Shown one piece after another: positions 1 through 64,000 of a stretch of DNA of 64,000 nt. The stretch spans positions 124,001 through 188,000 of the forward strand of contig NZ_NQKX01000007.1 in NCBI RefSeq assembly GCF_002252635.1, given 5' to 3'. Source of the DNA: Synechococcus sp. MW101C3 (GTDB taxonomy: Bacteria; Cyanobacteriota; Cyanobacteriia; PCC-6307; Cyanobiaceae). Each line of letters opens with the position of its first letter. Within the stretch, counting starts at the first letter, position 1. A program made the position numbers and the translations under genes. Under the pieces are notes generated by a model. That model ran no database searches. It saw nothing but the letters and a program-made list of their open reading frames with translations, and was not told the DNA's origin.

Positions 1-1
1 C

Positions 2-2044
2 ACTCCCGAGCAGGTCAGCGCGCACATGCCCGGCCTGCTGGCCGAGCTCGATCAGCAGCTCGACCGGCTGGAAGCAGAGCTCTCGGCAGCCCTCGAGGCC
101 GAAGCTCCGCTGAATTGGCAGCAGGTGATGGGGCCGCTGCAGCGGCTGGGCGAGCGGCTGCGCTGGAGCTGGGGGGTGGTCAGCCACCTCAACGGCGTCT
201 GCAACGGGCCGGAGCTGCGCACCGCCCATGCCGGCCAGCAGGCCGCCGTGGTGGCCTTCGGCAATCGCGTCGGCCAGAGCAGGGTGCTCTACCGGGCGCT
301 GGAAACCCTCCAGGCCAGCAACGACCTCGATGACACCCAGCAGCGCATCCTCGCGGCCGAACGGCGCGACATGGAGCTGCGCGGCGTGGGGCTGGAAGGC
401 GACGACCAGGCCGCCTTCAACGCCACCAGCCAGGAGCTGGCCGAACTCTCCACCCGCTTCGGCAACCAACTGCTCGATGCCACCAACGGCTGGAGCCTTC
501 TGCTCACAGAAGCGGCCGAGGTGGAAGGGTTGCCCGAAAGCCTGCGCGGGCAGCTGGCTCAGGCGGCACGCCAGGCCGATCACCCCGAGGCCAGCGCCGC
601 CGAGGGCCCCTGGTTGCTGGGCCTCGACATGCCCCGCTATGCCCCTTTTCTCAAATACAGCCGCCGCCGTGATCTGCGCGAGCGCCTCTACAAGGCCCAT
701 GTGAGCCGGGCCTCCGGCGAAGACGGCGGCAACGGGCCGCTGATCGAGCGGATCCTCACCTTGCGGCGCGAGCAGGCCCAGCGCCTGGGCTACGCCCACT
801 GGGCCGATGTGAGCCTGGCCGCCAAGATGGCCGGCTCGGTGGAGGAGGTGGAGCGGCTGCTGGAGGATCTGCGTGCCGCCGCCCATCCCGTTGCCCTGCA
901 GGAACTGGCCGAACTGCGCGCCTGTGCTGTCCGCGCCGGCGCCACTGAAGCCGAGGACCTCCAGGCCTGGGATGTGAGCTTCTGGGCGGAAGTCCGCCGG
1001 CAGGAAGCCTTCGCGCTCGACAGCGAGGCGCTGCGCCCCTGGTTCCCGCTGCCGCGCGTGCTGGATGGTCTGTTCGGCCTCTGCAACCGCCTGTTCGGCA
1101 TCCGCATCAACGCCGCCGATGGCGAGGCGCCGGTGTGGCACCCCGATGTGCGCTACTTCCGCGTCGACGACGCCGGCAGCGGCGAAGCCATTGCAGCGTT
1201 CTATCTCGACCCCTACAGCCGTCCCGGCAGCAAAAGGGGCGGTGCCTGGATGGATGAATGCCTGGTGCGCAGCGTGGCGGACGACGGCCGGCCGGTGCTG
1301 CCGGTGGCCTACCTCGTGTGCAACCAGAGCCCGCCGGTGGGCGACACGCCCAGCCTGATGACCTTCGAGGAAGTGGAGACCCTCTTCCACGAATTCGGCC
1401 ATGGTCTGCAGCACATGCTCACCACGGTGGAGCGGCCTCAGGCGGCAGGCATCAACAACGTGGAGTGGGATGCGGTAGAGCTGCCCAGCCAGTTCATGGA
1501 GAACTGGTGCTACGACCGCGCCACCCTGCTGGGCATGGCCCGCCACTGGCAGAGCGGCGAGCCCCTGCCCGAAGCGGAGTTCGCCAAGCTGCAGGCGGCC
1601 CGCACCTTCATGACCGGCGCCGCCACCCTGCGCCAGGTGCACCTGGCGCTCACCGATCTGCGCCTGCACAGCCAGTGGACCCCTGAGGACGGCCGCTCAC
1701 CAGAGGCGCTGCGCCGTGAGATCGCTTCCACCACCACCGTGATCGCCCCGATCCCTGAAGACGCGCTGCTCTGCTCCTTCGGCCACATCTTCGCCGGCGG
1801 CTACGCAGCCGGCTACTACTCCTACAAATGGGCTGAGGTGCTCAGCGCCGATGCTTTCAGCGCCTTCGAGGATGTGGGTCTCGAGAACGAGGAGGCCATC
1901 CAGGCCACCGGTCGCCGCTTCCGCGCCACGGTGCTGGGGCTGGGGGGCAGCCGCCATCCGGCCGAGGTGTTCGAATCCTTCCGCGGCCGGCAGCCCTCGC
2001 CGGAAGCGCTGATCCGGCACTCGGGCCTGGTGGCGGTGGCCTGA
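2..2044 (+). CDS. prlC: M3 family oligopeptidase (oligopeptidase A / thimet type), 5' end cut by window edge
   Basis: Zinc metallopeptidase that degrades short peptides in the cytosol. The metal site is visible as HEFGH, H455 to H459 counted from the Met at 26, with the third ligand probably E485 in the VELPSQ stretch about 30 residues later, as in M3 enzymes. The frame stays open upstream of that Met to base 2, reading TPEQVSAH, which matches the usual N-terminal region of the family, so the real start lies outside the window and the Met at 26 is internal. At least 680 residues are present, normal for the family. It converges on the hydrolase gene at 2055-2651 with about 10 bp between stops. 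The family call is secure; the symbol (prlC/opdA) is less so. Confidence 0.92.
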   Translation, partial: TPEQVSAHMPGLLAELDQQLDRLEAELSAALEAEAPLNWQQVMGPLQRLGERLRWSWGVVSHLNGVCNGPELRTAHAGQQAAVVAFGNRVGQSRVLYRALETLQASNDLDDTQQRILAAERRDMELRGVGLEGDDQAAFNATSQELAELSTRFGNQLLDATNGWSLLLTEAAEVEGLPESLRGQLAQAARQADHPEASAAEGPWLLGLDMPRYAPFLKYSRRRDLRERLYKAHVSRASGEDGGNGPLIERILTLRREQAQRLGYAHWADVSLAAKMAGSVEEVERLLEDLRAAAHPVALQELAELRACAVRAGATEAEDLQAWDVSFWAEVRRQEAFALDSEALRPWFPLPRVLDGLFGLCNRLFGIRINAADGEAPVWHPDVRYFRVDDAGSGEAIAAFYLDPYSRPGSKRGGAWMDECLVRSVADDGRPVLPVAYLVCNQSPPVGDTPSLMTFEEVETLFHEFGHGLQHMLTTVERPQAAGINNVEWDAVELPSQFMENWCYDRATLLGMARHWQSGEPLPEAEFAKLQAARTFMTGAATLRQVHLALTDLRLHSQWTPEDGRSPEALRREIASTTTVIAPIPEDALLCSFGHIFAGGYAAGYYSYKWAEVLSADAFSAFEDVGLENEEAIQATGRRFRATVLGLGGSRHPAEVFESFRGRQPSPEALIRHSGLVAVA

Positions 2045-2054
2045 ACCTGCCTGT

Positions 2055-2651
2055 TCAGGGGGCCAGCAGCACCTGCCGCAGCGCCTCCAGCGAGCGCGGG
2101 TCACTGAGGATGTGCTGGTGCAGGGTGGGGGGCAGCGGTGTGCACGGCCCCACCGGCAGCACGCCCCGCCAGGCCGGTATCACCACCTGGTCCAGAGGCG
2201 AGTAGTAGCTCTGGCACTCCACCCCCTCAAGGCCGCTGAGATCGCCGTTGAGCTCGCGCACCAGCGGGCTGCCCAGCTTCATCTCGGCGATGCCGCCCAC
2301 CAGCCAGGAGGGCCACGGCTGGGCGACGATCGTGCCCTGCTGGGGGCTGCCGACGCTGATGAAACGCCGCGTGCGCTGATGGCCACCCAGCAGCTGGATC
2401 CAGGTGCGACCGATCACTCCGCCCATGGAGAAGCCGAGCAGATCAATCGGCTGATCCGGGCCGAAGGCCGCCTCGATCGCCGCTCCGAGCCGCTCCGCCA
2501 GCGGCCGCATGCGGGTGGCCCCGAGCCGGTGGGGCAGGTGGGGGATCAGCAGCGGGTCGCGGGCGCCGGCCAGCTGGCGGGTCAGCCGTGCGAACAGCCG
2601 TGGGGTGTCCCAGAGACCGTGGACGAGAACAAGGGGGGGAAGCGCCGTCAT
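2055..2651 (-). CDS. Alpha/beta hydrolase (lipase/esterase-like)
   Basis: A 198-residue alpha/beta hydrolase. The N-terminus reads LVLVHGLWDT, an HG oxyanion-hole motif, and the nucleophile elbow is GFSMGG, with Ser as the predicted nucleophile. A DQVV segment and a late His (LHQHIL) are candidates for the other triad members. It has no signal peptide, so it is probably cytosolic. Similar short proteins are annotated as lipase class 2 or triacylglycerol-lipase-like in cyanobacteria, but the substrate cannot be read from sequence. It is the last gene of the minus-strand run tamB-ROK-proA-folB, starting 24 bp after the folB stop. Confidence 0.8.
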   Translation of the reverse strand: MTALPPLVLVHGLWDTPRLFARLTRQLAGARDPLLIPHLPHRLGATRMRPLAERLGAAIEAAFGPDQPIDLLGFSMGGVIGRTWIQLLGGHQRTRRFISVGSPQQGTIVAQPWPSWLVGGIAEMKLGSPLVRELNGDLSGLEGVECQSYYSPLDQVVIPAWRGVLPVGPCTPLPPTLHQHILSDPRSLEALRQVLLAP

Positions 2652-2675
2652 CGGGCCATCCTGATGGCCGGGGGC

Positions 2676-3188
2676 TCAGTGGCCGCTGGAAGCAGAAGTG
2701 GCAGGTGCAGCAGGCAGCCCCGCCGGCTGGCCGATCCGCTCCGCGTGCCGCCAGCGCTCCACCGCCACGCTGCCGCTGAAGCCCGGCACAGGGGCTCGGC
2801 ACTTGCGCAGCTCCAGCCGCTGCGGCACCGGGCCGTACAACCGCTCGATCGTGTTGAGCGTCTGCTCCGCAAAGGCCTCCAGGGTGAGGCAGCGCAGCTC
2901 CCGGGCCAGCCGCTGCAGGGCCTGGATCGCCACGCCGTAATCAAGGCTTAGACCCAGAGCATCGGCGCGCCCCGCCCGCGCCAGTGGCCACCAGAGGGTG
3001 AGATCCAGCTCGAACCACTGGCCAAGCAGGCGCTCCCGCTCCAGCACCCCCACATGGGCCCAGAGCCGGAGGCCCCGCACGTGGATGGCGTCCGCGCCAA
3101 AGCCTGCGGGGTGGCCGGCAGGCTCAACGATGGGGTGGCTGGGCGTGGCGCTGGCGGGTTTGCCGGGCGGGTTTGAGGCGGCAGTCAC
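2676..3188 (-). CDS. folB: Dihydroneopterin aldolase (folate synthesis)
   Basis: Converts 7,8-dihydroneopterin to 6-hydroxymethyl-dihydropterin and glycolaldehyde in folate synthesis. The FolB core begins at [14 protein letters not shown] and continues through a conserved LDYG and the TLEAFAEQ segment, which carries the family's Glu. Start choice: the open frame runs far into proA, but a GTG at 3188 overlaps the proA stop as GTGA, which suggests translational coupling. This gives 170 residues with a roughly 32-residue N-terminal extension; a start closer to the core is possible. The C-terminus after about residue 150 is Ala/Ser-rich and unremarkable. Confidence 0.85.
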
Positions 3189-4495
3189 AGGGGGAGGGAG
3201 CGGTGCATGAAGCGCTGATCGCCGCGGGCGTAATCCGCCACGGTCTGGCCATGGCCGCGCAGGCGGTAGCGGTAGGTGACCAGGCCCTCCAGCCCCACCG
3301 GCCCACGCGGGGGCAGGGTCTGGGTGCTGATGCCCACCTCCGCCCCGAGGCCGTAGCGGAAGCCATCGGCGAAGCGGGTGGAGCAATTGGCGAACACCCC
3401 GGCACTGTCGACGGCGCGCAGGAACTGCTCGGCTGTGGCTGGATTGGCGGTGCAGATCGCCTCGGTGTGGCGGGAGCCGTAGTGGGCGATGTGGGCCAGC
3501 GCCGCCTCCAGGTCGTCGACCAGCTTCACCGCCAGGACCAGATCGGAATACTCCGTGCCCCAGTCCTCGTCGCTGGCGGGGAGCGGCACGCCGAGGGCGC
3601 AGGCGCGGGGATCACCGCGCAGCTCCACCCCCGCCGCCGCGAAGGCCGCCACCGCCGGCGGCAGGAAATCAGCAGCAATGGCGCGATGCACCAGCAGGGT
3701 TTCGATCGCGTTGCAGGCGGCGGGATACTGGATCTTGGAATCCAGGGCCACCCGCAGCGCCTCCTCGCTGTTGGCCTCCGCATCCACGTACAGGTGGCAG
3801 ATGCCGTCGGCGTGGCCCAGCACCGGCAGACGGGTGTTGTCCTGGATGAAGCGCACCAGGGCATTGGAGCCGCGCGGAATGATCAGATCGACCAGGCCCT
3901 CAAGCTTGAGCAAGGCGAGGCTCTCCTCCCGGGAGGTGAGCAGATCGAGCACCTGCGGTGACACCGCACTGGCGGCCAGACCCTGCTGCAGGGCCCTGTG
4001 GATGGCGGCGCAGCTCAGGCGGGCTTCCCGGCCCCCCTTGAGCAGGGCGCCATTGCCGGAGCGCACCGCCAGCGCTGCGATCTGCACCAACGCATCGGGG
4101 CGCGCCTCGAAGATCACCCCCACCACCCCGAGCGGCACCGTGATCCGCTCCAGCACCAGGCCCTCATCCAGTTCCGTGTGCAACTGACGTTGGCCGAGCG
4201 GGTCGCTCAGGGCCGCCAGCTGACGCACCCCCGCCACGGCCGCCGCCAGCTTCGGGCCATCGAGCACCAGCCGTGCCGCCAGCGCCGCCGGCAGGCCATC
4301 GGCCTGTGCCGCCTGGCGGTCAGCTGCATTGGCGGCCAGGATTTCAGCAGACGCCTGCTCCAATGCCGCCGCCATCGCCTCCAGCGCCGCCTGGCGCTCG
4401 GCGTCGCTGCTCTGGGCGAGCTGACCCGCCGCTCGCCGCACCGCCAGGGCGCGCTGCAGCAGTTCTGGGGAGGGGTCAGGAACGGGGCTGGTCAT
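3185..4495 (-). CDS. proA: Gamma-glutamyl phosphate reductase (proline synthesis)
   Basis: Reduces gamma-glutamyl phosphate to glutamate-5-semialdehyde with NADPH, the second step of proline synthesis. The 436 residues match the family length. Diagnostic stretches are [14 protein letters not shown] (about 121-134), the nucleotide-binding segment LLKGGREA (about 151-158) and the catalytic Cys at about 261 in [12 protein letters not shown]. It starts with ATG at 4495, 12 bp after the ROK gene, and its stop overlaps the folB start. No proB is adjacent, so pathway genes are dispersed, as is common in cyanobacteria. Confidence 0.97.
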
Positions 4496-4507
4496 GGCCC
4501 CATCTTC

Positions 4508-5530
4508 TCAATCGGTGGGCGGCAGGGGCGCGAGACGATCGAAGGCCAGCCGGGCGGCACCGAGCCGGCCCGCCCCGTTGCCGAGGGCACAGCGGCGCAG
4601 ACGCAGGCCCTCGCGGCTCTCCGGCATCACCCGTTGCTCCACCTCCCGCCAGACCGCCGGCAGGAAGTGGTGGCTGGCGCCGCTCAGGCCACCGCCGAGC
4701 AGCACCAGCTCAGGCGTGAGCACATAGAGCAGGGAGCTGAGGCCCGTACCCAGCAGCTGGCCGTAGCGGTCCCACACCGCCAGGGCATCGGCCTCACCCG
4801 CGTCGGCACGGCGGCAGAGCTCGCGGGGCTCCAGCAGCGACAGGCGCCGCAGGCCATTGATGCTGCAGAACTGTTCCAGCGAGCCCCGGTTGCCGCTGTG
4901 GCAGTCGGGACCCTGCGGATCCACGCCGATCAGCCCCGGCTCGGCCGCCGCCCCGTGGGGCCCGGTGAACAGCTGGCCGCCCAGCAGCACCCCGCCCCCG
5001 ACGCCGGTGCCCAGGGTCAGCAGCAGCACATTGTCCTCGCCGCGCGCCGCGCCGCACCAGGCCTCGCCCAGCAGGGCGCAGTTGCCATCGTTGGCCAGCA
5101 CCAGCGGCCGATCGAGTCGGGCCTCCAGCCAGTCGGCCAGCGGCACCCGGCGCCAGCCCGGCAGGTTGATGGCGATGCGGGCAACGCGACCGGACGCATC
5201 GACCGGGCCGGGCACGCCCACGCCCACAACGGCCGCCTGCCGCTCTGGGTCGAGCTGCTCGATCGCCGCGGCGATCGCCATGGACACGGCGCCGGGCATC
5301 GGTGGCTGGGGGGTGGGCAGCTCCAGCTCTGCCAGGGCCTGGCCCTTGCGATCAACGCGGGCCAGCTTGATGGCCGTACCGCCGAGATCCACCCCGATGG
5401 CCTGATCTGCCGCGGAGGCTGCCGGCAGGGGAGAGGGCCGCGGAGCCGTACAGGCCAGGCTTAGGGCGGAAGCCTCGAGCGCGCTGGGAGCCATGGCGGA
5501 CGTTGAGGCCTTGGATGGGGCGTCGGCCAT
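4508..5530 (-). CDS. ROK family sugar kinase (glucokinase-like), zinc cysteines missing
   Basis: A 340-residue ROK/actin-fold kinase that probably phosphorylates a hexose such as glucose in the cytosol. Phosphate-1 loop DLGGT is at 48-52, the catalytic Asp is in NDGN at about 148, and the phosphate-2 loop GTGVGGG is at 174-180. Canonical ROK proteins carry a CxCGxxGC-type zinc loop; the matching place here (about 207-222) reads GPDCHSGNRGSLEQF, keeping GSLEQ but lacking the Cys cluster. The first 40 residues are Ala/Ser-rich and a later start, such as Met13, is possible. It sits 11 bp behind tamB and 12 bp ahead of proA. Kinase activity is likely; the exact sugar is inferred. Confidence 0.85.
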   Translation of the reverse strand: MADAPSKASTSAMAPSALEASALSLACTAPRPSPLPAASAADQAIGVDLGGTAIKLARVDRKGQALAELELPTPQPPMPGAVSMAIAAAIEQLDPERQAAVVGVGVPGPVDASGRVARIAINLPGWRRVPLADWLEARLDRPLVLANDGNCALLGEAWCGAARGEDNVLLLTLGTGVGGGVLLGGQLFTGPHGAAAEPGLIGVDPQGPDCHSGNRGSLEQFCSINGLRRLSLLEPRELCRRADAGEADALAVWDRYGQLLGTGLSSLLYVLTPELVLLGGGLSGASHHFLPAVWREVEQRVMPESREGLRLRRCALGNGAGRLGAARLAFDRLAPLPPTD

Positions 5531-5541
5531 GGGCGGGGCGT

Positions 5542-8500
5542 TCAGAACCGGAAGAAGAATTGCAGCTGGGTTTGCCAGCGACCTTCCGCATCCACCGATC
5601 CCTGCAGGCCGTAGGTGTCGTTGACCTGATAACGCAGGGTGAACTGGGGGGGGATGTCGCTGCGGTTCGGTGCCGCCAGCATCGAGAGGTTGATCCGATC
5701 GGTAAGGTCCAGGCCGAAATCGGTGGCCAGCACCAGCTGGGAGGGCACCCGCCCATTGCCCCTGTTGGGATTCTGGCTGTCGGTTGGCACCACGTAGCTG
5801 GGGTAGATCGCGAAGCTCACCCGCTGGCCGAGCGCATCGGTGAGCGTGCTCACCAGGGGTGAGAGCAACGACTGGCCCAGCACAGTGGCCAGGGCCGCGC
5901 CCGCATTGCCCCCGGTGAGGCCCGCCAGCGAATTGCCACCGATCAAGGCCACCAGCCGCTCCTGGGACAGCGGCGGATTGCTGCGCAGCTCCAGTGATTC
6001 ACCGATCCGGTCGGCCGGACCGCTGATCTTCATCACCACCCGCACGAGATTGAGCTGGTCCAGCGGGGTGAAGCCGCCGCGCAGGTCCTGTTCGGTCACG
6101 AAGCCCGGGCTGCGGCCCACCTCCAGGCTGTTCGACACCCGGGTGCGCAGGGCGATGTCGAGGAAGGGCACCAGGCCCAGCGACGGGGTGAACACCGCCA
6201 CGTTGGGCGCATCGGGATCGAGCGTGAAGGTGGTGGTGAACAGCGTCAGGCGGCCGCCCCTAAGACGCACCACACCGCGGGCCTGCAGGCTGCTGTCGAT
6301 CGGCCCGTTGAGGGTGAGCAGACCAGTGGTGCGGAAGGCCGCCACCGGGGGCATCACCACCTCCAGATCAGGGCCAAGGTTCAGGCGCAGATCCTCCAGC
6401 TTGAAATAGGAAAGATCGGGCACCGAGCTGCGCAGCGCCTCTCCCGAACCCGTGTCCACACCTGCCCCCATCAGCACCAGCGGCTGCTGGAAGTCCCAGT
6501 TCGACTCCAGCAGGGTCTGCATCGCTACCGGCCTCACGGCCACGGTCTTGCCTTCGCCGCCCTCGATCTGCTCCGACTGGGCTAATTGACCGGGCTGCAC
6601 GTTGAGCTTGCCGCGGCTGACATTCACCTCTCCGCCCACCAGCGGCCGCAGCAGGGTGCCGGTGACGGTGAGCAACGCGTCAGTCTGGGCGTTGAGGCGC
6701 GGCACGCTCAGGCGGGCGGTGGTGAGTTCCACCTGCAGCGGCTTCTCCTCCGGCAACGGGGTGAACAGCCGCAGGCTGCCGGCGGCCTTGATCGCCCCCT
6801 TCTGCCCCACCTGGCCGCTGAACTCCTGCACCAGTAGCTGCTCAAAGTCGAACAGCACGGTGGCTTCCAGCCTGGTCACCTCCTGACCGGCCAGCAGCAG
6901 CTCGCCGCCTCGGACGCGCAGGAAGCCGTTGGCGGAGGGGTCGTCGAGGCTGCCGCGCACCAGCAGCTCCAGATCGGCGCTGCCCCTACGCCAGAGCAGT
7001 TGCTTGCCGCCCAGGGCCGTGAGGAAGCGCAGGCCATCGCCGCGGCTGGAGAGCCGCAACCGCAGGCCGTCGCTGGCGGGATCCAGCGGCACCCGCGCGC
7101 TCAGATCCACGCTGTCGGCGGCACTATCACCACGCAGGGAGGCCTGGGCCGACACAGCGGCTTCATCGAGGCTCACCTGGGCGTTCTCCAGCACCAGCGG
7201 GATGCCGTTGAGCGAGCCGTCGCGCAGGGCCACCCGGGTGGTGAACTGTGGCTCCGGTGCGGACCCAGGCCGGCCCGCGCCACCGATCCGGAAGCGGCCT
7301 TCCAGATCGATCGTGCCGCGCAGCCCATTAGGAACCGGCGTGATCAGGGCCAGCAGCCCCAGCGAAAGACCTTCCAGCGCGAACTGGCCCAGGCCGGGTC
7401 CGAGCGGCCCCTGCAGCCGCACCACGAAGGGCTCCAGCTGCAGGGCCTGATCGCGGTCGTCGCCCTTCAGCCACAGGTGACCCTTGGCGTTGAGAGTCAG
7501 CCTGAGCGCGGCGAGGTTGGGTCCGGCCAGGGTGCCGTCGAGATCCACCAGGCCGCGCAGCAGATCGGTGCGGAACTTCGGCCTGGGCGCCATGCCGGCC
7601 TGGGCGGAGTCCTCGAGCCGGGCGCGAGCCGCCGCCAGAGCTGCCAGTTGATCGGCCACGGTGCCGCCCAGGGTGTCGATCGCCAGCACACCCAGATCGC
7701 TGGCGCGTCCCTGGGGCGGACCCACCACCCCGCCGGTGCGGGCGCGGAGCTGAAGCACCTGCTCGAAGAAGGCGCTGGTGAGCGAACGGCCTTCAAAGGC
7801 GAGCTGGAGCGGGCCACCGCCACTGCCGGTGGCCCGCAGGTTGAGCTGGCCACCGCTGAGCGGATCGACCCGGCCACGGAGCCGGTAGCGGCCCTGGCGG
7901 AGGTCACCTTCGGCCACCAGCTCGCGGGCGAGCAGCCCCAGCAGCGCCGGGCGCTCCACCTGCACCCGGCCGTTCATCGTGAGCGGCGCCAGGCCCACCA
8001 CCCCTTGACCGCTCAGCAGCCCCTGCAGCGGCTCGCGGCGGCCTCCTCGGGTGGTCTCTAGGCGCAGGCCGTTGAGGGGCAGGCCGCGGGCCTGCCAGCG
8101 GTACTGCTCCCGGCTGCCATTGAGCGCGAGCGTGCCCCCCTGGCGCTGCAGGCTCACCTGCCGCGGCAACCAGGAGGTATCGAGGCTGGCGGTAAGCGTG
8201 CCGGGCAGGGCGGTGCCGGTGGAGCGCATGCTCAGCTGGCTGCCGCTGCCAGCCGCCACCAGCCGCCCGGTCCAGCGTTCCCGCAGCTGGAGCGGACCGC
8301 TGCCCAGGTCGGCCACTTCCAGGCGCAGGTCGGGCCGCAAGGCCGCCAGCGGACCGCGCAGGCTGCCGCGGGCCCCCAGCGTGCCGAACAGGCGGACTCC
8401 CACCAGCGGACTGAGGCGCTGCAGGGGATAGGCGGGCAGGTCGAGCAGCAGGTCAAGATCACCCGCCACCAGCCCGCGGCGGTTCTGCCAGCGCAGCGGC

Positions 8501-10233
8501 AGGCGCCCCTGGGCGGTCAAGCCCGGCGCCGTCAAGTCGTCGAGACGCAGCAGCCCGTCCCTCCAGCCCAGCTGCGCGATGGTGGCCCCCAGCACCGACC
8601 GACCCTCCACGCTCACACCGGCCGGAGCCCGCAGCACGGCCGTGAGCGTGTTGGGCACGGCAGGACGGCCACCCGCCCTAGCGGAGGCGGCACGGGCCAG
8701 CAGGTCGAGGTTCAGCAGCGGGCGGCCCTGGCGGGCCAGCGAGCCCTGCAGGCGTGGGGCCAGCAGCGTTCCCGACGACTCCAGCTCCAGCGACAGCGGC
8801 TCCTGACGGCCCAGCAGCGAGCCCAGCCAGGGGGCGGCGCTCCAGAGGCTGGGGTGCAGCGAGCCCGACCGACTGCGCACCGCCAGCCTGGGCCAGAGCG
8901 CACCGTCGGCCACCAGCTGGGAACGGCCGGACGTCAGCTGTAAACGCCGCAAGTCCACTGCCAGGGAACGGCGCCGGTCCACCTGCAGATCGGCGCTGAG
9001 CGCCAGCGGTGCCGGACTGGTGGGCGTGCCTTTGCCGAGCGGAACCCGGCCGGTGAGCTGCACTCTTGGTTGCAGCCAGGGCCCCTGAACCTGCAGTTGC
9101 AGGCGATCGCCGCGCCGGGGATCTTCAGCACCGCCGGTGAGGGCGAAGGAACGGCCCGGCACCAGCGAACCAGCGGCGCTGCCGCGCCAGTTGGCCATGC
9201 TCCAGCGCATGGGATCGAGGCTGATCTGGTCGTCGCGGCAGCGCAGCTGGGCGCTGTCGGCTTGCCAGGGGGCGGGCAGCTGGGGGTCCTGCAGCTGCAG
9301 TCCGCCCAGGCGCAAGTTGCCGCCGCAGCGGAAGCGACCGGCTTGCTGCGGCAGTGTCAGCGACAACGACAGGCGGCCATCGGCGCGACCGCTGAGATGG
9401 CGCCCGCCGGCACCCCCTGGCCGCGCGAAACCGATGCCGGCCGGCAACAGGCCCGCCAGGGGCTCGAGCTGCACCTGCCGCAGCCGCAGCGCCAGATCAA
9501 GCTCGCGGCGGTCCCACTGGAAGCGGCCCTCGGCGCGCAGGCGGCCGGCAGCAGCGCCAACGGCTTGCCTCAGCCCGTCGCCGGCTGCAGGCCGACCAGC
9601 GAGAGCCGCCGGCTCAGGCTTGCGGGGCAGGCGTTGCGATCCGTTGAGGCGCCAGTTCACCAGGCGCTTCTGCAGGTTCACCGCCACCGAGCCCCGCAGC
9701 CGCAGGTGGAGCCCCGCCGGGGCAATGGTGACCGGCGTGGAATCGGCGAGGTGCACGTTCAGGTTCAGCCGCGGCGGCTGTCGGCCGGCGACGGTGCCGC
9801 CGAACACCCAGTACTGGCCGGCGGCATTGCGGACGAGATCCATCTCGGCGCCCCTCGCCGTGAGCTGGAGAGTGGGGGTCCAGGTCTGCAGGCTTCCCAA
9901 CGGATCCAGCCCCACAGTGAGGGAGCGCACCTTCACACTTGACCCGTCATTGGGGCCGGGGCTGAAGCGGCTGGCGCCGATCGCCATGCCCCAGGGCCGC
10001 AGCCCGTCGTAGGGGCCGAGTTCAAGGGGATGACCCAGGGCGCGGGTCAACTGACGTTCAAGGTCGGGGCGCCAGCGGTCGTAGAGGCTGCGGCCGATGT
10101 GATCGGCGCCGAACCAGCCCGTGGCCACCAGGCCTGCACCGAGCACTGTGGCCACCACCAATGGACGGCGCCGTCGCCGCCGGCCCACGGCCTGTGCCAC
10201 GGCCCCTGCATTGCGCTCAGCGTCGTCCCCCAT
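5542..10233 (-). CDS. tamB: Translocation and assembly module TamB-like protein (DUF490)
   Basis: A very large 1563-residue envelope protein. The N-terminus is a cytosolic Arg-rich patch (about 19-24) followed by one membrane anchor (about 25-42). The rest is a long run of beta-rich, Leu/Arg/Gly segments ending in a conserved C-terminal domain (about 1150-1563), which finishes with an aromatic-rich strand ending FFFRF, like an outer-membrane-associated strand. This matches the TamB/DUF490 family, periplasm-spanning proteins involved in outer-membrane protein or lipid transport. Cyanobacterial members are long and highly diverged. It heads the minus-strand run that continues into the ROK gene 11 bp later. 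Confidence 0.9.
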   Translation of the reverse strand: MGDDAERNAGAVAQAVGRRRRRRPLVVATVLGAGLVATGWFGADHIGRSLYDRWRPDLERQLTRALGHPLELGPYDGLRPWGMAIGASRFSPGPNDGSSVKVRSLTVGLDPLGSLQTWTPTLQLTARGAEMDLVRNAAGQYWVFGGTVAGRQPPRLNLNVHLADSTPVTIAPAGLHLRLRGSVAVNLQKRLVNWRLNGSQRLPRKPEPAALAGRPAAGDGLRQAVGAAAGRLRAEGRFQWDRRELDLALRLRQVQLEPLAGLLPAGIGFARPGGAGGRHLSGRADGRLSLSLTLPQQAGRFRCGGNLRLGGLQLQDPQLPAPWQADSAQLRCRDDQISLDPMRWSMANWRGSAAGSLVPGRSFALTGGAEDPRRGDRLQLQVQGPWLQPRVQLTGRVPLGKGTPTSPAPLALSADLQVDRRRSLAVDLRRLQLTSGRSQLVADGALWPRLAVRSRSGSLHPSLWSAAPWLGSLLGRQEPLSLELESSGTLLAPRLQGSLARQGRPLLNLDLLARAASARAGGRPAVPNTLTAVLRAPAGVSVEGRSVLGATIAQLGWRDGLLRLDDLTAPGLTAQGRLPLRWQNRRGLVAGDLDLLLDLPAYPLQRLSPLVGVRLFGTLGARGSLRGPLAALRPDLRLEVADLGSGPLQLRERWTGRLVAAGSGSQLSMRSTGTALPGTLTASLDTSWLPRQVSLQRQGGTLALNGSREQYRWQARGLPLNGLRLETTRGGRREPLQGLLSGQGVVGLAPLTMNGRVQVERPALLGLLARELVAEGDLRQGRYRLRGRVDPLSGGQLNLRATGSGGGPLQLAFEGRSLTSAFFEQVLQLRARTGGVVGPPQGRASDLGVLAIDTLGGTVADQLAALAAARARLEDSAQAGMAPRPKFRTDLLRGLVDLDGTLAGPNLAALRLTLNAKGHLWLKGDDRDQALQLEPFVVRLQGPLGPGLGQFALEGLSLGLLALITPVPNGLRGTIDLEGRFRIGGAGRPGSAPEPQFTTRVALRDGSLNGIPLVLENAQVSLDEAAVSAQASLRGDSAADSVDLSARVPLDPASDGLRLRLSSRGDGLRFLTALGGKQLLWRRGSADLELLVRGSLDDPSANGFLRVRGGELLLAGQEVTRLEATVLFDFEQLLVQEFSGQVGQKGAIKAAGSLRLFTPLPEEKPLQVELTTARLSVPRLNAQTDALLTVTGTLLRPLVGGEVNVSRGKLNVQPGQLAQSEQIEGGEGKTVAVRPVAMQTLLESNWDFQQPLVLMGAGVDTGSGEALRSSVPDLSYFKLEDLRLNLGPDLEVVMPPVAAFRTTGLLTLNGPIDSSLQARGVVRLRGGRLTLFTTTFTLDPDAPNVAVFTPSLGLVPFLDIALRTRVSNSLEVGRSPGFVTEQDLRGGFTPLDQLNLVRVVMKISGPADRIGESLELRSNPPLSQERLVALIGGNSLAGLTGGNAGAALATVLGQSLLSPLVSTLTDALGQRVSFAIYPSYVVPTDSQNPNRGNGRVPSQLVLATDFGLDLTDRINLSMLAAPNRSDIPPQFTLRYQVNDTYGLQGSVDAEGRWQTQLQFFFRF

Positions 10234-10266
10234 CGGCTCGCTTCTATCACCGCCTGAGGTGGCCGC

Positions 10267-10276
10267 AATATATAAG
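10267..10276. promoter_or_regulatory. Possible shared AT box in the divergent tamB / ycf51 promoter region
   Basis: The 68-bp divergent gap holds one AT-rich island, AATATATAAG, in an otherwise GC-rich stretch. It can serve as a -10 element in both directions: TATATA/TATAAG toward ycf51 (about 30 bp before its ATG) and TATATT toward tamB (about 35 bp before its ATG). No convincing -35 box is visible on either side. Position and composition are seen; promoter function is inferred. Confidence 0.35.
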
Positions 10277-10301
10277 TTGAATCCCCTGCCGCCCAGCCCC
10301 C

Positions 10302-10769
10302 ATGCCTGCCGATCCGATCCTGCTCAAAGCCGGGCAGTGGCTCGCGGGGGCGAGCGCGGTGCTGGCCGTGGCGACCCTGGTGGGGTTCATCTCCAGCTGG
10401 GGGATCCGCTTCCGGCTGGTGGGGGTCACCAGCTTCACTGTGCTGCTGTCACTCTCCTGCTGGGCCTTCGCGATCAGCTACAACCCCCGTGAGAAGGTCG
10501 AAGGGGCGGTGAACGCTCCGATCGTGTTCGACAACGGCACCAACCTGGTGGTGGCCACCGCCGGCGCCGATCTGAGCCCAGCCTCCTACGGGCCCACCGT
10601 GGAGCAGTTGGCCCGCAACCTGCGCGGCAGTGGCCGCATCACCACCGACGGCAGCGTTCATGTGCGCCTGCGGCGTGTGGAAACGGTGGCACCAGGCGTG
10701 AGCAAGCCCGTGGTGCTGGCGGAAGCCACCCGCGGCCGCGATGGAACCGTGGTGGTGATCAAGCCCTGA
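10302..10769 (+). CDS. ycf51: Ycf51 family protein (DUF2518), two membrane segments
   Basis: A 155-residue membrane protein of the Ycf51 family, found in cyanobacteria and some algal plastids. Two hydrophobic segments lie at about 13-31 and 40-58, separated by the family's WGIRFRLVGVTSF signature. The soluble C-terminal part contains a conserved YDNGT-like stretch (here FDNGTN) and a GVSKPV motif. The biochemical role of Ycf51 is not known to me. It opens the plus-strand block and is followed 14 bp later by the DUF4332 gene. Confidence 0.8.
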   Translation: MPADPILLKAGQWLAGASAVLAVATLVGFISSWGIRFRLVGVTSFTVLLSLSCWAFAISYNPREKVEGAVNAPIVFDNGTNLVVATAGADLSPASYGPTVEQLARNLRGSGRITTDGSVHVRLRRVETVAPGVSKPVVLAEATRGRDGTVVVIKP

Positions 10770-10783
10770 ACGTCCCCGCCCCC

Positions 10784-11173
10784 ATGTATCCCCTGCCCCA
10801 GCACTTCCATCTGGAGCAGGAGCAACTCCAGGCCGCCGGCGTGCGGGAGTGGGCCAGCCTGGCCCGGCTCCAGGACGGGGCCCTGCGCCAGTTGGCGAGA
10901 CAGGGGGCTTCCGAACAGCGGCTGACGCGTCTGCGCGGCCAGGCAAGGCTGATGGAGGCGCTCGCCCTCGACGCCGGTGATGCGGCCCTGTTGCTCCATG
11001 CCGGCATTGCCACAGCCACCGCTCTGGCGGAATGCTCACCGGAACGGTTGCAGGTGCAGCTCACCCGGCTGGAGCGGGCCCTGCGGCCAGGAGCTCTTGC
11101 CAGAATCGACCGTGACACCGTGCGCGGCTGGATCCTTCGGGCCCGCAAGGCATCCAGTCGCTCCCCAAACTGA
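10784..11173 (+). CDS. DUF4332 helix-hairpin-helix-like protein
   Basis: A small all-helical protein of 129 residues, rich in Leu, Ala, Gln and Arg, with no membrane segment. The layout, with repeats of an (L/V)xxAGIxTxxxLA type such as LLHAGIATATALAECSP at about 70-86, fits DUF4332, a helix-hairpin-helix-like domain common in cyanobacteria. HhH folds often bind DNA, but that is not shown here. It lies 14 bp downstream of ycf51 and is probably cotranscribed. Function unknown. Confidence 0.65.
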   Translation: MYPLPQHFHLEQEQLQAAGVREWASLARLQDGALRQLARQGASEQRLTRLRGQARLMEALALDAGDAALLLHAGIATATALAECSPERLQVQLTRLERALRPGALARIDRDTVRGWILRARKASSRSPN

Positions 11174-11238
11174 CCCGCCGCGCCCCTGCCCCACCCTCCA
11201 TCTCACTGGAATGGGAGCACTCCCTCCTTGGTCTTGCA

Positions 11239-11547
11239 TTGACTTACACCCGTCGCTGGGGAGACACCAGCCATGCGCTCTGCTCCCTCACAGCCGCACT
11301 CGCATCGTTCGCCGTACTGGCAGCCGCTCCAGCCGGTGCCGCTTCCGCCCTGCTCGAATCGGTCAAACAGAATCCGCAGGTGGCCCAGAACCTCTGCAGT
11401 CAGTTGCGTGCCCTCAATGCCCAGGGCGTCCGCTCCAGTTCCCCCCAGGCTGTAGCGATGGTGGCCCAGAGCCGCAACGTCAGCACTCAGGACGCCGAAG
11501 TGCTGACGACTTACGTGGTGGGCCTCTACTGCCCAGACGTGCGCTGA
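11239..11547 (+). CDS. Small secreted protein of unknown function
   Basis: A conserved-looking exported protein of about 102 residues. A signal peptide is clear: hydrophobic core SLTAALASFAVLAAAP with an AGAASA cleavage region near residue 35. The mature part is about 67 residues with two Cys, one in QNLCSQLR and one in LYCPDV, which may pair. The frame has no ATG or GTG before the signal peptide; TTG at 11239 is the only start I find. An ATG at 11273 is in another frame and gives no sensible protein, so a sequencing frameshift near the start cannot be excluded. Role unknown. Confidence 0.6.
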   Translation: MTYTRRWGDTSHALCSLTAALASFAVLAAAPAGAASALLESVKQNPQVAQNLCSQLRALNAQGVRSSSPQAVAMVAQSRNVSTQDAEVLTTYVVGLYCPDVR

Positions 11548-11556
11548 GCCGCACCG

Positions 11557-13149
11557 GTGCCTGACGCCCTGCCGGTGGAGTCCAGCGACACCTGGATGCC
11601 CTGCGCCGATGGGGTGAAGCTGGCCAGCCGCGTCTGGAAGCCGAGCACGCCTGGGCGCTGGCCGGTTTTGCTGGTGCGCCAGCCCTATGGCCGGGCCATC
11701 GCCTCCACCATCACCGCCGCCCATCCCCACTGGTATGCCCAGCAGGGCTATGCGGTGGTGGTGCAGGACGTGCGCGGTCGGGGCGATTCGGCCGGCCAGT
11801 TCGAAGGATTCGCCCAGGAGGCCCTGGATGGGGCCACCGCGGTGCAATGGGCGCGCAGCCTGCCGTTCGCCGATGGCAAGGTGGGCACCTACGGCTTTTC
11901 CTATCAGGGCCTCACCCAGGTGCTGGGCAGCGCAGACACGGCGCCACCCGATGCCATGGCCCCGGCCATGACCGGCCTCGATGAACGGCTTCACTGGGCT
12001 AGCGACGGGGGCGCACACCGCTGGGCGCTGGGGCTGGGCTGGGCACTGCAGCTGGCCGCAGAAACCGTGCGCCGCCGCGGTGACCACGACGCCTGGCAGG
12101 CGATCCGCCGCAGCCTGGAGAGCGGGCAGTTCCTGATGGAGGGGATGGCGCTGCTGGAGCGCCACGACCCCAACGGCATGGGGCTCGGCTGGCTGCACCT
12201 TGATCCCCGGGACCCGCACGGCTGGCGTTGCCACCACCCTCCGCCGGCCCTGCTGCGCCAGCCCATGCTGCTGATCGGCGGCTGGCTCGACCCACATCTT
12301 TGCGGCGTGCTTGACCTGCTTGAACGCAGTCGGGCGTGCGGCGGCTCAGCGAAACTGCTGGTGGGTCCCTGGACCCATCTGAACTGGAACGGCGGAATTG
12401 ATCAGCTGCAGCTGGCCTTCTTCGACCGGCATCTGCGTGGCCGTGAGCCCACCAAGATGCCGGCTGCCTGCGCACTAGGCGACCTCACCAGCGGGGCCTG
12501 GGTCCCTGCCCCGGCCGCTCCTCATCCTTCCCTGGTGTGGGGCCTACGCAGCGGCGGGCTGGCGGCGATCAATGCAAATGAGGGGCAGCTCACAGAGGCC
12601 GGGAAGGGGGGTGGTGCGGTGTGGCTGGTGCACGACCCCTGGCGGCCCTGCCCCGGCCGTGGTGGCCATCTGGCCCTGGAGGCCGGCCTGGTGGAGAGGG
12701 GCGACATCGACCAGCGCAGCGATGTGGCCTGTTTCACCTCGGCGCCTCTCGCGCAGGATGTGCAGCTGTGCGGCAGGCCAGAGCTGGTGGTGGATCTGGC
12801 CGCCGATCAGCTCGGCCACGACCTGTGTGGGGCGCTTTCGGTGGTGCGCGCCGGTGGCAGTCAGGTGCTGCAGCTCTGCACAGGGGTGAGTCGCTGGCTC
12901 GGCCACGATGCCCTGACCGTGCAACGACGCCGGCTGCAGTTCCAGCCCCTGCTGGCCACGCTTCGCGCCGGCGAATGCCTGCGCCTGTCTTTGGCGGCGG
13001 CGGCATGGCCGCAGATCGCCGTCAATCCCGGCGATGGCTATCACCCCAGGGGCCGCACAGGTCCCGACCATCGGGTGATCACCCTCCAGTTCAGTCTCCA
13101 AGAGGCGCAGTTGCACCTCAAGCCGCTCACGTCGGCGAAACTTTGCTGA
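11557..13149 (+). CDS. CocE/NonD family hydrolase (peptidase S15-like)
   Basis: A 530-residue acyl hydrolase of the CocE / X-Pro dipeptidyl-peptidase family. The nucleophile elbow is GFSYQG at about 114-119 and is preceded by the family stretch VVVQDVRGRGDSAG. A catalytic Asp (GGWLDPH) and His (GPWTHLNW) follow in the expected order at about 245 and 272. The C-terminal third is the jelly-roll domain typical of the family. It starts with GTG at 11557, 9 bp after the small secreted protein. Cyanobacterial members have no established substrate; esterase or peptidase activity is the general expectation. Confidence 0.88.
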   Translation: MPDALPVESSDTWMPCADGVKLASRVWKPSTPGRWPVLLVRQPYGRAIASTITAAHPHWYAQQGYAVVVQDVRGRGDSAGQFEGFAQEALDGATAVQWARSLPFADGKVGTYGFSYQGLTQVLGSADTAPPDAMAPAMTGLDERLHWASDGGAHRWALGLGWALQLAAETVRRRGDHDAWQAIRRSLESGQFLMEGMALLERHDPNGMGLGWLHLDPRDPHGWRCHHPPPALLRQPMLLIGGWLDPHLCGVLDLLERSRACGGSAKLLVGPWTHLNWNGGIDQLQLAFFDRHLRGREPTKMPAACALGDLTSGAWVPAPAAPHPSLVWGLRSGGLAAINANEGQLTEAGKGGGAVWLVHDPWRPCPGRGGHLALEAGLVERGDIDQRSDVACFTSAPLAQDVQLCGRPELVVDLAADQLGHDLCGALSVVRAGGSQVLQLCTGVSRWLGHDALTVQRRRLQFQPLLATLRAGECLRLSLAAAAWPQIAVNPGDGYHPRGRTGPDHRVITLQFSLQEAQLHLKPLTSAKLC

Positions 13150-13168
13150 TCCCAACCCTCTGACTGCC

Positions 13169-13867
13169 ATGGTTCTACGTTCAGCCCTTCTGGCTGCGGC
13201 CCTGTTGGCCGGCTTCTCGGGGCCGGCGGCACTGGCCACTACCAGCCTCTCCCAGGCCGACGCCAAGCGTGCAGCAGAAAACCTGCTCACGGCCATCGGC
13301 CAGAGGAACAGCCAGGCGATCTACGAGCAGCTGGCTCCGGAGTTGCGCCAATCCACGACCGTTGAAAAGGTCAATCAGCGCCTGCAGGGCCAGGAAAGGA
13401 TCCTCGGCAGCAAGGTGCTCGAGGTTGTGAGTGGGGTGGACGACAGCACGGTGGAAGCGGAGCTGACCACCCCCAGCGGTGCAAAGAAGATCGTGCTGGT
13501 GGTCGACGAACGGGGCCGGTTGCTGGCCTGGGAGTGGGAGCGCAGCAGCACACCAATCCGTCAGATCGCCAGCAGCTTCGTTACCGCAGTGAGCCGTGGC
13601 GAAGTGGTGACGGCACGGAGCATGCTGTCGCTGGAGCTGCAGCAGCAGATCTCCGCGCAGGAACTCACAAACCGCTGGCAGAACCTGGAAAAACGCACCG
13701 GCCCCTTCCAGCGGGTGCGCGGCACCCTGGTGGCCAGCCAGGGTGGTGACCAGCAGCTGGTGCTCGTCACCACCCAGTTCAGTCGTCTCACCGACAACCT
13801 GTTCGTGATCCTCGATTCCGCCGGCCACATCATCGGCATCGATTTCCCCACCACCCCGCCGCGCTGA
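13169..13867 (+). CDS. Secreted protein with two DUF3887-like repeats
   Basis: A 232-residue exported protein. The signal peptide occupies about residues 1-23 (ALLAAALLAGFSGPAALA). The mature part contains two related segments of about 90 residues, each with a helix, a [QR]L...L pattern and beta strands: one covers RAAENLLTAIGQRN and the other SSFVTAVSRGEV. This resembles the DUF3887 / NTF2-like fold found in small secreted bacterial proteins. It lies 19 bp behind the CocE-like gene and 53 bp before glgB. Function unknown; the duplication is my reading of the sequence. Confidence 0.65.
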   Translation: MVLRSALLAAALLAGFSGPAALATTSLSQADAKRAAENLLTAIGQRNSQAIYEQLAPELRQSTTVEKVNQRLQGQERILGSKVLEVVSGVDDSTVEAELTTPSGAKKIVLVVDERGRLLAWEWERSSTPIRQIASSFVTAVSRGEVVTARSMLSLELQQQISAQELTNRWQNLEKRTGPFQRVRGTLVASQGGDQQLVLVTTQFSRLTDNLFVILDSAGHIIGIDFPTTPPR

Positions 13868-13920
13868 GGCGGCGGAGCAGGTGGGCGGCCTAAGCTCCCG
13901 GCTCGCCCGCATGTGCGCCC

Positions 13921-16230
13921 ATGGCTCCCGCCAGCCTCGACTGGATGGTCCAAGACGGTCAGAAACTCGAAGAGTGCCGTCACGATCATCCGTTTGCGGT
14001 GCTGGGGCCCCAACCTCTCGGCGATCACTGGGTGGTGCGGGCCTGGATGCCCGAGGCCGAACGGGTGGAACTGCGTCTCAATGGCCAGTCGCTGGCGATG
14101 GAGTGCCCCCATCACCGCTGGCTGTTCGAAGCGGAACTGGATCACGATCCCGCCCAGAATTACCAGTTGTGGGTGCGACGCGCAGGTATCGAGCACCAGC
14201 AGCACGACCCATGGGCCTTCCGTGAAGAGTGGATGGGCGAGCTCGATCGCCATCTCTTCGCCGAAGGCAACCACCACCACATCTGGCGGCGGCTTGGAGC
14301 CCATGTGTGCGAGCGCAATGGTGTGGCGGGCGTGCAGTTCGCCCTGTGGGCTCCCAATGCCCTCACGGTGGCGATGCTGGGCGATTTCAACGGTTGGGAT
14401 GGCCGCCACCATCCGATGCAGCTGCGCCTCGGTGGCATCTGGGAGCTGTTCATCCCCGGGCTGATGCCGGGAACGATCTACAAATACGAAGTCCGCAATC
14501 AACACGGGCACTGCTATCAGAAGGCCGATCCCTACGGCTTCCAGCACGAGGTGCGACCGCAGCAGGGGTCGGTGGTGGCGCAGTTGGGCCAGTACCGCTG
14601 GTCCGACCAGGGCTGGCTGGCCGAGCGCGACAGCCGCGATCCGCTGGAGCAGCCGATCGCCGTCTACGAGATGCATCTGGGCAGCTGGATGCACGCGGCC
14701 ATGGATCAACCGTTCATTGAGCCCGATGGCACGCCCCGGCCGCCGGTGGCCGCCGCTGATCTCAAGCCAGGCGCCAGGCTGCTCACCTATCCGGAACTGG
14801 CCGACCGCCTGATCCCCTATGTGAAAGCACGCGGCTTCACCCACATCGAGCTGCTGCCGATCGCCGAGCATCCGTTCGATGGCTCCTGGGGGTATCAAGT
14901 CACCGGCTTCTATGCCCCCACCAGCCGCTTCGGTTCCCCGGATGAGTTCCGTGCCTTCGTGGACCGCTGCCACGCCGAAGGCATCGGCGTGCTGCTCGAC
15001 TGGGTGCCGGGCCACTTCCCCAAGGACAGCCATGGCCTGGCCTTCTTCGATGGCTGCCACCTCTACGAGCACGCCGATTCACGCATCGGTGAGCACAAGG
15101 AATGGGGCACGCTGATCTTCAACTACAGCCGCAACGAAGTGCGCAACTTCCTGGTGGCCAATCTTGTGTATTGGTTCGAGGAGTTCCACATCGATGGCAT
15201 CCGGGTGGATGCTGTGGCGTCCATGCTGTACCGCGATTATCTCCGCCCGGATGGAGAGTGGCTGCCGAACGAATACGGCGGCAGGGAAAATCTCGAGGCC
15301 GTGCGCTTCCTGCAGCAGGCCAATGCGGTGCTTTTCCATCATTTCCCGGGGGCGCTGTCGATCGCCGAAGAATCCACCACCTGGCCCATGGTCACCAAGC
15401 CCACCGAAATCGGTGGCCTGGGCTTCAACTTGAAGTGGAACATGGGCTGGATGCACGACATGCTCGATTACTTCGAGCTGGATCATTGGTTCCGCCAGTT
15501 CCATCAGAACAACATCAGCTTCTCGATCTGGTATCACTACACCGAGAACTTCATGCTGGCCCTCAGCCATGATGAAGTGGTGCACGGCAAGAGCAGCCTG
15601 CTGCACAAGATGCCCGGCGACGATTGGCTGAAGTTCGCCAACGTGCGCGCCCTTCTCGCCTACATGTGGACCCACCCGGGCAAGAAGACCATCTTCATGG
15701 GGATGGAATTCGGCCAGCGCTCCGAATGGAACGTGTGGGGCGATCTGCAGTGGGATCTGCTCCAGTACGACGCCCACAAAGGCCTGCTGGCCATGGTTGA
15801 CGACCTCAACCGCTTCTACCGCGAAGAGCCAGCGCTCTGGCGCGACGACTTCGTTGAATACGGCTTCCAGTGGATCGACTGCAGCGACAACCGCCACTCC
15901 GTGATCAGCTTCATGCGCCGGGAGAGCACTACTGGGCGCTGGCTGGTGGTGGTGGCCAACTTCACCCCGCAGAGTCATTCCCACTACCGGGTGGGGGTGC
16001 CGCTCGAGGGCTACTACAGCGAGGTGTTCAACACCGACAGCAGCCGTTACGGCGGCAGCAACCTCGGCAATCTCGGCGGCAAGTTCACCGATACCTGCCC
16101 CATGCACTGCTACGAGCAATCCATCAACCTCTGCCTGCCGCCTCTCAGCGTCCTGGTGCTGCAGCGCGATGAAGCCCGCAGCCAGGCCCTGTGTGACGAA
16201 TCCACCGAAGCCGGCCGGCTGGTCGGGTAG
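13921..16230 (+). CDS. glgB: 1,4-alpha-glucan branching enzyme (GH13)
   Basis: Makes alpha-1,6 branches in glycogen, the carbon store of cyanobacteria. The 769 residues include two N-terminal CBM48-type modules (about 20-110 and 125-225), the second with [13 protein letters not shown]. The GH13 barrel follows, with nucleophile D430 in [10 protein letters not shown], the acid/base Glu at 483/484 in IAEESTTWP and D551 in [12 protein letters not shown]-terminal beta domain ends the protein. Length and domain order are standard. It starts with ATG at 13921 and hemE follows 26 bp after the stop. Confidence 0.98.
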
Positions 16231-16256
16231 GTTCGCCGCTGGCATTCCCTCCCTCC

Positions 16257-17315
16257 ATGGCCGAAACCCTGCCCCTGCTGCTGCGCGCTGCCCGAGGCGA
16301 GCAGGTGGAGCGGCCGCCGGTCTGGATGATGCGGCAGGCCGGCCGTTATATGAAGGTCTACCGCGACCTGCGTGACCGCCACCCCGGCTTCCGGGAACGC
16401 TCGGAGATCCCCGACCTCTCCTACGAGATCTCGATGCAGCCGTTTGAGGCCTTCGCGCCCGACGGTGTGATCCTGTTCTCCGACATCCTCACGCCGCTGC
16501 CGGGTATCGGCATCGACTTCGACATCATTGAGAGCAAGGGGCCGATCATTGATCCGCCGATCCGCAGCCAGGCCCAGGTGGATGCCCTGCGGCCGCTGGA
16601 ACCCGCCGCCGCCCTCCCCTTCGTGGGCGAGGTGCTGGGCAGGCTGCGCCAGAGCGTGGGCAACCAGGCGGCCGTGCTCGGCTTTGTGGGCGCTCCCTGG
16701 ACCCTTGCCGCCTATGCGGTGGAAGGCAAGAGCAGCAAGAACTACGCCGTGATCAAGGCGATGGCGTTCCAGGAGCCGGCGCTGCTGCATCAGCTGCTGG
16801 GCCACCTGGCCGATTCGATCGCCACCTACGTGAGCTACCAGATCGAAAGCGGCGCCCAGGTTGTGCAGCTGTTCGATTCCTGGGCCGGTCAGCTCAGCCC
16901 GATCGACTACGACACCTTCGCCGCTCCTTACCAGAAGCGCGTGGTGGACCAGGTGAAGGCGAAGCACCCGGACACCCCGCTGATCCTTTACATCTCCGGC
17001 AGCGCCGGCGTGCTGGAGCGCATGGCCACCACCGGCGTGGATTTCATCTCCCTCGACTGGACCGTGGACATGGCCGACGGCTGCGCCCGTCTGCCCCAGC
17101 ACCTCGGGGTGCAGGGCAACGTGGATCCCGGCCTGCTGTTCGGCACGCCTGAGGCGATCCGCGCCCGCATCGTCGACACGGTGCTCAAGGCGCGCGGCCG
17201 CCGTCACATCCTCAACCTGGGGCACGGCATCCTGCCCGGCACACCCGAAGACAACGCCCGCGTGTTCTTCGAAGCCGGCAAGTCGGTGAATGAGTGGATC
17301 GGGGCGGCTGTTTGA
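16257..17315 (+). CDS. hemE: Uroporphyrinogen decarboxylase
   Basis: Decarboxylates uroporphyrinogen III to coproporphyrinogen III on the way to heme and chlorophyll. The 352 residues match the family. Signature one, [13 protein letters not shown] (about 20-32), carries the substrate-binding Arg residues; signature two is [16 protein letters not shown] (about 141-156). A conserved FDSWAG and the C-terminal LGHGILPGT are also present. It is preceded by glgB by 26 bp and overlaps the epimerase gene. This enzyme is essential in phototrophs. Confidence 0.98.
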
Positions 17316-18334
17316 GCAGTTCCACATCGCCCGGCCCGCGCCAGCGGGTGCTGATCACCGGCGCCAGCGGCTGCGTCGGACAGACGATCGCTGAACAGCT
17401 CTACCGCGAAAGCGACGTGGAGCTGCTGCTCTGGCTGCGCGATCCCGCCAAGCTCACCGCCGTGCCGGCCGACGATCCGCGCATCACCCTGCTGGTGGGC
17501 GACCTGCGCGATCAGGAGCCCCATGCCGGGGCGATCGCCTCCGCTGACCGCATCATCCACACCGCCACCGCCTGGGGCGATCCCGAGCGGGCCCAGCAGG
17601 TGAATGTGGTGGCGGTGAAGGAGTTGCTGGGCCGCACCGATCCCGAACGGCTGCAGCAGGTGATCTATTTCTCCACCGCCAGCATCCTGGATCGCAACCT
17701 GCAGCTGCTGCCGGAAGCGCAGGCCTACGGCACCGAGTACATCCAGACCAAGGCCCTGTGCCTGCAGCAGCTGGAGCAGCACCCGCTGGCGGAGCGGATC
17801 GTGGCCGTGTTCCCCACGCTGGTGTTCGGCGGCTCGGTGCAGCCGGGTGATCGCTTCCCCACCAGCTACCTCACCGCCGGTCTGCAGGAGGGGGTGCGCT
17901 GGTTGTGGCTGGCGCGCTGGTTGAGGGCGGAGGCCAGCTTCCACTTCATTCATGCCGTGGACATCAGCCGGGTGTGCGTCCACCTGTGCCTGCAGCCGCA
18001 CCAGCCCAACAGCGAACCCGGCCAGGGGCCGGTGCGGCGCCTGGTGCTCGGTCAGCCCGCCGTCACGGTGGATGGGGCGATCACCAGCCTGTGCCGCTGG
18101 CGCCAGTGTTGGCGGCCGCCGTTCGGCCTGGCCCTGAGCGGCTGGCTGATCGAAGCCCTGATCAAGGTGCTGCCGATCGAGGTGAACGCCTGGGATCGCT
18201 TCAGCATCCGTCAGCGCCACTTCATCCACAGCCCGGTCAGCCCGCCGGAACGGTTCGGCCTGGTGAGCCATGTCCCCACCCTGGAGCGGGTGTTCGACGC
18301 CGCTGGCCTGCCCCATCGCGGCGCGGTGGGCTGA
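17294..18334 (+). CDS. NAD-dependent epimerase/dehydratase family protein
   Basis: A 346-residue extended short-chain dehydrogenase. The Rossmann motif GASGCVG follows VLIT at about 20-30. A conserved STASILD stretch and a YxxxK-like motif (EYIQTKAL) are visible near 130-160, so the catalytic Tyr and Lys are probably present. No signal peptide is visible. Two starts are possible: ATG at 17294, overlapping hemE by 22 bp, or TTG at 17312, overlapping the hemE stop as TTGA. The substrate is unknown; nucleotide sugars and chlorophyll- or carotenoid-related compounds are all used by this family. Confidence 0.8.
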
Positions 18335-18479
18335 AGGCTGGGCCGCCACACCGGTTGACGGCAGCCCACCTCAGCTGGCGCCACGCGCCGCTTGCGTAAC
18401 GAGATTGTTTCGATCCTCCCGCGTGCTGCAGCGCCGCGTGGGGACGAGACCCTAACTTCTTCTCGTTGCACGCCTTTCG

Positions 18480-18824
18480 ATGCGCCGTCTGCTGTCATTT
18501 GTTGCCCTTGCCCTGGCGCTTCTGCTGGGTTCCGCGTCTCCTTCGTTCGCCGCGGATGTCGCCCATGGCGGCCAGGTGTTCTCCGCTAACTGCGCGGCTT
18601 GCCACATGGGCGGCGGCAACGTCGTGAACGCCGAGCGCACACTCAAGAAAGAAGCCCTCGAGGCCTACCTGGCCAACTACAACGAAGGCCACGAATCGGC
18701 CATCGCCTACCAGGTCACCAACGGCAAGAACGCCATGCCCGCCTTCGGCGGCAAGCTCACCGAAGCTGACATTGCTGATGTGGCCGCCTACATCGAGCAA
18801 AAGTCCTCGGAAGGCTGGTCCTGA
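18480..18824 (+). CDS. petJ: Cytochrome c6 (photosynthetic electron carrier)
   Basis: A soluble lumenal c-type cytochrome that carries electrons from cytochrome b6f to photosystem I or to the terminal oxidase. A signal peptide (about 1-25, core LLSFVALALALLLG, ending SFAA) sends it into the lumen. The heme is bound covalently at CAACH (38-42) and the axial Met is about 86 in NAMPAFGG. Mature length is about 90 residues, as expected. It is preceded by a 145-bp gap and followed by a likely terminator at 18917-18945, so it is probably a single-gene transcript. Confidence 0.96.
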   Translation: MRRLLSFVALALALLLGSASPSFAADVAHGGQVFSANCAACHMGGGNVVNAERTLKKEALEAYLANYNEGHESAIAYQVTNGKNAMPAFGGKLTEADIADVAAYIEQKSSEGWS

Positions 18825-18916
18825 GCTCTGCTTCCGCTCGCGCTGTCAGGCTCGAGCCCCTCAAGGCTTTGATCTTCACGGCCCATCCCTGAGCCTGGCC
18901 TGAGGCTCCATCTGCC

Positions 18917-18945
18917 ATCCGCCTCTTCACCGGGGCGGATTTTCT
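18917..18945 (+). terminator. Rho-independent terminator behind petJ
   Basis: A perfect 7-bp inverted repeat, ATCCGCC with GGCGGAT, around a 10-nt loop, followed immediately by TTTCT. It lies about 95 bp downstream of the petJ stop on the same strand. A second, weaker hairpin (GAGCCT, loop GGCCTG, AGGCTC) lies just upstream at about 18890-18908 and has no T run. The 317 bp between petJ and the next gene hold nothing else that I can recognise. Confidence 0.6.
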
Positions 18946-19142
18946 GTGTGAGCGCGCGGGAGCCTGGGCGGATCAGCCGGTAGGGCAATACCGTCCGGCG
19001 ATCCGCCGCTCAGCCAGCTGCCGTGAGCTTCCTGTGCTGGTGTTCGAGGGGCAGCGCACCCGCGCCATGCCTGCCACGCGTCGACACAGCCAGACCAGCG
19101 CCTTGAGGCACGGCCTTCAGCCCAGCGGTTTCCGACGAGGCT

Positions 19143-19364
19143 TCAGCCCAGCTCCTTGCGGCGGGCGAGCACGGCCAGATACAGGTCTTCCGGTACATCG
19201 CGGATGTCGTACTCGCTGGGCAACACGCCGTGGGCATGCCGGTGCACCACCAGCCAGCAGTTGCGCTCCGGATCCCTGGCGGTGGCATCGAACAGCCGCG
19301 ATTCTTCCGCCAGCCGGCTCACCAGCTCGTCGGTCGGGATGGAATCAGGGGGCAGGGCTGTCAT
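19143..19364 (-). CDS. Small conserved-looking protein of unknown function
   Basis: A soluble acidic protein of 73 residues from ATG at 19364; an upstream in-frame ATG at 19394 is possible. It holds a distinctive stretch with Trp and paired His (NCWLVVHRHAHGVLP at about 34-48), then SEYDIRDVPEDLYLAVLARRKELG. It has no membrane segment and no family I can name. It is the only minus-strand gene in the 10.3-24.3 kb block and diverges from the secreted protein at 19424. I consider it real because the composition is protein-like and a plausible start exists. Confidence 0.55.
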   Translation of the reverse strand: MTALPPDSIPTDELVSRLAEESRLFDATARDPERNCWLVVHRHAHGVLPSEYDIRDVPEDLYLAVLARRKELG

Positions 19365-19423
19365 CGGCGGGCGCACCATCCATGGCCTGGCCAACGAGAC
19401 TAGGCAGGCGCCCCCCTACCTCC

Positions 19424-19855
19424 ATGGCCATGAGTCCCGCAGCCCCGCCGCTTCGCCAGCCGGGGGGCCACAGCGTTCTCAACAGGCGCTGCAAGCGCCA
19501 TGGCTTCGTCTGCCGGGCGGCGCTTGCCTTCACCACGGCGGCCACCCTCACCACCGCCCTGCTCGGGCCAGCGGCGGGTCCTGCCCGCGCCCAGACCCCG
19601 TCTCCCAACCAGCCGGAGGCGATCGGCCCCTCCACAGCGCCGCTGAAGAGCTGCCCACGGCTGCCGCCCACCCCTGAGTCCAACCTGCAGCCGCTGCAGC
19701 TCAAACCCGAGCAGGTGGCAGGCAAGAACGGCATGGGCTGCCTCTCCGCGGCCGATGCCGTCTATGGGCCCGATGGCTGCCCCGTGCGCCGTTGCACCAG
19801 GGCGGAGAGTCTGCGCCGGATGCAGTTCCCGCTTCCCGCCGCCACAGGGCCGTGA
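19424..19855 (+). CDS. Small secreted Cys-containing protein of unknown function
   Basis: About 143 residues from ATG at 19424 (a second ATG lies two codons later). The upstream part of the open frame overlaps the opposite-strand gene and does not look like protein. A twin-basic n-region (NRRCKRH) and a hydrophobic core (ALAFTTAATLTTALLG) ending in GPARAQ form a signal peptide to about residue 49. The mature part carries Cys in SCPRLP, GMGCLSAADAVYGPDGCPVRRC, a pattern that could form disulfides. Similar short secreted proteins occur in picocyanobacteria; function is unknown. Confidence 0.55.
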   Translation: MAMSPAAPPLRQPGGHSVLNRRCKRHGFVCRAALAFTTAATLTTALLGPAAGPARAQTPSPNQPEAIGPSTAPLKSCPRLPPTPESNLQPLQLKPEQVAGKNGMGCLSAADAVYGPDGCPVRRCTRAESLRRMQFPLPAATGP

Positions 19856-19976
19856 TCGCGGGCGCCATGGGGGGTTTTCTGTGGGTATCGGTTCGGTGCT
19901 CCCTCTGAGCCCAACGCAGAAGTGATTCATAGGGTGAATTCATCTCCCCCCGACGGCGCAACGCGCGCACCCCGCC

Positions 19977-22592
19977 ATGCACCCCACTGCCGAAACCTTC
20001 ACCGAAAAGGCCTGGGCCGCCATCGTGGCCGCCCAGCAGCTGGCCCAGCAGAAACGCCAGCAACAGTTGGAAAGCGAGCACCTCTTCGCCGCACTCCTGG
20101 CCCAGCAGGGGCTGGCAGGGCGGATTCTGGAGAAGGCCGGCGTGAACCCCGCCGTGCTCACCGAGAAGGTGGAAGCCTTCATCGGCGGCCAGCCCAGCCT
20201 CGCCACCGCGCCCGAGAGCGTGTACCTCGGCAAGGCGCTGAACCTGCTGCTAGATCACGCCGCCACCCTGCAGAAGGAATTCGGCGACAGCTTCACCTCG
20301 ATCGAGCATCTGGTGCTCGCCCTCGCCAACGACGCCCGTTGCGGCCGCCAGCTGCTCTCGCAGGCAGGCGTGGATGCCACGAAACTGCGTCAGGCCATCG
20401 AAGCCGTGCGCGGCAGCCAGAGCGTAACCGATCAGAACCCCGAAGGCACCTATGAATCGCTGCTGAAGTACGGGCGTGATCTCACCCAGGCCGCCAAGGA
20501 CGGCAAGCTCGATCCGGTGATTGGCCGCGATGAGGAGATCCGGCGCACGATCCAGATCCTCAGCCGCCGCACCAAGAACAACCCGGTGCTGATCGGCGAG
20601 CCCGGCGTGGGCAAGACCGCAATCGTGGAAGGCCTGGCCCAGCGGATCATCAACGGTGACGTGCCGGCGGCGCTGCAGAACCGGCAACTGGTGTCGCTGG
20701 ACATGGGCGCTCTGATCGCCGGAGCCAAGTACCGCGGTGAATTCGAGGAGCGGCTCAAGGCCGTGCTCAAGGAGGTCACCGCCTCCGAAGGTCAGATCGT
20801 GCTGTTCATCGACGAGATCCATACGGTGGTGGGGGCCGGCGCCAGCGGCGGCGCCATGGATGCCAGCAACCTGCTCAAGCCGATGCTGGCCCGCGGCGAA
20901 CTGCGTTGCATCGGCGCCACCACCCTCGATGAGCACCGCCAGCACATCGAAAAGGATCCGGCCCTGGAGCGGCGCTTCCAGCAGGTGTTCGTGGACCAGC
21001 CCACGGTGGAGGACACGATCTCGATCCTGCGCGGGCTGAAGGAGCGCTACGAAGTGCACCACGGCGTGCGCATCGCCGACAACGCCCTTGTGGCCGCCGC
21101 CGTGCTCAGCAGCCGCTACATCGCCGATCGCTTCCTGCCCGACAAAGCGATCGATCTGATGGATGAATCGGCAGCGCGGCTGAAGATGGTGATCACCTCC
21201 AAGCCGGAAGAGATCGACGAGATCGATCGCAAGATCCTGCAGCTGGAGATGGAGAAGCTGTCACTGGGCCGTGAATCCGATGCGGCCAGCCGCGATCGGC
21301 TCGAACGGCTGGAGCGGGAACTGGCCGAGCTGAGTGAGCAGCAGAGCGGCCTCAATGCCCAGTGGCAGAAGGAAAAGGGCTCGATCGACGAGCTCAGCGC
21401 CATCAAGGAAGAAATCGAGCAGGTGCAGCTGCAGGTGGAGCAGGCCAAGCGCAGCTACGACCTCAACAAGGCGGCCCAGCTCGAATACGGCACCCTGGCG
21501 GAACTGAACAAGAAACTGGCAGCCAAGGAGAGCGAGCTCAATGCCGCCGGTGCCGACAAGACCCTGCTGCGCGAGGAGGTCACCGAAGACGACATTGCCG
21601 AGGTGATCGCCAAGTGGACCGGCATTCCGGTGGCGCGGCTGGTGCAGTCGGAGATGGACAAGCTGCTGCATCTGGAAGCGGAACTGCACCGCCGCGTGAT
21701 CGGCCAGGAGCAGGCGGTGACCGCCGTGGCGGATGCGATCCAACGCTCCCGCGCCGGCCTGTCCGATCCCAATCGGCCGATCGCCTCGTTCCTGTTTCTC
21801 GGCCCCACCGGCGTGGGCAAGACCGAGCTCTCCAAGGCGCTGGCGGCCCAGCTGTTCGACAGCGCCGACGCCATGGTGCGCATCGACATGAGCGAATACA
21901 TGGAGAAGCACGCCGTGAGCCGCCTGATCGGAGCGCCTCCCGGCTATGTGGGCTACGAGGAAGGCGGCCAGCTCACCGAAGCGGTGCGGCGGCGTCCCTA
22001 CGCGGTGATCCTGTTCGACGAGGTGGAGAAGGCCCACCCCGATGTGTTCAATGTGATGCTGCAGATCCTCGATGACGGCCGCGTCACCGATGGGCAGGGA
22101 CGCACGGTGGATTTCACCAACACCGTGCTGATCCTCACCAGCAACATCGGCAGTGCCTCGATTCTCGATCTGGCCGGTGATCCAGCCCGCCACGGCGAAA
22201 TGGAGCGGCGGGTGAATGAGGCCCTGCGCGGCCACTTCCGCCCCGAATTCCTCAACCGCCTCGATGAAACGATCATCTTCCACAGCCTGCGGGCCGAGGA
22301 ACTGCGCCAGATCGTGGAGCTCCAGGTGGAGCGGCTGCGGCTGCGGCTGGCCGATCGCAAGATCGGGCTTGAGCTCGATGCCGCCTCACTCGACTGGCTC
22401 GCCACCGCCGGGTACGACCCCGTGTACGGCGCACGGCCGCTGAAGCGAGCGATTCAGCGGGAGCTGGAAACCCCGATCGCCAAGGCGATCCTGGCCGGTA
22501 CCTACGGCGAAGGTTCCAGCGTGGGGGTGTCAGTGCTGGGCGAGCGGCTGCACTTCCAACCCCAGCGCCAGGTGGAGCCTGCGCTCGCATGA
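19977..22592 (+). CDS. clpB: ATP-dependent disaggregase ClpB
   Basis: A Hsp100 chaperone that pulls proteins out of aggregates together with DnaK. The 871 residues include a double Clp N-domain (1-145), AAA-1 with GEPGVGKT at 207-214 and LFIDEIH, a coiled-coil middle domain (about 410-530, which distinguishes ClpB from ClpC), and AAA-2 with GPTGVGKT at 609-616 and [10 protein letters not shown]. The C-terminal domain follows. No CIRCE inverted repeat is visible in the 121-bp gap before it, so any heat control must use another signal. It is followed 22 bp later by the APH-like/P-loop fusion gene. Confidence 0.98.
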
Positions 22593-22614
22593 GGCCCCTG
22601 CTGGAGGCGCGCCG

Positions 22615-24282
22615 ATGAGTGACGCGCCCCCGCCGACCAGCGCAGCGGCTGCGGCCAGTCTGGCCGCCACGATCGCTGCCCTCAGCCGGCCATCGGTGTA
22701 TCCCTTGGCCGACTGGCAGGGCGTGGCGGCCAGCGAGCGGCAGGTGCAGGTGGTGCAGACCCACATCAGCGTGGTGTTCCTCACCCCGCGCCACGCCTAC
22801 AAGCTCAAGAAGCCGCTGCAGCTCTGGCATCTGCTCGACTACAGCAGCCTGGAGCGGCGCTGGCACTGGTGCCGGGAGGAGGTGCGGCTGAACCAGCGCC
22901 TGGCCGCCCCCATCTACCTGGGCGTGCGGGCGCTGGCAGGAGAGCCGGTGGTGGTGATGCGGCGCTTTGATCGGCAGCGCACCCTGCGTGCCCGGCTCCA
23001 AGCCGGCCCCGTGCCGGCCGCACAGATGCGGGCCCTGGGGGGCGTCATCGCCCGCTTTCACAAGGCCAATGGCAGGCCCGGCGCCGATGGCCGCGCCGCC
23101 ATCCGGCGCTTCGCCCGCGTGCTGGCGAGCAACGTGCAGGCCACCGCCAGCGCCGTGCCCGCACTGTTTCCCGCCCCGGTGCATGCTGCCCTGGTGAGCA
23201 GCCTGGCCGCGCAGCTGCGCCGACAGCGCCACGCGCTGGCCACACGGATCGCCGCCGACTGGGGCGTGAACGGCCATGGCGACCTGCGCCTCGAGCACGT
23301 GCTGCTGGAGGCAGAGCCCGGCCCCTTGATCGTCGATTGCGTGGAATTCAATGCGGGGCTGCGGGAGGTGGATGGCGCCTCCGATCTCGCCTTCCTGGTG
23401 ATGGAACTGCAGGCCAGCGGCCATGCCGAGCAGGCGGAAGCGCTGCTGGCGGGTTACGGCCGCCCGATCGATCCGGCGGTGCTCAACCTGTTCTGCGCCT
23501 ACCGGGCCCATGTGCGGGCCAAGGTGGAAACGGTCAGCTGGGCCGAGCACGACCGCGCCGCCACCGAACGCCTGGCGGCTGAACGCGGTGCGCGCGGCCA
23601 CCTGTCGCTGGCACTCGCCTATGCCCGCACCGGATTGCAACCGCCGCCGCTGATCCTGCTGCGGGGCCTCTCGGGCTGCGGCAAGAGCCACCTGGCCGCC
23701 CTGCTGGCTCCCTGGTTGATCGCCGAGACGATCAGCAGCGACCGGGTGCGCAAGGCGCTGTTCGGGCTGGACCCCCTGGCCCGCTCCAGCGGTGAACAGC
23801 GGGACCGCCTCTACAGCGCCGAAGCCCATGCCCGTACCGAAGCGGCGCTGCTGGAGCAGGCCGCCACAGGCCTGAAGACCGGGCGTGCCGTGCTGCTCGA
23901 TGCCACCCACCTGCGCCTCGCCAGCCGCCAGCGGGCCACCGCCCTGGCCCAGGAGCTGGGGGTGCCCTGGTGCATCGTCGACGTGGACGCCTCAGCTGAA
24001 CTGATCGAGACACGCCTGCGGACGCGCCTGCAGCGCAACGACGACCCCAGCGATGCCGATCTGGCCGTGGCGGCGCTGCAACGCAGCCAGGTCGAACCGC
24101 TCACGCCATTGGAGCAGCGGCACACCCTGCGCTTCCGCGCCGGTGATGACCCGACCACGCTGCTGATGTCGCTCTGGGAGCGGATCGCCTGCGGCGCCAC
24201 GGGCAGCGCGGACGGCACGGATTGCGCAACTGGCACGACCGAAGTTGGGCCCGGATCGGCCGAAGGTCAGGGCTCAGGCTGA
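22615..24282 (+). CDS. Two-domain protein: aminoglycoside-phosphotransferase-like kinase fused to a P-loop ATPase
   Basis: A 555-residue fusion. The N-terminal half (about 30-330) is APH/protein-kinase-like: HVFLTPRHAYKLKKP-type strands carry the Lys (here VVFLTPRHAYKLKKP) and a catalytic-loop-like HGDLRLEH begins at H221, followed by IVDCVEFN. The C-terminal half (about 345-510) is a zeta-toxin/Zot-like small-kinase P-loop domain with GLSGCGKS at 350-357 and a LLDATHL segment. Such fusions are common in bacteria as uncharacterised 'bifunctional APH/ATP-binding' proteins. The last 40 residues are Gly/Thr-rich. Substrates are unknown; resistance is not implied. Confidence 0.8.
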   Translation: MSDAPPPTSAAAAASLAATIAALSRPSVYPLADWQGVAASERQVQVVQTHISVVFLTPRHAYKLKKPLQLWHLLDYSSLERRWHWCREEVRLNQRLAAPIYLGVRALAGEPVVVMRRFDRQRTLRARLQAGPVPAAQMRALGGVIARFHKANGRPGADGRAAIRRFARVLASNVQATASAVPALFPAPVHAALVSSLAAQLRRQRHALATRIAADWGVNGHGDLRLEHVLLEAEPGPLIVDCVEFNAGLREVDGASDLAFLVMELQASGHAEQAEALLAGYGRPIDPAVLNLFCAYRAHVRAKVETVSWAEHDRAATERLAAERGARGHLSLALAYARTGLQPPPLILLRGLSGCGKSHLAALLAPWLIAETISSDRVRKALFGLDPLARSSGEQRDRLYSAEAHARTEAALLEQAATGLKTGRAVLLDATHLRLASRQRATALAQELGVPWCIVDVDASAELIETRLRTRLQRNDDPSDADLAVAALQRSQVEPLTPLEQRHTLRFRAGDDPTTLLMSLWERIACGATGSADGTDCATGTTEVGPGSAEGQGSG

Positions 24283-24299
24283 GTTTCAGCCCTCCCGGA

Positions 24300-24345
24300 C
24301 CCCGTTCTCCTGGACCCAATTTTCCTGGACCCAGGGTCTTGGCTC
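24300..24345 (+). repeat. Short imperfect tandem repeat (TCCTGGACCCA)
   Basis: Immediately behind the APH-like/P-loop gene, the unit TCCTGGACCCA occurs twice in tandem with a 15-nt period (TTCTCCTGGACCCAA then TTTTCCTGGACCCAG), flanked by looser echoes such as CCCGGACCCC and GTCCTGG. The whole 175-bp gap to the next stop codon is rich in CAGG/CCTG words. No terminator or gene is visible. Probably neutral slippage. Confidence 0.5.
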
Positions 24346-24457
24346 AGGGCTTCTTCAACCCGGGAGTCCTGGATTGAGAGGCGTCTTGAAGTCGTGCCTC
24401 AGCGTTCCGGCTTCTGGAGATTCAGGCGTCGTGGATCCAGCCTTCAGGATCTGATGC

Positions 24458-24883
24458 TCAGGGAGTGAGCAGACTGTTGATCCGCCGCGCGAGCTCCCGG
24501 TCCAGGCTGGAGAGGCCCCCCGCATCGTGGGTGGTGAGATCGATCACCACGCGGTTGTAGACGTTGCTCCATTCCGGATGGTGGCCAAGGGTTTCCGCCA
24601 GCAGGGCCACCCGGGCCATGAAACCGAAGGCGGCGTTGAAATCGGCGAATACAAAGGTGCGATGGAGCTTGCCGTTGCTCATGCTCCAGCCCGGCAGCTG
24701 AGCTGGCAGCGCCTTGATCTCCTCAGGGGTGAGCAATTGGGCCGCCATGACAGGTCCGCAGAACAGTGCTCCCACCAGGATGGCAAGCAGGCCCAGGCGC
24801 GCAAGCGGGTGGAAGCACGCCCAAGGGGCACGCCAGCCCTCTGGTTCAGCAGCCGGCATCGCTGAGGTCATGGAGCCGATCAA
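24458..24883 (-). CDS. Pterin-4a-carbinolamine dehydratase with N-terminal signal-like segment
   Basis: A PCD/DCoH-family protein. The core (about 50-141) has the family's His pair in [12 protein letters not shown] (H101, H102) and THDAGGLS (118-125), so the dehydration site looks intact. Most PCDs are about 95 residues and cytosolic; this one has roughly 48 extra residues with a hydrophobic run [12 protein letters not shown] and a cleavage-like PVMAAQ, suggesting export or anchoring. Starts at 24883, 24871 or 24859 are possible, all keeping the hydrophobic run. It overlaps the upstream gene by up to 38 bp. In cyanobacteria PCD may recycle pterin cofactors or act as an accessory protein. Confidence 0.85.
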
Positions 24884-25508
24884 TCAGGAGGTCGAGTTCG
24901 GTGTCGCTGTCGGCATCGCCGCCCAGACGCAGGCGACGCTGCACCTCACCATTGAGCCGTTCGCCGCTGCGCAGTGCCAGCAGGGTGGCGGGGGAGACCG
25001 TGGCCACCGGTGGCCCAAGCTCCGCTGGCGGCTCCATGAAGGAACCAGGCGGTCGGCTTGCCAGAGCGGTGATCGCAGCGGTGAGGGCGCCGATGGAGCA
25101 GTGCAGCTGAGTGATCTCACAGCGCAGGCGCAGGATTTCCGCCGTCAGCTCGTCGTTACAGCAGCGGCTGGGCTCGGGGGCCGGGACGGGGGTAGAACCG
25201 AGGCTGCGGTCTGGGCCGCTCCGGGACGTGGAGCCAGCGGCTATGCGCGCAGAAGCAGGAATCGGCACCGGCTGCACCGGGGCCCGGGCGGATGGCGCTC
25301 TCTCCATGGCCTCACTCTGCCGTGGGGTCAGTCTGCCGTGGGGTCTCTCTTCCCATGGCCTCACGGTGTTGCGGCAAGTCTCTGCCGTTGCCTGCGTCTC
25401 CAAGGGCCTCGGGGTGCGACGGGCACTCCCAGAGGTGGACAGGTAGAGCCCAAAGGCATAGGTGTAGTCGGGCGCGAGCCTCGCCGGTGTTCCGCCGGAA
25501 CTGTTCAT
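24846..25508 (-). CDS. Low-complexity protein of unknown function with helical C-terminal half
   Basis: A 220-residue frame from ATG at 25508. The first 110 residues are Pro/Arg/Ser/Thr-rich and appear disordered. The second half looks like genuine protein: a Cys-containing helix [18 protein letters not shown] (about 118-135) suggestive of a coiled coil, then an acidic tail [15 protein letters not shown]. It overlaps the pterin dehydratase start. The N-terminal half contains a DNA tandem repeat (see 25311-25341), so the true start may be internal. No family recognised. Confidence 0.45.
25311..25341. repeat. Tandem repeat of about 16 nt (TCTGCCGTGGGGTC)
   Basis: The unit TCTGCCGTGGGGTC appears twice side by side with a period of about 16 nt, and a degenerate third copy (TCTGCCGTTG) occurs about 60 bp later. 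CATGGCCTCA also occurs twice around the array. The repeat lies in the disordered N-terminal part of the minus-strand frame at 24846-25508 and looks like recent slippage. Confidence 0.6.
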
Positions 25509-25524
25509 CCCCCCTGAAGACTGC

Positions 25525-25977
25525 TCATTCCCCCAGCAGATGGAGGCTCAGCTCACGGCAACTGCCAGCGGCGCGGTGCTCCCAGAGGTAAACCGCCTGC
25601 CAGGTGCCGAGCATCAGGCGGCCCTGCTCAAACGGCAGCGACAGGGTGCTGGTCGTCAGTGCCGTGCGCACATGGGCCGGCATGTCGTCGGGGCCTTCGT
25701 CGTCATGCACCCAAGGCCGCAGCCGGCCTTGCCCACTGAGCGGGCGCACCCCTTCCTGCGGCACCAGCGCCTGCAGAAACGCAGCAAGGTCCAGCAGCAC
25801 ACGGGGATCGGCGTTTTCATTGATCGTCAGGCTGCAGCTGGTATGCCGGAGCAACACATTGAGAACGCCCTGGCGGAGTCCAGAAGCGGTCACGCAGGCA
25901 GCCAACTGAGATGTCAGGTCGGTGAAGCCCTCACCCTCGGTGGAAACTCGCAGTTGCGACAAGTACTGACAGAGCAT
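25525..25977 (-). CDS. YjbQ / UPF0047 family protein
   Basis: A 150-residue single-domain protein of the YjbQ (UPF0047) family. Conserved landmarks are GVLNVLLRHTSCSLTINENADP-like (residues about 37-58) and the C-terminal WQAVYLWEHR, which together form the family's putative metal/active site with conserved His and Glu. E. coli YjbQ was reported to have weak thiamine phosphate synthase activity; its true role is unsettled. It lies 16 bp upstream of the low-complexity gene on the same strand. Start ATG at 25977 gives a normal length. Confidence 0.9.
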   Translation of the reverse strand: MLCQYLSQLRVSTEGEGFTDLTSQLAACVTASGLRQGVLNVLLRHTSCSLTINENADPRVLLDLAAFLQALVPQEGVRPLSGQGRLRPWVHDDEGPDDMPAHVRTALTTSTLSLPFEQGRLMLGTWQAVYLWEHRAAGSCRELSLHLLGE

Positions 25978-26049
25978 GGAAAACAGGCCGGGCGGTCATG
26001 GTTGGGTCATCTTTAGTCTCTATGGTTGCGCCATCACAACAGATTTCCA

Positions 26050-26331
26050 ATGGCTCCCCTTCCCCTTGCTTCATGGCGTGCCGCACAGCTTCCTATTGGC
26101 CTGATGGCGCTGCTCATGGTTCCGCTGGCGGGTGGGGCTGTGGCGGGCGGGGCCATTGCACAGCAGGTGATCCCGAAGCGAGAAGGAATGTGTCCGCTCG
26201 GGTATGTCGACACCTTCAACGGCAAGTGCAGTACCCTCGGGGTCACCTCTTACACCGTGAGTCCACGGGATGGAGAAGCCTGTCAGTCGGGCTGGATGAA
26301 CATCGGCGGAGGCTATTGCCGCAAGAAATGA
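26050..26331 (+). CDS. Small secreted protein with duplicated CxxG[YW]...GxC motif
   Basis: A 93-residue exported protein from ATG at 26050 (TTG at 26026 is also in frame). The signal peptide has core IGLMALLMVPLAGG and ends near AIAQ at about 38. The mature part holds exactly four Cys (48, 60, 78, 90) in two matching units: C-PLGY...GK-C and C-QSGW...GY-C, each with 11 residues between the Cys. This implies two small disulfide-closed loops. I recall similar short proteins in picocyanobacteria but know no function. Its stop abuts the stop of the convergent regulator gene. Confidence 0.7.
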   Translation: MAPLPLASWRAAQLPIGLMALLMVPLAGGAVAGGAIAQQVIPKREGMCPLGYVDTFNGKCSTLGVTSYTVSPRDGEACQSGWMNIGGGYCRKK

Positions 26332-27060
26332 TCACAGGGGATCACGGCCTTGGCTCGGTCCCTTTTGCCAGCGCACCAGCCCGGTGGTAACGGCGATCAG
26401 GGCAGCATGGTTGCGATTGCGTGCTCCCAGTTTGCTTCGAATCGCCTTCATGTGGGTTCGCACCGTTTCCACGGACACGAGCAGCTGGGCAGCGATCTCT
26501 GCATTTCTGTACCCTTCCACCAGCTTGCAGAGCACATCGCGTTCGCGGGGGGTCAGCCGTGTTCTGACTTCCCCAACGGAGCTGAACGTACCCTTCAGCA
26601 TGATCGTCAACAGAGGGGCATCCATGTAGATGCCGCCATCAAGGATCACCTTGAGCGCCGTGACGATATAACCCCGGCCCGCATAGCGCTCTAGGCAGAT
26701 GCCATCACTGCCCGAGGCGAACGCTTCCTCCAGCACGTCCGATGTTTCGTTCTGCAAGATCAGCAGGCACGGCAGGTGGGGATGGCGATGCTTGATCCTG
26801 CGAATGAAAGCCATTCCCGTGCTTCCTTCAAGGAATTCACCCACCAGCACAAGATCGGGCACGAGCTGCTGAAGATGCTTCAAGCCAGCCTCCTCAGTAG
26901 TGGCGCTATGCAGTGAACAGACCACACTTTCCAGGAGAATTTTCATGTGGCCGATCATCATGCGCCGAGCGCTCACACACAGCAGCGAGCGACCAAAGAG
27001 TAGCTTCCTGGTAGCTTCATCTTGCTCCAGATCAGATTGTAGGAACGGGTTGAAATCCAT
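26332..27060 (-). CDS. LuxR-family DNA-binding regulator with degenerate receiver domain
   Basis: A 242-residue regulator from ATG at 27060. The C-terminal GerE/LuxR helix-turn-helix is clear (about 168-215: LTPRERDVLCKLVEGYRN, then VSVETVRTHMKAIRSKLG). The N-terminal 140 residues have receiver-like spacing (VPDLVLVGEFLEG, then GMAFIRRIK), but the phospho-acceptor Asp is replaced: the usual LLDxxLPG position reads VGEFLEG (74-79), and the early acidic pair is missing. It is therefore probably not controlled by phosphorylation. The upstream extension of the frame (to 27159) is not protein-like. Base composition is visibly less GC-rich than neighbours, consistent with transfer or relaxed selection. 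Confidence 0.82.
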   Translation of the reverse strand: MDFNPFLQSDLEQDEATRKLLFGRSLLCVSARRMMIGHMKILLESVVCSLHSATTEEAGLKHLQQLVPDLVLVGEFLEGSTGMAFIRRIKHRHPHLPCLLILQNETSDVLEEAFASGSDGICLERYAGRGYIVTALKVILDGGIYMDAPLLTIMLKGTFSSVGEVRTRLTPRERDVLCKLVEGYRNAEIAAQLLVSVETVRTHMKAIRSKLGARNRNHAALIAVTTGLVRWQKGPSQGRDPL

Positions 27061-27542
27061 TAATCTTCCGGCGAGTCTGCCGCTGAATGCCGCAGCGGCA
27101 GATGGTCGAGTTGCCTTTGTGCAGACAACTGGGGTATCAGAGGTAACAACGCCAGCCATGGGATGGACAGAACAGGGACATGGTCCATCTGAAGGCGGTT
27201 AGCAGCCTGGAACATCCCCGACACGGGCCAAATCGACCACATTGGGCGGGTGGGTAAATGTGCACGGCCGGGCAAAGTCGTACAGAACGAAGTTGTGTGA
27301 GGGTAGCCGTTTCCATGGCGAATTGCAGAAGAATTGCCGTGCCATCGCTCGGGCACCGTTAGAACAGCACCCTATTCTTCTCATTTTTTGCGCCACACCG
27401 GTCACTCACACCAGCCTGGAGACACGCAATCCTCTGAAAACGCATTGGCGCCCCATTCAGTTTCACTACCGCACGGGCCAGGCAATGCCCTGAAGCCTCA
27501 ATACCGAAGCGCGCGGTCACTGCGCCTGGCGCATCGGCAGGT
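27061..27542. other. 482-bp intergenic region upstream of the LuxR-type gene
   Basis: The longest gene-free stretch in the window and noticeably more AT-rich. No credible gene, tRNA or terminator is visible; open frames inside it have no protein-like composition. Notable sites are a direct repeat GAATTGC (27320-27326 and 27331-27337, 11-bp period) and a 13-nt palindrome TGCGCC-T-GGCGCA at 27521-27533, just behind the DUF2721 stop. It probably carries the promoter and operators of the LuxR-type gene. Confidence 0.5.
27320..27337. promoter_or_regulatory. Candidate operator: GAATTGC direct repeat, 11-bp period
   Basis: Two identical GAATTGC heptamers separated by AGAA, so the copies sit on the same face of the helix one turn apart. 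ATGGC before and GCCAT after add an outer inverted repeat. It lies about 260 bp upstream of the LuxR-type start codon. Regulatory role is a guess from spacing and location. Confidence 0.25.
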
Positions 27543-28019
27543 TCAGTAGTAACGCTTGGGATTCTGGGAAATCGCCAGCTGCACCTCCTGCAGGAAAAGC
27601 ACCAGCCCCACGATCAGCATCAGCATCGCCAGCACGAAGGCTGGCACCAGGATGGCGGCAAGATCCAAAACCGCCACCGCACTCACGAACATCACAGCCA
27701 CCACCGCGGCGATCAGCAGCGCTGTGAAGGTGACGCAGAAGATGGCGCGGTTGATCAAAAACATGCGCTTCTTCTGCACATCCAGCGATTTGCGCAAGCG
27801 GCGCGCCTCCTGGGTGGTGCCCCGAGCGAGCGCCTCCTGCAGCAGGCGGGTGCGGTCGACGATCCGTGCTAACCGCTGGGTGAACATGCTCAGCAGGCCG
27901 GTGATGCCCGTGAGCAGGAACACCGGCGCCACCGACAGCTGAATGGCATAGGAGAGCTTGGCGACCGCTGCGGTGCTTTCCGTGCCGGCCGCGAGCACGA
28001 GGATGTCCGGGGCCGTCAT
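27543..28019 (-). CDS. DUF2721 family membrane protein
   Basis: A 158-residue membrane protein from ATG at 28019 (the longer open frame upstream overlaps the opposite gene and is not convincing). Layout: N-terminal hydrophobic helix (about 20-44, ending in LLSMFTQRLARIVDRTR, a conserved stretch), a charged cytoplasmic helix (about 50-78), then two long hydrophobic segments (about 82-105 and 110-140). This matches DUF2721, widespread in cyanobacteria and proteobacteria, role unknown. It diverges from the OsmC gene with a 61-bp shared promoter region. Confidence 0.8.
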   Translation of the reverse strand: MTAPDILVLAAGTESTAAVAKLSYAIQLSVAPVFLLTGITGLLSMFTQRLARIVDRTRLLQEALARGTTQEARRLRKSLDVQKKRMFLINRAIFCVTFTALLIAAVVAVMFVSAVAVLDLAAILVPAFVLAMLMLIVGLVLFLQEVQLAISQNPKRYY

Positions 28020-28080
28020 CGCATTCCGCCAGAAGACTCCGCTGCCATTCTCAGGGGCAGACACGATCGGCCTCGCCGCG

Positions 28081-28521
28081 ATGACCACCATCCAGTGCCA
28101 GTACGAAGGTTCGCTCCGCTGCCAGGCCCTGCATGAACCCTCCGGTTCCTCCCTGCTCACCGATGCTCCGCTGGACAACGAAGGGAAGGGCGAGCGCTTC
28201 TCCCCCACCGATCTGGTGGCTACGGCCCTGGCCACCTGCATCCTCACGGTGATGGGCATCACGGCCCAGCGGCACGGCTGGGCGCTGGAGGGGAGCCGGG
28301 CCCGGGTTGAGAAAACGATGACCCGCTCCGGTCGACGCCGCATCGAGGCGCTCACGGTGTGGATCACCCTGCCGGAGGGCCTGGCGGCGGATCATCGCCA
28401 GTTGCTGCAGCGCGCGGCGGAAAGCTGCCCGGTGAAGCAGAGCCTGGAAGGCGCCGTGGCCATGGAACTGATCTGGGAGCACGCCGGCACGCCCGCCTCA
28501 GACCAGCCGCCGGCCGCATGA
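28081..28521 (+). CDS. OsmC family protein (peroxide reductase-like)
   Basis: A 146-residue OsmC/Ohr-fold protein. The first conserved Cys sits in ALATCILTVMG (about 60) and the second in ESCPVKQSLEG (about 120), the expected two-Cys pattern for thiol-dependent reduction of organic peroxides. Start ATG at 28081 gives the usual length; the frame upstream runs into the divergent gene. Its stop overlaps the next start as ATGA, indicating coupling to the carboxypeptidase gene. Physiological substrate is inferred from the family. Confidence 0.88.
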   Translation: MTTIQCQYEGSLRCQALHEPSGSSLLTDAPLDNEGKGERFSPTDLVATALATCILTVMGITAQRHGWALEGSRARVEKTMTRSGRRRIEALTVWITLPEGLAADHRQLLQRAAESCPVKQSLEGAVAMELIWEHAGTPASDQPPAA

Positions 28522-30104
28522 GCGAGGACGCCATGCTGGGCCTCGCCACCGCAGCTCTTCCGATGTCCGAGCCGGCCACCGCCCTGCAACGCCTGCAGGA
28601 TCACCTGCACGAAACCAGGGTGCTCGGGTCGATCAGCAGCGCGCTCTACTACGACCAGAACACGGTGATGCCTGCGGCCGGGGCCGAGTGGCGCGGCGAG
28701 CAGCTGGCCTTGCTGGCGAGCCAGATCCATGCCCGTCAGAGCAGCGCCCACTACGCCGAACTGGTGGCGGCCGCCGAGGCGGAACTGGGGGCCTCAGCGC
28801 CAGCCGAGCGGCGCCGCAACCTGCAGCTGGTGCGCCTCGAACTGGAACGGCAGCGCTGCCTCGACCCTGCGCTGGTGGCCAGCCTGGCCAGGGCGCAGTC
28901 GAAGGGCAACGCCCTCTGGCAGAACGCCCGCCGCCACAACGACTTCCCCACCTTCGCCCCCGCCTTGGCGGAGCTGATCGCCCTGCGCCAGGAGCAGGCC
29001 GGGCAACTGGCCAGCGCCGAGCTGGCGCCGCGCAGCCCCTGGGAGGTGCTGGCCCAGCCGTTCGAACCCGACATCAGCACAGCGCGGGTGGAGGAGCTGT
29101 TCGCCCCACTGAAGGCGACCCTGCCGGTGCTGCTGGAGCAGGTGGCCGCCGCCACCGCCCAGCAGAGCGGGGAGAGCACCGCCACCGCCGAGCTGCCCGA
29201 GACGGAGCAGGAACGCCTCTGCAGTGAGCTGCTCGACAGCTGGGGCTACGACCCGACGCGCTGCCAGCGCTCCCGTTCCGCTCACCCCTTCTCCTGCACG
29301 GTCGGACCTCAGGATTTCCGCATCACCACACGCGTGGTGCCCGGGCAGCCGTTCTCCTCCTTCCTGGCCACCGCCCACGAATGGGGGCATTCGCTCTACG
29401 AGCAGGGCCTGCCCCGCAGCACCGACCACTACTTCCCCTGGCCGCTCGGCGAGGCCACCTCGATGGGGGTGCATGAGAGCCAGTCGCTGTTCTGGGAATG
29501 CCGGGTGGCCCGCGGCCGCGCCTTCGCCGCCCGTTGGCAGCCGCACTTCGTGGCCGGCGCCGGCGCAGATCGATGGGGCGGCATCGATGGCTTCTGGCGG
29601 GGGCTGAACCCGATGCGGCCCGGCCCGATTCGTGTGGAAGCCGATGAACTGAGCTACTGCCTGCACATCGTGCTGCGCTTCGAGCTGGAGCTGGCCCTGC
29701 TGGAGGGAGGTCTGCCGGTGGCCGACCTGCCCGGTGAATGGAACCGGCGCATGGTGGAACTGCTGGGCCTGCGGCCGGCCAGCGACAGCGAGGGCTGCCT
29801 GCAGGACATCCACTGGGCTGAAGGCCTGTTCGGCTACTTCCCTTCCTATGCCCTCGGCCATCTGATCAGCGCCCAGCTCGCCGAGGCGATGGAGCAGCAG
29901 ATCGGGTCGATCGAGGCACACGTGGCCGCCGGCCAGGAACAGGCGCTGCAGCAGTGGCTGGCGGCCCACGTCTGGCCGCTGGGGCGGGCGGTGAACGGGG
30001 AGGAGCTGGTGGAGCAGGTCACGGGGGAGCGTCTCAGCGCCACGCCGTTCCTCACCTATCTGGAAGCCAAGGTGCAGCAGTTGCTGAGCAGCGTCCGCCA
30101 CTGA
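28518..30104 (+). CDS. Carboxypeptidase of the M32 (Taq) family
   Basis: A 528-residue zinc metallocarboxypeptidase. The zinc motif is HEWGH at 287-291, with the third ligand Glu in the following GVHESQSLFWE (about 317-326). The DYDQNTxMP-type N-terminal motif is present as YYDQNTVMPAAG. The enzyme is all-helical and cytosolic, trimming C-terminal residues. The start at 28518 overlaps the OsmC stop by ATGA; an upstream extension of the frame lies wholly inside osmC and is rejected. An internal ATG 16 residues in (SEPATAL) is an alternative. Confidence 0.93.
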   Translation: MSEDAMLGLATAALPMSEPATALQRLQDHLHETRVLGSISSALYYDQNTVMPAAGAEWRGEQLALLASQIHARQSSAHYAELVAAAEAELGASAPAERRRNLQLVRLELERQRCLDPALVASLARAQSKGNALWQNARRHNDFPTFAPALAELIALRQEQAGQLASAELAPRSPWEVLAQPFEPDISTARVEELFAPLKATLPVLLEQVAAATAQQSGESTATAELPETEQERLCSELLDSWGYDPTRCQRSRSAHPFSCTVGPQDFRITTRVVPGQPFSSFLATAHEWGHSLYEQGLPRSTDHYFPWPLGEATSMGVHESQSLFWECRVARGRAFAARWQPHFVAGAGADRWGGIDGFWRGLNPMRPGPIRVEADELSYCLHIVLRFELELALLEGGLPVADLPGEWNRRMVELLGLRPASDSEGCLQDIHWAEGLFGYFPSYALGHLISAQLAEAMEQQIGSIEAHVAAGQEQALQQWLAAHVWPLGRAVNGEELVEQVTGERLSATPFLTYLEAKVQQLLSSVRH

Positions 30105-30328
30105 GCCGGTGGGAAAGGCAAGGCGAGCGCCTGCGGGGGGCTGGTGGCGCGGCCGTCAGCGTGCGTGGTTAACAGAGGGTGAGGCCGTCAGGGTGCATGG
30201 TGATTCGAGGCCGAGTCTGAGGGTGACCTGAGAGCAAGGCCGTTCGCATGCGCCTTCGTGCGAGTCCCTGAGTGAGGCCGGTCTGGGGCACTCCGTAGGA
30301 TCGGCCGCGCCGCTCGTTTCCCATCGCC

Positions 30329-30916
30329 ATGGCGAACATCGACCATACGCCCAGCCGCACGATGCTCAACCTGCTGCATGTGCTGCCGGCCTTCGCCGAC
30401 GAAGCGGACCTGCGGTTGAACACGATCGTCGAGCTCAATTCGATGACGATCAACAAATACGAACTGATCACCGAAACCGGCCATCTCAAACTCGACCGGG
30501 TGGGCTACTCCTCCCTGGCCTATCCCTTCGCCTACGGCTGCATCCCCCGCACCTGGGATGAAGACGGGGACCCGCTCGACATCGAGATCGTGGGTGTGAC
30601 CGAGCCGTTGGTGCCCGGCAGCCTGGTGGAGGCCCGCATCATCGGCATCATGACCTTCGACGACGGCGGCGAAGTGGACGACAAGGTGATCGCCGTGATC
30701 GCCGATGACAAGCGCATGGATCACATCACCAGCTACGAGCAGCTGGGCGCCCACTGGCAGAAGGAAACCCACTACTACTGGGAGCACTACAAGGATCTGA
30801 AGAAGCCCGGCACCTGCAAAGTGAATGGATTCTTCGGCGTGGAGGAGGCGGTTCGCATCATCAAGGAATGCGAAAAGCGCTATCTCGACACCATCGATGC
30901 CAAACTTGTGGGCTGA
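30329..30916 (+). CDS. ppa: Inorganic pyrophosphatase (family I)
   Basis: Hydrolyses pyrophosphate and so drives biosynthetic reactions forward. The 195 residues match soluble family I enzymes. The signature DEDGDPLDIE (about 78-87) carries the metal-binding Asp residues, and KYEL, YG and KDLKKPG blocks are in place. The 224-bp gap before it shows no gene, only some GAGGCCG/GAGTC-rich sequence. The L,D-transpeptidase gene follows 21 bp later. Confidence 0.97.
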   Translation: MANIDHTPSRTMLNLLHVLPAFADEADLRLNTIVELNSMTINKYELITETGHLKLDRVGYSSLAYPFAYGCIPRTWDEDGDPLDIEIVGVTEPLVPGSLVEARIIGIMTFDDGGEVDDKVIAVIADDKRMDHITSYEQLGAHWQKETHYYWEHYKDLKKPGTCKVNGFFGVEEAVRIIKECEKRYLDTIDAKLVG

Positions 30917-30937
30917 AGCCCCACGACCGGCACCTGA

Positions 30938-31675
30938 ATGCGCCCGATCCCAATGGTTCTTCCGCACCTTCGCAGTCCTGGCGCCTCCACCGGTGGTCTG
31001 GTGACCTCCATCGGCGCACTGGTGATCAGCCTGTGCAGCGCCACCCTGCTCGCAGGCACCGCTGCACTGGCACTCCCCACCGCCACCCCGGCGGGTCCAG
31101 CCAGCTCGGCGCCGGGCACGGCCACACCGGCACCTGCGGTCGCAGCGCCGGAAGCCACAACACCCACAATCACGGCGCCTGGAACCACCCCGGCAGCCAA
31201 CAGCCCGGCACCTGGAGCCACCACTGCCCCAGCCACCGCGTCACCCACCACCCCAACGGCGCAGCCGGTCGCGGCCTCACGGATCGTGCTGCGGCTGGGC
31301 AAGCGGGACATCCGGCTTGAGCAGGGCGGCAAGGTGTATGGCCCCTGGCCTGTGGCGATCGGTGATGCCCGCACGCCCACGCCCACCGGCACCTTCCAGG
31401 TCACCAACAAGGTGGTCAACCCGATCTACGCCAGCACCAGAACCGGCAAGGTGAAAGGCACCGTCGGGCCGAACGGTCCCCTGGGTGATCGCTGGCTGGG
31501 GTTCAAGACCGTCGGCCCCAACCAGTTCGGCATCCACGGCACGCCCAGCGCCTGGGCATGGACGGTCAGCTCCCGCTCGGCGGTCACCAATGGCTGCGTG
31601 CGCATGTTCCACGAACACGTGCGCAAACTCTTCGACCTGGTGGACGTGGGCACCCCGGTGGTGATCACCCGCTGA
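30938..31675 (+). CDS. Secreted L,D-transpeptidase (YkuD domain)
   Basis: A 245-residue cell-wall enzyme. It has a long n-region and a hydrophobic segment (about 25-47, SIGALVISLCSATLLAGTAALA), then an Ala/Pro/Thr-rich linker of about 60 residues, then a YkuD domain (about 115-245). The catalytic motif is present as GIHGTPSAW followed by TNGCVRM, with the nucleophile Cys at about 222. YkuD enzymes make 3-3 crosslinks in peptidoglycan or attach proteins to it. Its end overlaps the convergent ClC gene by 11 bp. Confidence 0.9.
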   Translation: MRPIPMVLPHLRSPGASTGGLVTSIGALVISLCSATLLAGTAALALPTATPAGPASSAPGTATPAPAVAAPEATTPTITAPGTTPAANSPAPGATTAPATASPTTPTAQPVAASRIVLRLGKRDIRLEQGGKVYGPWPVAIGDARTPTPTGTFQVTNKVVNPIYASTRTGKVKGTVGPNGPLGDRWLGFKTVGPNQFGIHGTPSAWAWTVSSRSAVTNGCVRMFHEHVRKLFDLVDVGTPVVITR

Positions 31676-33677
31676 GCCCACGGGCCAGCGCGAGCGCCAT
31701 GCCATCACGGCTGGCCATGCCTTGAAGCTCATCGGCTCGCAAGCCTGCCCATGGCACACCAGCCGGCAGCTTGGCCTGAGGGCCATCGTCCTGTTCAAAC
31801 ACCGGCAGCTGGCGCAGACCGTTGGGGTTGAGCTGGTCCTCCAGCTGCGCGAGGCTAGCGCTGGCCGGCAGCCAGATCAGCTCGGCGCGGCGGCAGTCGC
31901 TCAGCGGCGCCGCCCCCCCCTGGCTGGTGATCACCCGCTGCAGGTCCATCAGCGTGGCCAGCCCCACCACCCAGCCGTCCTGCTCGATCAGCAGACAATG
32001 GCCATGGGCCCGCACCAGCTGCGCCAGCGCCTCTGCCGCAGCGGTGGTTCCCGGCAGCACCAGCGGTCTCTCCGGTTCCAGCGCTGCCCGCACCGACAGG
32101 CACGCCAGGCGGGCACGACGTTCCTCTTCCACCGGATCGGGCCCCAGCAGGCCTGGATCGGCCAGGCCATGCCATCGCTCCACCAGCACGGCGCTCAGCC
32201 CCGTGGCCGCCATCAGCGGCAGCACGATGCGGATGTCGTGGGTGAGCTCGAACAGCAGCAGCAGGGCCGTGAGCGGCGCCCGGGCACTGCCGGCCAGCAC
32301 GGCGGCCATGCCCACCATGGCGTAGGCCGGCGGTTCGGCCACCGGCAGGCCGAAGCCGCTTTCGCCCAGCAGCTGGCCGTAGCAGTTGCCCAGCACTGCC
32401 CCCAGAAAGAGCGCAGGGGCAAAGCCCCCCCCCACAAAGCCGCTGGCATTGCTGAGCCCCGTGGCCAGCAGCTTCACGGCCAGCAGCGCCAGCAGGCTGG
32501 TGAAGGCCACACCACCTTCCCTGCCCAGCAGCGCTTCGATCGTGTCGTAACCCACGCCCAGCACCTGCGGGAAACCGAGCGCCATCACTCCCACCCCAAG
32601 GCCGCCGAGGGCGTTGACGAGCACGGCAGGCAGGCGCTCCACCCGCCGCTGCACAGCGGCGCTGCGGCCTGCGGCCAGGATGCTCACCAGCGCCCACGAC
32701 ATCAGGCTCGCCACCACCCCAAGGCCCAGGTAGAGGGGCAGCTCCAGGGGGGAGCGCACCTCGTAGGCAGGCAGGCGGAAGATCGGCTGGTCCCCCAGCG
32801 ACAGTTGCGTGACCAGGGAAGAGGCCACCGCCGCCACCAGCACAGCCCTGAGGCTGGGCCGGCCGGGGATGGTGCTGTAGGCCCCCTCGAAGGCGAAGAA
32901 CACGCCGGCGATCGGCGCCTGGAAACCCGCCGCCAGCCCTGCCGCCACGCCGGCGGCCACCAGTGCCTTCTGGGAATCGGGTGTGAGCCCCCCGCGCAAG
33001 CCGAGCCAGAGGCCGATGTTGCCGCCGCTCTCCACACTCGGCCCCTCCGGCCCGAGCGAGGCGCCACTGCCAAGGCTGAGTGAGGCGGCAATCAGGCGCA
33101 GCAGCGGCAGGCGCGGCGTCGCCGGCAGGGCGCCATCAGCCATGGCCATCAGGCTCGGCAGGCTGGGGCCCAGATCACGCGCGAGCTGGCGCAGCAGCCC
33201 TACACACAGTCCACCCAGCACCGGCGCCAGCAGCACCGGCCAGGAGGTCAACCAACCGGCCAGGCCGCTGGCGGGCACGGGGAGCGGCACCGGCACTGGC
33301 GGCAGTGGAGGCGGTGGCAGGAAGCCGATGCCACCGAGACCGATCAGCACCAGCGCCTTCAGCGGGGTGCCGGAGGGGGCGGAGGTGGTGAAGATCTCCG
33401 GTGGTGGGGTGGGATCGGGCTGAGCGCTGCCCAGCAGCCCCGTGCCCCACTCCACAAGCGTGCCGAACAGGAAATTGTTGATGAAGCCCAGCAGATAGTG
33501 GAAGCCCACCACGGCCGCGCCGGTGAGCACCCCCACCAGCGCAGCCCAGGCCAGCAGGCTCCACTGGAAGGGCAGTCCACGGCTGTCACCCTCCCGTGGC
33601 TGGGGAGGGCCGGCCGGTTCAAGCCTCGGGCCTGACAGCTGCAAAAATCTCCTCCAGGATTTCGCCCGCCCCTTCAC
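31665..33677 (-). CDS. ClC-type chloride channel/antiporter with C-terminal CBS pair
   Basis: A 670-residue membrane protein with about ten hydrophobic segments between 40 and 520 and a cytoplasmic tail carrying two CBS-like modules (about 535-665). The ClC selectivity motif GPEGP is at 209-213; its Glu (211) is the gating/proton Glu, so coupled H+/Cl- exchange is more likely than a passive channel. An unusual Pro-rich insert (about 85-140, [15 protein letters not shown]) sits between early helices. The ATG at 33677 overlaps hemC by 59 bp; a shorter start is possible. Likely roles are pH or ion homeostasis. Confidence 0.9.
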
Positions 33678-34572
33678 TGCGCAGGGTGTGGGCGAGGGCG
33701 ATGCCGATGGCCTCCGGCTCGGTTTGATCGCCGCGGGCCTCGTTGCGAAGCAGACGCTGACCGTCGAGGCTGGCCACCATGCCCGTCAGCACCAGCTCGT
33801 CACCGTCGAAGCGGCTGTTGACCCCGATCGGCACCTGACAGCCACCTTCGAGCTGGCGCAGGAAGGCCCGCTCCGCCAGGCAGCGGCGGGCCGTGGGGAG
33901 GTGCTCCAGCACCTTGATCGTTTCGAGCACGGCGGTATCGCCCTCGCGGCATTCGATGCCGAGCGCGCCCTGACCCACGGCGTGCAGGGAGATCGAGGGG
34001 TCGATCAGTTCATGGATGCGGTCAGCCAGCCCCAGCCGGCCCAGGCCGGCGGCAGCCAGAATCAGGCAGTCGTACTGGCCGGCATCCAGCTTTTCCAGCC
34101 GGGTGATCACATTGCCGCGCACATCCTTGAAGGTGAGCTGGGGGTAGTGGTGGCGCAGCTGGGCGAGCCGGCGCAGCGAGCTGGTGCCCACCACGCTGCC
34201 TTCCGGCAGGGTGGCCAGGCTCTTGTCGGCATGGCGGGCGTGCACCACCAGGGCATCGGCGGGATCCTCCCGCTCGGTGACGCAGCCGAGCATCAGCCCC
34301 TCAGGCAGGTTGGTGGGCAGATCCTTGAGGCTGTGGACGGCGATGTCGGCTTGGTCGACCAGCATCTGGGCTTCCAGTTCCTTGGTGAACAAGCCCTTGT
34401 CACCGATCTTGGCCAGCGCCACATCAAGGATCTTGTCGCCCTGGGTGGCCATCGCCTCGATGCTGATCTCCAGCGAGGGATGGGCAGCGGAGAGGGCATC
34501 CCGCACCCAGTGGGTCTGCACCATCGCCAGTTGACTGCGGCGGGAGGCAATGCGCAGGGTGGAGCCGGCCAT
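33619..34572 (-). CDS. hemC: Porphobilinogen deaminase (hydroxymethylbilane synthase)
   Basis: Joins four porphobilinogens to hydroxymethylbilane in tetrapyrrole synthesis. About 317 residues from ATG at 34572, chosen because a GAGG lies 9 nt upstream; GTG at 34587 is an alternative. The N-terminus [14 protein letters not shown] and the Asp in LKDLPT are diagnostic, and the dipyrromethane-cofactor Cys is in [10 protein letters not shown] near residue 243. Its 3' end overlaps the ClC start, so the two are probably cotranscribed. With hemE and cobK, three tetrapyrrole genes are present in the window. Confidence 0.97.
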
Positions 34573-34691
34573 CACGTCAGTCCTCACTTCGGCGTCACGG
34601 CCGTTTCACAGCCGCCCAGCCTAAGGACAGGCCGGCCGCGTGCCCGGCGACGTAACAGAGAACCTGGTCCATCAGCGGCACCAGGCCCGGA

Positions 34692-35099
34692 TCAGGCGAA
34701 GAAATCGAGCGGGAACGGTCCCCAGGTGTCTTCCGCTTCGGGCGCCACGCTGCTGTGGCCGGTGATCAGCAGGCCGCAGCCGAGGCCGGATTCCGGACGC
34801 AGCAGGAAGTGACCAGTGCGCTGGTTGCCCTTGAGGAACACCGGGCCCTCCTCACTGTCAGAGGTCTCGCGGCCAGGAGCCTGCAGGGGCTCCCAGCCGA
34901 GGGCCTTCTCACAGGCGCGCAGCGCCGCCACCGCCTGGGAGGCGGAGGGTGCCATCACCCCGACGGTGAACCATTCACAGGCCGCCAGCCGCTGGTCGAG
35001 TTCACTGCGCAGCGCCTGACGGGCCGCGGCAGTGAGCTCCGGCGCCGTACGCAGGCCGCAGAGAGCCGCGAGCGTGCTGAGCGAAGCGGGTGTGGTCAA
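34692..35099 (-). CDS. DUF1824 family protein
   Basis: A cyanobacterial protein of 135 residues. Start choice: TTG at 35099 overlaps the PAP2 stop as TTGA; the longer frame upstream lies inside the PAP2 gene. It is soluble, with an N-terminal Leu/Ala helical half and a C-terminal half with FLKGNQRTG and GLLITGH stretches, matching DUF1824. Function is unknown. It is the last gene of the GT39-PAP2-DUF1824 run and is separated from hemC by about 120 bp. Confidence 0.72.
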   Translation of the reverse strand: MTTPASLSTLAALCGLRTAPELTAAARQALRSELDQRLAACEWFTVGVMAPSASQAVAALRACEKALGWEPLQAPGRETSDSEEGPVFLKGNQRTGHFLLRPESGLGCGLLITGHSSVAPEAEDTWGPFPLDFFA

Positions 35100-35764
35100 G
35101 GGGTTCGCCCCAGGGAAGGGCCAGTCTGCCGGGGGGCGCAGAACTGGAGGCTCACGGCGCAGATGCTGAACCAGATGAAGCCGACGCAAGCGCCACCCAC
35201 CATGTCGGTGGGCCAGTGCACCCGGCAGTAGAGGGTGCTGAGCCACACCAGCGCCACCCAGAGCGAGGCACCCACATACAACGGGCGCCGCAGGCGCGGG
35301 TAGAGCGAGGAGAGGATCATGCACATGAGGAAATAGAACACCACGGCGCCGGCGGCATGGCCACTGGGAAAACTGCGGCCGATCACCTCCACCAGCCGGT
35401 CGGGGGGGCGCGAGCGATCAAACATCGGCTTGAGCCAGCGATCCACGATCAGCAGAATTCCAGCCGTCCCCACCGCCAGCCAGCGCAGCTCGTTCCAAGC
35501 CCGCTTGGTGTAAAGGAACACCAGTGCGGCCGCCACCAGCACGGCGGTGAAGCGGGTGCCGCTGAGCTTGTACACGAGCACGAGCAGGGCGCCCGGCTGG
35601 GGAGGAATCACCTGGCCCAGCCAGTCGAGGATGGCGATATCGAGCTCAGGGTGCTTCTGGTTCACCATCGTGGCCTCGATCCAGAGCACCAGCCCCAGAG
35701 CGATCACGCAGGCCAGCAGCCTGGGGACGCCGAACAGCCGGCACCAGCGGCGGAAGCGGTTCAC
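35096..35764 (-). CDS. PAP2-family membrane phosphatase
   Basis: A 222-residue integral membrane phosphatase, with about five to six hydrophobic segments. The three-part phosphatase signature is complete: KPMFDRSRP (about 112-120), PSGH (about 132-135) and CRVHWPTD (about 182-189). Typical substrates are undecaprenyl pyrophosphate or phosphatidic acid. It starts with GTG at 35764, overlapping the GT39 stop as GTGA, so the two are coupled; recycling of a polyprenyl-phosphate carrier released by GT39 would make sense but is inference. Confidence 0.88.
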   Translation of the reverse strand: MNRFRRWCRLFGVPRLLACVIALGLVLWIEATMVNQKHPELDIAILDWLGQVIPPQPGALLVLVYKLSGTRFTAVLVAAALVFLYTKRAWNELRWLAVGTAGILLIVDRWLKPMFDRSRPPDRLVEVIGRSFPSGHAAGAVVFYFLMCMILSSLYPRLRRPLYVGASLWVALVWLSTLYCRVHWPTDMVGGACVGFIWFSICAVSLQFCAPRQTGPSLGRTP

Positions 35765-37569
35765 GAACCGGCGCCGCCGGTGCGGGGCTCTGATCCCTTC
35801 AGCGCTGCCGGCCCGGGCACGTAACGAAGCAGGCGGTGATTGCCGCGGCTGGCCAGGGTCTGCACCTGCCCCCCCTCCGTGTTGAGGTCCTCGAGCTTGC
35901 GCTGTTCGCCGAACACCAGCACGCTGGCCGGCTGGCTGGCCCGCAAGCCCCGACGGGCCCCTTTGACGCTGTCAAAGAACTGCACGGGCCGGCCGCTGTA
36001 GAACACCACGCTGTAGCGCATGTAGCCCACCACCAGCAGCGGTTCCTGCGGTCCAGCCAGCTGGCCGGCGAGAACGGCGAGCTCGCGCACCGGTTGCTGT
36101 CGCTCCCTCTCCATCAAGGGGGCAAGTCCTGGCACCACCAGCAGGAGGACGCCGGCAAAGGCCGCCGCATCTGGCAGCCACAGGTGCTGCAGCGGGCCGC
36201 GACGCAGGAGCTGCACCACCATCGCGAACGCCGCCACCGCCAGCAGCCCACCCAGCAGCATCGGCAACCCGGAGCTGTTGAGGGCCTTGGCAAAGCCGGG
36301 ATAGGCGGGGTCGGAAGCGGCCCAGCGCGGGGCCACCACGGCGGCAGTGGCCATCACCGCCAACAGCAGCGCATTCAGCCAGCCGAAAAGCTTCTGCCAG
36401 CGGTCAGTGGCCGGTAAGGGGGCGGTCGCAGCGGGCAGCGGCTGCCAGAACAACGCCACCAGCAGCGCACCGGCGGGAATCAGGGGCAGGATGTATCCGG
36501 CGAGCTTGGTGCTGGCGACAGAGAAAAACACCAGCACCACCAGAAACCAGACCAGGCAGAACGGGGCCAACTGGGCGGTGCGGAGTTGCCGGCGCCAGTG
36601 GCCCAGTTGCCAATAGCGCAGCCGCAGCATGGCCAACGGCAGAAACAGCGACCACGGCAGCAGCAGGATCACGCACCAGGGCAAATAGAAGTACCAGGGG
36701 CCGGAATGGCCGTAGAGCACCGAGGTGTAGCGCTGCAGGTTGCTGAAGCCGAAGAAGCCGCCAAGAAAGTCGGCGCCGTTCACCTTTGCAGCCCACACGT
36801 ACCAGGGACTGCCCACCGCCAGGAACAGCACAGCCATCTGCAGCATCGGCATTTGCCGCAGCACCGTGAACAGCTGGGCCTGGCAGAGCAGAAAGACCAC
36901 AATCACCGCCCCCGGCAGCACCAGACCCACGGGTCCCTTGGCGAGCACCGCAATGGCACTGAACACAGGCATCACCACGTAGCCCACGCGCCGCAGCACG
37001 GGCCTGTCCACCTGGCTGTACGCCAGGAAAAAGCCGAACAGCGAGAGCGTGATGGCGCTGGAGAGGAACATGTCGGTGACGGAGCTGCGCCCCCAGCCCA
37101 CCCAGGCGGGGTTGAGCGCCAGCAACACCGCCCCCAGCCAGGAGCGCCGCAGGCGAGCCGGCGTGGCTTCGCCTTCAGCAAGCAGCCACAGGAGCACGAA
37201 CCCCGCCACCACCACCAGGCTGGCCATCAGCGCCACCGGCAGCCGGGCAGCCCAGGCGCTGACGCCGAAGAGGCGGAAGCTGAGGGCCACCATCCAGTAC
37301 CCCCACACCGGATAGTCAAAGAACGGCTCGCCGTTCCAGTGGGGCGTGATCCAGTCGTTGCGCAGCAGCATCTCCCGGCCCACTTCCACAAAGAGGGCTT
37401 CGGTCTTGTCCATCAAGCTGAGCGTGCCCAGGTGATTGAAGAAGGCCAGCCAGCAGAGCAGCAGCAGACCGGCGGCAGTCACCAAGGCCAGGCGGGCCGG
37501 GCGCGCCTGCAGCGAGGAGATCACGAGCATGCGATCAGGAGGCGGGCTGGGGAAGGAGGGAGCATCCAC
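35761..37569 (-). CDS. GT39/ArnT-like membrane glycosyltransferase
   Basis: A 602-residue membrane protein with about 12 hydrophobic segments, in the GT39 (PMT/ArnT) family. The first lumenal loop has the expected acidic residues in LMDKTEALFVEVGREML, followed by DWITPHWNGEPFFDYPVWGYW, the family's RNDW...PPL-type stretch. These enzymes transfer a sugar from polyprenyl phosphate to lipid A, proteins or other acceptors on the outer face of the membrane. Start is GTG at 37569 or ATG at 37530, the latter closer to the first helix. No acceptor can be assigned. Confidence 0.9.
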   Translation of the reverse strand: MDAPSFPSPPPDRMLVISSLQARPARLALVTAAGLLLLCWLAFFNHLGTLSLMDKTEALFVEVGREMLLRNDWITPHWNGEPFFDYPVWGYWMVALSFRLFGVSAWAARLPVALMASLVVVAGFVLLWLLAEGEATPARLRRSWLGAVLLALNPAWVGWGRSSVTDMFLSSAITLSLFGFFLAYSQVDRPVLRRVGYVVMPVFSAIAVLAKGPVGLVLPGAVIVVFLLCQAQLFTVLRQMPMLQMAVLFLAVGSPWYVWAAKVNGADFLGGFFGFSNLQRYTSVLYGHSGPWYFYLPWCVILLLPWSLFLPLAMLRLRYWQLGHWRRQLRTAQLAPFCLVWFLVVLVFFSVASTKLAGYILPLIPAGALLVALFWQPLPAATAPLPATDRWQKLFGWLNALLLAVMATAAVVAPRWAASDPAYPGFAKALNSSGLPMLLGGLLAVAAFAMVVQLLRRGPLQHLWLPDAAAFAGVLLLVVPGLAPLMERERQQPVRELAVLAGQLAGPQEPLLVVGYMRYSVVFYSGRPVQFFDSVKGARRGLRASQPASVLVFGEQRKLEDLNTEGGQVQTLASRGNHRLLRYVPGPAALKGSEPRTGGAGS

Positions 37570-37694
37570 CGACGGCGGGACGCCAGAGCGGAGGGACTGG
37601 TGAGGCGCTGAGACAGATCGGATTTCAACACATCCAACTGGAGCCGAGAAGGGTCTGAATCGAGGGGAATGAGAGCCAGGGAAATCGAACCAAA

Positions 37695-37724
37695 GGCGAT
37701 CAGGTCTATGGCGATCAGGTCAAT
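37695..37724. repeat. Two-copy 15-nt tandem repeat between the GT2-GtrA and GT39 genes
   Basis: GGCGATCAGGTCTAT is followed directly by GGCGATCAGGTCAAT and then by a partial third unit (GGCCATCGG). It sits in the 185-bp gap downstream of the GT2-GtrA stop... i.e. between two minus-strand genes, upstream of the GT2-GtrA stop at 37755 being at its right. No hairpin or coding potential is convincing. Confidence 0.5.
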
Positions 37725-37754
37725 GGCCATCGGGTGCAAGCGGAAGACTTCCGC

Positions 37755-38882
37755 TCAGGGGGTGTTCCAGACAAAACGCGATGAAGCAGCGTAGTTCCAC
37801 ACAAACACCACGGCAATACCGGCGATCTGGGCGAAGAGGGTGTCACTCGCCACCCTCGTGTAAAACACACTGGCCAGGCCGATATTCGCGAGCATCGGCA
37901 ACGAGGCCACCACCAGAAACTTGACAAGCCCGGCAAACAGGGGGAAACCCTTGAGCCGCAGGTGGCGGAAGGTGAGGGTGTTGTTCACGAGATAATTGCT
38001 ACAGGCCGAGGCGATCACAGCCGGTGGCAACGAGGCCACGAAGGAGAAGCCCAGCAGGATTAAGAGGTTGGACACCAACAGCTGCACGCCGATCCCGGAA
38101 ACACCAACCAGGGCAAAACTCACAGCACGCCGTGGAACCATCCGCAGCAGCAACGTGTGGATGATCGAAACGCCGAAGTCCCACAGAACGGAGATGTCCA
38201 GCTTGGAGCTTCCGAAGGTGCGGGGCTGGAAGGTGAGCGGGGTTTCTTCGGCAATCAGATGCCCGCGGCTGATCGACAGAAGCTCGTAGAGAAATTTGAA
38301 CCCCTGAGAATCCACCTGCCGGATCATCGGCAGGCAGCGGTCGAGGCGCAGGGCGAAAAAGCCACTCATGAAATCGCTGAGGTGGCGATAGCGGGGCAGG
38401 GTGAAACGTGCCAGGCGATTGGCCAGCACCGATCCCCCTTCCCGTTTGTCGCTCAACCCCTTGATGGAAGCCTCTGGGTGAAAGCGGCTGCCGATCACCA
38501 GATCAACGTTGCGGGCCAGCAACAGCTCCAGCGCCGCCGCCACCGACGCGGGCTCATGCTGGCCATCACAATCCATCACCACGGCAAGATCGCCGGTGCT
38601 GTCCAGCAGGCCTTCTTTGATGGCGCTGGAGAGGCCTGAGCGCCCCACGCGGCGGATGAGGCGCAGGCAAGGCTCCCCATGCGCCAGTTCCTTGACGAAA
38701 TCAGCCGTTCCATCGGCGGAATCATCGTCAACGACGATCACCTCCAGCTGAAAGCGATCACGCAGAGCCAGCAACTGCTGGAGGATGGGCTGGATGTTCT
38801 GCCGCTCGTTGAAGGTGGGCAGAACAATGGTGACCCTCGCTGCCGGGGTAGACCCGGCAGACGCGACGACCGATGCGGGCAA
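37755..38882 (-). CDS. GT2 polyprenyl-phosphate glycosyltransferase fused to GtrA membrane domain
   Basis: A 375-residue fusion. Residues about 15-235 are a GT2 transferase of the dolichol-phosphate mannosyltransferase type: VTIVLPTFNERQNI, VVDDDSADGT and the DxD-like MDCDGQHEP are all present. Residues about 245-375 are a GtrA domain with four membrane segments, the usual partner that moves polyprenyl-phosphate sugars across the membrane. The protein probably makes polyprenyl-phosphate hexose and helps flip it, supplying the neighbouring GT39. Start is TTG at 38882. It is 27 bp downstream of rpoD and could share its transcript. Confidence 0.9.
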   Translation of the reverse strand: MPASVVASAGSTPAARVTIVLPTFNERQNIQPILQQLLALRDRFQLEVIVVDDDSADGTADFVKELAHGEPCLRLIRRVGRSGLSSAIKEGLLDSTGDLAVVMDCDGQHEPASVAAALELLLARNVDLVIGSRFHPEASIKGLSDKREGGSVLANRLARFTLPRYRHLSDFMSGFFALRLDRCLPMIRQVDSQGFKFLYELLSISRGHLIAEETPLTFQPRTFGSSKLDISVLWDFGVSIIHTLLLRMVPRRAVSFALVGVSGIGVQLLVSNLLILLGFSFVASLPPAVIASACSNYLVNNTLTFRHLRLKGFPLFAGLVKFLVVASLPMLANIGLASVFYTRVASDTLFAQIAGIAVVFVWNYAASSRFVWNTP

Positions 38883-38909
38883 AACGGAGGGAACGCTGAC
38901 GATTGGAGG

Positions 38910-40283
<1,374 letters not shown>

Positions 40284-40633
40284 AGGGGGAAGGGCGAAAC
40301 GGGTTGAAAACGAAGGCTGGGAGAAGCGTTCTGGAGAGGTCGCCCCGTTGGCGTGATGGCATCGACGTCAACCAACATGCCGAGGCCCCGCGGCATTCGC
40401 CGAAGTGCCAGGCACGATGGGAAATCGAGCGCCCTAACGAGATGGAACCAGACCGGAAACGACAACGGCGGCGCGAAGGCCAGAGCAGGGCTGTCAGGGG
40501 TGGTCGCAGACCCAGCAGCCCTGCGGAGAAAAATCCGTATGGCTGGCTTCAGATCTTCCCTCTGGACGGAACTCTGCCTGGTTCCGACAGCAGCCGTTTG
40601 GACTGCTCAACCTGATCACCTTAAGAAACACCC
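40284..40633. other. 350-bp divergent intergenic region between rpoD and priA
   Basis: No gene is convincing here. A hairpin-capable inverted repeat (ATGCCG, 8-nt loop, CGGCAT) spans 40377-40396 in what would be the rpoD leader. AT-richer patches (GAGAAAAATCC near 40530 and TTAAGAAACACC near 40622) are candidates for promoter elements of priA, but I cannot assign -10/-35 boxes with confidence. The size suggests a long rpoD 5' leader or several promoters. Confidence 0.4.
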
Positions 40634-42955
40634 ATGGTGTTTGCAAGGCAAACGCAGCAGCTCGTCGTGGCCGATGCACACGCCCCACCCTCCACGGCAG
40701 TGATCTACTGGCAGGTCTGGGTGGAAGCCGGCCGGGAAGGCCGCATCTTCACCTATGCCAATCCCCAGCATCTTGAGATCGCCGCCGGCGATCTGGTGCG
40801 GGTGCCACTGCGTGGACGGCCCCATGTGGGACTGGTGGTGGAGGCGCTCCAGGCCCTTCCGCCCGATCTGCAGGCGGCGCGGCTGCTGGCGATCACCGCC
40901 GTGCATCAGCGCGCCGCCGTGCATCCCCTCTTGCAGGAGTTGTTACAGGAGGTGGCCCATCAATGCCACACCACGGTGTTCAAAACGCTCAAATCAGCGC
41001 TGCCGTCGGGCTGGCTTGGCCAGTGGCGCCCATCCCAGCCGGCCGGGCCGCGCCCGCTCCAGTGGGTAAGCGCGACGGCGGACGCGGCAGCGGCCAGTCC
41101 TCGTCAGCAGCAGTTGCTGGTGGCCCTGCACCAGTGCGGGGGCGGGGCCTGGCTGCGCGATGTCTGCGGCGGATGGGGCTTCAGCCGTTCGGTGGTGGAG
41201 GGGCTGCGCCGTGGGGGCGGGGTGTGCATCACAGCCCGTCTGCCGGGCCCGGAGACGGCTGCTCGTGCCCATGGCCTGCCCGGCGGCGACCGCAGCACGC
41301 CACGGTCGCTCACCACAGCCCAGCAGCAGGCCCTGGAGGCGATCCTGGCCTCGCCGCCGGGCAGTGAGCTGCTGCTCTGGGGCGTGACCGGCTCGGGCAA
41401 AACCGAGGTGTATCTCCAGGCCGCCGCCGCCGCGCTGGCGGCCGGTGAAAGCGTGCTGCTGCTCACCCCTGAGATCGGCCTGATCCCCCAGCTGCTGGAT
41501 CGCTGCCATGCCCGTTTCGGCGGCGACGTTCTCGAATACCACAGCGGCGTCAGCGACGCCGGGCGGGTCCAGGTGTGGCGCCGCTGCCTGGCGGCCCGGC
41601 AAGGCGAGCCGTTGCTGGTGGTGGGCACCCGCTCCGCCGTGTTCCTGCCGCTGCAGCCGCTCGGTCTGATCGTGCTGGACGAGGAACACGACACCTCGTA
41701 CAAACAGGACGCTCCCATGCCCTGTTACCACTGCCGCGACGTGGCGCGGATCCGCTGCCGGAACAGCGGCCGCCTGCTGCTGGGCAGCGCCACCCCCTCC
41801 CTGGAAACCTGGCTGGCCTGCCAACCGTCCAGACTTGGCCACGGTGACGTCGGCAGGCGCCCAGTCACCACCCTGCTGCGGCTGCCTGAGCGCATCGGCG
41901 GCGCCCAGACCCCGTCGGTGAGCGTGGTGGACATGCGGCTGGAGCTGGCCGATGGCCACCGGCGCCTGATCAGCCGGGCCCTGATGGAGCGGCTGGAGCA
42001 GGTGCAGGAGCGTGGCGAGCAGGCGGTGGTGCTGGTGCCGCGGCGGGGCTACAGCAGCTTCCTCAGCTGCCGCAGCTGCGGTGAAGTGGTGCAGTGCCCC
42101 CACTGCGATGTGGCACTCACCGTGCACCGCCAGCGTGAGGGCCGTGCCTGGCTGCGCTGCCACTGGTGTGACCACCGCCAGGAGATCACCGAGCGCTGCG
42201 GCCACTGCGGTTCCACCGCCTTCAAACCCTTCGGCGCCGGCACCCAGCGAGTGATCGAGCAGCTGGAGAAGGAGCTGGAAGGGCTGCGGGTGCTCCGCTT
42301 CGACCGCGACACCACCCGCGGCCGTGACGGCCACCGGCGTCTGCTGGCAGCCTTCGCCGCCGGAGACGCTGACGTGCTGGTGGGCACCCAGATGCTGGCG
42401 AAGGGCATGGACCTGCCCCGGGTGACGCTGGCGGCGGTGCTGGCGGCTGATGGTCTGCTGCACCGGCCCGATCTGCGCGCCGCGGAACAGTGCCTGCAGC
42501 TGCTGCTGCAGCTCGCCGGCCGGGCCGGTCGGGGCGAACGGCCGGGATCCGTGCTGGTGCAGACCTACAGCCCTGACCATCCGGTGATCTGTCACCTGAT
42601 CGATGGCCACTACGAGCGCTTCCTCGACGAGGAGCTGCGGCTCCGCCGTCAGGCCCGGTTGGTGCCCTTCAGCCGTGCCTGTCTGCTGCGCTTCGCCGGT
42701 GACTCCGCCAGCGCCACCGCCACCACCGCCGCCGCACTGGCGGAGCGGGTGCGCCCGGCGGTGGAGGCGGCAGGCTGGGAGCTGATCGGGCCGGCACCAG
42801 CACCGGTGGCGCGGGTGGCCGGTCGGCACCGCTGGCAACTGCTGCTGCACGGGCCGGCCGGCACCCCGTTGCCCCTGGCCGAGGAGCAGGCGCTGCGCCA
42901 GGGCCTCGACGGCCGAGTGACGCTCAGCATCGATCCCGATCCGATGGAGCTCTGA
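40634..42955 (+). CDS. priA: Primosomal replication-restart helicase PriA
   Basis: Restarts stalled replication forks by unwinding and loading the replicative helicase. The 773 residues show the N-terminal DNA-binding domain (YWQVWVEAGREGRIFTY region), Walker A GVTGSGKT at 250-257, a DEEHD box at 349-353, and the zinc-binding Cys cluster (about 475-530: CRSCGEVVQCPHCDV, CHWCDH, CGHCGS) inserted in the helicase, which is diagnostic for PriA. The stop lies inside a 7-bp hairpin (42954-42970). It diverges from rpoD. Confidence 0.97.
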   Translation: MVFARQTQQLVVADAHAPPSTAVIYWQVWVEAGREGRIFTYANPQHLEIAAGDLVRVPLRGRPHVGLVVEALQALPPDLQAARLLAITAVHQRAAVHPLLQELLQEVAHQCHTTVFKTLKSALPSGWLGQWRPSQPAGPRPLQWVSATADAAAASPRQQQLLVALHQCGGGAWLRDVCGGWGFSRSVVEGLRRGGGVCITARLPGPETAARAHGLPGGDRSTPRSLTTAQQQALEAILASPPGSELLLWGVTGSGKTEVYLQAAAAALAAGESVLLLTPEIGLIPQLLDRCHARFGGDVLEYHSGVSDAGRVQVWRRCLAARQGEPLLVVGTRSAVFLPLQPLGLIVLDEEHDTSYKQDAPMPCYHCRDVARIRCRNSGRLLLGSATPSLETWLACQPSRLGHGDVGRRPVTTLLRLPERIGGAQTPSVSVVDMRLELADGHRRLISRALMERLEQVQERGEQAVVLVPRRGYSSFLSCRSCGEVVQCPHCDVALTVHRQREGRAWLRCHWCDHRQEITERCGHCGSTAFKPFGAGTQRVIEQLEKELEGLRVLRFDRDTTRGRDGHRRLLAAFAAGDADVLVGTQMLAKGMDLPRVTLAAVLAADGLLHRPDLRAAEQCLQLLLQLAGRAGRGERPGSVLVQTYSPDHPVICHLIDGHYERFLDEELRLRRQARLVPFSRACLLRFAGDSASATATTAAALAERVRPAVEAAGWELIGPAPAPVARVAGRHRWQLLLHGPAGTPLPLAEEQALRQGLDGRVTLSIDPDPMEL

Positions 42956-42970
42956 GAGGCAGAGCCTCTC
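42954..42970 (+). terminator. Hairpin over the priA stop, terminator-like without T run
   Basis: GAGAGGC, loop AGA, GCCTCTC: a perfect 7-bp stem that overlaps the priA stop codon. It has no T tract, so it may act as an mRNA 3' end stabiliser or a weak terminator between the convergent genes priA and the DUF3153 gene. Confidence 0.35.
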
Positions 42971-43043
42971 GGGGCTGGCAAGCGGCTCCCAGTCACTCTG
43001 CAACAGAACCTCTGCGCCGGCGCACCTGGAAAGGCGGCGTTGA

Positions 43044-44168
43044 TCAGGCCCCGTCGGCGTCCTGGGGAACGGGCAGCTCGGGCCAGCCGAACCCCGATGA
43101 CCAGCGCAACCGCTGCAGGGCAAGGGCGGCACAGAGCAGCAGCAGGATCACCATCCCACCCAGACCCAGCCTGCTCCAGCGCCAGGTGAGCAGCTCCAGC
43201 CGATTGGCGGCGCCGGTGGCAAGGGGCCAGCGCACACCGGTTCCTTCGCGAGCGGCCGGCCGGGGGGCGGCCTGCCGCACGGCGCCGAGAGAAACCGGAC
43301 GGAGCACCATCTGGAGATCGAGGCCCGGAACGGCGTCAAGGGGCTGAAGATCGAGCTCCAGCCACAGGTGCTGGCGCACCCCCAGCAGCCAGTTCCGCTC
43401 GCTCAGTTCGAGGCGGGGCGGGGGCAGCTCCACACCGATCCGTTCAGCGGCCAGGGTCGTGGTGCGTGCCAGCAGGGCCTGAATCTCCACCGCCGGCAGG
43501 GAGGGGCTGCGCAGCACCTGGCGGGGGCCGTCTCCCTTGAGGCTCAGGCGGGCACCTGGATCGGCCTCCGCCACGGCCGAGGCGAAGCGTTGCTGCCAGG
43601 GGAGCTGGCGGCCGGTGTCGCTGCTCCAGACCTGGGTGAGCTGCAGCCGCCCCGGGCCCGGAAACTGCAGCTCCGTGTCCACCCGCAGGCATCCGCTCAG
43701 CAGGGTGAGCACCAGCAGCAGCACCAGGGCGACCACGGCGAAACCAAGGGGCTGGCGCGTGGGGCCCACCGGTGGCGGCGGCGGCTCAGGCGGCCCATCG
43801 CGGCGCGGCATCCAGCGGCTGGCAGACTTCAGCCGGCCTTCCAGGGGTTCGGCCCCACCCAGGCTCGGCAGGGTGAGGGACCAATTGGCCGGACGCTGCA
43901 GCGCCGGGGCATCGAGGATCATCTGCAGATCCCTGGCCTGCAGGCGCAGTTCAGGATCGGTGCTGGCGCGCAGGCTGCGGCAGCAGGCCTGAGCAGCGGC
44001 GGTGTCACCCTGGCCGATCCAGGCGGTGACCATCAACAGCCGCAGCTGACCGCCGAACGGGGAACTGGGTGGGTGCTGGTCGGCCAGGGGTTGAAGCAAT
44101 CGCAGACACTGGCCGTAGTCGCCCCGCTCGAGAGCGCGGCGCGCGCTGAGCAAGGACTCATCCTCCAT
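43044..44168 (-). CDS. TPR-like plus DUF3153 membrane protein
   Basis: A 374-residue protein from ATG at 44168. Residues 1-90 are helical and tetratricopeptide-like ([20 protein letters not shown]). A hydrophobic segment (about 145-165, [16 protein letters not shown]) leads to a C-terminal DUF3153-type beta domain beginning [20 protein letters not shown] and closing with a second membrane helix (about 330-350). Standalone DUF3153 proteins are lipoprotein-like; here a cytoplasmic helical domain precedes it. Its start overlaps the argB stop by 11 bp. Function unknown. Confidence 0.75.
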
Positions 44169-45099
44169 GGCCAGGCAAGCCGGAGCGGCGGACGGGCGAG
44201 GCGGCAACGGTATCCGGCTGGCAGCGACCGACCACCATCGTGCCGATGCCGGCATCGGTGAACACCTCCAGCAGCAGGGCATGGGGGACGCGACCATCAA
44301 CGATGTGAGCGGCCCCCACCCCCTGGGCCAGGGCGCGGATGCAGCATTCGGTCTTGGGGGTCATGCCACCGGCCACCACGCCGTTGGCAATCAGCTCGCG
44401 GGCCTGGGCCAGGGTCAGATGGCGCAACAGCGAGCTGGGATCGTCGCGGTCGGTGAGGATGCCGGGGGTGTCGGTGAGCAGGATCAGCTTTTCGGCCTGC
44501 AGGGCAGCGGCCAACTCACCCGCCACCGTGTCGGCGTTGATGTTGTGGGCCTGGCCTTCGGCATTGGCGGCCACACTGGAAATCACCGGGATGTAGCCCG
44601 CGTCAAGCAGGGGAGCGAGCACGGCGGGGTTCACGGCAGCCACATCCCCCACCAGTCCGTGGGAGCCACCGCCCCAGGCGCGGGCCTCCACCAGCCTCCC
44701 GTCACTGCCGGAGAGCCCCACGGCCCTGCCGCCCAGGCGGTTGAGGCCGTTGACGATCTGCTTGTTTACACGGCCCACCAGGACCATCTCCACCACATCC
44801 ATGGTGTCGGCATCGGTGACGCGCAGGCCGTCACGGAACGTGGGCTTGATCGCCAGCCGGGTCAACCACTCGTTGATTTCCGGGCCGCCGCCGTGCACCA
44901 CCACCGGCCGCACCCCCACACAGGCGAGCAGGGCCAGATCGCGGAACACCGCCTCCTGCAGCGACTTGTGGGCCATGGCCGCACCGCCGTACTTGACGAC
45001 CACCCGGCGGCCGGCGAAGCGCTGGATGTAGGGAAGGGCCTCGCTGAGGACGGAGACCCGCAGGCTGTCCTCGGCGCTGATCAAGGGGTCCTGGCTCAA
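44158..45099 (-). CDS. argB: Acetylglutamate kinase (arginine synthesis)
   Basis: Phosphorylates N-acetylglutamate, the controlled step of arginine synthesis. The 313 residues include [10 protein letters not shown] (about 34-43), VHGGGPEIN and the C-terminal [18 protein letters not shown]. In cyanobacteria this enzyme is activated by PII and inhibited by arginine; an N-terminal helix, required for arginine feedback, is present ([17 protein letters not shown]). Start is TTG at 45099. It overlaps the DUF3153 gene by 11 bp. Confidence 0.96.
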
Positions 45100-45284
45100 T
45101 GGACTGCGGGGTGATGGTGGGTGGAGAGACTGAGGAGAGCGGGCCGGGATCGACGGCGCTGGCGGGTACCGGGCTGGACTGGAGTGGACGGGTCCGTGGC
45201 CGGGATGGGCTGGTACCGAGCTGTGCCCGGGCGGTGGAACGCCACGGGTTCAGAGCCGTCGGAGGCCCTGGGGAGGTGCGGAGA

Positions 45285-45848
45285 TCAGGGCACAGGCTCG
45301 GGGCTGACAGCCGCCGTGGGGAGCAGCGCCAGCTCCAGGAGCGAGGCATCGAGCGGCCGCAACTCGGCCGTGAGGCCCGGGCCGAAGAAACGACCAAGGC
45401 GCTCCTGGCGTGCCTGCCAACGCTCCAGGCTCACGCCATTGAGACGGAAGCGCAGGATCAGGCAATAAGCACCGCCCTGCTCCAGCTCAGCCACGCTCAC
45501 CAGCTCGGGCGGGCTGTCCTCGTCCCAGAGTTTGAGGGCTTCGAGGGAGGATTCCAGGTGGGCCTTCTGGCCGTAGCGCCAACGGGTCACGTCCTTGAGC
45601 ACTTTTCGCAGCGGCTCGCTGGCCGTCTCCTCCCGCAGACGTTGATAGGTGGCCGGGGGGGTGAGCCGTTCGGCAGGCGGCAACTCCGAGGATTTCAGCG
45701 CCAGGCCACCCAACAACACAGGGATGCCATAGAAGACACCGGCCAGGCTGATGTTCGGGCTATCGGTGACGTACGCGATCGAACCGATCACGGTGAGCAC
45801 CGCTCCGAGAATCGTGAGCAGGCTGCCGGGGGAGGTGAGGGCTTGCAT
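45285..45848 (-). CDS. DUF2854 membrane protein
   Basis: A 187-residue protein from ATG at 45848. Two hydrophobic segments at the N-terminus (about 8-28 and 33-50, with YVTDSPNISLAGVFYGIPVLLGGLAL) precede a soluble domain with ALKLWDEDSPPEL and a Leu-rich end. This is the DUF2854 layout, shared by cyanobacteria and chloroplasts; no function is known to me. It is separated from argB by 185 bp with nothing recognisable, and it diverges from the gene at 45908. Confidence 0.75.
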   Translation of the reverse strand: MQALTSPGSLLTILGAVLTVIGSIAYVTDSPNISLAGVFYGIPVLLGGLALKSSELPPAERLTPPATYQRLREETASEPLRKVLKDVTRWRYGQKAHLESSLEALKLWDEDSPPELVSVAELEQGGAYCLILRFRLNGVSLERWQARQERLGRFFGPGLTAELRPLDASLLELALLPTAAVSPEPVP

Positions 45849-45907
45849 GGACCCATCCTCCAGCAAAGCCGTGCAGGATGGAGAGGCAACGCCAGCGATC
45901 CGCCTCC

Positions 45908-46177
45908 ATGTCCCTGTCGCCGCCTGCCGACGGCCTCGACCCTGCGGTAGCCGCCAACGTTGATGCCGGCCGGGCGGCAGCCTCAGCCAACCCCACTGGA
46001 GCCGCACAGGCACCGAGCAACCGGGTGCTGCTCGATCAGCTCACCGAAGACCGGCTCTGGCTGCTGCGTCAGATCGATGCGGGCCGCTGGAGTGAGCTGC
46101 GCCTCGATCTGGCAGCCCTGGAGCGCGAACTGGGCCAGATGCTCGACCAGGCCCGCGAGAAGCTGCAGACCGACTGA
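45908..46177 (+). CDS. Short helical protein of unknown function
   Basis: About 89 residues from ATG at 45908 (an ATG at 45878 is also in frame). The N-terminal 35 residues are Ala/Pro/Asn-rich, the rest is a long amphipathic helix (LLDQLTEDRLWLLRQID, then LDLAALERELGQMLDQAREK) suitable for a coiled coil. There is no membrane segment. It diverges from the DUF2854 gene across 59 bp. Small coiled-coil proteins like this are common next to DUF2854 in my recollection, but I cannot name the family. Confidence 0.55.
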   Translation: MSLSPPADGLDPAVAANVDAGRAAASANPTGAAQAPSNRVLLDQLTEDRLWLLRQIDAGRWSELRLDLAALERELGQMLDQAREKLQTD

Positions 46178-46318
46178 AACGTCCGGTGGTGGGAGTGGCG
46201 ACGGCCGTTTGGCCGCCAACCCCCTCATCCGAGCGCATCCGGCCCATTCGTTCAGCAGGGCACGCCCGCTTGCTTCAGCCACGCGCGCAGGTTGGTTCAC
46301 GCATGCCCTGTCTCCTGA

Positions 46319-46828
46319 TCAGAACGGGATTTCGTCTTCCTCCTGGGTGTCAGGCACGAGAGGAGCGGAATTCCAGGTGGGTGTGGCCGGGGCGGGAGCG
46401 GCAGGTGGCGGGTTCTGCCGCACCGGCTGGCGCACAGGAGCGGCGGCCCGTGAGGCCCCCATCGGCGCAGGAGCTGGCGCCGGCGCCCTGGATGGGTCGG
46501 CGCTTCCGCCAGCACCGACCACAGCTCCGCCGAGGGGATGGAGCCGGGAGAGGGTGAACTCGGCCCGCTTCTCCTTGGTGCCATCCGGGCGGTTCACAGT
46601 GTTCATGCGCAGGCGCCCTTCCAGCACCAAGCGCTGGCCCACCTGAACGCGGTTCTGCAGGTCCTGCGCCAGATTGCCGAAGCCCACCACCTTCACCTGG
46701 CCGGGCGGGTCATCCGGGCGCAGCCCGTCGATCTGCACGGCCATCTCCGCCACCGGCGTCTGGTTGTCCTGGGTGTAGCGCACCTGGGGCGCCTCCAGCA
46801 CCACCCCCTCCAGCAAGCAGTGATTCAT
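46319..46828 (-). CDS. ssb: Single-stranded DNA-binding protein
   Basis: A 169-residue SSB from ATG at 46828. The OB fold covers about 1-105 (VLEAPQVRYTQDNQTPVAEM, then VVGFGNLAQDL and RLVLEGRLRM). A Pro/Ala/Gly-rich linker follows, ending in the acidic tip EEDEIPF that recruits partner proteins, a strong SSB mark. The OB part lacks some usual aromatic residues, so it may be a cyanobacterial variant. It diverges from cobK by about 40 bp. Confidence 0.9.
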   Translation of the reverse strand: MNHCLLEGVVLEAPQVRYTQDNQTPVAEMAVQIDGLRPDDPPGQVKVVGFGNLAQDLQNRVQVGQRLVLEGRLRMNTVNRPDGTKEKRAEFTLSRLHPLGGAVVGAGGSADPSRAPAPAPAPMGASRAAAPVRQPVRQNPPPAAPAPATPTWNSAPLVPDTQEEDEIPF

Positions 46829-46869
46829 CTCTCCGTCCGCACCGGCGGGCCACATCCTGATGCACGGCC

Positions 46870-47682
46870 GTGAAATGCACCAGCGGGCGCCTGTGGCTGA
46901 TCAGCGGCACCGGTGAAGGTCCCTGGCTCGCGGGGGCGCTGCTGGCGAACGGCTGGGAGCTGACCGTCTCCGTGGTGAGCCAAACGGCGGGGCGCGCTTA
47001 CTCCCCGCACCCCCGGCTGCTGCTGGAGGTGGGCGCGATGCAGGGCAGCGCCGGCATCCAGCGGCACCTGGAGGCGGCGCGCCTCCAGCGGCGCCCCTAC
47101 CAATGGGTGATCGACGCCAGCCATCCCTTTGCGGTGCAGATCAGCGCTCAGCTGGCGACGACCTGCCAGCCGCTGGGGCAACCGCTGCTGCGGCTGCTGC
47201 GGCCGCTGGAGCCGCACCTCGCCCCGCGGCAGACCCTGTTGAGCGATCTGCAGGCCCTGGGGAAGGAAGATCTGCGCGGTCAACGGCTGCTGCTGGCGAT
47301 CGGTGCTCGCCATCTGGCCACCGCCGCTGCCCATGCCAGCGGGGTGGAGCTCTTCGCACGGGTGCTGCCCACACCCGCGAGCCTGCAGCAGGCGCGGGCA
47401 GCGGGGCTGCCGGATGCCCACCTGGCCTGCCTGCGGCCGGCGGGCGGCCCACTGGGGGGGGCGGCCCTCGGCATCGAGCAGGCGCTGCTGCGGCAGTGGC
47501 AGATCAGCGCGGTGCTCTGCCGGCAGTCGGGTGGGCACACAGAGCGCGGCTGGCAACAGCTCTGTGCCGCCAGAAATCTGCAGCTGCTGTTGCTGGCGCG
47601 CCCCGCCGAACCCCCAGGGGTGGAAGGCTTGCCGCTGACAGAGCTGCTGGAGAAGCTGGGCCAGCCCGCCCGCTGGCTCTAG
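46870..47682 (+). CDS. cobK: Precorrin-6A reductase (cobalamin synthesis)
   Basis: Reduces precorrin-6A (or the cobalt form) in the corrin branch of tetrapyrrole synthesis. About 270 residues from GTG at 46870. The N-terminal LWLISGTGEG nucleotide-binding loop, the DASHPFAVQIS block (about 82-92) and the later RxSGG-like CRQSGGHTE are typical for CobK/CbiJ. cutA starts 2 nt after its stop. No other cob genes are nearby. Confidence 0.9.
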   Translation: MKCTSGRLWLISGTGEGPWLAGALLANGWELTVSVVSQTAGRAYSPHPRLLLEVGAMQGSAGIQRHLEAARLQRRPYQWVIDASHPFAVQISAQLATTCQPLGQPLLRLLRPLEPHLAPRQTLLSDLQALGKEDLRGQRLLLAIGARHLATAAAHASGVELFARVLPTPASLQQARAAGLPDAHLACLRPAGGPLGGAALGIEQALLRQWQISAVLCRQSGGHTERGWQQLCAARNLQLLLLARPAEPPGVEGLPLTELLEKLGQPARWL

Positions 47683-47684
47683 CC

Positions 47685-48107
47685 ATGCCACCGCCTTCCA
47701 ACGACCCTGCCACGGCGCTCACACTGGTGCTCACCACCGAGGCGGACGCCGCCCATGCTGAGCGGCTGGCGCAGGCCCTGCTGGAGGAGCGGCTGGCGGT
47801 CTGCGTCAGCCTGCTGCCGATCACCTCGCTCTATCACTGGCAAGAAAGGATGGAGCGCAGCACGGAAGTGCAGCTGCTGATCAAAACCAGCGCCACCCAG
47901 CTGGAGGCGTTGAGGCGGCGCCTGCACGCATTGCACAGCTACGACACGCCGGAGTGGATCCACTGGCCGGCCCAGACTGAAGGCGCCTATGGCCTGTGGC
48001 TGCAGGATGAGCTGGCCGGCTCAGCCCAGATGCAGCCGCACCAGATCCTGCAGGGAGGCCTGGGGTCGGGGTCCCAGCTGGGTGACCACCAGGCCGGCGC
48101 AGAGTGA
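47685..48107 (+). CDS. cutA: CutA1-like divalent-cation tolerance protein with C-terminal extension
   Basis: A 140-residue CutA protein, a small trimeric fold linked to copper tolerance and signalling. The core spans about 10-110 with LVLTTEADAAHAERLAQALLEE-like start, AVCVSLLPITSLYHWQ and the metal-site Cys near the strand AVCV. The usual end is near residue 108 (here AYGLWLQDEL); the last 25-30 residues continue into the opposite-strand kinase gene (overlap of 87 bp). They are Gln/Gly-rich and may be a non-functional read-through tail. Confidence 0.87.
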   Translation: MPPPSNDPATALTLVLTTEADAAHAERLAQALLEERLAVCVSLLPITSLYHWQERMERSTEVQLLIKTSATQLEALRRRLHALHSYDTPEWIHWPAQTEGAYGLWLQDELAGSAQMQPHQILQGGLGSGSQLGDHQAGAE

Positions 48108-49010
48108 GCCCAGTCGACCGCAGTCCTCAAGGCTCTGGCCCTGGGTGTAGCCGTGCAGGAAGCCGGCCGCGTAGAGGTCGCCGGCGCCGGTGGTGTCCAC
48201 CAGGGGGCCCAGCTGATATGCCGCAATCGTGTGACTGGTCCCTCCGGCCAGCACCAGCGATCCCTTTTCGCTGCGGGTGAGCGCGGCCACCTTGCAGCAA
48301 CCACGCACCCGGTCCACCGCCTCCTCAAAGCTGTCGGTGGCATAGAGGGAGCAGATCTCCAGCTCGTTGGCGAAGAGCAGATCCACGTGGCCATCCACCA
48401 GTTCGAGGAAGCTGGCGCGGTGGCGCTCCACACAGAAACCGTCGGAGAGGCTGAGGGCCACCTCACCACCATGGGCGCGCACCACCTCGGCAGCGGCGAT
48501 GAAAGCCCGCTTGGCCGGCTCGGAATCCCAGAGATAGCCCTCCAGGTAGAGCACCTTCGCCTGCCCCACCAGCTCCAGGTCGAGGTCGGCGGGATCGAGC
48601 GTCACCGAGGCCCCCAGATAGGTGCACATCGTGCGCTGGGCGTCGGGGGTAACCAGGATCAGACAGCGGGCCGTGGAGGGACCGGACGTGGTGGGGGGCG
48701 TCTGGAAGTGAGCTCCCACAGAACGAATGTCGTGGGCGAAGATCCCGCCCAGCTGATCGTTGCGGACACGACCGATGAAACCGGCGCGGCCGCCCAGCTG
48801 GGCGATGCCCGCCAAGGTGTTGGCTGCGGATCCGCCTGAGGTTTCAAGGCCAGGGCCAGAGGCGGCGTAGAGGCGATCGGCCTGGGCTTCATCCACCAGC
48901 GCCATGGTGCCTTTGGTGAGGCCATGGGCAGCAATGAAGGCATCATCCGCCTGCACCAGCACATCCACGATGGCGTTGCCGATGCCGACGACATCAAATT
49001 GTCTGGGCAT
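48021..49010 (-). CDS. PfkB family carbohydrate/nucleoside kinase (adenosine kinase-like)
   Basis: A 329-residue PfkB-family kinase from ATG at 49010, which overlaps the purA stop as TGATG (an in-frame GTG lies one codon earlier). The N-terminus holds GIGNAIVDVLV and GGSAANT, and the C-terminal DTTGAGD (about 272) contains the catalytic Asp. The pattern GNAIVD and a QLGG stretch fit adenosine/ribokinase-type enzymes, common in cyanobacteria next to purA. Purine salvage is a reasonable guess from context; exact substrate is not shown. Confidence 0.88.
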   Translation of the reverse strand: MPRQFDVVGIGNAIVDVLVQADDAFIAAHGLTKGTMALVDEAQADRLYAASGPGLETSGGSAANTLAGIAQLGGRAGFIGRVRNDQLGGIFAHDIRSVGAHFQTPPTTSGPSTARCLILVTPDAQRTMCTYLGASVTLDPADLDLELVGQAKVLYLEGYLWDSEPAKRAFIAAAEVVRAHGGEVALSLSDGFCVERHRASFLELVDGHVDLLFANELEICSLYATDSFEEAVDRVRGCCKVAALTRSEKGSLVLAGGTSHTIAAYQLGPLVDTTGAGDLYAAGFLHGYTQGQSLEDCGRLGSLCAGLVVTQLGPRPQASLQDLVRLHLG

Positions 49011-50323
49011 CACGCGCTCAACAGGGCCCGCTTGGGACCGTGGATCGGATCCTCCACGACGATCGTCTGGTCACGTTGAGCCCCGAGGGACACGATGGCG
49101 ATCGGCACCTCCATCAGCTCGGCGAGGAAGCGGAGATAAGCCATTGCCGTGTCCGGCAGCTCCTCAAGCTGGCGGCAGTCGGCAGTGGAGCTCTGCCAGC
49201 CGGGCAGCGTTTCGAAGATCGGCTGACAGCGGGCGAAATCCTCGGCACTGCTCGGGAAGTGGTCGATGCGCTCGCCGTTGAGCTCATAGGCCACGCACAC
49301 CTGGATCTCGTCGAGCTCATCGAGCACATCAAGCTTGGTGATCGCCAGGCAATCGAGGCCGTTCACCTGAACGGCATAGCGGCCGATCACGCCATCGAAC
49401 CAGCCGCAACGGCGCCGCCGGCCGGTGGTGGTGCCGAATTCATGGCCGCGATCGCAGAGGTGATCGTTGAGGCTGCCTTCGAGCTCGGTGGGGAAAGGCC
49501 CTTCGCCCACGCGGGTGGTGTAGGCCTTGGCCACACCGATCACACGGTCGATCAGCGTGGGGCCCACCCCTGCGCCGATGCAGGCGCCACCGGACACCGG
49601 ATTGGACGAGGTGACGTAGGGGTAGGTGCCGTGATCAAGGTCGAGCAGGGTGCCTTGGGCCCCTTCGAACAGGATGTTCTTGCGGGCACGGGCGGCCTCG
49701 TGGATCGTGCGGGTGCAGTCGACAACGTGGGGCGCCAGCCGCTGGCCATAGGCGGCGTACTCAAGGATCACCTCCTCGGGATCGAGCGGCGGCAGGTCGT
49801 AGATGCGCTCCAGGATCAGGTTCTTTTCGGCCAGGGGAGCCAACAGGCGATCCCGCAACCGGTCCACATCGAGCAGGTCGAGCACCCGGATGCCGTTGCG
49901 CTCCGATTTGTCGGCATAGGTGGGGCCGATGCCCCGACCGGTGGTGCCGATGCGGCGATCGCCGCGGCGCTGCTCCATCGCCTGATCCAGCAGGCGGTGG
50001 TAAGGCATGGTCACGTGGGCCGTGGAGGCGAGCTTCAGGCCGGAGATGTCGATGCCGAACGTGGCGAGCATGTCGAGCTCACCGAGCATGACCTTCGGGT
50101 CGACCACCGTGCCGGAGCCGATCAGGCACGTGGTGTCGGGATAAAGAATGCCGGAAGGAATGAGGTGCAGTTTGAGCACCTTGTCGTCGACGACGATCGT
50201 GTGACCGGCGTTCACACCCCCCTGATACCGCACCACCACATCGGCGGAGCGGCTGAGCAGATCGGTGATCTTTCCCTTGCCTTCGTCACCCCATTGAGCA
50301 CCGATGACGACGACATTGGCCAA
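49010..50323 (-). CDS. purA: Adenylosuccinate synthetase (purine synthesis)
   Basis: Joins IMP and aspartate with GTP to make adenylosuccinate. The 437 residues match the family, with the GTP loop [14 protein letters not shown] at the N-terminus (about 4-17), the IMP/Asp site [14 protein letters not shown] (about 129-142) and [12 protein letters not shown] near 300. Start is TTG at 50323; this gives the expected MANVVVIG-type N-terminus. A hairpin lies just upstream at 50333-50349. The kinase gene is coupled by a TGATG overlap. Confidence 0.97.
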
Positions 50324-50332
50324 GAAGGAAAC

Positions 50333-50349
50333 AGCGGCCCGAAGCCGCT
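50333..50349 (-). terminator. Hairpin just upstream of the purA start
   Basis: On the minus strand AGCGGC, loop TTCGG, GCCGCT forms a 6-bp stem with a stable TTCG-type loop, followed by GTTTCCTTCTT and then the TTG start of purA. It could end psb27 transcription (psb27 stops 90 bp upstream) or control purA translation, as it ends only 10 nt before the start. No classical long T run. Confidence 0.4.
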
Positions 50350-50439
50350 TCTAAGCACAAACAGAGAGCCTCTCAGATCAGCTGCCCCTTCGTAAACCCC
50401 CCAGCGGCATCCGTGATCCCGGCGGGGGTGGTCCGGGCT

Positions 50440-50913
50440 TCAGGCGCCGCGCACGGCGTTGGTTTCAGCCTTCTTGAGCTCCTTCTCGAGGCGGGCGCGC
50501 AACGCGTCGGGCAGCGGGCGGTTGGCGTAGTTGGTGTAGTGGCCGGCCAGCGAATTGACGGCGGTCTGCATGGTGGTGAAGGAGGGCAGGCCGTTCACGT
50601 TCGCCCGGGGGCGGTAAAGCGCCATGTAGTCAGAGATCAGGGCGCGGGCGTCGGTCTCGGCAGCGCTGCGGGCGGGGTCGTCCTGCTCCAGGGCGATGGT
50701 GCTCAGCAGGCTCTGGGCCACGGTCACGGTGTCGTCCACGTAGACGCCGCTGAGGTTGCCGGTGGCACTGCCACAGGCCGTGAGCGTGAGGGAGAGGCAA
50801 AGCGCGACCATCAGGGCCGACGCCATCAGCCGGCGGCCGAGACGTTGAACGGCGAGCAACAAGGGCCGGAAGGTGCCTTGGCCTGCTTCGAAACGCCAGG
50901 GGTGCGCGGCCAT
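50440..50913 (-). CDS. psb27: Photosystem II assembly lipoprotein Psb27
   Basis: Assists assembly and repair of photosystem II by binding CP43 on the lumenal side. A lipoprotein signal ends at LTAC (Cys about residue 47 from ATG at 50913), and the mature four-helix bundle (about 110 residues) matches Psb27: GNLSGVYVDDTVTVAQSLL and the YRPRANVNGL, SFTTMQTAVNSLAGHYTNY blocks. The n-region is long; an internal ATG at 50826 would leave a shorter signal. It lies about 115 bp upstream of purA and 70 bp from proS. Confidence 0.93.
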   Translation of the reverse strand: MAAHPWRFEAGQGTFRPLLLAVQRLGRRLMASALMVALCLSLTLTACGSATGNLSGVYVDDTVTVAQSLLSTIALEQDDPARSAAETDARALISDYMALYRPRANVNGLPSFTTMQTAVNSLAGHYTNYANRPLPDALRARLEKELKKAETNAVRGA

Positions 50914-50985
50914 CGGTGCTCCTGATTGAATCGGGAAACTCTATAAGCCGTGCCAGCGAGTTCCCAGGCACGCAAGCCCGAGGCC

Positions 50986-52806
50986 TCAGCAGGAGGGTGC
51001 GCCCCGGCCCAGCCGGCCCGCTTCCACCACCGCGATCAGCTGGGCGGGCAGATCAGCGGCGGCCAGCTCCTGCCGCTCGCCGCTGCGGCGCTCCACCAGC
51101 TCCACCTGGCCCTGGGCGGCCCCGCGCCCCACCACAACCCGCCAGGGAATGCCGATCAGGTCGGCGTCCTTGAACTTCACACCCGCGCGCTCGGGGCGGT
51201 CATCGAGCAACACCTCGAGCCCGCCGGCCTCCAGGGCTGCATCGAGTCGCTCGGCCAGTTCCACCTGCACAGGCTCCTGCATGTTCGCCACCACCACGAT
51301 CACTTCGTAGGGCGCGATCGGTAGCGGCCAGCAAATGCCGTTGGCGTCGTGGTGCTGCTCCACCGCCGCCTGGGCCAGCCGTGACACACCGATGCCGTAG
51401 CAACCCATCCACAGCGGCTCCTCCACTCCGGCCTCATTGGTGAAGCAGGCATCCAGGGCAGTGGAGTACTTGCGGCCCAGCTGGAAGATGTGCCCCACCT
51501 CGATGCCACGGCTGGCTTCCAGACGCTGCTCGGGGTCGTGCAGACAACGGTCACCCGGCTGGGCGGCGCGCAGATCCGCAGTGTCGGGCGTGGGCATGGC
51601 CTCGCCCCAGCAGGCTCCCACCAGGTGATGGTCGAGGCTGTTGGCACCGCAGACAAAAGCGCCGAGATCGGCGGCCGACGGATCGGCCAGCCGCAGGAAG
51701 CGCTGCTGCCAGCTCGCAGCCCCTTGCAGCAGCGCATCAGGCAGGTGGGGGCCCAGGAACCCCAGCGGCCAGGGCTCAAGCCCTTCCGCCAGAACTTGCT
51801 CAGGCGTGATCGGCTCGAGGCTCAGCAAGGCGCCTGCATCGGCGCAGCGGGCGGAAACCGCGTTGGAGAGCTTCACAGGATTGAGAGTCTGATCGCCGCG
51901 CAGGCTCACCAGCACGGGTAGGGGCCCACCGCTGGCGAAGCGGGCGAGCAGCACCAGCACCTTCACGGTTTGGGAAGGATCAAACCCATGGGCACTGCAG
52001 AGCGCCTCAATCGAGCGCTGAGCGGGGGTGGCCAGCAGGGTGGGGGGTGCCGTCGTTGCCAGTGGCACCGCCGGCTCCACCCGGGAGCAGGCACGCTCCT
52101 GGTTGGCGGCGTAACGGCCATCGGGGCTGGCGAGGATCAGATCTTCGCCGGCATCGGCGGTGACCATGAACTCCTGGCTGGCGGAACCACCGATGGCACC
52201 GCTGTCGGCCTCCACCGCCACGGCACGCAAGCCGCAACGCTCGAAGATGCGTCGGTAGGCCTGGTCCATCACGCCGTAAGCCGCTTTGAGATCCTGCTCA
52301 TCGGCGTGGAAGGAATAAGCGTCCTTCATGATGAATTCCCTGCCACGCATCAGCCCGAAACGGGGCCTGATCTCATCGCGGAATTTCGTCTGAATCTGAT
52401 ACAGACAAACCGGCAACTGTCGGTAGGAACGCAACAGATCCGCCGCCAGAGCCGTGATCACTTCCTCGTGGGTGGGGCCCAGGCCAAGCGAACGGTCCTG
52501 GCGGTCGAGCAGGTGGAACATGATGCCCTCCCCAGCGGTGTAGCCCTGCCAGCGGCCGCTGCGCTCCCAGAGCTCGCTGGGCTGCAGCTGGGGGAGAAGG
52601 GTTTCCAGCGCCCCAGTGGCGTTCATCTCTTCTCGCACAATGGCCGACACCTTCTGCAGCACACGCCACAGCAAGGGCAGGTAGGCGTAGATCCCGGAAC
52701 CGATGCGGCGGATGTAACCAGCACGCAGCAGCAGCCGATGGGAGGGAATCTCCGCCTCCGCAGGATCGTCGCGAAGCGTCACCAGCATCAGGCGGGAGAC
52801 ACGCAT
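50986..52806 (-). CDS. proS: Prolyl-tRNA synthetase
   Basis: Charges tRNA-Pro. The 606 residues are the bacterial type with a central editing (INS) domain (about 225-410, including the YAANQERA stretch at its start). Class II motif 1 is in YLPLLWRVLQKVSAIVREEMN, motif 2 in KFRDEIRPRFGLMRGREFIMKDAYSFH (about 137-165) and motif 3 in GCYGIGVSRL (about 470). The C-terminal anticodon-binding domain ends the protein. Normal length; ATG start at 52806. Confidence 0.97.
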   Translation of the reverse strand: MRVSRLMLVTLRDDPAEAEIPSHRLLLRAGYIRRIGSGIYAYLPLLWRVLQKVSAIVREEMNATGALETLLPQLQPSELWERSGRWQGYTAGEGIMFHLLDRQDRSLGLGPTHEEVITALAADLLRSYRQLPVCLYQIQTKFRDEIRPRFGLMRGREFIMKDAYSFHADEQDLKAAYGVMDQAYRRIFERCGLRAVAVEADSGAIGGSASQEFMVTADAGEDLILASPDGRYAANQERACSRVEPAVPLATTAPPTLLATPAQRSIEALCSAHGFDPSQTVKVLVLLARFASGGPLPVLVSLRGDQTLNPVKLSNAVSARCADAGALLSLEPITPEQVLAEGLEPWPLGFLGPHLPDALLQGAASWQQRFLRLADPSAADLGAFVCGANSLDHHLVGACWGEAMPTPDTADLRAAQPGDRCLHDPEQRLEASRGIEVGHIFQLGRKYSTALDACFTNEAGVEEPLWMGCYGIGVSRLAQAAVEQHHDANGICWPLPIAPYEVIVVVANMQEPVQVELAERLDAALEAGGLEVLLDDRPERAGVKFKDADLIGIPWRVVVGRGAAQGQVELVERRSGERQELAAADLPAQLIAVVEAGRLGRGAPSC

Positions 52807-52959
52807 CGAGCGAACCGGAGCAGGGGCTGGACGCTATCACCGAGCCCCTCGGCAGGGGCGAGCGGCAAGAACGACGGCGAAAGGCTCGGCGGGAACCCAA
52901 ACGCCGCGGCGATTTCTGCTACATTCATTTTTGAGTCCCAGTAGTCCAAGGTTTGTCTC

Positions 52960-53472
52960 ATGTCCACACATCCGAAGGGCGCTTTCGGGGGTGGGGTGGC
53001 CGGCCCTGGCCCTGGTTCCCCTGCGGTACCCCCACACGCTCAAGACTCCACGCCCCCCGGCGCCCCGTCCTTCAGTGCCGACGCACCCCCGGAAGGCCTG
53101 ATCACCATCGATGAGGTGCAGCGGGCTCTGAACCGCTCGCGCGCCTCGGTGTATCGCTACACCAACACCGAACCGCGCAATCTCAATCCTCCCTTCAACC
53201 CACGGCGTCTCAACCCCGAATACCGCACCGATCAGAAGGAAGCGCTGCTGTTTCACCCCAACGAAGTGGCCAGGTTCGCCCGTGACGTGCTTCGCATCAA
53301 GGAAGTCACAGTGGAAGTTCTCAACGCCCCTTCCACCATCACCCAGCAATTGCTGGGATCCATCCTTGACGAACTGCAGGGGATCCGGCGCCTACTTCAG
53401 GGCATGGAACGTGCTCCCACCGACCTGAACAGCAAACGGGAGCACATTGAGCAGTCACGGCCGGCAGCCTGA
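52960..53472 (+). CDS. Probable DNA-binding protein with AlpA/MerR-like helix-turn-helix
   Basis: A 170-residue protein of unknown family. The first 45 residues are Pro/Gly-rich and disordered. Residues about 48-115 read LITIDEVQRALNRSRASVYRYTN, then NPPFNPRRLNP and LLFHPNEVARFARDVLR, which looks like a helix-turn-helix followed by a wing, similar to excisionase/AlpA/MerR regulators ('[ST]xxxYR' recognition helix, PF...N turn). A helical C-terminal part (120-160, LLGSILDELQGIRRLLQ) could dimerise. It is followed about 80 bp later by a strong terminator. Similar proteins occur in picocyanobacteria; targets unknown. Confidence 0.62.
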   Translation: MSTHPKGAFGGGVAGPGPGSPAVPPHAQDSTPPGAPSFSADAPPEGLITIDEVQRALNRSRASVYRYTNTEPRNLNPPFNPRRLNPEYRTDQKEALLFHPNEVARFARDVLRIKEVTVEVLNAPSTITQQLLGSILDELQGIRRLLQGMERAPTDLNSKREHIEQSRPAA

Positions 53473-53554
53473 TCGCTGACTCCTGACAGGCGTTCCACAC
53501 GACGCACGGCAAGCAAAACGAAAAGATGGCATAATCGAGCCAAGATCCATGCCG

Positions 53555-53582
53555 AAATGGTGGATGAACTCCACCATTTTTG
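53555..53582 (+). terminator. Strong rho-independent terminator
   Basis: AAATGGTGG, loop ATGAACT, CCACCATTT: a perfect 9-bp stem running straight into a T tract (five Ts including the stem end). It lies 82 bp downstream of the AlpA-like gene and before the small membrane protein gene. A CATAAT box at about 53530-53535 just upstream could be the -10 of a short transcript ending here (see findings). Confidence 0.72.
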
Positions 53583-53708
53583 CAGCAGACGTTACAGACC
53601 TGCCCCAGCAGCGCTGTTCCTGCTCTGGATCTGCCACCCGAGCCCCACGGCGTTTCGGCCTTTCGTGCCGCAATCCTGAGCTCGGGGGGTGTCCCTCAAT
53701 CCCCGTCC

Positions 53709-54017
53709 ATGGACTCCGCCCAGTCTCGATTTCCAGCCGAAGACCTCCCTTCCACGCTCACTGAATCCGACGCCGACCCTGGCGAGGACCCATTCAGTAC
53801 GGAATCCCTCCTGTTTTCCAGCTCGGCCGTTGCGGGCGGCTTGATCGGCCTGATGGCCGTGTTCATTCCGTTGATCTCGGTGATGGGATCCCGCCCTGCC
53901 GTCCTGCCCCGACTGAGCCGTCTGCCAAGCGCACCAGCGCCCCTGCACCACAACCAGGCCCAGCCGCCTTCCTCGGGCATCGGTACATTGAGCCTGCCCC
54001 GAAAGGTTCTGCGCTGA
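53709..54017 (+). CDS. Small single-pass membrane protein of unknown function
   Basis: About 102 residues from ATG at 53709 (the longer frame upstream has no protein character). An acidic, Ser/Pro-rich N-terminus (about 1-35, ESDADPGEDPFSTESLLF) precedes one hydrophobic helix (about 40-62, AVAGGLIGLMAVFIPLISVM), then a Pro/Leu/Arg-rich tail. The tail could be cytoplasmic. No family recognised; composition and a single clean membrane helix make it a likely real gene. Confidence 0.5.
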   Translation: MDSAQSRFPAEDLPSTLTESDADPGEDPFSTESLLFSSSAVAGGLIGLMAVFIPLISVMGSRPAVLPRLSRLPSAPAPLHHNQAQPPSSGIGTLSLPRKVLR

Positions 54018-54174
54018 ACAGCCCCTCGCTGAGCTTGCTCACTTCCTGAACGTCCCCACAGGCAGAGCCAAGTCCAGCGGCAAGTTGTGCGATGGCAACG
54101 CCGCACGTGCTGCCCCATGAGGGCGCTCACAGGCGGTGCACTGGCGGTGCTCAGGGGCTCTGCAATGTCTGCTC

Positions 54175-54984
54175 TCAGGCCACGCGCTGGAGCAGAAAGC
54201 CTTCGTAGTCGAGGGCCTGAAAGATGCGTGCAGGGTCGCCGAAACCTGCGGCATTCACCAATGCCGTGAGGCGGGCATCGCCGATCGGATGGAGGCCCTG
54301 GGTGAGGGGGGCGATCCGGTCGGCATCCAGTTCGAGGCCGCTCACCCTCTGAAAGCCGAGCCAGGCCTCGGTGATCTGCTCCTGGAGGAGCGGCAGGGCC
54401 GGCCGCATCAGATCCACCAGCACCAGTTGGCCGCCGGGCCGCAGACAGCGGGCCAAGGCACTCAGGAACGCCAGCTTGGTGCCGTCGTCTGGGAGCGACT
54501 GGAGCACGAGCACGGAAAGAGCGCCGGCGAACCCCTGCTCGTTCGTGAGCGCCTCTGCCGTGGTTTGCAGCCAGCGGATCGGGGCAGCCTCGCCGAGGCG
54601 TTGCCTTGCGGCGGCGAGCATGGCCGCTGAAGGGTCGATCGCCGTGAGTTGCCAATCGGGGCGTTGAGCAACGGCTTCCACCAGCTCAGCCCCCGTGCCG
54701 CATCCGGCCACCAGCACCTCGGCGCCCTCAGGAGCGGCGAGCGGGGAAGCGGCAAGCAAGGCCACAGCCAAGCGTGCCAGGCTGGCGTAGCCCGGGATCA
54801 ACCGCTGCACCACCAGGTCGTAACCCTCGGGTTCGAGCGGATCGATCAGAGGAGAAACTTCAGCTGACGCCAAGGCCCAGGATCCGTTGTCAGCGATGCT
54901 AGGCGGCACCGCGGGCTGGGCAGCCCATTGGCAATCCCGCGACAGCGACGCCGAGCCTGGGGAATGGGCCAACAAGCGTTGCAT
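54175..54984 (-). CDS. Class I SAM-dependent methyltransferase
   Basis: A methyltransferase of about 269 residues from ATG at 54984; GTG at 54909 or TTG at 54870 would remove a non-conserved N-terminus and give about 245 or 231 residues. SAM-binding motif I is EVLVAGCGTGAE (about 88-99), followed by the acidic loop residue in TAIDPSAAM and a motif II-like LRPGGQLVLVD. The substrate (tRNA, lipid or natural product) cannot be told. It diverges from the ferredoxin gene; its 3' side is a 157-bp gap with nothing recognisable. Confidence 0.8.
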   Translation of the reverse strand: MQRLLAHSPGSASLSRDCQWAAQPAVPPSIADNGSWALASAEVSPLIDPLEPEGYDLVVQRLIPGYASLARLAVALLAASPLAAPEGAEVLVAGCGTGAELVEAVAQRPDWQLTAIDPSAAMLAAARQRLGEAAPIRWLQTTAEALTNEQGFAGALSVLVLQSLPDDGTKLAFLSALARCLRPGGQLVLVDLMRPALPLLQEQITEAWLGFQRVSGLELDADRIAPLTQGLHPIGDARLTALVNAAGFGDPARIFQALDYEGFLLQRVA

Positions 54985-55044
54985 TCACGGGCAAGGGCCA
55001 CCGCCTGCAGGTAGGTTGGTCGGCGCCCAGACTCCCTCCCTGCC

Positions 55045-55407
55045 GTGCCCACGATCCGGTTCGAAAACGAAGGCCAGAACGTCGGTTGCATCGAGGGGGC
55101 GAACCTCCGCAAGGCGGCACTCGACGCTGGCATCAACCCCTACAAAGGGTTGAACAACCTCAACAACTGCGGGGGCCTGGGCCAGTGCGGCACCTGCGTC
55201 GTCGAGGTGCTGGAGGGCGAGCGCAACCTCTCCCCCCGCAGCGACGTCGAACAGGTGTACCTCTCCGATCGTCCGGCCAACTACCGCCTGAGCTGCCGCA
55301 CCAGCGTCACGGGGGATGTCACCATCCGCACCCGTCCGGATGCCGCCGTCGGCAAGGGCTCCAACAGTCTGGTTGGTGCGCTCAAGGCCCTCGTCGGCAT
55401 GAAGTGA
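55045..55407 (+). CDS. Plant-type-like 2Fe-2S ferredoxin with C-x5-C spacing (Slr0148-like)
   Basis: A 120-residue electron carrier. Cluster Cys are at 42, 48, 51 and 84: C-x5-C-x2-C ... C. Standard photosynthetic ferredoxins have C-x4-C-x2-C, so this is a different class; it resembles Synechocystis Slr0148, which I recall as part of a photosystem-II-related gene group. Start is GTG at 55045 and the C-terminus is Gly/Lys-rich. The ArsC/Spx-like gene overlaps its stop (GTGA), suggesting they function together. Redox potential and partners unknown. Confidence 0.85.
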   Translation: MPTIRFENEGQNVGCIEGANLRKAALDAGINPYKGLNNLNNCGGLGQCGTCVVEVLEGERNLSPRSDVEQVYLSDRPANYRLSCRTSVTGDVTIRTRPDAAVGKGSNSLVGALKALVGMK

Positions 55408-55781
55408 GCGTGGGCCTGAGGGTCTACAGCTACGCCGCCTGCTCCACCTGCAGAAAAGCCCTGCGCTGGCTGCAGGAGCAGGGCCTCGACGCCGAGGTGA
55501 TTGACATCACCCTTCATCCTCCTTCCTTGGAGGAGTTGCGCCTGGCCCTCGCCCAGCTCGAACGCCGCCGCTTGTTCAACACCAGCGGCGTCAGCTACCG
55601 CGCCCTGGGCTCCGCCGTGGTGAAAGCCATGGACGACGAAGCCGCGTTGGCCGCACTGGCCTCTGACGGGAAGCTGATCAAGCGGCCCTTCCTGATCAGC
55701 GCCAGCGGCACCGTGCTCACGGGCTTTGATCCCCAGCAGTGGCAGACGCTGCTTCGACCGGAGGCACCGGCTCCACCGTGA
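55404..55781 (+). CDS. ArsC/Spx-like (thioredoxin fold) protein
   Basis: A 125-residue ArsC-family protein from GTG at 55404, overlapping the ferredoxin stop. The N-terminal CSTC (Cys 13 and 16) sits in YAACSTCRKALRWLQ, as in Spx/MgsR and the YffB group, and the C-terminal LIKRPFLIS matches the Arg/Pro stretch of ArsC enzymes. Arsenate reductases and Spx regulators cannot be separated by motif alone, but a CxxC pair without the other ArsC residues favours a redox or regulatory role. Its 3' end overlaps the convergent membrane-protein gene by 65 bp. Confidence 0.82.
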   Translation: MSVGLRVYSYAACSTCRKALRWLQEQGLDAEVIDITLHPPSLEELRLALAQLERRRLFNTSGVSYRALGSAVVKAMDDEAALAALASDGKLIKRPFLISASGTVLTGFDPQQWQTLLRPEAPAPP

Positions 55782-57231
55782 GCTGATCGAGCTCGCGGAT
55801 CAGGGCATCGATGCCGCTGCGGTTGATCTGGCCCAGATAGGTGAGCTTGAGCTCCTCAAGCAGCGAGCACAACAGGTGCTGACTGCGCGTCACGGCGGGG
55901 CCCGATTCGAGGCTGCCGGCCAGCTCTTCCCAGAAACGGTCGAGGGAGCGCTGCATCAGGTCGATCTGGCGGTCGTCCGGGTACTCCAGCCGCCGGCCGG
56001 CATTGCGGGACAGCTCCAGGAGGCTGTCCACCATGCCGGCGGACAGCTGGCGGGCGAGCTCCTGCTCCACCTGCAGCAGCGGCTGAAGCTGGCGCAGCGC
56101 CTGAGGCACCACGGTCTGCTGCAGGCTCTGCTGAAGGATGTGGCTCAGCAGGGCTCGCAGTTCCGGCGCCAGCCGCGGCATCACGTCGTTGAGCAGCAGG
56201 GGGCCCCAGATGCGCAACAGCTCCACCAGCTCACGCTCCTCGTTGATCGTCACGGTCTGGTGGCTGCGCAGGGCCCGGATGCGCCGGGGCCAGTGGGGGG
56301 AACGGATCAGTCCCTGAGCCCCATCCACCAGCTGCAGGGCCAGCACCTCGAACAGCTCCACGGCCAGCAGCGACACCACTCCCCGGCTCACCACCGCGCG
56401 CAGCGGCTCGAAGTTGACGAGGCCGCTCACCTGCAGCCGCTCCACCACGGGAACCAGGCGCAGCCAGCGCCAGAAGGGGAGCAGCAGTGGCAGATCGGTC
56501 CAGCGGCGCAGCAGCGCTCCCCCCCAGCTCAGCCCGGGGATGCGCCGCCGCAGCCGGGCGGCGCGCAAGAGAATGTCGAGCAGAAAGACGCTCTGGAACG
56601 CCAGCAGATCCAGTCGCCAGAAGTGGTCGGTCGGGCGGCCGTTCTCATCGATTGATCGCCAGTAGTTGGTGGACACCAGCGGCAGCACCTGCTGCTGCCA
56701 GAAGCGGCGCTCCGTTTCCCAGGGGTGCTGGCGCAGCCATGCATCGCTCAGCAGCCTCTCGGCAGAGCCTTTGGCGGAATCCAGGTCAGCCTGCTGGCGC
56801 AGGCGGTTCTTGATCTTCTCCAGCGTGCCCGCCCCCACCGAAGCCAGGAACGGGTTGTCGTCGATCATCTGCTGGGTGAGCTCCACCTGCCGACGACGCA
56901 GCTCCGGCGCGCTCTCACCCGCGGAAAGGGCACGATCGAGCTGCTCGAACGCGGCCAGGTAGGCCTGGGTTTCCCGGTGCGGTTCGATGCCCTTCACCGG
57001 GTCGTAGAGGGGGGTGATGTCGGGCAGCAACGGCAGCGGCAGGACCACCGGCAGCGAAGGCAGCGGATAGAGGTTCCGCTGCAGCCAGAAGGTGCGCAGC
57101 GGCACGTAGGTGAGGTCGAAGCAGACCCACAGCAGATTGAAGCTGGCCCAGACCGCCACGAAACGGTCCCAGCGGCGCGCCAACGCATTGCTGGCAAAAG
57201 GCCGGATCGCATGCCAGCGGGGGCGGACCAT
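55717..57231 (-). CDS. Large membrane protein of unknown function
   Basis: About 504 residues (ATG at 57231; another Met two codons earlier at 57237). It begins with a short n-region and a hydrophobic helix (about 24-50, FVAVWASFNLLWVCFDLTYVPL), then a soluble part, and further hydrophobic stretches near 215-230, 255-270 and 300-325. The C-terminal half is helical and amphipathic (HILQQSLQQTVVPQALRQL). No named domain is visible. It looks like a conserved cyanobacterial membrane protein; function unknown. It converges on the ArsC-like gene. Confidence 0.7.
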   Translation of the reverse strand: MVRPRWHAIRPFASNALARRWDRFVAVWASFNLLWVCFDLTYVPLRTFWLQRNLYPLPSLPVVLPLPLLPDITPLYDPVKGIEPHRETQAYLAAFEQLDRALSAGESAPELRRRQVELTQQMIDDNPFLASVGAGTLEKIKNRLRQQADLDSAKGSAERLLSDAWLRQHPWETERRFWQQQVLPLVSTNYWRSIDENGRPTDHFWRLDLLAFQSVFLLDILLRAARLRRRIPGLSWGGALLRRWTDLPLLLPFWRWLRLVPVVERLQVSGLVNFEPLRAVVSRGVVSLLAVELFEVLALQLVDGAQGLIRSPHWPRRIRALRSHQTVTINEERELVELLRIWGPLLLNDVMPRLAPELRALLSHILQQSLQQTVVPQALRQLQPLLQVEQELARQLSAGMVDSLLELSRNAGRRLEYPDDRQIDLMQRSLDRFWEELAGSLESGPAVTRSQHLLCSLLEELKLTYLGQINRSGIDALIRELDQLTVEPVPPVEAASATAGDQSP

Positions 57232-57345
57232 GAACACCGAGCGGTTCGGTCAGGGTAGGAACGCGAGGGAACATGGCTGGGCGCTTAAGGTTTCAAGTCG
57301 GCCACTTCGCGCCTCCGGCGCCCGCCCTCCGCTGCCCGAACTCTC

Positions 57346-58176
57346 TTGACCACTGAGGATCTGCCAAGGCCTCCAGAAGCGCCCACGAACCCCGAGCAGC
57401 CTTCCCCTCCGCCGAAGGGCCATCGCGGCGGTGAATCCGAGAGCGCCTGGGCCTTCTGGCGCAGCGTCCTGATCACCCTGCTGGTGGCGCTGGGCATCCG
57501 CCAGTTTCTGATGGAGGCCCGCTTCATCCCCTCGGGCTCGATGTTGCCGGGGCTGCAGATCAACGACCGGCTGCTGGTGGAAAAGCTGTCGCTGCGGAAC
57601 CGCGAGCCACGCCGGGGCGAAATCCTGGTGTTCAACTCCCCGTTCCATTTCGATCCGGCTCTGCGAAAGGATCGCAACAGCGGTCCGCTGCGCTGCCTGC
57701 TGGTGAACATTCCACTGGTGGGCTCACTGCCGGGCCTTCAGGAACCGGCCTGCGATGCCTACATCAAGCGCGTGGTGGCCCTGCCGGGCGAGCGCGTGGC
57801 CGTGGATCCCCGCGGGCGGGTGAGCATCAACGGCAAGCTGCTCAATGAGCCATACGTCAAGAATTACTGCCCCGTCGACAGCCAGGGAGCGGGGCCCTGC
57901 CGCACCATCAACACCGTGGTACCGGCCGGTTCGGTGCTGGTGCTGGGCGACAACCGCGCCAACAGCTGGGATGGACGCTTCTGGCCCGGCTCCCCCTTCC
58001 TGCCCCAGAAAGAGGTGATCGGCCGGGCCTTCTACCGGTTCTGGCCGCTGGATCGCCTGGGTGAGCTCGGCGAAAACGACAAGGCCAGTGGTGAATCAGC
58101 GGTTCCGCCGCTGCTCATTCCTGAGGCCCCCGCCACAGATCCGGCAGCACCCCCACCGCCAGCACCCGGCCAGTGA
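57346..58176 (+). CDS. lepB: Signal peptidase I
   Basis: Removes signal peptides from exported proteins. The 276 residues include a Pro-rich cytosolic N-terminus, a membrane segment (about 38-56), the catalytic Ser 65 in IPSGSMLPGL and Lys 141 in YIKRVVALPGE, plus the box D-E region LGDNRANSWDGR. The start is TTG at 57346. The Pro/Ala C-terminal tail overlaps the opposite-strand dihydroorotase-like gene by 62 bp. It probably serves the many exported proteins in this window, such as PetJ and Psb27. Confidence 0.93.
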   Translation: MTTEDLPRPPEAPTNPEQPSPPPKGHRGGESESAWAFWRSVLITLLVALGIRQFLMEARFIPSGSMLPGLQINDRLLVEKLSLRNREPRRGEILVFNSPFHFDPALRKDRNSGPLRCLLVNIPLVGSLPGLQEPACDAYIKRVVALPGERVAVDPRGRVSINGKLLNEPYVKNYCPVDSQGAGPCRTINTVVPAGSVLVLGDNRANSWDGRFWPGSPFLPQKEVIGRAFYRFWPLDRLGELGENDKASGESAVPPLLIPEAPATDPAAPPPPAPGQ

Positions 58177-59386
58177 CAGTTTCACCTTCGAAGGGCTGAT
58201 TTGCCGCACGCGACGCATAGGGATCAGCTGCCTCCGGGGTTGAAGCGGCGGCGGGATCGAACAGCAACCAGCGGCGTGAACCGGGCTCCAGCCTTTCTTC
58301 GTCCAGCCCCAGCAACCTGGCGGGGCCCCAGCAGAGACGCTGCCAGAGCGCAGCAGGCGCCCAACCCTGCTGCACCACCAGCTCCTGCCACAGGGCAGGC
58401 AGCACATGGCGATGACCAGCCAGCCCGGGGCGGCGCTGATCGAGCGGCAGCAGGCGTTCTTCGGCATCAAGCGGCAGGTGATGCACTGCCACCGCTGTGA
58501 GCACCCCGTCGGCAAGGGCCTGGATCAAGGCGTGGCGATCCTCCGGGCTGCCCAGCGAGGGTTCAAGGCGCCAGCCTTCTGCCACCGGATCAAGGCTGCC
58601 GCTGTCCGCCACCAGGTGCCACCAGCAGACGCTCGCCTGCAGCGGCAGCCCGGAGCTGCGCAACAGGGCCACCCCCGCAGCGGTGGAGAGATTCGCCAGC
58701 CGCAGCGGAGCATCGGGCAGGGCGCGGGCCAGCTGCAGCAGGCTCTGCAACGGCAGCGTTTCGCTGAACACGGGATCCGGCGGCCAACCAGCCCGGAGCG
58801 CCTCCACGCTCTCCCGCACGAAACCGCCGAGGGTGAGGTCAGGGTCGCGGGGTGAAAGCAACACGGGCAGAGGCCCCGCCTCCGCCAGCCGCAGCCCGCG
58901 CTCCAGCAACGCCAGGGGCGGCAGGGCGCCGTCTTCGGCCAGGCCGATGGCGCCGACCGCCGCCAGATCACCATGGGGCGCCAGCTCCTGGCCGCGTCCT
59001 CCGCGGCTGAACGCCCCCCAGAGCGGCAGGAGAAAGGGATCTGGGGCCTGCAACTGCAGCCGCTCCGGACGGTCCCGCCAACTGCCGGCCCGGGGGAGCA
59101 AAGCCACGGTGCCATAGCCCGCCGCCGCCGCGGAGGCCACCAGGCTGGCCAGGGTTTCCGCCCGACCAGCGAAGGGCTCCTCCAGGGTGCTGTGGGGATC
59201 CACCAAGGCCGGGGCCAGCAGCCAGTCGTGGGCGACCAGCGGCACGAGACCACGATGCTGCGCCTCGCTGGCGGCGGCCTGATCGAAACCGATCAGCACG
59301 CCATCATCGAGCAGCACATCGCGGTGGCGCAGGGGCTGATCCGGACCGGCCAGCACCTGCACCTGCGACAGGAAGCGGGCCGCCAT
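58115..59386 (-). CDS. Dihydroorotase-like protein without metal ligands (pseudo-PyrC)
   Basis: A 423-residue amidohydrolase-fold protein from ATG at 59386, overlapping the previous stop as TGATG. Overall layout matches dihydroorotase: the N-terminal strand region, DPHSTLEEP in place of DxHxHxREP, and a late ADGVLTAVAVHH in place of DGxID..TDH. Every metal-binding His/Asp seems lost: only one of the first two His remains, the middle ones read LSPRD and ANLST, and the last Asp is gone. Catalysis is therefore unlikely. Such pseudo-dihydroorotases (PyrC' in Pseudomonas) hold aspartate transcarbamoylase together; a similar structural role is inferred. Confidence 0.8.
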   Translation of the reverse strand: MAARFLSQVQVLAGPDQPLRHRDVLLDDGVLIGFDQAAASEAQHRGLVPLVAHDWLLAPALVDPHSTLEEPFAGRAETLASLVASAAAAGYGTVALLPRAGSWRDRPERLQLQAPDPFLLPLWGAFSRGGRGQELAPHGDLAAVGAIGLAEDGALPPLALLERGLRLAEAGPLPVLLSPRDPDLTLGGFVRESVEALRAGWPPDPVFSETLPLQSLLQLARALPDAPLRLANLSTAAGVALLRSSGLPLQASVCWWHLVADSGSLDPVAEGWRLEPSLGSPEDRHALIQALADGVLTAVAVHHLPLDAEERLLPLDQRRPGLAGHRHVLPALWQELVVQQGWAPAALWQRLCWGPARLLGLDEERLEPGSRRWLLFDPAAASTPEAADPYASRAANQPFEGETVTGRVLAVGVLPDLWRGPQE

Positions 59387-60762
59387 CAGAGCGCACCGGC
59401 AGCCGTGCGGTCGATCACACCACCGAGGTGGCTGGTGAGGTTGAGGCTGGATACCACCGGCCAGGCGGAAACAGGGCCGCTGGCCTGGCGGGCGGGGTAA
59501 TCGATGACAGTGACGCCGCCGTTGCCCTGCTTGACCATCCAGATGTCGGCGGGGCTGAGCCCGAGCAAGGCGCAGAGCAGGGTTTTGTTGACGGCATCGT
59601 GGGCCACCACGAGCGCGGTCTCGTCGTCGGCAAGGCTGCGGGCGATCCGCTCCCAGGTGTCGAGCGAACGATCCCAGACCTGCTGAAGATTCTCCCCATC
59701 GGGCATCTGCACGGTGTGGGGCGCCCGCTTCCAGTCGGCCAGCAGCTGGGGCCAACCGGCCTCAATCTCCGCCTCCAGCCTGCCCTCCCACTGGCCGTGG
59801 CCGATCTCCACCAGGCCCTGCAGGCTGGTGAGTGGCACGCCGGGGTGGAGCGCCAGGATCGCTTCGGCGGTCTGGCGTGGCCGCGCCATGGCACTGCTGT
59901 AGGCCCGCTGGATCGGCAGCTCGGCCAGGAAACGGCCGGCGGCGGCGGCCTGCTCCTGGCCATGGCCGTTGAGCGGAATGTCGATCTGTCCCTGGAAGCG
60001 CCCCTGGCGGTTCCAGTCGGTTTCGCCGTGGCGCACGAGCAGCAGGCGGGGCCCCTCCCCCTTCGGTGGCACCGGCACACCCAGATGGGCGGTGCCATTG
60101 AGCGATTCGATCTGCACCTCCACGGTGTGATCGGGGCGTCGGCGCAGATTCAGCACCGAGAGGGAGGCGTTATCCACGCGCAGCCGCTGAAAGTCGCTGG
60201 CGGGCAGACCGAGTGCCGCCAGCAGCAGACAGCGCAGGATGGCGTTGTGGGCCACCACGAGCACCGACACGGGCCCATCAGCCGAAGACGTTTCGGCCGC
60301 AGGGTCTGTCACCGGCAGATGGCGCTCCAGCAGGCGTTCGAGGAAATCGGCGGCCTGGTGCCTGAGTTCGGGTACCGGCCGGTAGGGCTGGCCGTGGCGG
60401 GTCAGTTCGAGGGTGTGGGGGGCCTGGCGCCAGAGCGCGTAGTCGGCAGGAAACCGGTCGCGGATCTCGCGGCTCAGCAGACCGCTCCAGGGGCCCAGAT
60501 CCACCTCCAGCAGACCGCTGTCCGCCTCGGCGCGCTGTCCGCCGCCATGGGCTTCCAGCAGGGCGGCGGCCGTGGCGCTGGCGCGGCTGAGCGGCGAGGT
60601 GTAAGAGGCGGCGATGTCAAGCCCGCGCAGAGCCTCACCGGTGGCGGTGGCCTGACGCACGCCTTCGCTCGTGAGGGTGGAAAGGTCGTCGCGCCCCTGC
60701 ACCCGATGCTCGGTGTTGAAGCTGCTCAGCCCGTGACGGACCAGAAGAAGCCGGAGGGGCAC
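59386..60762 (-). CDS. Two-domain histidine phosphatase (phosphoglycerate-mutase-like)
   Basis: A 458-residue protein from GTG at 60762, which gives the classic LLLVRHG start; an ATG at 60843 would overlap the divergent CPBP gene. It contains two complete histidine-phosphatase domains: the first with RHG at 9-11 (about 1-200), the second with LLLVRHGETDWN (about 240-251) and a VVAHDAV late motif. Both catalytic His are present in each half (HN in VVAHNAI, HD in VVAHDAV), so both look active. Tandem members occur in cyanobacteria as phosphoglycerate-mutase-like proteins of uncertain substrate. Confidence 0.83.
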   Translation of the reverse strand: MPLRLLLVRHGLSSFNTEHRVQGRDDLSTLTSEGVRQATATGEALRGLDIAASYTSPLSRASATAAALLEAHGGGQRAEADSGLLEVDLGPWSGLLSREIRDRFPADYALWRQAPHTLELTRHGQPYRPVPELRHQAADFLERLLERHLPVTDPAAETSSADGPVSVLVVAHNAILRCLLLAALGLPASDFQRLRVDNASLSVLNLRRRPDHTVEVQIESLNGTAHLGVPVPPKGEGPRLLLVRHGETDWNRQGRFQGQIDIPLNGHGQEQAAAAGRFLAELPIQRAYSSAMARPRQTAEAILALHPGVPLTSLQGLVEIGHGQWEGRLEAEIEAGWPQLLADWKRAPHTVQMPDGENLQQVWDRSLDTWERIARSLADDETALVVAHDAVNKTLLCALLGLSPADIWMVKQGNGGVTVIDYPARQASGPVSAWPVVSSLNLTSHLGGVIDRTAAGAL

Positions 60763-60791
60763 AGGGATGGAGCCGCAAGCGAGGCCATCGT

Positions 60792-62261
60792 ATGGGAGGG
60801 CTTCAGGGCACAATCGATGCAAAGACGGGACGTGTTGTGACAACGGCAGGCCCGAGACAACGCATCCCCCCCTGGAAAACGGCGCTGGCCTTCGTCAGCC
60901 TGGCCCTCAGCCTGCTGCTCTGGGTCAATGGCCTGGTGGCAAGCCTCACCCGTCCATCGGTAGGCAACGATCTCGGCCGGCGCCAGCTTGAGTTGGCCGC
61001 GCTGGCGGCGCCCCAACTGCCCCCCAGCTGGCGTGCCGCCGTGGTGGGCCAGGAGCCGGAAGCCTCACTGCTGGCTGAACTGCAGCGCCAGGCCCAGCTG
61101 CCGCCCCTGCCGGACAGCGCCGAAAACGATCAGGACCCCGAGTTTGCCCGCGTCCAGCAGCGCTCCACCCTGTTGACCCGGGCGCTGCTGCTGATCCGTG
61201 CGGGCACTCCCGAGGAAGCCCGCCCCCTGCTGGAGCGGCTCGATGACGGCACCGACCCTGGCCAGAGCGCCCTGATCCGGAGCCTGTTGGCGGGCAGCCC
61301 AAGGGCCGGCGTCGACCCGGTGGCCGCTGCTCGACCGCTGGAGAACCCGCTTCAGCGGCGCCTCACCTGCCAGGCACTGGGCGGGTCTGCGGACCGCTGC
61401 GCCCTGCCTGCAGAAGAGCGCCGGGCCAAGGCCCAGCTGCTGGCGGCGAACGCGCTGCCGGCCCTGGCCCTGCTGGCCGGCCTGGCCCTGCTGGTGCGAG
61501 CGGCCTGGGTGCGCGTGAGAACCAAACCGAGCCCGCTGCCGCCGCTGGTGGGACCGGAGCTGGGGGCGGTGGATCTGATCCTGCTGATCTCGGGCGGCTT
61601 CGTGCTGCTGGGTGAAGTGCTCACGCCGGTGCTGGTGAGCCCGGTGCTGAAGCAGTTGCTCGACGGGCTGCAGGTGGAACCCTCCCTGGCGAAAGGCCTC
61701 ACCGTGGTGGCGCTCTACCTCGGCCTCATCGCCGCTCCGCTGGCGATCCTGCTGCTGATGCTGCCCAAGGCCGGCCCCGAGGGGGGGTGGCTGCAGTTCC
61801 GCTGGCGGCCGCTGGCGCCCACTTTGGGTAGGTCGTTTCAGTATTTTCTGATGGTGCTGCCGCTGGTGAGCTTCGCCGGCTGGCTGCAGCAGCAGATCTG
61901 GCCGGATCCCGGTGGCAGCAATCCGCTGCTGGAGATGGTGCTGAACAACCGCAGCAGCCTCGGCCTGCTGTGTTTCGCCTTCACCGCCGTTGTGCTGGCT
62001 CCTCTGTTCGAGGAAGTGATCTTTCGTGGTGTGCTGCTGCCGGTGGTGGCCCGCGACCTTGGACCCAGCTGGGGAGTGGTGATCAGTGCCACCATCTTCG
62101 CGGTGGCGCACCTGAGTCTTGGGGAGCTTCCCGCCCTGTTCGTGCTGGGCCTGGCCCTGGGCTGGCTGCGGCTCAACAGCGGCCGGTTGAGTGCAAGTGT
62201 GTGGCTGCATTCCCTCTGGAACGGCTTCACCTTCACCAACCTGCTTCTGCTGGGAAGCTGA
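60792..62261 (+). CDS. CPBP-family intramembrane metalloprotease
   Basis: A 489-residue membrane protein with a single N-terminal helix (about 30-50), a soluble helical part (about 60-215), then several membrane segments. The CPBP/CAAX-protease motifs are complete: EEVIFRG with E407/E408 and R412, and H440 in VAHLSLGEL, near a third hydrophobic helix. Relatives cleave prenylated proteins or act in bacteriocin self-immunity and in chloroplast-related roles; target unknown. The start may instead be GTG at 60837. It diverges from the phosphatase gene. Confidence 0.88.
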   Translation: MGGLQGTIDAKTGRVVTTAGPRQRIPPWKTALAFVSLALSLLLWVNGLVASLTRPSVGNDLGRRQLELAALAAPQLPPSWRAAVVGQEPEASLLAELQRQAQLPPLPDSAENDQDPEFARVQQRSTLLTRALLLIRAGTPEEARPLLERLDDGTDPGQSALIRSLLAGSPRAGVDPVAAARPLENPLQRRLTCQALGGSADRCALPAEERRAKAQLLAANALPALALLAGLALLVRAAWVRVRTKPSPLPPLVGPELGAVDLILLISGGFVLLGEVLTPVLVSPVLKQLLDGLQVEPSLAKGLTVVALYLGLIAAPLAILLLMLPKAGPEGGWLQFRWRPLAPTLGRSFQYFLMVLPLVSFAGWLQQQIWPDPGGSNPLLEMVLNNRSSLGLLCFAFTAVVLAPLFEEVIFRGVLLPVVARDLGPSWGVVISATIFAVAHLSLGELPALFVLGLALGWLRLNSGRLSASVWLHSLWNGFTFTNLLLLGS

Positions 62262-62318
62262 CGTCGCCTTGCTGAGCCTGCGCACGCATGGTTCACTGGC
62301 GGATCGAGGCACATTCCC

Positions 62319-62786
62319 GTGGTCGCTGTCCCTTCAGCCGCACCTGCTGCAGCGCCCTCCCTTCACCGGCGCTCCTTCGCCGTCATCCACGGTTCTCTGT
62401 CGTCGCGCAAGGTTGCGCGACAAGCTCCAGTTCTCGCCGTGCTTCACAAGGCTGCTGATGGTCTCCTGATCGCCCTTGGCGGCTCGATGATCGGTCTGGC
62501 AGCCCTCACGGTCCACTGGCAGAGCCAATGGACCAGGAGCTACCAGGAATTGGAGTCGTCCCAGGTGCTTGAGCACCGCCTGCAGGAATCGGTGGCCCAG
62601 TTGGAGCGCCATCACCTGACGGCGGCTCGGCGGCCCGGTCAGTTGATCCCGACGAGCATCCGCCAACTCGTTTATCTACCCTCGCCATCGGATCACCACA
62701 AGGCCGCTGCGCAACTCCCCCTGCTCGGCCAGGTGAACGCCACCATGCTCGACGTCAGCCAGCGCACCGTTCGTCCTGGTTACTGA
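62319..62786 (+). CDS. FtsL-like single-pass membrane protein before ftsI
   Basis: About 155 residues from GTG at 62319. A basic Ala/Ser-rich cytoplasmic N-terminus (about 1-45) precedes one membrane helix (about 48-66, GLLIALGGSMIGLAALTV), followed by a coiled-coil-capable stretch (WTRSYQELESSQVLEHRLQESVAQLERHHL). This topology, and its position one base before ftsI, fit FtsL of the divisome. FtsL sequences are hard to recognise; the call rests on topology and context. The C-terminal 40 residues are less regular. Confidence 0.6.
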   Translation: MVAVPSAAPAAAPSLHRRSFAVIHGSLSSRKVARQAPVLAVLHKAADGLLIALGGSMIGLAALTVHWQSQWTRSYQELESSQVLEHRLQESVAQLERHHLTAARRPGQLIPTSIRQLVYLPSPSDHHKAAAQLPLLGQVNATMLDVSQRTVRPGY

Positions 62787-62787
62787 G

Positions 62788-64000
62788 GTGGTGCGATCAA
62801 GGGGATGGACCGGTTCCGCGCCGTCTGCGCCCATCCGGCGAAACGACCCCCCTGCGCGCGGTGGCCGCAACCGTCGGGTGGTTGCGTTGCAGTCGGTGCC
62901 GGCAGGACGGCTAGTGGCCGTCTTCCTGCTGCTGGCCGCCGGCCTGGTCGGTCTGTCGATCCGCCTCGCCTGGCTGCAGGTCAAGGAAGGTGACCGGCTG
63001 CAGTCGAGGGCGCGCGCCGTTCAGACCCAGCAGGTGGAACCGATCGGCCGCCGCAGGCCGATCGTGGATCGCCAGGGGCGACTGGTGGCTCTCGATGAAG
63101 AGCGCTTCACCCTCTGGGCCCATCCCCGCTTTTTCAACTTTCCGGGCGATGACCCGCAATTGGTCCGCACGCCCACCGATGTGGCCCAGAGGCTGTCATC
63201 GGTGCTGGCCATGCCGGAAACCGCCCTCGTTCAGAGCATGGGGCCACGCCGCTCAGGAGTGAAACTCGCCACCGAGCTGGATCCGGAAACTGCCCGCCGC
63301 GTGCGGGAGCTGGGCATCAGCGGCTTGGATCTAGAGGCCTACCCCCAGCGCATCTATCCCCAGGGCCAGCTGTTCGCCAACGTGGTGGGGTTCCTCAATC
63401 TCGAACGGGTGGCCCAGGCGGGCCTTGAGCAGAGCCGCGACAAGGAACTCCGCCGCCACGAGGGCGTGCGCAAGATGCGCCGCGGCGCCGATGGCACCCC
63501 TCTGCCGGACGGCATCCAGGCAGGTGCCCTCTACAGCGACGACCTGAGGCTTCAGCTCACCCTCGACGCCAGGCTGCAGCAGGTGGCCCAGCAGGCGCTG
63601 GTGAAGCAGATGAAGCAATGGAAGGCGAAACGCGGCGCCGCCATGGTGATGGACGTGCGCAATGGCGAACTGCTGGCGCTGGCCTCCGCCCCCAGCTACG
63701 ACCCCAACCGGTTCTGGAGCTTCTCGCCGTCCCTCTTCCGGGAGTGGTCGGTGCAGGATCTCTACGAACCGGGCTCCACCTTCAAGCCGATCAACCTGGC
63801 GATTGCTTTGCAGGAAAAAGCGATCAAGGCCGATGGAAAAGTGAGCGACAGCGGCCAGCTCACAATCGGCGGCTGGCCGATCTTCAACCACGACCGCAAG
63901 GGCAACGGCCTGATCGATTTCCCCACCGTGCTGCAGGTGTCGAGCAACGTGGGCATGGTGCTGGCCATGCGGCAGGTGAAGCCGGCGCAGTTCTGGGAAT
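62788..64000 (+). CDS. ftsI: Septal penicillin-binding protein (FtsI/PBP3-type transpeptidase), cut by window edge
   Basis: Crosslinks septal peptidoglycan during division. The visible 404 codons begin at GTG 62788 (a second GTG follows directly), one base after the FtsL-like stop. A cytoplasmic basic N-terminus and a membrane helix (about 43-61, LVAVFLLLAAGLVGLSIRL) are followed by the non-catalytic domain and the transpeptidase. Active-site SxxK is S330-TF-K333 in PGSTFKP and SxN is S385-S386-N387. KTG lies beyond the edge. The class B PBP family is secure; the PBP3 rather than PBP2 assignment follows from the FtsL-like neighbour. Confidence 0.92.
   Translation, partial: MVRSRGWTGSAPSAPIRRNDPPARGGRNRRVVALQSVPAGRLVAVFLLLAAGLVGLSIRLAWLQVKEGDRLQSRARAVQTQQVEPIGRRRPIVDRQGRLVALDEERFTLWAHPRFFNFPGDDPQLVRTPTDVAQRLSSVLAMPETALVQSMGPRRSGVKLATELDPETARRVRELGISGLDLEAYPQRIYPQGQLFANVVGFLNLERVAQAGLEQSRDKELRRHEGVRKMRRGADGTPLPDGIQAGALYSDDLRLQLTLDARLQQVAQQALVKQMKQWKAKRGAAMVMDVRNGELLALASAPSYDPNRFWSFSPSLFREWSVQDLYEPGSTFKPINLAIALQEKAIKADGKVSDSGQLTIGGWPIFNHDRKGNGLIDFPTVLQVSSNVGMVLAMRQVKPAQFWE

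What the first reader, a model, noticed from the sequence alone, without database searches (positions are those of the whole stretch)
26050..27060. Degenerate-receiver LuxR regulator tail-to-tail with a duplicated-Cys-loop secreted protein
Seen: the regulator's receiver-like domain has Gly-Glu where the phospho-acceptor Asp should be and lacks the early acidic pair, while its LuxR helix-turn-helix is intact. The convergent neighbour is a signal-peptide protein whose mature part has two matching C-x11-C loops, each with G[YW] after the first Cys. The two stop codons abut exactly (26331/26332), and the DNA is less GC-rich than the surroundings with a 482-bp upstream region. Inference: a phosphorylation-independent regulator linked to a small extracellular or periplasmic effector, possibly acquired together.
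Basis: partly seen in the sequence, partly recalled or inferred. Interest (0 to 1): 0.55.

Follow-up and report, generated by a model that had tools for sequence, protein, structure and literature searches.

The report
Relocated phosphorylation-blind regulator beside secreted protein
A gene switch that has lost every residue needed for normal on/off phosphorylation moved, apparently once, in the ancestry of a group of tiny cyanobacteria and now sits tail-to-tail with an older gene for a small secreted protein; the two look like neighbours by a gene move, not a cassette acquired together.

Summary
The 242-aa regulator (26332-27060, -) is a NarL/LuxR-type protein whose receiver has lost all five catalytic residues; the same holds, with one Lys retained, in 30 of 30 regulators read. 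The convergent 93-aa secreted protein has a C-x11-C-x17-C-x11-C core; its two loops keep their spacing in 55 of 55 distinct motif-matching sequences.

The interpretation changes. The two genes have separate histories. The secreted gene sits in a conserved block (phhB/yjbQ ... M32/ppa/hemC) with or without the regulator, and elsewhere is often followed directly by a DCC1-like thiol-disulfide oxidoreductase gene (32 of 63 genomes). The regulator's usual home is DUF1825-REG-HHH-GIY (13 of 14 non-pair regulators). In 15 of 15 pair genomes where that locus was found it is closed to 131-133 bp with no regulator. So a regulator gene moved next to an older resident gene, probably once.

Both genes are under purifying selection. 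Nothing here shows that the regulator controls the secreted protein. Function is inferred: phosphorylation-independent DNA binding, set by level or partner. A good natural experiment on pseudo-receivers, otherwise modest.

The parts
26332..27060 (-). Pseudo-receiver NarL/LuxR-type regulator, 242 aa
   Evidence: Pfam PF00072 and PF00196 above cut-off; in L007 and L067 the equivalent ATG is the first start of the frame; dN/dS 0.17-0.25
26626..26991 (-). Receiver-like domain (about residues 24-145); G74 (codon 26839-26841) at the phospho-Asp position, S30/A31 at the acidic pair, L102 at Thr, R125 at Lys
   Evidence: alignment to canonical receivers of the same genome and to VraR/NarL
26392..26556 (-). 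LuxR/GerE helix-turn-helix (residues 169-223)
   Evidence: PF00196, 61 bits
26050..26331 (+). Small secreted protein, 93 aa, no Pfam/NCBIfam/PHROG match
   Evidence: homologues in 179 of 400 family genomes
26050..26160 (+). Putative Sec signal peptide (residues 1-37, AIA|Q), judged by eye
   Evidence: A37 and Q38 invariant in alignment A1; no signal-peptide program was available
26191..26229 (+). Cys loop 1, C48-x11-C60 (CPLGYVDTFNGKC)
26281..26319 (+). Cys loop 2, C78-x11-C90 (CQSGWMNIGGGYC)
26331..26332 (.). Abutting stop codons of the convergent pair; no terminator-like site found between 25900 and 27700
25978..26049 (.). 72-bp intergenic region, putative promoter region of the secreted gene, strongly conserved within the genus
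   Evidence: no shared motif seen by eye in other genera
27061..27542 (.). 482-bp region upstream of the regulator; no Rfam match

Best explanation
The regulator is an old, vertically inherited transcription factor of picocyanobacteria with a wholly degenerate (pseudo-)receiver and an intact LuxR helix-turn-helix. Its gene moved, most likely once, in the ancestor of three related genera, out of a DUF1825-REG-HHH-GIY cluster and into the gap between an older resident gene for a small disulfide-looped secreted protein and a DUF2721 gene. Shown: loss of all catalytic residues, conservation of both genes, the two addresses, the closed former site. Inferred: the protein binds DNA without phosphorylation, its activity being set by its amount or by a partner protein; the secreted protein is a Sec-exported periplasmic or extracellular protein with two disulfide loops, whose commonest genomic partner elsewhere is a DCC1-like thiol-disulfide oxidoreductase. 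Regulation of the secreted gene by the regulator is possible but unsupported.
For: All five catalytic positions lost in 16 of 16 pair regulators, and in 30 of 30 regulators apart from one retained Lys. HTH intact. 13 of 14 non-pair regulators read lie beside DUF1825 and/or HHH; in 15 of 15 pair genomes where the locus was found DUF1825 and HHH are 131-133 bp apart with no regulator, while 11 of 12 non-pair genomes tested have it at that address (the sixteenth pair genome, G077, gave no HHH match). Pair regulators form a supported clade (96/97); eight pair genomes form one clade on seven proteins (88/91). Secreted gene at the same place without the regulator. dN/dS 0.17-0.25 for the regulator, 0.09-0.39 for the secreted gene. 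DCC1-like gene directly downstream of the secreted gene in 32 of 63 genomes, identified by Pfam PF04134.
Against: The three-protein marker tree needed three changes for the pair label, and the clade falls short of the program's star. Duplication with loss of the old copy would look the same as a move. One non-pair genome (G024) also has an empty old site with its regulator at a third place, so the gene has moved more than once in the family. AlphaFold models are poor (mean pLDDT 40.8 and 53.9), so fold and disulfides are not confirmed. Long regulator branches (1.03 for the window's genus) would also fit partly relaxed constraint. No expression, binding or localisation data.
Confidence: 0.72

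Rival explanations
1. One reading: regulator and secreted protein are a functional cassette gained together, the regulator controlling the secreted gene.
For: Adjacency kept in 16 regulators of three genera at 35-41% regulator identity to the window across genera; both genes under constraint.
Against: Separate histories: secreted gene older at the site, regulator moved in. Surrounding genes are also syntenic, so adjacency is weak evidence. Uncoupled distribution in g9 and g59. Promoters lie at opposite ends of a convergent pair.
Confidence: 0.1
2. The regulator is a decaying relic after the move.
For: Receiver catalytic residues gone; long branches in the pair clade; lower GC in the window.
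Against: dN/dS 0.17-0.25, open frames and HTH in all 16 pair regulators. Receiver loss predates the move, being shared by the unmoved orthologues.
Confidence: 0.08
3. A phosphorylatable response regulator with the Asp shifted by one residue (D/E at D+1).
For: D or E follows the site in 20 of 30 regulators.
Against: H there in 10 of 16 pair regulators; acidic pair absent in 30 of 30, Thr/Ser absent in 30 of 30, Lys kept in 1 of 30. D+8 Gly and the VraR alignment fix the register.
Confidence: 0.03
4. Duplication in the ancestor, then loss of the copy at the DUF1825 site, rather than cut-and-paste (a variant of the best explanation).
For: Same end state; the data cannot tell them apart.
Against: No genome with both copies among those read, though few basal lineages were sampled.
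Confidence: 0.3

Closest known systems
Pseudo-receiver / aspartate-less receiver (PsR/ALR) atypical response regulators (PMC12632262, PMC4395418)
   Same: PF00072-recognised domain lacking the phospho-Asp and other active-site residues, fused to a DNA-binding output
   Different: All five positions are lost in the pair clade, and the Asp site is S/T/G rather than the Glu that PMC12632262 names as most frequent in ALRs
NarL/FixJ (LuxR-HTH) response regulators VraR, NarL
   Same: Same two-domain order; best solved relatives by profile (VraR E 4.6e-34)
   Different: VraR and NarL keep the phospho-Asp in the aligned segment; here it is gone
NblR, cyanobacterial phosphorylation-independent regulator
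   Same: Works without phosphorylation according to PMC12632262 section 19
   Different: NCBIfam NblR model scores 26.7 against a cut-off of 300
PedR, cyanobacterial thiol-switch LuxR regulator
   Same: LuxR-type HTH without phosphorylation, redox-controlled (PMC13421787, passages)
   Different: NCBIfam PedR scores 24.9 against a cut-off of 120 and covers the HTH only
CPW_WPC domain (PF09717), Plasmodium proteins
   Same: Cys-Pro-x-x-Trp-like motifs; 8 of 16 relatives of the secreted protein match weakly, best E 0.0033
   Different: The window protein does not match; where a score was seen it was below cut-off (14.2 against 23 for the G000 paralogue); probably chance or convergence

Membership tests
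Pseudo-receiver (PsR) as defined in PMC12632262 | recognised as a receiver (PF00072) | tested here: met
   33.4 bits against cut-off 30.2 for the window; 17 of 19 in alignment A2 at E up to 0.01
Pseudo-receiver (PsR) as defined in PMC12632262 | lacks at least one of DD, D, T, K | tested here: met
   0 of 5 kept in the window; at least four lost in 30 of 30
Aspartate-less receiver (ALR) | phospho-Asp missing | tested here: met
   G/S/T at the site in 30 of 30
NarL/FixJ response regulator | receiver followed by GerE/LuxR HTH | tested here: met
NarL/FixJ response regulator | phosphorylatable conserved Asp | tested here: not met
   residue absent; no biochemistry
LuxR quorum-sensing regulators | autoinducer-binding domain | tested here: not met
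   no such Pfam match listed at E up to 1
NblR | NCBIfam NF045914 cut-off | tested here: not met
   26.7 of 300 bits
PedR | NCBIfam NF052366 cut-off | tested here: not met
   24.9 of 120 bits
CPW_WPC (secreted protein) | Pfam gathering score | tested here: not met
   window member: no match at E up to 1; G000 paralogue 14.2 of 23; scores of the 8 weak members were not shown
Cyanobacterial double-glycine secreted biofilm peptides (recalled) | double-glycine leader | not tested
   the window protein has a Sec-type leader by eye; no reference sequence was compared
Sec-exported protein | cleaved signal peptide | not testable with these tools
   AxA|Q by eye, A and Q invariant in 16 rows

The most novel reading that the evidence does not exclude
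The move rewired a redox module: a regulator with a Cys (C122) present in 16 of 16 moved copies but 6 of 14 unmoved ones took the place beside the disulfide-looped secreted protein where other genera carry a DCC1-like thiol-disulfide oxidoreductase, so that thiol state or convergent (antisense) transcription now couples regulator and secreted protein.
Probability: 0.08. Interest if true: 0.65.

Novelty: new member of a known kind. Interest (0 to 1): 0.4.

Why it matters
How bacterial pseudo-receivers are switched is called a mystery in a 2025 review (PMC12632262, abstract). Here one regulator exists at two genomic addresses in closely related picocyanobacteria, so its regulon, expression and partners can be compared before and after a gene move. 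The secreted protein belongs to a widespread, tightly conserved family of these organisms whose window member has no match in Pfam, NCBIfam or PHROGs, and its recurrent DCC1-like neighbour gives a first testable hint of function.

Tried and rejected
AlphaFold2 with two-row alignments gave mean pLDDT 40.8 (regulator) and 53.9 (secreted protein); the regulator's predicted elements alternate strand and helix roughly as in a receiver, but this is not evidence at that confidence, and Foldseek returned no match at E up to 0.001.

PDB search with the secreted-protein profile gave only chance matches, best E 0.073. Pfam, NCBIfam and PHROGs gave none for the window protein. Rfam gave none for the window. 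Terminator and promoter scans of 25900-27700 gave 0 sites against shuffle means of 1.2 and 0.5. Folding of 16 junctions gave z -2.3 to 0.7, no shared terminator.

Upstream regions of the secreted gene were read for a shared operator by eye: conserved within the genus only; no motif statistic was computed. A first marker tree of three proteins did not join the pair genomes; seven proteins did.

'Horizontally acquired because of low GC' was rejected: regulator GC is nearer to local GC in most other pair genomes, and the gene belongs to the same lineage as the one at the old locus.

Paper searches on picocyanobacterial LuxR regulators, pseudo-receivers, DCC proteins, small secreted proteins, CPW-WPC, DUF1825/DUF2721 and gene relocation listed nothing that describes this pair or this move.

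Full report
What is in the sequence. The window is G000:C7:124001-188000 of a 3.03-Mb genome; the one relative found in a named record is an uncultured Cyanobium MAG contig (L007). The regulator lies at 26332-27060 on the minus strand and the secreted protein at 26050-26331 on the plus strand, with abutting stops. The regulator matches Response_reg (33.4 bits, cut-off 30.2) and GerE (61 bits, cut-off 23.5); the secreted protein matches nothing in Pfam or NCBIfam at E up to 1 or in PHROGs. I take the 242-aa start: in L007 and L067 the equivalent ATG is the first start codon of the open frame, and the window's upstream ATG at 27159 is not conserved there.

The receiver. On an alignment with two canonical receivers of the same genome (L002, L004), the window has S30, A31, G74, L102 and R125 where E/D, D, D, T and K stand. 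Over 30 different regulators (16 pair, 14 other; L009 dropped as a copy of L007), the first acidic position is S/L/F, the second A/G, the Asp position G 1, T 17, S 12, the Thr position L/V/I/M, and Lys remains in 1 of 30. The register is supported by the D+8 Gly (30 of 30) and by the profile alignment to VraR (E 4.6e-34). By the definition in PMC12632262 (section 3 passage) this is a pseudo-receiver, and an aspartate-less one. That review (section 4) puts pseudo-receivers at about 6% of bacterial receivers, so the class is not rare; its abstract says that how they are switched is a mystery. G000 has at least one more LuxR protein without the receiver Asp (L003).

The secreted protein. Relatives at E up to 1e-3 occur in 179 of 400 genomes of the family. 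In a scan of 339 genomes of the phylum 27 matched, all of the same family. The mature part is strongly conserved, and in the 55 distinct sequences found by a pattern in all loci held at that point the two Cys loops are always C-x11-C, joined by 17 (40) or 15 (15) residues. The 15-residue form includes a second copy in G000 (C2:124548-124778). A weak CPW_WPC signal appears in 8 of 16 relatives (best E 0.0033) but not in the window protein.

The pair. Of the 30 loci fetched for the best regulator matches in the family search, the 16 with the highest scores (window included) hold both genes convergently and the next 14 (L023-L036) do not. One of the 16, from G077, is the same contig as the named L007. 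They fall in three genera coded g1, g36, g48. Gaps are 0 bp in g1, 10-25 bp in the others, with a 19-bp overlap in G048.

Two separate histories. Of 20 larger regions fetched, 13 come from genomes without an adjacent regulator, and no regulator was found in those 13. In most of them the secreted gene keeps parts of the same surroundings (phhB, yjbQ on one side; DUF2721, OsmC, M32 peptidase, ppa, hemC on the other) (part of the output was cut). In several a DCC1-like protein (PF04134) follows on the same strand. Sequence reading adds G002, G138, G054, G023, and G111 and G161 with more distant copies. DCC relatives exist in 317 of 400 genomes, many without the secreted gene, so they do not depend on it.

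The regulator's other address. The 14 non-pair regulators share neighbours: DUF1825 (PF08855) divergently on one side, then an HHH protein (weak PF12836, below its cut-off) and a protein I read by eye as GIY-YIG-like (no Pfam match) on the other. 13 of 14 lie beside DUF1825 and/or HHH; the exception is L033 from G024. I then searched HHH in 28 genomes: found in 27. Of 16 pair genomes searched, G077 gave no match; the other 15 have DUF1825 and HHH 131-133 bp apart and no regulator. Of 12 non-pair genomes, 11 have the regulator at this address, 10 of them with DUF1825 visible on the other side (in G045 only HHH was seen); G024 has an empty site and its regulator elsewhere. So the pair genomes hold the regulator at a new address. 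Copy-and-loss cannot be told from cut-and-paste.

One event? The 16 pair regulators are one clade (96/97). A tree of three proteins needed three changes of the pair label. Adding four proteins, with somewhat different genomes, put the eight pair genomes on one side of a branch, support 88/91, below the program's star. One move in the ancestor of g1, g36 and g48 is the simplest reading, not proven. The old address is the commoner one, seen in eight genera (g6, g10, g19, g31, g35, g45, g51, g54), which argues for the direction.

Constraint. dN/dS is 0.17-0.25 for the regulator, 0.09-0.10 for the secreted gene in g1 and 0.29-0.39 in g36 (short gene, signal peptide included), and 0.03-0.11 for ppa. 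Both genes are kept. Regulator branches are long, so it evolves fast, but it does not look like a decaying gene.

Does one control the other? Nothing found says so. The promoters are at opposite ends. In g36 the regulator starts 13-14 bp after a DUF2721 gene, in the window after 482 bp. No terminator-like site lies between the convergent genes, and the 16 junctions share no strong fold (z -2.3 to 0.7), so overlapping transcripts are conceivable. Distribution does not couple the two: g9 has 8 genomes with the regulator and no secreted gene, g59 three with the secreted gene and no regulator at E up to 1e-20 (genus counts read from the tables; weaker regulators could be missed).

How it most likely works. 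Inferred from family knowledge: NarL-type proteins bind DNA as dimers through the HTH; with no phospho-switch, pseudo-receivers are thought to be active as made, or controlled by amount or partners (PMC12632262, sections 18 and 19). C122 is present in 16 of 16 moved copies and 6 of 14 others, which leaves room for a thiol switch as in PedR (PMC13421787, passages), but that is a guess. The secreted protein is most likely an oxidised, exported protein; its link to DCC1-like genes hints at thiol chemistry.

Verdict. The reading 'acquired together' is replaced by a gene move next to an older gene. The regulator is a new member of a known kind; the secreted protein is an undescribed family in the libraries and papers searched. 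Papers: PMC12632262 outline, abstract, passages and sections 4, 7, 18, 19; PMC4395418, PMC13421787 and PMC11424642 passages only; all others search listings.

Noticed in passing
L080:9740-10180 and about 40 genomes: A DCC1-like thiol-disulfide oxidoreductase gene follows the secreted gene on the same strand in many genera; two genomes (G071, G029) keep it beside a degenerate remnant of the secreted gene.
   Followed up: partly
G000:C2:124548-124778 (L087): A second, shorter-linker copy of the secreted protein family in the same genome; in genus g35 two copies stand about 300 bp apart.
   Followed up: partly
G000:C5:141692-142219 (L003): Another LuxR protein with a receiver lacking the phospho-Asp; it matches the window regulator only at E 1.5e-10.
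   Followed up: partly
L007:227-1576 and 1332-2909: In the Cyanobium MAG contig the M32 carboxypeptidase gene breaks off at ...LQDIHWAE and a serine-recombinase-like ORF follows, as if an element had inserted there (read by eye).
   Followed up: no
L113 (G039:C1:54360-54593), L112 (G071), L114 (G029): Weak, partly stop-containing relatives of the secreted protein at the edge of its range.
   Followed up: no
window 15001-16000 and 39001-40000: Two other dips of GC to about 0.60 in a window that averages 0.68.
   Followed up: no
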